This document shows positions 1 to 24,805 of a stretch of 24,805 bases of DNA, piece after piece (the stretch's first letter is position 1; the number at the start of each line of letters is the position of its first letter). The stretch lies in the IMG/VR virus record IMGVR_UViG_3300034280_000403, positions 1 to 24,805 of that record, one strand, 5' to 3'. The notes below the pieces were generated by a model, which had not been told where the DNA came from, did no database searches, and saw only the letters and a program-made list of their open reading frames with translations. The position numbers and the translations under genes are program-made. This stretch comes from a virus.

Positions 1-426
1 GAGGTGCGTCGTCGGGCAGGACTCGTGATGGGCAAGCCACGCTGACTCGTGATTGCCCTGGCCCACGAAGGCCCAGTTCTGCGCGTAGGGCGCGTAGAAC
101 TCGGCGGCCTCCTCGATGACCCGGTCAAAGTACGCGGCGGCGAGCTGCCCGCTCCTGAGCTGGCCCTTCGACTGCCTGCGGTCGGCCTTGCCCTGCATCA
201 GGTCGAGGCAATCGCCCAGGTCCATGATGATCGCATTGCGCTTCAGCGCCTCGTCAAGGTGCTTCTTCTCGAGGTCGCGGCGGCACTTGGCGTTGTCGTG
301 GTGGGCGTCGGAGCGGATCAGGAACCACTGCTCCCAGCCGCGCGGCTTGCCGACCGTCACATCCACGACGTGGACGTTCTTCCCGTGGTGCGTGACCGTG
401 AAAGAAGGCTCCCTCGTCTTGCCCAC
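1..426 (-). CDS. Metallophosphoesterase (calcineurin-like), C-terminus beyond the left edge
   Basis: About 142 residues are visible. They contain metal-binding signatures of the calcineurin-like phosphoesterase fold in the expected order: D-A-H-H-D at residues 40-44, G-D-C-L-D at 71-75 and G-N-H-E at 124-127. These bind a dinuclear metal centre that hydrolyses phosphomonoesters or phosphodiesters. Phage members are often annotated as DNA repair exonuclease or phosphatase, and the substrate cannot be told from this part. No in-frame ATG precedes the first motif, so I chose the GTG at 424-426, which has an AAGG-like ribosome site just upstream; an earlier start is possible. The gene is divergent from the early block. 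Family is fairly sure, start and specificity are not. Confidence 0.75.
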   Translation of the reverse strand, partial: MGKTREPSFTVTHHGKNVHVVDVTVGKPRGWEQWFLIRSDAHHDNAKCRRDLEKKHLDEALKRNAIIMDLGDCLDLMQGKADRRQSKGQLRSGQLAAAYFDRVIEEAAEFYAPYAQNWAFVGQGNHESAWLAHHESCPTTHL

Positions 427-453
427 GCGTGCCTTGTACCAAACGCATTGCAG

Positions 454-479
454 GAATCCGCAAAGATCTTTCCGGATTC
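454..479. promoter_or_regulatory. 26-bp near-perfect palindrome, candidate operator
   Basis: The outer arms GAATCCG and CGGATTC flank a central AAAGATCTTT that is itself palindromic, and only the pair 461/472 does not match. It lies in the non-coding gap between two divergent genes and ends 4 bp before the -35 box at 484. There is no T-run, so it is not an obvious terminator. A dimeric regulator binding site is the natural inference, but no binding protein is identified. Confidence 0.5.
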
Positions 480-483
480 CCCC

Positions 484-513
484 TTGACAGGGCGATATAC
501 GCTTGGGCATACT
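484..513 (+). promoter_or_regulatory. Sigma70-type promoter of early unit 1
   Basis: The -35 box TTGACA (484-489) is a perfect consensus. An 18-bp spacer separates it from CATACT (508-513), which matches 4 of 6 bases of TATAAT. A GAGGAG ribosome site at 558-563 follows, then the ATG at 570. The same architecture recurs at 3824-3851, which supports it. It should drive the genes from 570 to 3835. Confidence 0.65.
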
Positions 514-569
514 GCCGCCCGCCGTCGTGGTGCGGTGCCAAGATGGCCTGACCTTACGAGGAGAATCGC

Positions 570-923
570 ATGGAAGCGAAGAACACCCAGCCCTCCGCGA
601 GGGCAACCGACCCCGGTACCAGCCACGCTGCCGCCGCCTCAATGCGCGAGGAGAGCAAGGGCTTGCGCGCTGAGCTCTTGGCCGTCTATCAAGGCCGACC
701 CTCCGGGCTGACGATGGACGAGGCCGCCGAGCTCGCGGGCATCCCGACTTGGGCGGCATCGAAGCGCATCTCGGAGCTGCGCGCCGCTGGCATGATCGTT
801 GACACCGGGCTGACGCGCCCGGGCAGGAGCGGGCGGTTGCAGGCCGTCTGCCGTTGCCCCGACCCGTCCCCCATCCCCGAGAGCCTGTTCACCGCGCCCA
901 AGGCGCAGGCGAGGTACTGGTGA
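570..923 (+). CDS. Winged-helix-like DNA-binding protein (predicted)
   Basis: A 117-aa protein. The N-terminus has the T-D-P-G-T-S-H-A-A-A pattern seen in a common class of small phage proteins. Residues about 30-80 look like a compact winged helix: one helix, then the T-M-D-E-A-A-E-L-A-G-I segment followed by A-S-K-R-I-S-E-L-R-A-A-G-M-I as a recognition-helix-like stretch, then a turn with D-T-G and R-P-G-R-S-G-R. It is the first gene after the promoter at 484-513, with GAGGAG six bases before the ATG. It could regulate the early block, perhaps through the palindrome at 454-479, but that link is inferred. The family pattern is recognised; the function is not known. Confidence 0.7.
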   Translation: MEAKNTQPSARATDPGTSHAAAASMREESKGLRAELLAVYQGRPSGLTMDEAAELAGIPTWAASKRISELRAAGMIVDTGLTRPGRSGRLQAVCRCPDPSPIPESLFTAPKAQARYW

Positions 924-1225
924 TCCACGTACGCGAGACCATCGTCCGCATGACCGCCGACCTCGTGCCACCGGGCGCGCAGGCGTGGGTCGGCGAGCAC
1001 GCCGTCGAGGTGGCCGTGCGCTGCCGCTGGCAATGGCAGCAGGCGCGGCTGGCGCTCCTTGACTGGGAGCCGTTCCTGCTGCGCCAGGACGGCGTGGACG
1101 TCGTGCCGGGTGCGGTCCCCGACGGGATGCCCGCGCAGCAGATCGTGAACGCCGTCTACTCTCGCGCCATGCGCGAGCTGCTTGAGGCCGAACCCCCGGA
1201 GATCGAGCGGCCATGCGCTACCTGA
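920..1225 (+). CDS. Hypothetical protein, 101 aa
   Basis: Starts at a GTG overlapping the previous stop (GTGA) with a GAGG site upstream, which indicates translational coupling. The ORF stays open further upstream, but that part is only the other frame of the preceding gene. The protein is rich in W, Q and acidic residues, has no signal peptide or membrane segment, and shows a W-Q-W-Q-Q-A-R-L stretch near the middle. Its 3' end overlaps the methyltransferase start by 13 bases. I do not recognise the family. Confidence 0.65.
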   Translation: MIHVRETIVRMTADLVPPGAQAWVGEHAVEVAVRCRWQWQQARLALLDWEPFLLRQDGVDVVPGAVPDGMPAQQIVNAVYSRAMRELLEAEPPEIERPCAT

Positions 1226-2673
1226 GCGTCTGCAGCGGCATCGAAGCCGCGAGCGTTGCGTGGCACCATCTTGGCTGGGAGCCCGTGGGCTTCAGCGAGA
1301 TTGAGCCGTTTCCCGCAGCGGTGCTGAAGCATCGCTTCCCGCACGTCCCCAACTACGGGGACATGACCAAGTTTGAGGAGTGGCCCATTGAGCCAGGAAC
1401 AGTTGACCTTCTCGTGGGCGGAACGCCATGCCAGTCATATTCAGTCGCCGGGCTGCGGCAAGGACTCGCAGATCCGCGAGGAAGCCTCATGCTCACCTAC
1501 CTTGCGATTGCTGCTCGGCTCAAGCCTCGATGGGTTGTCTGGGAGAACGTACCCGGGGTCCTGTCATCGAACGGAGGACGGGACTTTGGCACCTTCCTCG
1601 GGGCGCTGGGGGAACTCGGGTATGGGTGGGCCTACCGAGTGCTGGACGCTCAATACGTGCGAGTGGGGCGATGGCCCCGAGCCGTCCCGCAGCGCAGACG
1701 CCGGGTGTTCGTCGTCGGTCGCCTCATTGAGCGAGGTGCTGGAGACTGGGCCTCTGCCGCCAAGGCTGTCCTTATCCCCGAAGGCCTGCGAAGGCATAAT
1801 CAGGCGAGCCCAAAGGCGCGGAAAGGCGTTGCCCCCGATGCTGAAGGCGGCGCTCGAGGCGGTTGCCCAAGCGTCAGTCCGTGCCTAAAGGCACGTGATT
1901 ACAAAGGCCCCAGTAGCGATGGCGATGGCGATGGCGCTCCACTGATTGCGCAACCGACCGACGGGACGCTCGGCAATCGTGGCCTGCGGTCGCACACGGA
2001 ACGGGATGGGCATGGGGCATACATCCCGGTCGCACAGCCTGTCCCCTACGACCCGTTCCAAATCACCGCTCCGGTCAACAGGCAGAACCGAAAGCCCGGT
2101 GACCCGTGCCACACGCTTGCGAGGGACAACGCGGCCCATGCGGCGATTGCCATCGGCACCGACTGCTACAACGGCGCGATTACGGGCGACGTCGCGGCGA
2201 CGATGGGCACGCCCGGGAGCAGCGTCAACGCATCCGGGCCGACCGTCATGCAGGCGGTGGCGTTCAAGACCGGCAACAGTGCAAAGGCACGAAGCAATGC
2301 CGAGAGTTCGGAAGTAACGCCAACGCTTGGCTCGGATGCGGGCGGGAACACCATTCCTGCGGTGGCGTTTCACCCGTTGCAAGATCCCATCAGCAGCACG
2401 GACGGATCGACGCATTGCATGGGGACAGGCGGGTCGCAAGGCCACGCGAGCATCGCGGTGGCAACCGCCATGACCGTGCGTCGTCTTTCGGCGGAAGAAT
2501 GTGAGGCACTTCAGGGATTTTCGCGGGGGTGGACGCGCATCCCGTGGCGCGGCAAGCCCGTCGAGCAATGCCCGGACGGCCCCCGGTACAAGGCGCTGGG
2601 GAACTCGATGGCGTGTAATTGTATGGCTTGGATAGGCGAGAAAATTGCAAAGTGGGAGGCTGACCATGCGTGA
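1213..2673 (+). CDS. C5-cytosine DNA methyltransferase (Dcm-like phage type)
   Basis: The 486-aa product transfers a methyl group from S-adenosylmethionine to C5 of cytosine in a specific DNA site. Visible motifs are the SAM-binding C-S-G-I-E-A (7-12), G-G-T-P-C-Q (69-74, catalytic Cys73), E-N-V-P-G (111-115) and Q-R-R-R-R-V-F (160-166). The C-terminal L-S-A-E-E-C-E-A-L-Q-G-F and A-L-G-N-S-M segments correspond to motifs IX-X. Between about residues 175 and 420 lies a long low-complexity target-recognition region with loosely repeated P-T-L or H-T-L and G-rich units. The ATG at 1213 has GGAG upstream and overlaps the previous gene by 13 bases. No matching restriction endonuclease lies nearby, so self-protection of phage DNA is the likely role. 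All catalytic residues are intact. Confidence 0.92.
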   Translation: MRYLSVCSGIEAASVAWHHLGWEPVGFSEIEPFPAAVLKHRFPHVPNYGDMTKFEEWPIEPGTVDLLVGGTPCQSYSVAGLRQGLADPRGSLMLTYLAIAARLKPRWVVWENVPGVLSSNGGRDFGTFLGALGELGYGWAYRVLDAQYVRVGRWPRAVPQRRRRVFVVGRLIERGAGDWASAAKAVLIPEGLRRHNQASPKARKGVAPDAEGGARGGCPSVSPCLKARDYKGPSSDGDGDGAPLIAQPTDGTLGNRGLRSHTERDGHGAYIPVAQPVPYDPFQITAPVNRQNRKPGDPCHTLARDNAAHAAIAIGTDCYNGAITGDVAATMGTPGSSVNASGPTVMQAVAFKTGNSAKARSNAESSEVTPTLGSDAGGNTIPAVAFHPLQDPISSTDGSTHCMGTGGSQGHASIAVATAMTVRRLSAEECEALQGFSRGWTRIPWRGKPVEQCPDGPRYKALGNSMACNCMAWIGEKIAKWEADHA

Positions 2674-2857
2674 AGTAGGAACCCTCGCCATCACCCTGCG
2701 CGTCGGGGAGTTCGCGGGCATACGCGCCCCGGACGGAACCCTCATCGCCGCCGTCACCCCCAACGACCAGATGAGCGGCAACATCAAGCTCATCCTCAAG
2801 GCGCCGAAGGACGTCCGCATCGAGCGGAGCAAGGAGAACCCGTGGACGAAGCGCTGA
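2666..2857 (+). CDS. Divergent CsrA/RsmA-like protein
   Basis: A 63-aa protein starting at the ATG at 2666, with GGAGG upstream and an 8-base overlap with the methyltransferase stop. It resembles the global translational regulator CsrA: L-A-I-T-L-R-V-G-E near the N-terminus parallels CsrA's L-I-L-T-R-R-V-G-E, and A-P-K-D-V-R-I-E-R-S-K-E (46-57) parallels A-P-K-E-V-x-V-H-R-E-E. The arginines corresponding to those important for RNA binding appear present. The middle is about five residues longer than in CsrA. CsrA dimers bind GGA motifs in mRNA leaders and block or alter translation, so a phage copy could act on host or phage messages. Homology is inferred from motif and length, without a search. 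Confidence 0.6.
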   Translation: MREVGTLAITLRVGEFAGIRAPDGTLIAAVTPNDQMSGNIKLILKAPKDVRIERSKENPWTKR

Positions 2858-3006
2858 CCATGCTCGTCGCGCGCCTGCGCGCACGCCTGCGTACCCTGCA
2901 GCTCGAGGGGCTTGCCCTGCGGCACATGGCCGACGAGCTGCCCCCCGGCGCAGACCGCGAAACGGTCCTGCGATTCCTGGCCGTGCTGGACGAGGAGACC
3001 CCGTGA
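2842..3006 (+). CDS. Small hypothetical protein, 54 aa
   Basis: GTG start at 2842 with AAGGAG five bases upstream, overlapping the CsrA-like gene by 16 bases. The product is mostly helical, with an Arg/Leu-rich amphipathic N-terminal half and an acidic C-terminus (V-L-D-E-E-T-P). It ends in a GTGA overlap with the next gene. No family recognised. Its coding status rests on the ribosome site and the coupled position. Confidence 0.5.
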   Translation: MDEALTMLVARLRARLRTLQLEGLALRHMADELPPGADRETVLRFLAVLDEETP

Positions 3007-3218
3007 GCGACCCTCTGATGCTGACCGCCATCCGCGTGCGCGCGTCCATGCGCGACTGCCGCAACCACGCCGCGCGCTTGCTCTCGGAGAAGACCGAGGA
3101 CAAGGCGCTCGTCGGGGTGCTCCTCGAGGCCGCCAGCGCGATGGAGTGGGCGCTCGCCGCGATCCCCAGCGCCGGCGCCGCCGAGGTCGCGCGCGAGCTC
3201 TACAAAGGCGAAGGTTGA
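3003..3218 (+). CDS. Small hypothetical protein, 71 aa
   Basis: GTG start overlapping the previous stop (GTGA), with GAGGAGA about seven bases upstream. The protein is Ala-rich and helical with an R-V-R-A-S-M-R-D-C-R-N-H motif near its start. No membrane segment is seen. Function unknown. Confidence 0.55.
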   Translation: MSDPLMLTAIRVRASMRDCRNHAARLLSEKTEDKALVGVLLEAASAMEWALAAIPSAGAAEVARELYKGEG

Positions 3219-3222
3219 AGCC

Positions 3223-3423
3223 ATGCCGCGGAGGAAGGCGAGCGAGGAAGAGGTGGACGTCGTGGAGCGCGTCCAGATGCTCGACAGGCCCGACCCCCTG
3301 CACCGCGAGCTCGTCGAGCACGTCGTGTACCTGCGCGAGCAGATGGCCCACATGACCCGCGACCTCAACCGCTGCCGCCAGGAGCGACTCCTTGCACTCA
3401 ACCACAAGCTCCGCACCGATTGA
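3223..3423 (+). CDS. Small hypothetical coiled-coil-like protein, 66 aa
   Basis: ATG at 3223, four bases after the previous stop, with a weak GAAGG site. The 66-aa product is charged, with heptad-like helices (V-V-E-R-V-Q-M-L then L-V-E-H-V-V-Y-L-R-E-Q-M). Its 3' end overlaps the RusA start by 32 bases. No family recognised. Confidence 0.5.
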   Translation: MPRRKASEEEVDVVERVQMLDRPDPLHRELVEHVVYLREQMAHMTRDLNRCRQERLLALNHKLRTD

Positions 3424-3835
3424 GTTCACGGTCCCCGGGGACGCCGCCCCGCAGGGCAGCAAGCGCGCCGTGCGGCTTCGCAACGGGCGCACGGTGCTGC
3501 TTGAGTCATCGAAGCGCGTCAAGCCCTACCGGGCGCTCGTCAGCCTCGCCGCGGCGGAAGCGTGGGCGCAGCCGCCGTGCGCCGGCCCGGTCGAGGTCGA
3601 GGTCGACTTTGACTTCGTGCGCCCCAAGAGCCACCTGACCACGAAGGGCGCGCTGCGCTCGGGCGCCCCGGCGTTTCCGGGCCGCATCGACCTTGACAAA
3701 ATCCTGCGAAGTTTGAACGACGGTATGACGGGCATCGTGTATCTGGACGATTCCCAGATCGTGTCGATCATCGCCCGCAAGGGCTACGGCCCGCAGGCGC
3801 GGACATTCGTGCGGATTCGCCCCTTGACGGCGTGA
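3392..3835 (+). CDS. rusA: RusA-family Holliday junction resolvase
   Basis: A 147-aa endonuclease of the RusA family, which cuts four-way DNA junctions as a dimer. Diagnostic features are the N-terminal strand ending V-P-G-D-A-A-P-Q-G-S-K-R, and the acidic metal-binding core R-I-D-L-D-K (98-103) with L-D-D-S-Q-I (118-123), where D100, D102 and D119/D120 are the likely catalytic acids. Length matches the family. The start is a TTG with AGGAG seven bases upstream, since no ATG fits before the conserved N-terminus. It lies just before ERF and Gp157, so it probably resolves recombination or replication intermediates before packaging. The last codons overlap the -35 box of the next promoter. Confidence 0.85.
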   Translation: MHSTTSSAPIEFTVPGDAAPQGSKRAVRLRNGRTVLLESSKRVKPYRALVSLAAAEAWAQPPCAGPVEVEVDFDFVRPKSHLTTKGALRSGAPAFPGRIDLDKILRSLNDGMTGIVYLDDSQIVSIIARKGYGPQARTFVRIRPLTA

Positions 3836-3851
3836 TGCGGGGGCGTATACT
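3824..3851 (+). promoter_or_regulatory. Sigma70-type promoter of early unit 2
   Basis: TTGACG (3824-3829), a 16-bp spacer and TATACT (3846-3851). It is preceded by CGGATTC at 3812-3818, the same half-site that lies upstream of the -35 at 484. The -35 box sits inside the last codons of rusA. A GAGGAGAACGCATG leader follows, almost identical to that of gene 570. Confidence 0.65.
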
Positions 3852-3911
3852 GCGCCTGCCTTGCGCGTTGCGGGGCACGGGCGCGGCGAACCGCGCAGCA
3901 GAGGAGAACGC

Positions 3912-4688
3912 ATGAACCAGTCACCCACCATCGGGGCGCTCGCCACGGCACTCGCCAAGGCGAACCTCAAGCTGTCGAACCCCACCTTCGACAAGCGCAA
4001 CAGCCACTTCAACAACGGGTACGCATCGCTCGCGGCCGTCCTGAACGCGATCCGCCAGCCGCTCGCCGAGCAGGGGCTTTCGCTTGTCCAGACGATCAGC
4101 ACCGAGCCCGGGCACGTGACCATCACGACGAGCCTGCTGCACGCCTCGGGCGAATGGCTCTCGTCGGACGTGTCCGTGTCGGTGCAGAACAACGCCACCG
4201 CCCAGGCGGTCGGCGGGGCGACGACCTACATGAGGCGCTACTCCGCGCTCGCCATGTGCGGCATCGCAGGCGACGACGACGATGCCGAGGAGGACCGCCG
4301 CGACCGCGAGGAGCGCAAGCCGATGGCCGCGCCCACGAAGCGCCCTGCCTTCAAGCCCCAGGCCGCGAAGGGCGCGCCGCCCGTGCCGACCCCGCCCCCG
4401 GTCGCCGAGAAGGTCGAGGTGCCCACCCCCGCCTCCGACGACGGCTACCCAGACGAGTACGAGGGTGACTTCGACGTCGTCCGCATCGCCGAGCGCCCCG
4501 GCAAGCCCATCGCCATCGCCGTGGTCGGCGAGCACGGGAACGCGTGGCTGGCGACGACCGTCGCCGAGTACGCCGAGCTCGCGCGCAAGGCGCAGGACGC
4601 GAAGCATCCGATCCGCCTGCACGTCGACCGGGTCGGGGACAAGCTCGAGATCATGCGCGTGATCCGCCGGCAGGAGGTGGTGCGGTGA
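3912..4688 (+). CDS. erf: ERF-family single-strand annealing recombinase
   Basis: A 258-aa protein with the ERF core in residues 1-125: the L-A-K-A-N-L-K-L-S-N-P-T-F-D-K segment, N-N-G-Y-A-S-L-A-A-V-L-N-A-I (35-48), L-L-H-A-S-G-E-W-L (75-83), and the hallmark A-V-G-G-A-T-T-Y-M-R-R-Y followed by G-I-A-G-D-D-D-D (117-124). ERF proteins bind and anneal complementary single strands in phage recombination. A Pro/Ala-rich acidic linker (about 125-185) leads to an extra C-terminal domain of about 75 residues. The ATG at 3912 has GAGGAG five bases upstream and opens its own transcription unit. The end overlaps the Gp157 start (GTGA). Confidence 0.9.
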   Translation: MNQSPTIGALATALAKANLKLSNPTFDKRNSHFNNGYASLAAVLNAIRQPLAEQGLSLVQTISTEPGHVTITTSLLHASGEWLSSDVSVSVQNNATAQAVGGATTYMRRYSALAMCGIAGDDDDAEEDRRDREERKPMAAPTKRPAFKPQAAKGAPPVPTPPPVAEKVEVPTPASDDGYPDEYEGDFDVVRIAERPGKPIAIAVVGEHGNAWLATTVAEYAELARKAQDAKHPIRLHVDRVGDKLEIMRVIRRQEVVR

Positions 4689-5191
4689 GCCTCTACGCCA
4701 TCCAGAACGAGATCGAGTCTCTGATCGACGCCCTGCTTGAGGGAGGCGGCACGGACATGGCGGCGAACGAGGCGTTGGAGCAGCACCTTGCTGGCCTGGA
4801 CGCGGCACTTGACGAGAAGGCCGAGGCCTACGCCAGCGTGATCCGCAGCCTTGAGCTGCGGGCGCGGGCGCGCAAGGACGAGGCGTCCCGCATCCGCGAC
4901 CTGGCCGAGGCCGACGAGGCCGTCGCCGACCGCCTCAAGAAGCGGCTCAAGGAGGCGATGGAGGCCACGGGGAAGACCAAGATCGACACCCCGCGGTTCA
5001 AGCTGTCGGTCGCAGGCAACGGAGGGAAGGCGCCGCTCGTCATCGACGGCAGCGCCGACGACCTCCCGCCGCAGTTCCGGGTGGTGCGCCACGAGCCGAA
5101 CAAGGACGCGATCCGCGCCGCGCTCGAGGCCGGCACGGCAGTCCCCGGCTGCGCCCTGCTCCCGCGAGGCACCAGCCTGCGGATCAAGTAG
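4685..5191 (+). CDS. Siphovirus Gp157-family protein
   Basis: A 168-aa protein matching the Gp157 family throughout. It has an N-terminal S-L-Y-A-I and a long coiled coil (about 35-95) containing E-K-A-E-A-Y-A, R-L-K-K-R-L-K-E-A-M-E-A-T-G-K. This is followed by a beta-rich C-terminus with I-D-T-P-R-F-K-L-S-V, L-P-P-Q-F and the family-typical ending V-P-G-C-A-L-L-P-R-G-T-S-L-R-I-K. The family was named from a Streptococcus thermophilus phage protein linked to phage resistance and commonly sits beside recombination genes; its exact role is not established. GTG start overlaps the ERF stop, and the gene is last before the terminator at 5211. Confidence 0.88.
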   Translation: MSLYAIQNEIESLIDALLEGGGTDMAANEALEQHLAGLDAALDEKAEAYASVIRSLELRARARKDEASRIRDLAEADEAVADRLKKRLKEAMEATGKTKIDTPRFKLSVAGNGGKAPLVIDGSADDLPPQFRVVRHEPNKDAIRAALEAGTAVPGCALLPRGTSLRIK

Positions 5192-5633
5192 CGTCCCCTG
5201 ATCTCCTCTCGCCCCCGGTCGACTCCGCAGGACGCGGATCGGCCGGGGGCTTTTCGTTGAAGGGCACCAAACGGTTCAGGGCGTCCCGGCGGCGCTGGCA
5301 CCCCCCGCAGGCGCGGATGCCCACCGCCTTGGTCCCGCGCTCAATCAAGTCCCCGAGGCCGCGCATGGGGGCAGGCTTGCCCTCAGGGGCGTCCGTGGCC
5401 GCCGGGGGCTCCGTGGGCCGTCCCTGCGGCGGGAGCGCCCTGGGGGCCGTCCCGCGCCCGTAGACGGGCGGCTCGCGCAGGTTCCCTTCCCGGCTCGTGC
5501 GGCTGGGGCAGGTGGCGCATCCGGCCACGTCGAGGCCTTGGCGGCAATGGGCGCCCTTCCCCGCCACGTACCAGGAGCGGCAGTCCACGATGGGGAGCTC
5601 AATCCGCCCGAGCTTGACCGTGCCGAGGCTCAT
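5184..5633 (-). CDS. Cys-motif phage protein, 149 aa, last gene of the late block
   Basis: ATG at 5633 overlaps the stop of the upstream Cys-rich gene (ATGA). Residues 18-42 contain C-x11-C-x8-C-x2-C, which could bind a metal. A Pro-rich linker follows, then a C-terminal helix with the C-G-G-C-Q-R-R-R-D-A-L-N-R-L-V-P-F element (109-125), a short motif I know from many small phage proteins. The last 25 residues are encoded across the terminator of the convergent early block, and the CDS overlaps Gp157 by 8 bases tail to tail. Function unknown; the real C-terminus could lie close to the V-P-F if this tail is dispensable. Confidence 0.7.
   Translation of the reverse strand: MSLGTVKLGRIELPIVDCRSWYVAGKGAHCRQGLDVAGCATCPSRTSREGNLREPPVYGRGTAPRALPPQGRPTEPPAATDAPEGKPAPMRGLGDLIERGTKAVGIRACGGCQRRRDALNRLVPFNEKPPADPRPAESTGGERRSGDAT
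5211..5254 (+). terminator. Rho-independent terminator of the early block
   Basis: GCCCCCGG (5211-5218) pairs with CCGGGGGC (5243-5250), with an inner TCCGC/GCGGA stem, followed by TTTT at 5251. It lies 20 bases after the Gp157 stop. In the opposite direction there is no T-run, so it should act only on rightward transcripts. It is read through as coding sequence by the convergent 149-aa gene. Confidence 0.85.
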
Positions 5634-7453
5634 AGCACCTGGATGGGGGTGGCGAGGGTCTCGCAGTAGCGGTCGGCCTGCTGGTAGACGCCCGGGGTGC
5701 AGAGGCCGCCGTAGAAGGGGTCTTCGCAGCCGAGCACCTCGTAGACGAAGGGGTAGGAGCGGCAGCGGATCTGGGAGATCGACGGCAGGCCGCCGAGGCC
5801 GCCGCCGCACAAGGACTGCCAGCCCTCGAGCACGGTCACGCCATCGACCACCACATCAAGCAGCGGGTAGCCCGTCACGGCATCGCATTGGGGGACGGGC
5901 AGGGCCGGGTCGTCTGCCGTGCAGATGGTCGTGCCGCAGTAGTCCTGCTCGACCTGTCGCATCTCGTAGCGCTCGCCGCAGGCGTATTCCGCAGGCGACA
6001 GGCAGTGCAGGGCGTAGCCCTCATCGTCGTCGCCCGTGGCGCTGATGGCGAGGTTGATGACGTCCGTGGACGAGCCCACGCAGTTGCCCGACACGGAGTA
6101 GGTCGAGATCAGGGTCTGCGAGGCGCAGACGTAGTGCTTCTTCGACCGCCCCCGGAAGATCGCCTTGAACTTGGTCGCGCTGATGATCTCGCAGCGGTCA
6201 AAGACGAGCTCGTCGCCCTCGGCGCGGAACGCCGGCCGCGTCCCGGGCGGGTCTTCCGGGCACTCGTCGCAGGTCTGCCGTACCCCGAACCAGAAGCAGT
6301 CGCCCCACTCCTCGTCGGCCTCGGCCGACAGGAAGGGCGTGTTGACGGTGAGCGAGTTGATCGCGTCGGCGATGTGCTTGGCGTTGCCGCTGAAGACGAA
6401 GACGCTCGGGTCGCTGAAGACGGCGCCCGGGCAGAGCGAGATGCGGATGCCCGTGTCGGGCGCGCCCCACACCGTCAGCGCGCTCCACGGCGTGACCACG
6501 TCGCCGCCCGCGAACAGCGCCTCGAGCGCCGCCAGCGCGCCCGGGTCGTCCGGGTCCACCGCCGTGGCGCAGAAGTCGTAGGTCACGGTCAGCACGTCCT
6601 GCTCGAACCACGTGAAGTCGTCGTTCTCGTCGAGGCACGGGTTGACCGCGTAGCAGGTCCGCACGCTCCATGTGCCCTTGGGGTCGTCGCACGTGATGGG
6701 CGGGTCGCTCGGCGGGAAGCACGGGTCGCCGTTGCCGCAGCAGTCGCCGCACGGGAAGCACTGCTGGCAGTCAAGCGTGACCGTCTGCGAGTAGGTGCGC
6801 TGGCCGAGGCACGAGCTGATGGGGTCGGTAGGGATGCAGTAGCCGATCTCCTGGCTCGCCTTCACGGTCGACTGGTAGTAGTCGATGGGCGGACAGTTGT
6901 CGCAGCGCTGGTCCCAGTTGGCGCCGAACGTCGCGTAGCAGTAGGTCAGGTTTGACCGCACCGTGACGGGCTTTGACGGGACCGTGCCCCATTGGTCATC
7001 CAAGGCGTAAGGCTCGAACACGTACGCGAAGCAGGCGTTCCCGACCAATGGGTCGACGTAGGCCGCCTCCGTCAGGCAGTTGTCGGGCGGGTCGATGATG
7101 ACCGCGTCGCAGCATCCCTCCTCCTCGGGGTCGATGGTCCGCGTCCCTGCGTACGTGCCCTGGTTCCAGACGCCGCCCCCCGTGGGGCAGACGCCGCCCG
7201 GGTTGGCGATGACCGCCGTCATCACGTACGTGCAGCACCCCAGCGTCATCTTGATGCAAAGCCCGGGCGTGAGGACAATGGGGACCACCAGCCCCTGCGC
7301 GACCGCGTAGGACGGGCACCACTTCACGTCCACGCTGTCGGCGCAGTCGAGCGGGCAGCACGGGTCCGGGCAGACCGAGAAGACGTAATACTCAGCCGGG
7401 TAGATCGGCGGCTCGGTCGGGCAGCAGCACTGGTATGCCGGGATCGCGCTCAC
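5630..7453 (-). CDS. Large cysteine-rich protein, 607 aa, probably tail-associated
   Basis: The product has about 48 cysteines (near 8%), often paired as C-C, C-P-C or C-x2-C, spread over the whole length but densest in the N-terminal half (for example C-C-C-P at residues 9-12 and C-G-D-C-C-G-N-G-D-P-C). It is also rich in Asp, Pro, Tyr and Gly and low in Lys, as expected for an extracellular beta-rich disulphide protein. No signal peptide is evident. The GTG start at 7453 overlaps the stop of a possible 14-codon ORF. It lies downstream of the fibre and membrane genes in the same operon, so a virion surface or tail-tip role is inferred. I recognise no family. Confidence 0.75.
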   Translation of the reverse strand: MSAIPAYQCCCPTEPPIYPAEYYVFSVCPDPCCPLDCADSVDVKWCPSYAVAQGLVVPIVLTPGLCIKMTLGCCTYVMTAVIANPGGVCPTGGGVWNQGTYAGTRTIDPEEEGCCDAVIIDPPDNCLTEAAYVDPLVGNACFAYVFEPYALDDQWGTVPSKPVTVRSNLTYCYATFGANWDQRCDNCPPIDYYQSTVKASQEIGYCIPTDPISSCLGQRTYSQTVTLDCQQCFPCGDCCGNGDPCFPPSDPPITCDDPKGTWSVRTCYAVNPCLDENDDFTWFEQDVLTVTYDFCATAVDPDDPGALAALEALFAGGDVVTPWSALTVWGAPDTGIRISLCPGAVFSDPSVFVFSGNAKHIADAINSLTVNTPFLSAEADEEWGDCFWFGVRQTCDECPEDPPGTRPAFRAEGDELVFDRCEIISATKFKAIFRGRSKKHYVCASQTLISTYSVSGNCVGSSTDVINLAISATGDDDEGYALHCLSPAEYACGERYEMRQVEQDYCGTTICTADDPALPVPQCDAVTGYPLLDVVVDGVTVLEGWQSLCGGGLGGLPSISQIRCRSYPFVYEVLGCEDPFYGGLCTPGVYQQADRYCETLATPIQVL

Positions 7454-7494
7454 GCCACGATCACGAGGCAGAGCAGGAAGACGAGCCTCAGCAC
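7450..7494 (-). CDS. Possible 14-aa hydrophobic leader peptide
   Basis: A GTG at 7494 opens a reading frame of 14 residues, V-L-R-L-V-F-L-L-C-L-V-I-V-A. It ends in a TGA that overlaps the GTG of the Cys-rich gene. It overlaps the end of the 37-aa gene by 7 bases. The composition looks like a bare signal or membrane segment and its position would couple translation, but it may be chance in GC-rich DNA. Confidence 0.2.
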   Translation of the reverse strand: MLRLVFLLCLVIVA

Positions 7495-7601
7495 TTGATC
7501 CAGCCCTTCTTGCAGGCGACGAACGTGAGCGCCGCGCCGGCGACGAAGCAGAGGACCGACCACCAGAGGGTTCCGAGGGCGTCAGCGAGAATCGGGCTCA
7601 T
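7488..7601 (-). CDS. Small single-pass membrane protein, 37 aa
   Basis: ATG at 7601 overlaps the stop of the upstream lipoprotein gene (ATGA). The protein has one hydrophobic segment (W-W-S-V-L-C-F-V-A-G-A-A-L-T-F-V-A, about 13-29) followed by the basic tail C-K-K-G-W-I-K-C, which predicts an N-out, C-in topology. It sits in a run of three small membrane-protein genes after the tail fibre, where many phages keep holin or lysis-accessory genes. No endolysin is visible, so a lysis role is only a suggestion. Confidence 0.6.
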   Translation of the reverse strand: MSPILADALGTLWWSVLCFVAGAALTFVACKKGWIKC

Positions 7602-8098
7602 GTGCTTTCCTTGTCTTTGCGGCGTTCCTTGGCGCGGCGGAAGGCCGCGTCGAACTCCGGGTCTTGCCGCAGCGCGGCGATGAACTCCCGGTCGCCTTCC
7701 GGCCGGGATGGGTCGAGCATACTGACGGCGAGGTCGGCCCTGCTTTGGGTCTTGCGAGGTATCCAGCCCAAAGCGGCCCGAATACCGCTTCCCAGACCCG
7801 TCTGCCACAGGACAACCACGAGGCAGACCGCGCAAACGGCCCCAGCGACCCAGATGAGCATGGAAACCCACGCGGGGGTGCGGTCTGCCGTCCCCGGAAG
7901 GTCTTCGTGGATGTGCGCCGCGAGCTCGTCGATCTTCCTGGCATGGCTTACCGTCACCTTGTCTCCCGCATCCGTGCCATGCTCCACGAGGAGCGTGGCC
8001 TCGGCCCGGATGTCGTTGGCCGTGGAGGCTATCCGCGCCGTGGGGCTGCAGGCCGCCAGAATGCCACAGGAGGCAACCGCGACGAGCAGGCGAATCAC
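7598..8098 (-). CDS. Putative lipoprotein with a second membrane segment, 166 aa
   Basis: GTG at 8098 overlaps the upstream stop (GTGA). The N-terminus I-R-L-L-V-A-V-A-S-C-G-I-L-A-A-C is a lipoprotein signal with lipobox L-A-A-C and lipidated Cys17. A helical stretch (25-68) leads to a strong transmembrane segment at about 77-99, and then a charged tail ending R-R-A-K-E-R-R-K-D-K-E-S-T. A lipid anchor plus a transmembrane helix implies a hairpin in one membrane or a bridge between membranes. Paired with the upstream membrane coiled-coil gene it recalls a spanin pair, but it is longer than a classic Rz1 and not proline-rich. Role unproven. Confidence 0.6.
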   Translation of the reverse strand: MIRLLVAVASCGILAACSPTARIASTANDIRAEATLLVEHGTDAGDKVTVSHARKIDELAAHIHEDLPGTADRTPAWVSMLIWVAGAVCAVCLVVVLWQTGLGSGIRAALGWIPRKTQSRADLAVSMLDPSRPEGDREFIAALRQDPEFDAAFRRAKERRKDKEST

Positions 8099-8358
8099 CG
8101 CCGCTCCAGCCGCACCGTGCGCTCCTCGAGGCCGCGTACCCGCTCCCCGAGAATCCTGATCTGGGCGTTCCCCTCCGTGGCTGCGTCCCTGATCTGCCCG
8201 AGCTCCTTTGCCATCACGTCGAGGCTGCGGGACTGTTGCTCGTCCCGCTCGGTGCGTTGCCCTGCGTAGATCAGGGCGCCGACGAGGGCGATGAGGGCGA
8301 CCCCGAACTGCGCCACTTTGAGCCACCGCTCCATGCTCATGGCCTGATGCTCCGTCAT
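8095..8358 (-). CDS. Membrane-anchored coiled-coil protein, 87 aa
   Basis: The N-terminal half carries a transmembrane helix (about 15-33, V-A-Q-F-G-V-A-L-I-A-L-V-G-A-L-I-Y). The rest (36-87) is a charged coiled coil ending G-L-E-E-R-T-V-R-L-E-R-R. This inner-membrane anchor plus coiled coil is the layout of i-spanins and of some holin-accessory proteins. The ATG at 8358 follows the tail-fibre stop by three bases with GGAG upstream; a second ATG six codons in is possible. Its stop overlaps the lipoprotein start. Confidence 0.6.
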   Translation of the reverse strand: MTEHQAMSMERWLKVAQFGVALIALVGALIYAGQRTERDEQQSRSLDVMAKELGQIRDAATEGNAQIRILGERVRGLEERTVRLERR

Positions 8359-8361
8359 GGG

Positions 8362-10002
8362 TCAATACTCCGAGATGATCACCACCAGCCCGGTGCCGCC
8401 TGCGCCGCCGGCGCCCGTAGCCACCGTTGCAGCTCCAGAGCCGCCGCCGCCGCTGCCATAGATGCCAGCGCCGCCAGCAAGGCTCGTCCCCGCGAGCGAC
8501 GGGCTGCCGCCGCCGCCCGAGCCGTAGATCCCGACCGCGGTCCCGGCTCCTGCCGTGGCGCCGCTGCCGCCCGTGCCGATGGACATTCGCGTGCCACCGT
8601 TGCCTCCGTTGGCGGTGGTGCCGCCGCTTGACATCCCGGCGCCGCCGCCACCGCCCGGGGCGCCGATGGTCGCGGCCCCCGCCGACCCGGCCACGCCGTG
8701 AGTCCCGCCAGCGCCGCCCGCGCCGCCTGCGTACAGCGCATCGCCGAGCGTCCCGGCCGCGCCGCCGGCCCCGCCGGAGTTCGTGCCCTGCGCGCCGCCG
8801 GCCCCGCCCGCCGCCCGAGCGTAGGTCGTTCCCGTGGCCGTCAGCGTCGATGCCGTGCCCGCCACGCCGGGGTTGCCGTCGTTGTTGGCGACCACCCCCG
8901 CGCCGCCTGCGCCGCCCGCCCCGACCGTGACGGTCAGGTTTGAGGGCAGGCTCGACGCCTGGTAGGTGATCTCAGTGATGCCGCCGCCCGCCCCGCCACC
9001 GCCGCCGCCGCGGTTGCTCGAGGCGCTTGCATGGCCGCTGCCGCCGCCGCCACCCCCGCCGATCAGGATGGCGCGCACGGTCTTGCAGCCCACGGGCTTC
9101 GTCCACGTGGCCGTCCCGGCCGTCGTGTAGAGCTGGATGTCCGTGAGCGGGAGGTGCTGCCAGGTCGTACCGTCGTAGACCCAGCCGTCGCCCGAGGCCG
9201 GGGCCGCGGTGCTGATGGCGTACGTGGCGAATCGGCTGATCGTCGGGTTGGGGTAGGTGCTGCCCGTCAGGTCGCCGCCCGCCGCGCCAGTGGGGGCGCG
9301 CGAGTTGGACAGGCGGCTGTCGGTCGACTCGCACGCCTTCCCGGCCGTTGACACGCCGCTGGCCGCGTAGTCGACCGCGAAGCTGCGGTTGGCGCTGAGG
9401 TCGCCGCCGCCCGTCAGGCCCGTGCCCGCCGTCACCGTGCGCGTGGTCGGCACCTTGCCCGCGAGGTCGCTGACAAGGCTCGTCACTTGGCTTTGCGCGA
9501 TGGTGATGGGGTCGCCCCCGCCCGAGGCGTGGCTGGCCGCGTGCGCGGTCGGCGTCCTAGCGTCCGACAGGCGAGCGTCGTTGCCGACGCAGGCGGTCGT
9601 GCCCGACGTGCCAAAGGCCACCGACAAGGTCCGGTCCACGGACAGGTTGCCCCCGCCCGACAGGCCTGTCCCGGCGTTGATCGACGTCAGGATGCTCGCC
9701 TTGCCGTTGAGCGCCGTGGCAAGCCCGGTCACCTGCGTCTGGGCGATGGTGATGGGGTCGCTGCCTGCGTTCCCGTGCGTCGAGGCGTGGCTCGTCGGGG
9801 TGCGCGAGTCGGATAGGCGGCTGTCGGTCGCGGTCGGCACCTGCGTGGCCGTGCCGGCCCCGTTGGGCGCAAAGTCGACGGCCACCGTGCCGCTTGAGGT
9901 GATGATCCCCCCGAGCAGGCCCGCGCCGGCCGTGATGCTGTCCACGCCGCCCACGTTCAGGGTCACCGAGTTCGGCTGAACATTGATCTCGACGTCTGCC
10001 AT
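8362..10002 (-). CDS. Tail fibre with repeats and a glycine-rich receptor-binding-type domain
   Basis: A 546-aa protein. After a short N-terminus come about two and a half repeats of roughly 82 residues (20-245), each with A-G-T-G-L-x-G-G-G-x-L-S, S-R-L-S-D-S-R-T-P-T and D-P-I-T-I-A-Q-x-Q-V-T-x-L elements, typical of trimeric fibre shafts. A linker (D-G-W-V-Y-D-G-T-T-W, 272-281) leads to a glycine-rich domain (about 291-546) that starts W-T-K-P-V-G-C-K-T-V-R-A-I-L-I-G-G-G and ends T-G-L-V-V-I-I-S-E-Y. Such domains occur at fibre tips and may contact the receptor. ATG at 10002 overlaps the upstream stop. Together with the 699-aa protein it makes two glycine-rich virion proteins in one phage. 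Confidence 0.85.
   Translation of the reverse strand: MADVEINVQPNSVTLNVGGVDSITAGAGLLGGIITSSGTVAVDFAPNGAGTATQVPTATDSRLSDSRTPTSHASTHGNAGSDPITIAQTQVTGLATALNGKASILTSINAGTGLSGGGNLSVDRTLSVAFGTSGTTACVGNDARLSDARTPTAHAASHASGGGDPITIAQSQVTSLVSDLAGKVPTTRTVTAGTGLTGGGDLSANRSFAVDYAASGVSTAGKACESTDSRLSNSRAPTGAAGGDLTGSTYPNPTISRFATYAISTAAPASGDGWVYDGTTWQHLPLTDIQLYTTAGTATWTKPVGCKTVRAILIGGGGGGGSGHASASSNRGGGGGGAGGGITEITYQASSLPSNLTVTVGAGGAGGAGVVANNDGNPGVAGTASTLTATGTTYARAAGGAGGAQGTNSGGAGGAAGTLGDALYAGGAGGAGGTHGVAGSAGAATIGAPGGGGGAGMSSGGTTANGGNGGTRMSIGTGGSGATAGAGTAVGIYGSGGGGSPSLAGTSLAGGAGIYGSGGGGSGAATVATGAGGAGGTGLVVIISEY
9268..9945 (-). repeat. Tandem protein-level repeats in the tail fibre shaft
   Basis: Two full units and one truncated, diverged unit encode A-G-x-G-L then S-R-L-S-D-S-R-T-P-T then D-P-I-T-I-A-Q-x-Q-V-T. 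The third unit keeps only S-R-L-S-N-S-R-A-P-T. The repeats allow length change by recombination. Confidence 0.7.
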
Positions 10003-10358
10003 CAGGTTGACCCCGAGAAGGTGTTCACCACGCCCGAGCCCAGGCTGATCAGCCGGATCTTGACGGTCGGGCTGAAGACGATGTCAAGGTCGTACCGGAA
10101 CTGCCCGAGCGGGAAGTTGGCCGTGGTCGCATAGGGCACCAGGATCGTGCCGATGGTCTGGGCGAGGTTCAGGGTGATCATCGGGCTGACGCCCGTCGAG
10201 CTCGCCGTCAGGAAGGCGGTGGTCTCGGCCTGCGACAGCACCCAGCGCCACTCCGTTGCCGTGCTCAGGGCGGGGTAGCCCGAAGGCCACTGCGCGACCT
10301 CGACGGTTGCGCGGAAGTCCGCGCCCTGCGCGATGATGGGGTTCCAGTCGCTTGCCAT
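10002..10358 (-). CDS. Small tail-region protein, 118 aa
   Basis: ATG at 10358 lies one base after the upstream stop, and its own stop overlaps the fibre start (ATGA). The N-terminus W-N-P-I-I-A-Q-G-A-D-F-R-A-T resembles small phage proteins that open with a Q-G-x-D-F strand. The rest is beta-rich and ends in a strand with K-I-R-L-I-S-L-G-S-G-V-V. It may link the fibre to the tail tip, judged only from position. Confidence 0.65.
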   Translation of the reverse strand: MASDWNPIIAQGADFRATVEVAQWPSGYPALSTATEWRWVLSQAETTAFLTASSTGVSPMITLNLAQTIGTILVPYATTANFPLGQFRYDLDIVFSPTVKIRLISLGSGVVNTFSGST

Positions 10359-10359
10359 G

Positions 10360-12135
10360 TCAGCCCTCCTCGATGCATTCTACGAGGACGGCGTTGGGCA
10401 TCGAGAACCAGAACCGCGGTCCCGTCGCGGTGCAGGACTCGTTGACGTGCGCGGTGGGGAACTGCTCGCACATCATCACGATGGTGTTGGTGCTAATTGG
10501 CAGCGCCGCCACCGTCGCGTTGGGGTAGTTGGCCTGGTCGACGCCCGGGGCAATCAGGCCGCCAGCGAGGTTGTTGCCGTTCTCGGCCATGTTGTAGGCC
10601 AAGCCCGTCCGGGCATAGGAGCCCGTTGACACCGACAACGTGGAGCCGCCAGCCGGGTTAGGTTCGACCTCCGTGAAGCTGTATGCCCAGCGCCAGTTGC
10701 CGAGGCCGTCCGACGCGGTGATCCGGGCCGGGAAGACCCGCGTCATCGGCGGGGGCACGTCCACGACCGTCAGGCCCACGCAGTTGCGGTAGGAGTGGGC
10801 AAGCCCCTTGCCAGTCACCAGTCGCGAGGGTTCGTTCTCGCCCACGCCCTGCAGGCCGAATCGCCAGTCGTCCTCGCGCGCCACGCTGACCGTGAACGGC
10901 GACACGACCCCGTCCACCTCGCTCAGGCGGTAGGAAACGCAGCCGAGCTGCCCGATGGTGTCCGAGGCGCTGCTGAACCACGGGATGAAGCCCGCCCAGC
11001 AGGTGCGCCCGAAGGGCACGGTCTCGTATCGCTTCGTGTAGTCCGTGTCGACCTGCCCGAGCAGCGTGGCCGGGTTCCATCCGGGGCAGGTCGTCAGCGT
11101 CCCGCCTGAGGCGTCGTTCACGACCACGGCCGATTCCGTGAGCATTCCGTGCCCAAGGCGTTCAGGCGGCCGCGTCCATGCTGGCGTGTCGGTCTGGTTG
11201 AACGACTGGTCGTAGGGGTAATGCACCCGGTCGGCGGGGACGTTGGCGTCCGTGACGTTGTCGTAGACCGTCTTGCCCTCGACCGACCGCTGCGGCAGGA
11301 TCTTCATGGCCTGCCGAGGGGCGCGGTTGCCGAAGCCCGCTTGGTTCCAGATGTTGACGAGCGGATCAGTGCCGCCTGCCGTCCCGTTGACAGGCTGACC
11401 ACCTCCAGAGAACGCCCGCGCATACGTGCCCATCGTCTTGTCGTAGTCGTCCTGCAGGCCGACGCGGTCCACGAACACGAACCCGCCTAGGCCATCCGGC
11501 ACGATCACCTGCGTGTTGGCGGCGCCAACGGCGTCCACGACCATCGCTAGGCTTGCGTTGGGGCTGCCAATCAGGTCCGACAGGCGACGGATGTGCTCCG
11601 GGCTGCGCGTCACGAACCCAGTCGGGGCGGTCAGGTTGAGTGAGCCCGCCACCGTCGCCACCTCGGTCAGGACGTCCGAATAGGTCGTGATGTCGACCGT
11701 CGCGCCCGTGCCGTTCACCTGCCACCTGCCGTCCGACGACCAGAGGGGCGCAAGCACTTGGTCCATCAGGGCCGCGCTCGAGAACTGCCACCACCAGCGC
11801 TCGTCCACGAGCTCGACGAGCACCAGCCCCCCGGGCTGGCGCCAAAGGAACGGCTGCGGCGGGCGGGCGTACAGGTTGCGGATGGCAAGCGTCCCGCCGC
11901 TGCCGTCGTTCAGATCCAGGCGCACCGGGCTCGAGGCGTACAGAGCCGACACCTGCGTAGAGGCAATCAGCACCGACGCCCGCGTCCAGCGCGTCATGCC
12001 GCAGGGCACGTCCACGCTGAACAGGTCGTTCTCGTCGATCCCCAGCCGCCTTGCGTGCTCGCGCTCCTGCGCCCCTGGCGGCAGGCAGGGGATGACCGTG
12101 CTACCGACCGTGATGTAGGCCTGCACGAGCGTCAT
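10360..12135 (-). CDS. Tail-tip/baseplate-type structural protein, 591 aa
   Basis: ATG at 12135 overlaps the stop of the 616-aa gene (ATGA); the open frame upstream is only a shadow. The N-terminal third has hub-like beta segments (T-L-V-Q-A-Y-I-T-V-G-S-T-V-I-P, then L-V-E-L-V-D-E-R-W-W-W-Q-F). A middle part contains P-E-H-I-R-R-L-S-D-L-I-G-S-P-N. No transmembrane or catalytic motif is seen. Its place between the tape measure and the fibre suggests a tail hub or distal tail protein. I do not recognise the family by sequence. Confidence 0.6.
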   Translation of the reverse strand: MTLVQAYITVGSTVIPCLPPGAQEREHARRLGIDENDLFSVDVPCGMTRWTRASVLIASTQVSALYASSPVRLDLNDGSGGTLAIRNLYARPPQPFLWRQPGGLVLVELVDERWWWQFSSAALMDQVLAPLWSSDGRWQVNGTGATVDITTYSDVLTEVATVAGSLNLTAPTGFVTRSPEHIRRLSDLIGSPNASLAMVVDAVGAANTQVIVPDGLGGFVFVDRVGLQDDYDKTMGTYARAFSGGGQPVNGTAGGTDPLVNIWNQAGFGNRAPRQAMKILPQRSVEGKTVYDNVTDANVPADRVHYPYDQSFNQTDTPAWTRPPERLGHGMLTESAVVVNDASGGTLTTCPGWNPATLLGQVDTDYTKRYETVPFGRTCWAGFIPWFSSASDTIGQLGCVSYRLSEVDGVVSPFTVSVAREDDWRFGLQGVGENEPSRLVTGKGLAHSYRNCVGLTVVDVPPPMTRVFPARITASDGLGNWRWAYSFTEVEPNPAGGSTLSVSTGSYARTGLAYNMAENGNNLAGGLIAPGVDQANYPNATVAALPISTNTIVMMCEQFPTAHVNESCTATGPRFWFSMPNAVLVECIEEG

Positions 12136-13982
12136 GCGTAGTTCTGGGCCGTGCCCAGCGCGTAGGCCTGCGAGGACGAGCCGAAGGCGAGGACGTTGTT
12201 CGCCTGCACCTGGTTGTCGAGGTTGTAGCCCAGGGTGAGCGGGGCGGCCACGCTCGGGTTCGCCCCTGGCACCCACCACTGCCGGCGGCTGCTCACCGTC
12301 GAGAAGCCGTTCGAGGTCGAGCCGCCGCCGTCAAAGGCCATCAGCTTGCGCGTGTAGATGCCCGTGAACGACCGCTGCCCCGCCGAGTCGATCTCGCCGT
12401 GGTTGACCCGCCACTCGTCCTTCACGACCACGAAGCCAGCCGGGATGGGGCGGAAGACGCGGTTGGGCGGGAGGTTCGTGCGCCGCACGGTCGTGACCTC
12501 GGTCAGCATCACCGTGGGCTTCTTCGCCTGGAAGACGAAGTCGGCCCCCTGCGTGTACATCGTCGGCAGGCGGTGCATCCCCGTGTCGGTGTCGACGTCC
12601 GTGACCGTGAACGCCTTCTCGACGGTCGTGGTCTCGCCGCTTGCGTTGAACGACGCGATCTGCTCGTTGCCGAACGGCCCCTGCACAATCAGGCTGTTTG
12701 CGGAGGCGAGGTCGGTGTCGGGGACGAGAAGCACCGTGGCCGGCGTGCCGAGCGGGCAGGTTGACTCGATCACGGCCACCATTGCCGCGACCTGCACGTT
12801 CTGGATCGTGTTGGGCTTGGCCGACAGGCGATTGCCGTTCCAGTGCGGGATGCCGTAGACGCCGTTGCCTGCGCCGCCGTAGGCGCCCACGGCGAAGCTG
12901 CACGTCCGGGTCACCGTGAAGGCGATGCCGACAAGGCGGGCGAGCGGGACGGCCGCGTAGGCCGCAGTCGGACCCTCCACGGCGGTCGCGGGGCATCTGG
13001 CGTCAATCTCGAGCCGGATCGCCGCCCGCTTCATCATGTCCTTTTCCTGCACGCTCAGGCGGTCGAGGATCGCCTTGTCGAAGGGGATGCGGGTCGTGGC
13101 GAGCTCGACCGCCGCCCAGATCAGGGCGCGCACGTCACCCTGCACCTCGCCAACGAGGTCGCAGGAGAACCGCAGCGTGGCGTACGCGATGTTGTTGCGG
13201 CTGCGCTCGTAGGTGAAGTCGCAGTTGCCCTCGTAGGCGCCGTTGGGGAGGTTCGTCCGGGCCTGCTCGTCGGTCACCTCGTAGGTGAGCTGGTTGCCGC
13301 TCTCGCTGATGGCGAAGGTCTGCGCGGTGCGCCGCCAGATGCTCGTGCCGTCCGTCGTGGGCATCACGCAGCGGCGGAACAGGTCGGGCCACGCGGAGAT
13401 TCCGGTTACCGCAGCAATGAGGCCACTCGCGGCTGGCGTCGTGCTGAGGCCCGTGGCGCTCATGTTGACCGTCAGCGTCCCGCGCACCGTCCGGGTGACG
13501 AGGCCGCCCGCGTCGAGGCTGAACGACTGCGTCCAGCGGTGCGACACGACGGGATAGTCGAGGTCGGGGTCTTCGTCGTCTATGGGGCTCGTCCGCACCA
13601 CCGCAGCGGTCAGGGTGAAGGACACGAGGGCCGCGCGCCTGCCGGCCACCTCGGTGACGGTCAGCTGCAGCAGCGGGCCGCGGCGGGCGTCGGGGTAGGT
13701 CTGGGCGATCAGGGTCTCGGTGCCGCCCGACACGATGCGGAGGTTGACGGCGTCCACCCGGCCCGTGCCGTCGCGCATCTTGGCGGCGAGCTCGGTGTAG
13801 GTGCCCGTGCCGTCCGCAACCAAGGCCGTTCCCGTCACGGTCACGGCGTAGTAGTTCAGGGTGAAGCCGTCCTCGGCGTACTCAGGCCGCTGGTCGTACT
13901 GCGACACGTTGACGAAGCCGAGATCCCAGCTGCGGCTGTCGTAGGCGAAGGACAGGTAGGCGTTTCCGGTCGGGGTGCTCAC
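12132..13982 (-). CDS. Large tail-tip structural protein, 616 aa
   Basis: GTG at 13982 overlaps the stop of the 73-aa gene (GTGA). The N-terminus is beta-rich (A-Y-L-S-F-A-Y-D-S-R-S-W-D-L-G-F). The protein holds many Thr/Val strands and a short helical section with L-D-R-L-S-V-Q-E-K-D-M-M-K-R-A-A-I-R-L (about 305-325). It ends in Q-A-Y-A-L-G-T-A-Q-N-Y-A. The order after the tape measure corresponds to the distal tail and hub slots of siphoviruses, so a structural role is likely. The family is not recognised. Confidence 0.6.
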   Translation of the reverse strand: MSTPTGNAYLSFAYDSRSWDLGFVNVSQYDQRPEYAEDGFTLNYYAVTVTGTALVADGTGTYTELAAKMRDGTGRVDAVNLRIVSGGTETLIAQTYPDARRGPLLQLTVTEVAGRRAALVSFTLTAAVVRTSPIDDEDPDLDYPVVSHRWTQSFSLDAGGLVTRTVRGTLTVNMSATGLSTTPAASGLIAAVTGISAWPDLFRRCVMPTTDGTSIWRRTAQTFAISESGNQLTYEVTDEQARTNLPNGAYEGNCDFTYERSRNNIAYATLRFSCDLVGEVQGDVRALIWAAVELATTRIPFDKAILDRLSVQEKDMMKRAAIRLEIDARCPATAVEGPTAAYAAVPLARLVGIAFTVTRTCSFAVGAYGGAGNGVYGIPHWNGNRLSAKPNTIQNVQVAAMVAVIESTCPLGTPATVLLVPDTDLASANSLIVQGPFGNEQIASFNASGETTTVEKAFTVTDVDTDTGMHRLPTMYTQGADFVFQAKKPTVMLTEVTTVRRTNLPPNRVFRPIPAGFVVVKDEWRVNHGEIDSAGQRSFTGIYTRKLMAFDGGGSTSNGFSTVSSRRQWWVPGANPSVAAPLTLGYNLDNQVQANNVLAFGSSSQAYALGTAQNYA

Positions 13983-14200
13983 GGCAAGGCTCCCATGAGG
14001 CGCAGGTCAGCGACGAAGGGCGCGTTCGTTTCCACGGTCACGGGGGCCAGGTTCGTGGTGATGCGCCGCATCGCGCTTGCCGCCGCCGCGCCGTGCGACT
14101 GCATTGACCGCTGCGCCGCGGCCCGCCGTTCCGACATGATCATCATGCCGAGCGCGATGTCCTCCGCAGAGGCGTTCTGCGTGTGGGAGTCGGGCCTCAT
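13979..14200 (-). CDS. 73-aa protein sharing its C-terminal motif with the tape measure
   Basis: ATG at 14200 overlaps the tape measure stop (ATGA) and its own stop overlaps the 616-aa gene. The N-terminal half is a Met/Ala-rich helix (A-E-D-I-A-L-G-M-M-I-M-S-E-R-R-A-A-A-Q). The last residues, N-A-P-F-V-A-D-L-R-L-M-G-A-L-P, nearly equal the tape measure C-terminus N-A-P-F-I-A-D-L-R-L-M-G-A-N-V. It may bind the same partner in the tail tip, or be a small tape-measure paralogue; both are inference. Confidence 0.7.
   Translation of the reverse strand: MRPDSHTQNASAEDIALGMMIMSERRAAAQRSMQSHGAAAASAMRRITTNLAPVTVETNAPFVADLRLMGALP
13988..14026. repeat. 39-bp imperfect direct repeat, copy A
   Basis: Encodes the C-terminal N-A-P-F-V-A-D-L-R-L-M-G-A of the 73-aa gene. 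It matches copy B at 14206-14244 in 34 of 39 bases, and most differences fall at codon third positions. Confidence 0.8.
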
Positions 14201-14967
14201 ACGTTGGCTCCCATCAGCCGCAGATCAGCGATGAAAGGCGCGTTGCCCTGGTAGATCGGCGACGTGTTGTTGGCGAGCTTCTTGAGCGAGTTGATCACGT
14301 CGTTGATCCAGATCTCGCCGACCATGCCGTACGTCTGGAATCCGGGCACGAACTTGAGGATCTGCATGAAAATCTTGATCGCCCCGGCAATCATCCGGGC
14401 GATCAGCAGCAACGTGGGCATGACCTTCTTCTCGATGCCCTCAAGCACCTTTGCCACGCCCTCGAGGATCGGGGCTACCACGATGGCGCCGATGCGTCCG
14501 AGGAAGTCGGACACGCGGAACATCACGCGCTCGATGCGGCCCTGCGCGAGCTCGCGCCGCGCCAGCGCGCCGCCGGAGGCTGCGCTCGCGCGCATCTTCT
14601 CCTGCATCATCAGGATCTCGTTCATCGCGTCGGCGAGCATGATCTGCGGGCTGTACTCGCGCAGCGACTCGGTCAGGTTCTTCGCCGCCGTGTTCAGGAA
14701 GTCGAAGGTCTTCTTGAGGGCGATCCCCGCCACGCCCACCGCGATCAGCGGCGCGGCAGCAATCGCGCCCGCCGTGCCCATCGCCGCGAGCTTCGTCAGC
14801 CCCTGCGCCGCAAGCGCCCCGCCCGCGCCCTGCCCCTGGATCATCCCGATGCCCGCCTGCGTCAGCGCCCCGCCCACGCGCTGCAGCATCCGCGAGCCCG
14901 TCCCGCCGCCGGCCCCGCCGTCCCCCGTGGCGTTCACGTCGATGACGATGCGTCCCAAATCTTCCAT
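14197..14967 (-). CDS. Very short tape-measure-like tail protein, 256 aa
   Basis: The product has a D-L-G-R-I-V-I-D-V-N-A-T-G start, a Gly/Ala-rich hydrophobic stretch (about 28-85, with G-T-A-G-A-I-A-A-A-P-L-I-A-V-G-V-A-G-I-A), helices in the middle and a second hydrophobic segment (V-M-P-T-L-L-L-I-A-R-M-I-A-G-A-I). This composition and the position right after the chaperones and a terminator-like gene are those of a tape measure protein, which sets tail length and helps genome entry. At 256 aa it is far shorter than most, so the tail would be roughly 40 nm. ATG at 14967 overlaps the upstream stop (TGATG). Confidence 0.7.
   Translation of the reverse strand: MEDLGRIVIDVNATGDGGAGGGTGSRMLQRVGGALTQAGIGMIQGQGAGGALAAQGLTKLAAMGTAGAIAAAPLIAVGVAGIALKKTFDFLNTAAKNLTESLREYSPQIMLADAMNEILMMQEKMRASAASGGALARRELAQGRIERVMFRVSDFLGRIGAIVVAPILEGVAKVLEGIEKKVMPTLLLIARMIAGAIKIFMQILKFVPGFQTYGMVGEIWINDVINSLKKLANNTSPIYQGNAPFIADLRLMGANV
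14206..14244. repeat. 39-bp imperfect direct repeat, copy B
   Basis: Encodes the C-terminal N-A-P-F-I-A-D-L-R-L-M-G-A of the tape-measure-like gene. It lies 218 bp from copy A, in the same orientation. Confidence 0.8.
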
Positions 14968-15431
14968 CACTGCACGCTCCATTCGATCTCAAACGCGCAG
15001 ACGAAGGTCTCCGTCCCGCGCATCCAGCCCACGAGGTCATCCACCTGCTCGACGTTGCCGCCCGACCGCCACGTGAACGGGATCGTCAGGCGCCCGCCGA
15101 GCGTGTTCTGGATCATGTGCGTCCGCAGGCCGTCGATGAACTGCTCGATGCCACGCTCACCTGCGATCCGCAGGGTCGCCTTGTGCACGGGGTCGTACAG
15201 GTTCCGCCACCAGACGACGAGCTGCACCTGCGACTCAAGCAGGCCCACGCCGCTGATGGGGTGCCGCGCCGTGTCGCCGCCCGGGATCACCTGGATCGCG
15301 TACTGCGCGGTGACGTCCTGCCCGGGCGCCTCGCGGAGGTAGACGGCGATGCCATAGCCGGCGTCGTCCATCCACTCCTTCAGGTCCGCGACGAGCGCGT
15401 TCCACACGGCGGCATTCGCCTGCACGGCCAT
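14967..15431 (-). CDS. Tail-terminator-like protein, 154 aa
   Basis: ATG at 15431 overlaps the G-T stop (TGATG). The pattern is mixed alpha/beta: an N-terminal helix (W-N-A-L-V-A-D-L-K-E-W-M), strands with I-A-V-Y-L-R-E-A-P and A-I-Q-V-I-P-G-G, then V-Q-L-V-V-W-W-R, and a final helix and strand ending E-T-F-V-C-A-F-E-I-E-W. This fits tail terminator or completion proteins of siphoviruses. It lies between the chaperones and the tape measure, not before the tube gene as is usual. Assignment is by fold impression and place. Confidence 0.5.
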   Translation of the reverse strand: MAVQANAAVWNALVADLKEWMDDAGYGIAVYLREAPGQDVTAQYAIQVIPGGDTARHPISGVGLLESQVQLVVWWRNLYDPVHKATLRIAGERGIEQFIDGLRTHMIQNTLGGRLTIPFTWRSGGNVEQVDDLVGWMRGTETFVCAFEIEWSVQ

Positions 15432-15942
15432 CAGCGGCCCCTCCCGTGCATCTGGTGCTGCAGGCCCATGCGGACGCTCCAGGCGAGCTCGTCGCTGCCC
15501 GTGGCCTGCCGCACGACGCCCTCGGCCGCCTCGGGCGACCCGAACGCCACGGCGATGCCCTGCGCGAACGACAGCGCCCTGCGGGCCTCGACCATCGGGA
15601 TGTTGGCCATCAGGCCCATAGCAGTCTCCTGGTCAAAGTCGCTCGGGGGACGGCCGTACGTCGCAAGGAAGAGGGCGGCCCCCCTGGTCAGTTTCCCGCG
15701 GCTTCCACCGCCTTGCCCATGCGGGCAAAGACGGCGAAGAGCACCTCGTCGCTCGACTGCGCGGCCACCTCGGGCGTGCGCGACACCTTGCGGATGGCCG
15801 TAGCCACGTCCTGCACGCTCGGCTCGCCGCCAGCGGGCTTGGCGAGCACGGCGAGCGCCTCGTTCCACTGCACGATGAGGCTGCCCGCAGGCACCTGAGC
15901 TCGGAAGAGCAGGGGGTCGTCGTTTTCGTTGAGGTCGATCAA
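15431..15942 (-). CDS. Tail assembly chaperone fusion G-T, made by -1 frameshift
   Basis: Frame 0 runs from the TTG at 15942. At the heptamer GGGAAAC (15697-15691) ribosomes can slip back one base, and translation continues in the -1 frame from the CTG at 15691-15689 to the stop at 15431. This gives about 170 residues: the 84-residue G part plus 86 residues starting L-T-R-G-A-A-L-F-L-A-T-Y-G. In lambda and many siphoviruses, G and G-T bind tube and tape measure proteins during tail assembly. The extension has no start of its own at the right place, which supports the fusion. The element is canonical; use is not tested. Confidence 0.8.
15688..15942 (-). CDS. Tail assembly chaperone G, 84 aa
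   Basis: The zero-frame product ends at TGA right after the slippery site. It starts at TTG 15942, which overlaps the stop of the tail tube gene (TTGA); no ATG is available. It has an N-terminal strand-rich part (L-F-R-A-Q-V-P-A-G-S-L-I-V-Q-W-N-E-A-L) and a helical C-terminus (S-S-D-E-V-L-F-A-V-F-A-R-M-G-K-A-V). Size and position between the tube and tape measure genes match lambda G-type chaperones. Confidence 0.75.
   Translation of the reverse strand: MIDLNENDDPLLFRAQVPAGSLIVQWNEALAVLAKPAGGEPSVQDVATAIRKVSRTPEVAAQSSDEVLFAVFARMGKAVEAAGN
15691..15697 (-). other. Programmed -1 ribosomal frameshift site GGGAAAC
   Basis: The heptamer fits X-XXY-YYZ in the zero frame (G-GGA-AAC) and is followed at once by TGA. 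It closely resembles the lambda G/T site, GGGAAAG. The -1 frame after it stays open for 86 codons. Confidence 0.85.
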
Positions 15943-16430
15943 ACGCTGGTCCCCGTCGCGTAGAGGAGGTTGTTGGCGTCGGGCACAGCCTTGACCGTCA
16001 GGCCAAGCCGCCGCTCGACGTTGCCGAAGTTCGAGTGCACGAGCCCGTTCGGGGGCAGGTAGCACCGATTGAAGGTGTAGGTCGTCTTGCCGGGGGTCTT
16101 CGGGTAGATGCGGATTCCGAAGGTGCCGCTGTCGGTGACGAGCAGGCGCCCGACCGTGGTCGTGCCCTGCGCCCCGCGCTGGCGCGCCTCGAGCTGCGCG
16201 AGCTCCGTGGCGTCCCACTTCACCAGCGTGAAGGTGATCGCCCCGTCCGTGTTCTGCAGGACGATCTCCTCGGGCGTGCCTCCGCTCGACGACGTCCGCA
16301 CCTCGTGCTGGTAGTCGTTCCACGTGGCCTGCGGGAGGTTGTCGTTGTCGCACTCGCCGAGCTCGGTCCACACCGAGCCGTCGTACCAGTCGATGCGGGT
16401 CGGCCCGCTCACGAAGATCGCCGTAGGCAT
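15939..16430 (-). CDS. Major tail tube protein candidate, 163 aa
   Basis: ATG at 16430 overlaps the neck gene stop (TGATG). The protein is beta-rich with Thr/Gly-rich strands (I-F-V-S-G-P-T-R-I-D-W-Y, A-I-T-F-T-L-V-K-W, T-Y-T-F-N-R-C-Y) and ends G-N-V-E-R-R-L-G-L-T-V-K-A-V-P-D, a pattern like the final strand of tail tube subunits. It is the gene directly before the frameshifted chaperones, where siphoviruses place their tube protein. Assigned by composition and place. Confidence 0.6.
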   Translation of the reverse strand: MPTAIFVSGPTRIDWYDGSVWTELGECDNDNLPQATWNDYQHEVRTSSSGGTPEEIVLQNTDGAITFTLVKWDATELAQLEARQRGAQGTTTVGRLLVTDSGTFGIRIYPKTPGKTTYTFNRCYLPPNGLVHSNFGNVERRLGLTVKAVPDANNLLYATGTSV

Positions 16431-17134
16431 CAGGTAGTCCTTCCTTTGAGCACCTTGCTCATCCCTAGTCTAATCGTGCGGCCGATGCCCGCCCATTCCT
16501 TGTCCGTGGGGACGAGGAACGGACGCGCGGGCACCTTGACGCCGCCCCATGCCATGAGGAAGTCCTTGCCGCGCACCAGCCCTTCCTTGTCGGGGTTCTG
16601 CCCGGTAGCGTGCTGGCGCACGCCCTTGCGCGTCAGCGGGACGTAGTTCGGCCCGGAGGTCTCAAAGCCGAGCTCCTGGTAGATCGCGTACTTCGGCCCG
16701 GTCAGGGTGATCTCGAGCCGGGTCGCGCCGATGCGGGCCGTCCTGGCCCCAAGGTTGCGTACGAGGTTCCCTGTGTCCCGCAGCGGCTGCCCGCCGTCGC
16801 GGTAGGACTGCCCCTTGACGAGGTATTCGGTCACCTCCGTGGGCTTGATGGTGACCCGACCGTCCTTGGCCTTCTTCTGCCGCATCTCGACGCGCTTGCG
16901 CGTTCCCAGGATCGGCCCCTGCTTGGGCTTGGTCTTCGTCCAAAACTCGGTGTCTAGGCTCTTCAGGGGCTTCAGGGCGGTCGCAGAGCCGCCCGGGCCG
17001 CGGCCCTCGCTCTTGGCGATGTGGCGCTTGGCAGCCGCGGCCACGGCCTGCGAGATGCCGTTGAGGATGCGCGGGTCGCCCAGCGCCGCCGCCACACGCT
17101 TCTGCCAGCTGCTGCCGCCAAAGCCGAAGGCCAC
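16430..17134 (-). CDS. Neck/tail-completion protein (HK97 gp10-like or Mu gpG-like), 234 aa
   Basis: GTG at 17134 has AGGAGG five bases upstream. The N-terminal half is helical and basic (I-S-Q-A-V-A-A-A-A-K-R-H-I-A-K-S). The C-terminal half shows the usual order of phage neck proteins: Q-P-L-R-D-T-G-N-L, then K-Y-A-I-Y-Q-E-L-G-F, then V-P-A-R-P-F-L. Such proteins link the connector to the tail. A Lys/Arg-rich insert (about 58-110) is longer than in compact members. Confidence 0.65.
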   Translation of the reverse strand: MAFGFGGSSWQKRVAAALGDPRILNGISQAVAAAAKRHIAKSEGRGPGGSATALKPLKSLDTEFWTKTKPKQGPILGTRKRVEMRQKKAKDGRVTIKPTEVTEYLVKGQSYRDGGQPLRDTGNLVRNLGARTARIGATRLEITLTGPKYAIYQELGFETSGPNYVPLTRKGVRQHATGQNPDKEGLVRGKDFLMAWGGVKVPARPFLVPTDKEWAGIGRTIRLGMSKVLKGRTT

Positions 17135-17135
17135 G

Positions 17136-17627
17136 TCAGCCTCCTGGCATCGTGTTGGGCTTGCGCGGCAGGAAGAAGTTGCTCGAGCTCACCTGGTTGT
17201 AGTAGGCAAGCGTCTGCAGGGGGGTCGCCCGCACCTCGGGCAGGCCAGCGTCGGCCGCCTTGGAGATCGCCCCGAAGATCTGCCGCCCGTCCCGCAGGTG
17301 CTCGAGCATCTCGTAGGCCCGCTTGCGGCGCTCCTCCACGGCCGGGGGCACGACCATGCCCCGGCGCTGGAAGAGCACCTCGGTCGCCAGGTCGCAGGTC
17401 AGCCCGACGATGAGCCAGTCCCCTGCGCTGGCCAGCGTGTTGAGGTCCAGGTCGGTGTAGATGTTCCCCACCCGGGCGTACGACTTGATCATGGCCGTGG
17501 CGCGCTCGAGCGCCATTGTCGTGATGGGGTTGGGTGGCGCGGAGTCCTCCCCGTTGTCCGAGCAGAGCTCGGCGATGATCCGAACGTCCAGTGCCTTCTC
17601 AAGGTCGGCGTAGGTGGCGAATGCCAT
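17136..17627 (-). CDS. Head-tail connector, DUF1320/Gp36-like, 163 aa
   Basis: The start is M-A-F-A-T-Y-A-D-L-E-K-A-L, as in adaptor proteins. It is followed by helices with M-A-L-E-R-A-T-A-M-I-K-S-Y (38-50), A-G-D-W-L-I-V-G-L-T-C-D-L-A-T-E-V-L-F-Q-R-R and A-Y-E-M-L-E-H-L-R-D-G-R-Q. This helical pattern matches DUF1320-type connectors that dock on the portal ring. ATG at 17627 is the first gene after the capsid terminator, and the C-terminus P-R-K-P-N-T-M-P-G-G is disordered. Confidence 0.7.
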   Translation of the reverse strand: MAFATYADLEKALDVRIIAELCSDNGEDSAPPNPITTMALERATAMIKSYARVGNIYTDLDLNTLASAGDWLIVGLTCDLATEVLFQRRGMVVPPAVEERRKRAYEMLEHLRDGRQIFGAISKAADAGLPEVRATPLQTLAYYNQVSSSNFFLPRKPNTMPGG

Positions 17628-17644
17628 GCGTGCCTCCGTTCACG

Positions 17645-17681
17645 AAAGGGGGGGAGGGAGCCGAAGCGCCCTCCCCCCTTT
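17645..17681 (-). terminator. Terminator after the major capsid gene, with UUCG loop
   Basis: On the minus strand GGGGGGAGGG pairs with CCCTCCCCCC across a GC-TTCG-GC tip (one C-U mismatch below it), followed by CTTT. The A-run on the other side makes it weakly bidirectional. It lies 20 bases after the capsid stop. Partial termination would favour capsid over tail messages. Confidence 0.8.
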
Positions 17682-17701
17682 CCCTTCCACTCCGAGACCG
17701 A

Positions 17702-18736
17702 TCAGGCGGTGACGTCGGCGACGAGGTAGCCCGACACGGGCGCGACCACTTCGGTCGTGCTGTTGTCGATCACGCGGCCCTCGATGCGGCGGTCCTTCGG
17801 GTCGTCCCAGTTCTCGACGGTCATGTCCTCGAAGGCCATGATCTGCACGGTCGAGAAGCTCGTCGAGCCCTCGACGCCGATCAGGCCGCCGGGGCGGCTC
17901 ACGAAGACGGCCGAGTTGCCGTAGATGTACTGCCGGGTCGTGCTCGACGCGCCCTTGCGGGTCGTGACGCGCACGCTGTCGTCCACGACCACCTGCACGC
18001 CGAAGAGGTTCGGCGGGAGGCCGTACATGGCGAACGTGTCCGAGCCCTGCAGGAAGGGCATGGCCGCGGGGTAGTTCTTGACGTAGTCACGAACCTCCGA
18101 GGTCTGCGAAAGCAGGTTGGCGACGGTCGGGGAGATGACCATCATCACGTCGTACTCGGCCCGCACCGCACCGCCCGTGGTGAGCGAGATGCGCTGCAGG
18201 ATGCCCTGGATTGCCTTCTGGATGACGTTGGTCGTCGAGGTCGTCCACACGCCGCCGCCGGGGCTGGCCGTTCCGGTCGCCGCGTAGTTGCCCACCGCGT
18301 TGAACGTCGCCGAGGTCGTCAGCGCGGTCGCGGTGCGGATGCAGCGGCCCGTCATGGCCAGCTGCGCCTTGGCGCGGGCGTGCTGCGCGACGATGTCCCA
18401 GGCGGCCTGCTTCACGGTCTCGTTCGGGATGTAGAACGGGTACGCGTAGCGGGCGCAGGCGAACTGCACGAAGTCGTGCTGGTTCGTGGAGCCGACCGGA
18501 CGGTCGTTCCCCAGCGGCCACTGGAAGGCGTTGATGTCCGTGATGCGGACGTTGTCGTCCGAATCCAGGCGCAGGTAGTACCCGGTCATCTGGTTGACCG
18601 GGACGATCTGCGCGTACTTGGTGATGGGGAACGTGTTCACCGCACGGGTGAACTCGACCTGAAGAGCGCCCGTTGCGAGGGCGTTGGTGGACGGGACGTA
18701 GGTGTTGAGCCCGCCACCGACTGCGACGTAAGCCAT
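17702..18736 (-). CDS. Major capsid protein (HK97-fold, predicted), 344 aa
   Basis: The subunit builds the icosahedral head. The protein has typical capsid features: an N-terminal arm, an E-loop-like part with N-Q-M-T-G-Y-Y-L-R-L-D, a helical P-domain (V-K-Q-A-A-W-D-I-V-A-Q-H-A-R-A-K) and a later segment with D-V-M-M-V-I-S-P-T-V-A-N-L-L. After that comes the A-domain part with P-P-N-L-F-G-V-Q-V-V-V-D-D-S-V-R-V-T. It ends in strands. It follows the protease and decoration genes and has the strongest ribosome site in the window (AAGGAGGT). No long delta domain precedes the arm. The motif V-G-G-G-L-N-T-Y-V-P (6-15) is shared with the protease/scaffold protein. Confidence 0.88.
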   Translation of the reverse strand: MAYVAVGGGLNTYVPSTNALATGALQVEFTRAVNTFPITKYAQIVPVNQMTGYYLRLDSDDNVRITDINAFQWPLGNDRPVGSTNQHDFVQFACARYAYPFYIPNETVKQAAWDIVAQHARAKAQLAMTGRCIRTATALTTSATFNAVGNYAATGTASPGGGVWTTSTTNVIQKAIQGILQRISLTTGGAVRAEYDVMMVISPTVANLLSQTSEVRDYVKNYPAAMPFLQGSDTFAMYGLPPNLFGVQVVVDDSVRVTTRKGASSTTRQYIYGNSAVFVSRPGGLIGVEGSTSFSTVQIMAFEDMTVENWDDPKDRRIEGRVIDNSTTEVVAPVSGYLVADVTA

Positions 18737-18742
18737 TGTGTG

Positions 18743-18750
18743 ACCTCCTT
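18743..18750 (-). promoter_or_regulatory. Strong Shine-Dalgarno site of the capsid gene
   Basis: AAGGAGGT, fully complementary to the 16S rRNA tail, six bases before the ATG at 18736. It fits very high expression and fixes the capsid start. Flanking GACCT/AGGTC could form a small hairpin that includes the site. Confidence 0.8.
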
Positions 18751-18761
18751 AAGGTCAGGAA

Positions 18762-19148
18762 TCAGGGGATCGCCCGAGTCGAGGGCAGACGGTACGCCCA
18801 GAAGATCTGCCCGCTGGCAGCCGCTTCAAGGGCAACGAAGAGGGCCACATGGCCCGCAGTAGTCGTGGCAATCGCCACGCCGGCCGTGGACGGCACGAGG
18901 GCCTGTCCGGGGGTGATGTTGCCGCCGGCCTCGATTTGCACCACGTTCGAGGGCTGGAGGCTGATGGGGTCGCCAGACGTGGCGTTTGCCGTCGCGTCAA
19001 AGCGGCGGGTGGAGCCATCAGTCACGCCGACGACGTAGTCGCCGACCGCGGTGGCGGCCACGCCCTGGAAGGCGGTCGTGTCCATCTTGACGATGCGGTA
19101 CGGGTTGATGGTCCCGCCCGCGACGAGGTTGGGGGAGAAGTTCAGCAT
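18762..19148 (-). CDS. DUF2190-like head decoration protein, 128 aa
   Basis: A small all-beta protein with the DUF2190 pattern: G-G-T-I-N-P-Y-R-I-V-K-M-D, V-G-D-Y-V-V-G-V-T-D-G, V-V-Q-I-E-A-G-G-N-I-T-P-G-Q-A-L-V-P and A-L-E-A-A-A-S-G-Q-I near the end. Members of this family decorate capsids. It lies directly upstream of the capsid gene, as is usual, with an AGGA site before the ATG at 19148. Good match by pattern. Confidence 0.75.
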   Translation of the reverse strand: MLNFSPNLVAGGTINPYRIVKMDTTAFQGVAATAVGDYVVGVTDGSTRRFDATANATSGDPISLQPSNVVQIEAGGNITPGQALVPSTAGVAIATTTAGHVALFVALEAAASGQIFWAYRLPSTRAIP

Positions 19149-19169
19149 GGTGTCCTGTGTCCTTGCGCC

Positions 19170-19796
19170 TTAGCGCTTGTTGATGCGGGAGTTGATCGCC
19201 TTGGCAAACTCATCCGGCTTGCCTGCGAACTGCTTGACGAGGTCGCCGACGTCGCCCACGGCCATCGCCTTGGGCATGGCGGCACGGCTCATGTCGATCT
19301 TGGCGCCGATGGGGTCGCGCGCGAACAGCTCGCGCCACGACTCGAGCAGGGCGACCGGGTCCTTGGCGGCAGCGAGCTGCGCCAGGAGCGCGGTGCGCTG
19401 GCCCTCGGGGATGCGGTAGCCCTCCTGCTCCATGATCTCGATCTCACGCGAGAAGCGCTCGCGCTTGACCTCGGCCTCGAGCCGGCCCATGCGGGCCTTG
19501 AGGCGGGCGTTCTCCGAGCGCAGGGCGTAGGTGGAGCGGGAGGCGATGACCTCCTCTTCCTCGTCCATGCCCATCTCGGCGCTCTCGTCGTCGTGGCTGC
19601 CGATGTCAATGTGGACGCCTTCGCCACCCTCCTCGGCCTCCTCCTCGTCGGCCTGGAAGTCCATGCCTTCGCTGGCCATCTCGGCCTTGTCCTCGTCGCT
19701 GTCCTCGCCGAACTTCTTCTTCATCGTGGCGGCCAGGTCATCGATGGCGCACTTCATGGCATCGAGCTCGGCTCCGTAGTCGCGGTCTGAAGGCAT
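19170..19796 (-). CDS. Nested scaffold protein, in-frame internal start, 208 aa
   Basis: The ATG of Met189 of the protease/scaffold gene has AAGGAGGAGG five bases upstream, one of the best ribosome sites in the window. Initiation here would give the scaffold domain without the protease: M-P-S-D-R-D-Y-G-A-E-L-D, a very acidic middle (D-E-E-E-A-E-E-G-G-E-G), a coiled coil and a basic C-terminus A-I-N-S-R-I-N-K-R. This mirrors lambda C/Nu3 and Mu I/Z, where a scaffold is translated from inside the protease gene. Internal initiation is inferred from sequence only. Confidence 0.65.
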   Translation of the reverse strand: MPSDRDYGAELDAMKCAIDDLAATMKKKFGEDSDEDKAEMASEGMDFQADEEEAEEGGEGVHIDIGSHDDESAEMGMDEEEEVIASRSTYALRSENARLKARMGRLEAEVKRERFSREIEIMEQEGYRIPEGQRTALLAQLAAAKDPVALLESWRELFARDPIGAKIDMSRAAMPKAMAVGDVGDLVKQFAGKPDEFAKAINSRINKR

Positions 19797-20360
19797 GGAA
19801 GCCTCCTCCTTGATTGCTGCCGGGACGAAGGTGTTCAGCCCGCCCCCGACCCCGGCGAGGTCGTGGTTGGACTTCGAGAAGGTGATCTTTCGGCCGGCAC
19901 GCTCAAAGTGCGTGTCGGGAAGCGGGCGCCGTGGGGTCTCGCGGCCCAGCAGCGCCACCTCGCTCAGGTGGTTGGATTCGGACCAGATCTCAGCCGAACG
20001 CCTGGGGAAGGCGTTGGTGGCGATCAAGCGGTCGAAGATGTCCCTTCCCACCTCCATGTCGCCCACAATGTACCCGACCCCATCCCGTTCCTCGTATTTC
20101 AGGGCCGGGATTCTGCCGACCGCCGACTTGGGCTCCTTGCCGTCCTTCTCGTGCATGATGACCACGCGGGGGAAGGAGCCCCGGCTCATGTGCTTGCCCG
20201 TGGCGCCGACGATCTTGCGGAGGCGCTCGTTGTCGAAGCGCTTGAGCTCGGGGTCGGCCTTGGCGTCGTCAATGGCGGGGTCGAAGGCCATGAAGAGCTC
20301 GACGCCCTTGATGACGACCTTGTCGCCGGCCTCGACGATGGGGTGGGATGTGGGGGTCAT
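19170..20360 (-). CDS. Capsid maturation protease fused to scaffold (Mu gpI-like), 396 aa
   Basis: The N-terminal domain (1-165) resembles Mu I-type head proteases, with R-V-V-I-M-H-E-K-D-G (65-74) holding a likely catalytic His70, the strand G-V-G-Y-I-V-G-D-M-E-V (94-104), and F-P-R-R-S-A-E-I-W (118-126) holding a likely catalytic Ser122, then S-E-V-A-L-L-G. A linker with V-G-G-G-L-N-T-F-V-P (171-180) leads to an acidic, coiled-coil scaffold domain (189-396; L-R-S-E-N-A-R-L-K-A-R-M-G-R-L-E). Such fusions cut themselves and neighbours during head maturation. ATG at 20360 overlaps the upstream stop (ATGA). Family by motif, catalytic residues inferred. Confidence 0.72.
   Translation of the reverse strand: MTPTSHPIVEAGDKVVIKGVELFMAFDPAIDDAKADPELKRFDNERLRKIVGATGKHMSRGSFPRVVIMHEKDGKEPKSAVGRIPALKYEERDGVGYIVGDMEVGRDIFDRLIATNAFPRRSAEIWSESNHLSEVALLGRETPRRPLPDTHFERAGRKITFSKSNHDLAGVGGGLNTFVPAAIKEEASMPSDRDYGAELDAMKCAIDDLAATMKKKFGEDSDEDKAEMASEGMDFQADEEEAEEGGEGVHIDIGSHDDESAEMGMDEEEEVIASRSTYALRSENARLKARMGRLEAEVKRERFSREIEIMEQEGYRIPEGQRTALLAQLAAAKDPVALLESWRELFARDPIGAKIDMSRAAMPKAMAVGDVGDLVKQFAGKPDEFAKAINSRINKR
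19802..19811 (-). promoter_or_regulatory. Internal ribosome binding site for the nested scaffold
   Basis: AAGGAGGAGG encodes K-E-E plus part of the next codon in the protease frame, and sits five bases before the ATG at 19796. Confidence 0.7.
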
Positions 20361-20713
20361 GGGTTCTCCTGCGGGGTGACGTCGCGCCAGGACAGGGCAT
20401 CCTCGTCCCAGACGTACATGCCGCCGTCTTGGGGCATGGGGGCGGGCGCCTTCCACGTGAAGGTCATCATGTTCAGCCGCCACGAGGGGTAGGGCTGCGG
20501 GGGCAGGAAGACGCCGTCCTCCCCGAGGTCGGGGCGGAAGGTGTAGCCCACGCCCGCGTAATTGCCCCGGAAGTTGGCGTTGTAGGACGTCTGGCGCCAG
20601 GTGCCGCCGTAGGTCTGCTCGCACCACTGCTCGACGTTCGGCTCCAAGTCGTTGGACACGACGATCACGCGGAGCACGACGTTGTTGGCATCTAGTTCTG
20701 CTGCGTGTGCCAT
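20357..20713 (-). CDS. Virion-type protein with N-Y-A-G-x-G-Y-T-F signature, 118 aa
   Basis: It opens M-A-H-A-A-E-L-D-A-N-N-V-V-L-R-V-I-V-V-S-N and contains W-R-Q-T-S-Y-N-A-N-F-R and N-Y-A-G-V-G-Y-T-F, then P-P-Q-P-Y-P-S-W and D-G-G-M-Y-V-W-D-E. This small protein type is common in phages of aquatic bacteria and is usually annotated as hypothetical or structural. ATG at 20713 follows the Fn3 gene by three bases and its stop overlaps the protease start. Function is not established. Confidence 0.7.
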   Translation of the reverse strand: MAHAAELDANNVVLRVIVVSNDLEPNVEQWCEQTYGGTWRQTSYNANFRGNYAGVGYTFRPDLGEDGVFLPPQPYPSWRLNMMTFTWKAPAPMPQDGGMYVWDEDALSWRDVTPQENP

Positions 20714-20716
20714 GGG

Positions 20717-22816
20717 TTACGCCGTGTAAGAGCCGGATGCGTTGAAGGTCAGGATCGTGTCCGAGCCGCTGGTGGTTACGGTCGGGCTGCCCGTGGTCGT
20801 GCCGCTGTAGTTCGCGGTCGCCATGCGGAGGATGACCACGCCTGATCCGCCTGCCGATGAGTTGCTGCTATTCACATAAAACGCACCGCCGCCGCCGCCG
20901 CCGCCCGTGTTGGCTGAACCCGCGACAGAGTTGCCTGCCGAGCCCGCTCCGCGCCCACCGCCGCCGGAACCGCCTGCACCGCCCGCATCTGTGATAGTGC
21001 CATACGGGACGGCACCTCCACCACCGCCGCCACGAACCACGGCGCTGCCGGAGATGCTGCTTGATGTCCCAGCGCCTCCGGCGCCACCTACGCCGTTCGT
21101 ACCCGCTGCCCCGGCAGCAGACGCACCGCCGCCGCCGCCGCCGCCGCCGGGATATCCGCTCGCTCCAGCGCCTCCGTTGCTTCCTTGTCCGCTCGATCCT
21201 GCGCCGCCAGCGGTTGCTGAGTATCCGCCGCCGCCGCCGGAACCGCCCGCACCGCCCGCATCTGTTCCGCCGCCGCCGCCACGTCCACCTCCTTCAGCGG
21301 TAATCGTGGTGATGCCAGTTCCAGACACCGAGGAATCGTTGCCCTTGATTCCGAGCGAACTTGCAGAAGGTGCCGCCGCGCCTGCTCCGACTGTCACAGT
21401 CACCACATTGCCCACGGTGAGCGAAAGTCCCGTGGCGGTCTTGTATCCGCCTGCACCGCCGCCGCCGCCCCTCGTGCCTCCTGCGCCCGATCCACCGCCT
21501 GCGACCGTAAGATATTCGACGGAATATGTGCTGGTGCCGCTCTGCGTGGTGGCGTTCGCCGCCGTCGACGGCGACGAGTCGTAGTCCGCGTTCGTCGCCA
21601 CGATGCGGTACTCGTACGAGGTCGACGCCGTCAGCCCCGTGTCGCTGTACGTCGTGGCCGTCGCGCTGACGGTCGTGAGGGTCGAATACGACCCGCTGCC
21701 GCTCGGGCTGCGCCGCTCGATGCGCTGGCCCGTGTTCCCGGTCGACACGTCCGTCCAGGCGAGGTTGATCTGCGACGAGGACACCGCCGTCGCCGTCAGG
21801 CCCGTGGGGGTCGCGGGGATCGTGAACTTGCTTGCCGCGTTGCTGTTGGCGCTGTTGCCTGCCGCATTCGTCGCATAGACGCGGTACTCGTACTGCGTGC
21901 TCTCGGTCAGGCCAGTGTTGCTGAAGGAGGTCGCGCCAGCCGACAGGGTGGTGACCGTCGAGTACGAGCCGCTGCCTGCGGGGCTGCGGCGCTCGACCGT
22001 GTACCCGGTTTCGTTCGTGGCGTTGTCCGTCCACGCGAGGTCGATCTGCGTGGTGCTCGTGGCGGTCGCGGTGAGCGAGGTCGGCGCGGCCGGGACGTTG
22101 AGGGTCGTGACCCCGCCCGTCGCGTTCTGGCTGGCGGCCGTCTTGGAGCTCTCGCCCACCCCGTTGTAGGCGCTGACCCAGTAGTAGTACACCGTGCCGA
22201 TGGCCGGGGGCGCGGACGGGTTGTTCGTCGCGTTGTCGGTGTAGGTCTGCACGCCCGCGCCGAGGGTCGACAGCAGGGTCGCGCCCGTCGTGGTGTTCGT
22301 CGTGTTGCGGTAGACGTAGAACCCGGTCTCGTCGGTCGATGCGTCCGTCCAGGTGATCGTGACCGCGACCGCCGTGGTGCTGGCGCTCGCACTGACCCCG
22401 GTCGGGGCCGTTGGGGCCGACGCCGCCTGCGTCGTGGCGTTCGCCGTGGCGCTTGGCAGGCTGCCGCCGAAGCAGTTGTACGCCGTCACGCGGTAGTAGA
22501 ACTGCGTAGCCGCGGGCAGGCCCGTATTGCTGAGCGAGTTGCTCGTGGTGCTGCCGATGCTCGTCCAGGAGCCAAGGCCGTCCGGGGACCGCTCCACGTC
22601 GTAGTACGACGCCTGGTTGGGCGCCGGCGTGGCGTCGGCCGTCCAGGCGAGGTTGATCTGCGAGCTGCTGACCGCCGTGGCAGTCAGGCCGCTGGGCTGG
22701 TTGGGCTCGGCCGTGGCAAGGCACTTGCCCGACGAATCGTCCTGCACGCCCAGCAGGAGCGCCGACGTCGCCGCCCCGGGCAGGCGCGGACGGGATGGTC
22801 GTGCGGCGCGCTGCAC
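20717..22816 (-). CDS. Surface protein: four fibronectin-III domains plus glycine-rich domain, 699 aa
   Basis: After about 39 residues there are four Fn3-like domains at about 40-129, 136-232, 243-333 and 335-425. Most show T-G-L-T-A-T-A, then I-N-L-A-W-T-D, and Y-E-Y-R-V-x-A-T-N near the end. A glycine-rich domain (433-699) opens V-E-Y-L-T-V-A-G-G-G, has long Gly tracts, and ends V-V-I-L-R-M-A then D-T-I-L-T-F-N-A-S-G-S-Y-T-A. Fn3 domains on phages are surface-exposed and may bind sugars or cells. It lies among head genes, far from the tail fibre, so a head decoration or accessory fibre is likely. GTG start at 22816, one base after the upstream stop; domains 3 and 4 are the most alike. Confidence 0.85.
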   Translation of the reverse strand: MQRAARPSRPRLPGAATSALLLGVQDDSSGKCLATAEPNQPSGLTATAVSSSQINLAWTADATPAPNQASYYDVERSPDGLGSWTSIGSTTSNSLSNTGLPAATQFYYRVTAYNCFGGSLPSATANATTQAASAPTAPTGVSASASTTAVAVTITWTDASTDETGFYVYRNTTNTTTGATLLSTLGAGVQTYTDNATNNPSAPPAIGTVYYYWVSAYNGVGESSKTAASQNATGGVTTLNVPAAPTSLTATATSTTQIDLAWTDNATNETGYTVERRSPAGSGSYSTVTTLSAGATSFSNTGLTESTQYEYRVYATNAAGNSANSNAASKFTIPATPTGLTATAVSSSQINLAWTDVSTGNTGQRIERRSPSGSGSYSTLTTVSATATTYSDTGLTASTSYEYRIVATNADYDSSPSTAANATTQSGTSTYSVEYLTVAGGGSGAGGTRGGGGGAGGYKTATGLSLTVGNVVTVTVGAGAAAPSASSLGIKGNDSSVSGTGITTITAEGGGRGGGGGTDAGGAGGSGGGGGYSATAGGAGSSGQGSNGGAGASGYPGGGGGGGGASAAGAAGTNGVGGAGGAGTSSSISGSAVVRGGGGGGAVPYGTITDAGGAGGSGGGGRGAGSAGNSVAGSANTGGGGGGGAFYVNSSNSSAGGSGVVILRMATANYSGTTTGSPTVTTSGSDTILTFNASGSYTA

Positions 22817-22817
22817 G

Positions 22818-23408
22818 TCAGATGGCGTACCAGAAGAGGCCCATGTTCACCGTGCGCGGCGCGGTCGGCGCAGGCGCGATGAAGTTGGCCGTCACGAGCT
22901 GCGATCCGGCGAGGTCAACGAGCACGCTGCTCGAGGTCGTGATGCTGCCGGACGAGGTCGATGTGCCGTTGGACGAGAAGGTGTTCGGGGTCGGGAACTG
23001 CGGCGTGGTGATGGCCGCGCCGAAGCCGCCGAAGACGAAGACGTCCGTCGTGCCGTCGATGCTGAAGCCGTTGTTGGTAGACGGGAAGAGCAGGGTGTAC
23101 TGCGCGAGGATCGTGGGGAACCACCACGTGTCCGAGGCCGCGACGTTGCGGTAGGACTGCCAGCCGACGATCCTCATGCCAGTCGTGGTGCCACTCGTTG
23201 CCCACGCGGTCCCGTTGTCGAGCGCGCCCCAGGGGAGCGCCTTGAGCAGGCTGGGCTGCGCGTACCCCTGGTTCAGGGCCATGTCCATGACCACGCCCGT
23301 GGCGGGCTTGGTGCTCGTGGGGACGGGGTTGGTGTAGGACGCCGCGACGTTGTTGACCGTCATGCGGCGAAGGTTGGGCTGTCCGGTCGAGATGAATGCC
23401 TGTGCCAT
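22818..23408 (-). CDS. Hypothetical virion-type protein, 196 aa
   Basis: ATG at 23408 with GAGGAG eight bases upstream. The protein is rich in Ser, Thr, Asn and Gly and beta-prone, with a Trp-containing core (W-W-F-P-T-I-L-A-Q-Y-T-L-L-F-P). A low-complexity stretch with S-T-S-S-G-S-I-T-T-S-S-S lies near residues 145-165. It has no signal peptide or membrane segment. It sits directly before the Fn3 surface protein and may work with it. No family recognised. Confidence 0.65.
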   Translation of the reverse strand: MAQAFISTGQPNLRRMTVNNVAASYTNPVPTSTKPATGVVMDMALNQGYAQPSLLKALPWGALDNGTAWATSGTTTGMRIVGWQSYRNVAASDTWWFPTILAQYTLLFPSTNNGFSIDGTTDVFVFGGFGAAITTPQFPTPNTFSSNGTSTSSGSITTSSSVLVDLAGSQLVTANFIAPAPTAPRTVNMGLFWYAI

Positions 23409-23409
23409 G

Positions 23410-24525
23410 TCAGATTTCTCCTCGGCGCTTCATGTCGAGCGCGATTGCGACGGCCTGCTTCTGGGGCTTGCCCTCGGCCATGAGCTTGCGGATCTTGGCG
23501 CTGACGGCGGGGTCGGACTCGGCCATGACCTTGCGACCGGGCTTGTCGGCGGCAGCGTGGGTGGACTTCGCGCCAATGCGGGAGGCCATGAGCACCGTGG
23601 CCTTGAGGATCTTCTCAGGGCCGCCGCCTTGTCCCTTGAACCAGCCCTTCTTGAGCATGGTGTCGGCCCATTGGCGTGCCGCGCTCTCGGTTGCGAAGAG
23701 CAGGTCGTCCTGCATCGTGACGGGCGGGCCGCCGAGGTACTGATCCTTGCCAAGCTGCCGGGTGTAGGCCACGCGCCACTTGTATCCGGCCTTGCGCTGG
23801 ACGTCCGTCAGATCCATCTTCGCCTTCGCGCCGGGGCGGGAGTTCAAAACTGCGGAGATTTGCGAAACGGCGTCCGCAGCCTCCAGCCAGTCCTGCTCCT
23901 TCAGGTCGCGGGCGCGCACGCGCTTCAGCCAGTTTTCGGCGTCCATGCGGGAGGACGCATCGCTGACCCGGCGGGCCTCGTCGCGCAGGTACTCCAGGTC
24001 TTGCACGACCTTGCGGCGGTTGACGGCCATCTTGGCCTTGACGCCCGGTCGCATCGCACGTCGCTTCGCGGGGGCGGAAGCACCGACGCTTCGGCTTACC
24101 CGCTCCAGCATGGCCTTGACGTTGGGATGCGACCAGTTGACGTCGCCGCCTGCCCAGATAAACATCTCGTTGGGCACGTCGTCGCGGACGGCCGTTTCCA
24201 TGTTGTAGGCCGAGCGCAGCAGGGTTGCCTTGTCCCCGCGCTGTGCATATTCCAGCGCGTTCTCGAGGCTCCCAGCGTCGTCCCCGTACATCTGCCGCAT
24301 GCCCGGATCACGCTCCTGTGCCGCATAGGCCAGCCGCTGCTTGATCGCCTTCTTCAGCTCGTTCATCGCGGCGGCCGAAGGCCTGCCCTGCTTCCTGATG
24401 AAGTCGACGGCAGCGCGGTACTGGCTGGGGACGTCGCCCCAGATGCCGAACTTGGCCTTCGCCAGCGGTTCCGCGAGGATGCCCAGCCGCGCCTTGATCT
24501 CGTTCCGGGTGCTCATGCCGCCCAT
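23410..24525 (-). CDS. Hypothetical protein with C-terminal K-Q-A-V-A-I-A-L motif, 371 aa
   Basis: ATG at 24525 has AAGGAGG nine bases upstream; a second ATG three codons in is less well placed. The protein is helical, basic and Met-containing, with short proline-rich breaks (R-R-A-M-R-P-G-V-K-A-K-M then S-R-P-G-A-K-A-K-M, two similar R-P-G-x-K-A-K-M segments). A Trp-rich section holds W-A-D-T-M-L-K-K-G-W-F. The end, L-M-A-E-G-K-P-Q-K-Q-A-V-A-I-A-L-D-M-K-R-R, is a short C-terminal module seen on various phage proteins. It follows the MuF-like gene; function unknown. Confidence 0.65.
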   Translation of the reverse strand: MGGMSTRNEIKARLGILAEPLAKAKFGIWGDVPSQYRAAVDFIRKQGRPSAAAMNELKKAIKQRLAYAAQERDPGMRQMYGDDAGSLENALEYAQRGDKATLLRSAYNMETAVRDDVPNEMFIWAGGDVNWSHPNVKAMLERVSRSVGASAPAKRRAMRPGVKAKMAVNRRKVVQDLEYLRDEARRVSDASSRMDAENWLKRVRARDLKEQDWLEAADAVSQISAVLNSRPGAKAKMDLTDVQRKAGYKWRVAYTRQLGKDQYLGGPPVTMQDDLLFATESAARQWADTMLKKGWFKGQGGGPEKILKATVLMASRIGAKSTHAAADKPGRKVMAESDPAVSAKIRKLMAEGKPQKQAVAIALDMKRRGEI

Positions 24526-24546
24526 CGTAGCGTTCCTCCTTGTGGT

Positions 24547-24805
24547 CTACGCATTCACGAAGCCGGGATCGGGGATCTCGCGGCGGTCGATCACGCCCTG
24601 CCGCGCGCCGTTGTGCGCCCTGATCGCCTGGTAGTCGAGCGTCCCGTTCGGGAGCGTCCAGCCGTTGTCCATCGCGTCCGAGGCCGACACCGGGATCAGC
24701 GCGCAGCGGCAGTTGAAGCCGCAGGGCGGGGTGATCCCCATGCGGTCGAAGTCTGCCATCGTCCCCACGTAGCCGTCAAGCGCCCGGTGCGCCGGCCGCG
24801 TGCGG
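24547..24805 (-). CDS. MuF/SPP1 gp7-like minor head protein, C-terminal end only
   Basis: The visible 85 residues are the C-terminus; the start lies beyond the right edge, since the frame is open to 24805. They hold the family pattern R-T-R-P-A-H-R-A-L-D-G followed by I-T-P-P-C-G-F-N-C-R-C, as in Mu gpF and SPP1 gp7 proteins, which are carried inside the head near the portal. A short tail ends I-P-D-P-G-F-V-N-A. A portal gene is expected further right. The stop lies 21 bases before the next start. Confidence 0.75.
   Translation of the reverse strand, partial: RTRPAHRALDGYVGTMADFDRMGITPPCGFNCRCALIPVSASDAMDNGWTLPNGTLDYQAIRAHNGARQGVIDRREIPDPGFVNA

Follow-up and report, generated by a model that had tools for sequence, protein, structure and literature searches.

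A ten-residue peptide shared by a predicted protease/scaffold linker and the capsid N-arm of uncultured tailed phages is a candidate prohead protease site

The prohead protease of phage T4, gp21, acts on one site that is shared by its own processing and other head proteins, and in lambda (C/Nu3) the protease gene contains an internal start from which the scaffold is read. In the annotation of phage Mu, scaffold Z likewise begins at an internal start within protease gene I; the Mu record also notes that amino acid sequencing has confirmed where capsid protein T begins, an indication that its N-terminus is not trimmed. In P2, the protease forms the N-terminal part of gpO (residues 1-141) and the scaffold its C-terminal part; gpO cuts itself and trims the capsid protein gpN by 31 residues (PMC7552001). 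The protease gp245 of SPN3US uses one A-x-E motif, at which both its own C-terminal propeptide and the N-terminal propeptides of other head proteins are removed (PMC10052503). In 80alpha, the scaffold and the capsid protein share an N-terminal motif that is cleaved in both by the host protease Prp (PMC5744158).

The window, by which we mean the whole stretch of DNA that was analysed, is IMG/VR virus record IMGVR_UViG_3300034280_000403 (24,805 bases, positions 1 to 24,805). Its minus strand carries, in this order, the genes of a protease/scaffold protein, a cement-like protein, the capsid protein and, following the capsid gene, a Mu gp36-like protein (Table 1). Translation confirms what a preliminary description of this DNA had reported, namely that one ten-residue peptide occurs in two of these proteins: the protease/scaffold translation, ...NHDLAGVGGGLNTFVPAAIKEEASMPSD..., contains VGGGLNTFVP, and the capsid translation, MAYVAVGGGLNTYVPSTNALATG..., contains VGGGLNTYVP. 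The two copies are identical at 9 of 10 residues and, again in agreement with that description, at 27 of 30 bases. The motif is absent from the cement/decoration-like protein, and a loose pattern search through all frames of the window revealed only these two copies.

Table 1. Features of the head gene region in the window.
Feature	Coordinates	Strand	Evidence
Protease/scaffold fusion gene, 396 aa	19170..20360	-	H70 and S122 (RRSAEIW) kept in relatives; BFVD fold matches
Predicted protease domain, residues 1-150	19911..20360	-	AlphaFold2 model and conserved residues
Motif copy 1, VGGGLNTFVP, protease/scaffold residues 171-180, predicted disordered linker	19821..19850	-	
Shine-Dalgarno-like AAGGAGG, upstream of the internal start	19805..19811	-	
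Predicted nested scaffold reading frame, in frame within the fusion gene, start Met189	19170..19796	-	M189 invariant, AGGA-like stretch kept
Cement/decoration-like protein, 128 aa, between the protease/scaffold and capsid genes	18762..19148	-	PF09956 (below cut-off), phrog_673
Major capsid protein, 344 aa, HK97 fold	17702..18736	-	Structural model, phrog_29
Motif copy 2, VGGGLNTYVP, capsid residues 6-15, predicted disordered N-arm	18692..18721	-	

Comparison with the described systems reveals partial likeness to each. As with P2 gpO and gpN, a predicted serine protease and a scaffold are joined in one protein, and one cut is proposed where the two domains meet and another close to the start of the capsid protein. 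However, the residue at both P2 cleavage boundaries is F, and beyond this the boundaries share little and contain no ten-residue motif; P2 removes 31 capsid residues, as against the ~13-15 predicted here, and no sequence relationship with P2 was detected. SPN3US likewise uses one site for the protease’s own processing and for other head proteins, but its sites are short, of the A-x-E type, and are found in nine proteins, whereas one long motif in two proteins is found here. The T4/SPN3US type of site (short x-x-E, in many head proteins) is not matched, since the motif lacks Glu and is confined to two proteins. In 80alpha, as here, one conserved peptide is present in the scaffold and the capsid protein, at the N-terminus of the latter, yet the protease is that of the host, the motif is a different one and both copies lie at N-termini; the L27-like motif of the 80alpha/Prp type is not matched, F followed by A occurring in neither copy. 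Mu resembles the window, with its predicted internal scaffold start, in having nested protease and scaffold genes, and no motif shared by I and T is visible. Despite this same nested layout no capsid trimming is indicated in Mu, which counts against trimming of the capsid protein of the window. The kind of system is already known, while the motif and the family appear to be undescribed in the sources searched; the string GGGLNT was not found in the literature searched.

The motif pair is the best ungapped ten-residue match between the protease/scaffold and capsid proteins. When both proteins were shuffled 300 times, the top score was 7 of 10 (reached in 6 shuffles), and none equalled the real match. 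Only five pairs of 30-mers in the window agree at 27 of 30 bases; the motif pair is one of them, and the other four lie in a Gly-rich/fn3-like gene (~20.9-22.7 kb) and in a tail gene (~9.3-9.8 kb). The shuffles, together with the conservation in relatives, rule out chance similarity.

A search with the capsid protein yielded 39 loci, and further scans, one of them queried with the motif itself and the last two with other stretches of protease and capsid, raised the total to at least 367, a set from which more distant relatives may be absent. The first genome scan returned no relatives and the second two MAG contigs (clades B and C), each with two motif copies; no cultured relatives were found by tblastn in 50,697 phage records. 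Clustering at 92% identity resulted in 82 representative genomes that fall into four clades, which we name A-D. Both motif copies are present in all 82 representatives, across the four clades and down to ~40% protease identity. The preliminary description had proposed to look for relatives lacking one copy, and none exists among these representatives: the eight protease/scaffold sequences without a linker copy are all cut off by contig ends. The tailed phages that bear the motif form a widespread, uncultured group.

The consensus of the motif is x-GGG-x-[NS]-x-[FY]-[VI]-P. The capsid copy follows x-GGG-x-[NSD]-x-[FY]-[VI]-P, with the first Gly replaced by Cys in one genome, and the linker copy conforms to this capsid-copy pattern in all clades but C, whose linker copy is shortened to G-x-G-N-V-F-[VI]-P. 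In clade D, Asn is replaced by Ser in both copies. Counted from the aligned start of the capsid protein, residue 15 is the last of the capsid copy in 342 of 342 scored sequences, partly by construction because the start was taken from the alignment. We note that extra residues before the capsid motif are apparent from upstream DNA in at least two groups (L336/L340 and L220), so the exact length of the capsid N-terminus is not critical. The pattern GGGLNT[FYIL]VP was found in no other protein among 224 loci, and looser matches elsewhere in the 367 loci are sporadic. No third substrate with the same motif was found among these loci; the nearest candidate, GGVGFNQFVP, lies in a variable module (L151, L167, L065 and L025) and is not conserved in relatives.

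The AlphaFold2 model of the protease/scaffold protein comprises an N-terminal beta domain and C-terminal helices, with residues 146-191 between them at pLDDT < 50. The linker copy is therefore placed by the model between the two domains, as had been proposed from the sequence. Residues H70 and S122 are invariant in an alignment of 70 relatives, and BFVD matches of the model are viral proteins named capsid maturation protease, prohead serine protease and peptidase U9, with low TM-scores over the full model. The same model gave no significant match to solved structures in the PDB, and the window protein matched no curated protease family in Pfam, PHROG or NCBIfam; weak matches to curated head maturation protease families were obtained in two members each. 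Profile comparison with P2 gpO, Mu I, HK97 gp4 and T4 gp21, single sequences that hold too little information, gave no match. The conserved H70 and S122 and the fold matches lead us to predict that the N-terminal part is a prohead protease. The capsid protein matches phrog_29 (major head protein), and its model adopts the HK97 fold with 290 PDB matches at E <= 0.001, those among the matches listed being phage capsid proteins, encapsulin-like particles or BB3626. Capsid residues 1-34, which contain the motif, are modelled by AlphaFold2 at low confidence and are presumably flexible.

Met189 of the protease/scaffold protein is invariant in the 70-sequence alignment and lies 5-11 residues past the end of the linker motif. 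At least five Shine-Dalgarno bases precede this internal Met in 65 of the 82 representatives and four in a further 15, and an AGGA-like stretch is kept in most members even though the encoded residues differ between clades. These sequence features suggest that Met189 is an internal in-frame start for a free scaffold, which would fit a nested gene of the Mu I/Z type. A free scaffold starting at Met189 would be without the motif. Because the motif ends 5-11 residues before this Met, the scaffold part released by a cut in the linker would be nearly coterminous with the free scaffold.

The linker copy forms an island of conservation, with a mean frequency of the commonest residue of 0.82 compared to 0.51 before it and 0.38 after it. 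In the capsid protein, conservation drops only slightly past the motif, and the motif may therefore simply belong to a conserved capsid N-arm. At positions with the same residue in both copies, synonymous codons agree in 39.3% of cases within genomes and in 39.7% between genomes. As codon agreement is no higher within than between genomes, the peptide is the object of selection, and gene conversion or a nucleotide or RNA element is ruled out. It had been expected that the two copies would change together; on a tree of 74 representatives, built with the motif excluded, no strict covariation was found, the independent changes being too few for a significant test. Each copy mostly varies on its own, inside a consensus common to both; one Asn/Ser change was counted in the linker copy and five in the capsid copy. 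Independent changes inside one consensus are as expected for two sites read by one partner, or for two substrates of one enzyme.

A shared recognition role of the two copies is well supported. The preliminary description had offered two readings of the motif, a common cleavage site or a docking peptide; a shared recognition peptide is supported by the conservation in 82/82 representatives, the selection at the peptide level, the predicted disorder and the placement between the two domains, and the same evidence favours cleavage of the two readings. We consider that the phage’s own prohead protease probably recognizes and cuts the motif, of which each of its two substrates has one copy. We infer the protease activity, the cleavage at both copies and the bond cut. 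Head maturation would proceed as follows: (I) the gene would yield the full-length protease/scaffold fusion plus free scaffold from Met189, (II) fusion and free scaffold would join the capsid protein in building a procapsid, (III) the protease would cut its flexible linker at the motif and thereby part itself from the scaffold portion, and (IV) it would cut the motif in the capsid N-arm, with ~13-15 residues being removed before or during expansion. By analogy with P2 and 80alpha, our guess is that the cut may directly follow the aromatic residue (F178/Y13). Most prohead protease sites are shorter than the stretch conserved here, which speaks against the cleavage reading. The motif is a concrete and long candidate for a cleavage site in a phage group that is common but uncultured, and cleavage, if it occurs, would also confirm a protease assignment missed by curated families.

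Cleavage by the phage protease appears likelier than its main rival, docking, in which both copies bind one partner and stay uncut there; such a role is possible but doubtful. It would account for the length and strictness of a motif that lies in flexible parts of both proteins, for an N-arm that is nearly as conserved past the motif and for the capsid copy ending at residue 15 in all scored sequences (partly by construction). However, the predicted nested scaffold carries no motif, so that the motif would not be needed for scaffold-capsid binding; clade C tolerates a three-residue deletion within the linker copy, and the extra residues in L336/L340 and L220 also argue against docking. In a variant based on mimicry, the linker would imitate the capsid N-arm and bind in the groove that this arm fills on adjacent capsid subunits, so that the protease would sit in the wall of the procapsid. 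That the N-arm stays uncut and the protease linker is a molecular mimic docking the protease at the arm’s lattice site strikes us as unlikely; if true, protease loading and arm placement would compete.

Cutting could also be restricted to the linker copy, the capsid copy being a structural arm held by the protease as an uncleaved pseudo-substrate, from which the likeness of the linker to the arm would follow. The nested I/Z layout of Mu, which comes without evidence of capsid trimming, is in keeping with this proposal, but the proposal explains one consensus in both copies across all clades less simply than does shared cleavage, and we regard it as improbable. It is very improbable that a host protease cuts the motif while the phage protease acts elsewhere: the motif shared by the scaffold and capsid protein of 80alpha and cut by Prp offers a precedent (PMC5744158), yet the phage encodes its own predicted protease, which itself bears one copy, and the F|A bond cut by Prp is found in neither. 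The identity of 27 of 30 bases in the window would agree with the absence of any shared function, the likeness then stemming from recent duplication, gene conversion or a common nucleotide element. This is hardly credible, since the codons of the two copies drift independently and both copies persist in all clades despite a divergent surrounding linker; as the main cause, these processes are refuted by the codon and persistence tests.

Other genes of the window and its relatives deserve brief mention. A domain ~47% identical to the cement-like protein is found inside 600-residue proteins of the relatives L030 (ORF from 74) and L038 (ORF from 1262), in both cases upstream of the protease. The gene at 20717-22816 (minus strand), two genes upstream of the protease and within the head module, encodes a product whose sequence looks like a set of fibronectin-like repeats with a Gly-rich tail behind them. 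The product of 23410-24525 (minus strand) is a modular protein in which unrelated modules are connected by a recurring linker, SRPGAKAKM/SRPGAKATAAKP, with copies in the window near 24054, 23841 and 23583. Its C-terminal helix is constant, and its relatives contain up to six linkers and quite different modules. On the opposite strand, the reading frame at 1213-2673 (plus strand) reads like a DNA cytosine methyltransferase.
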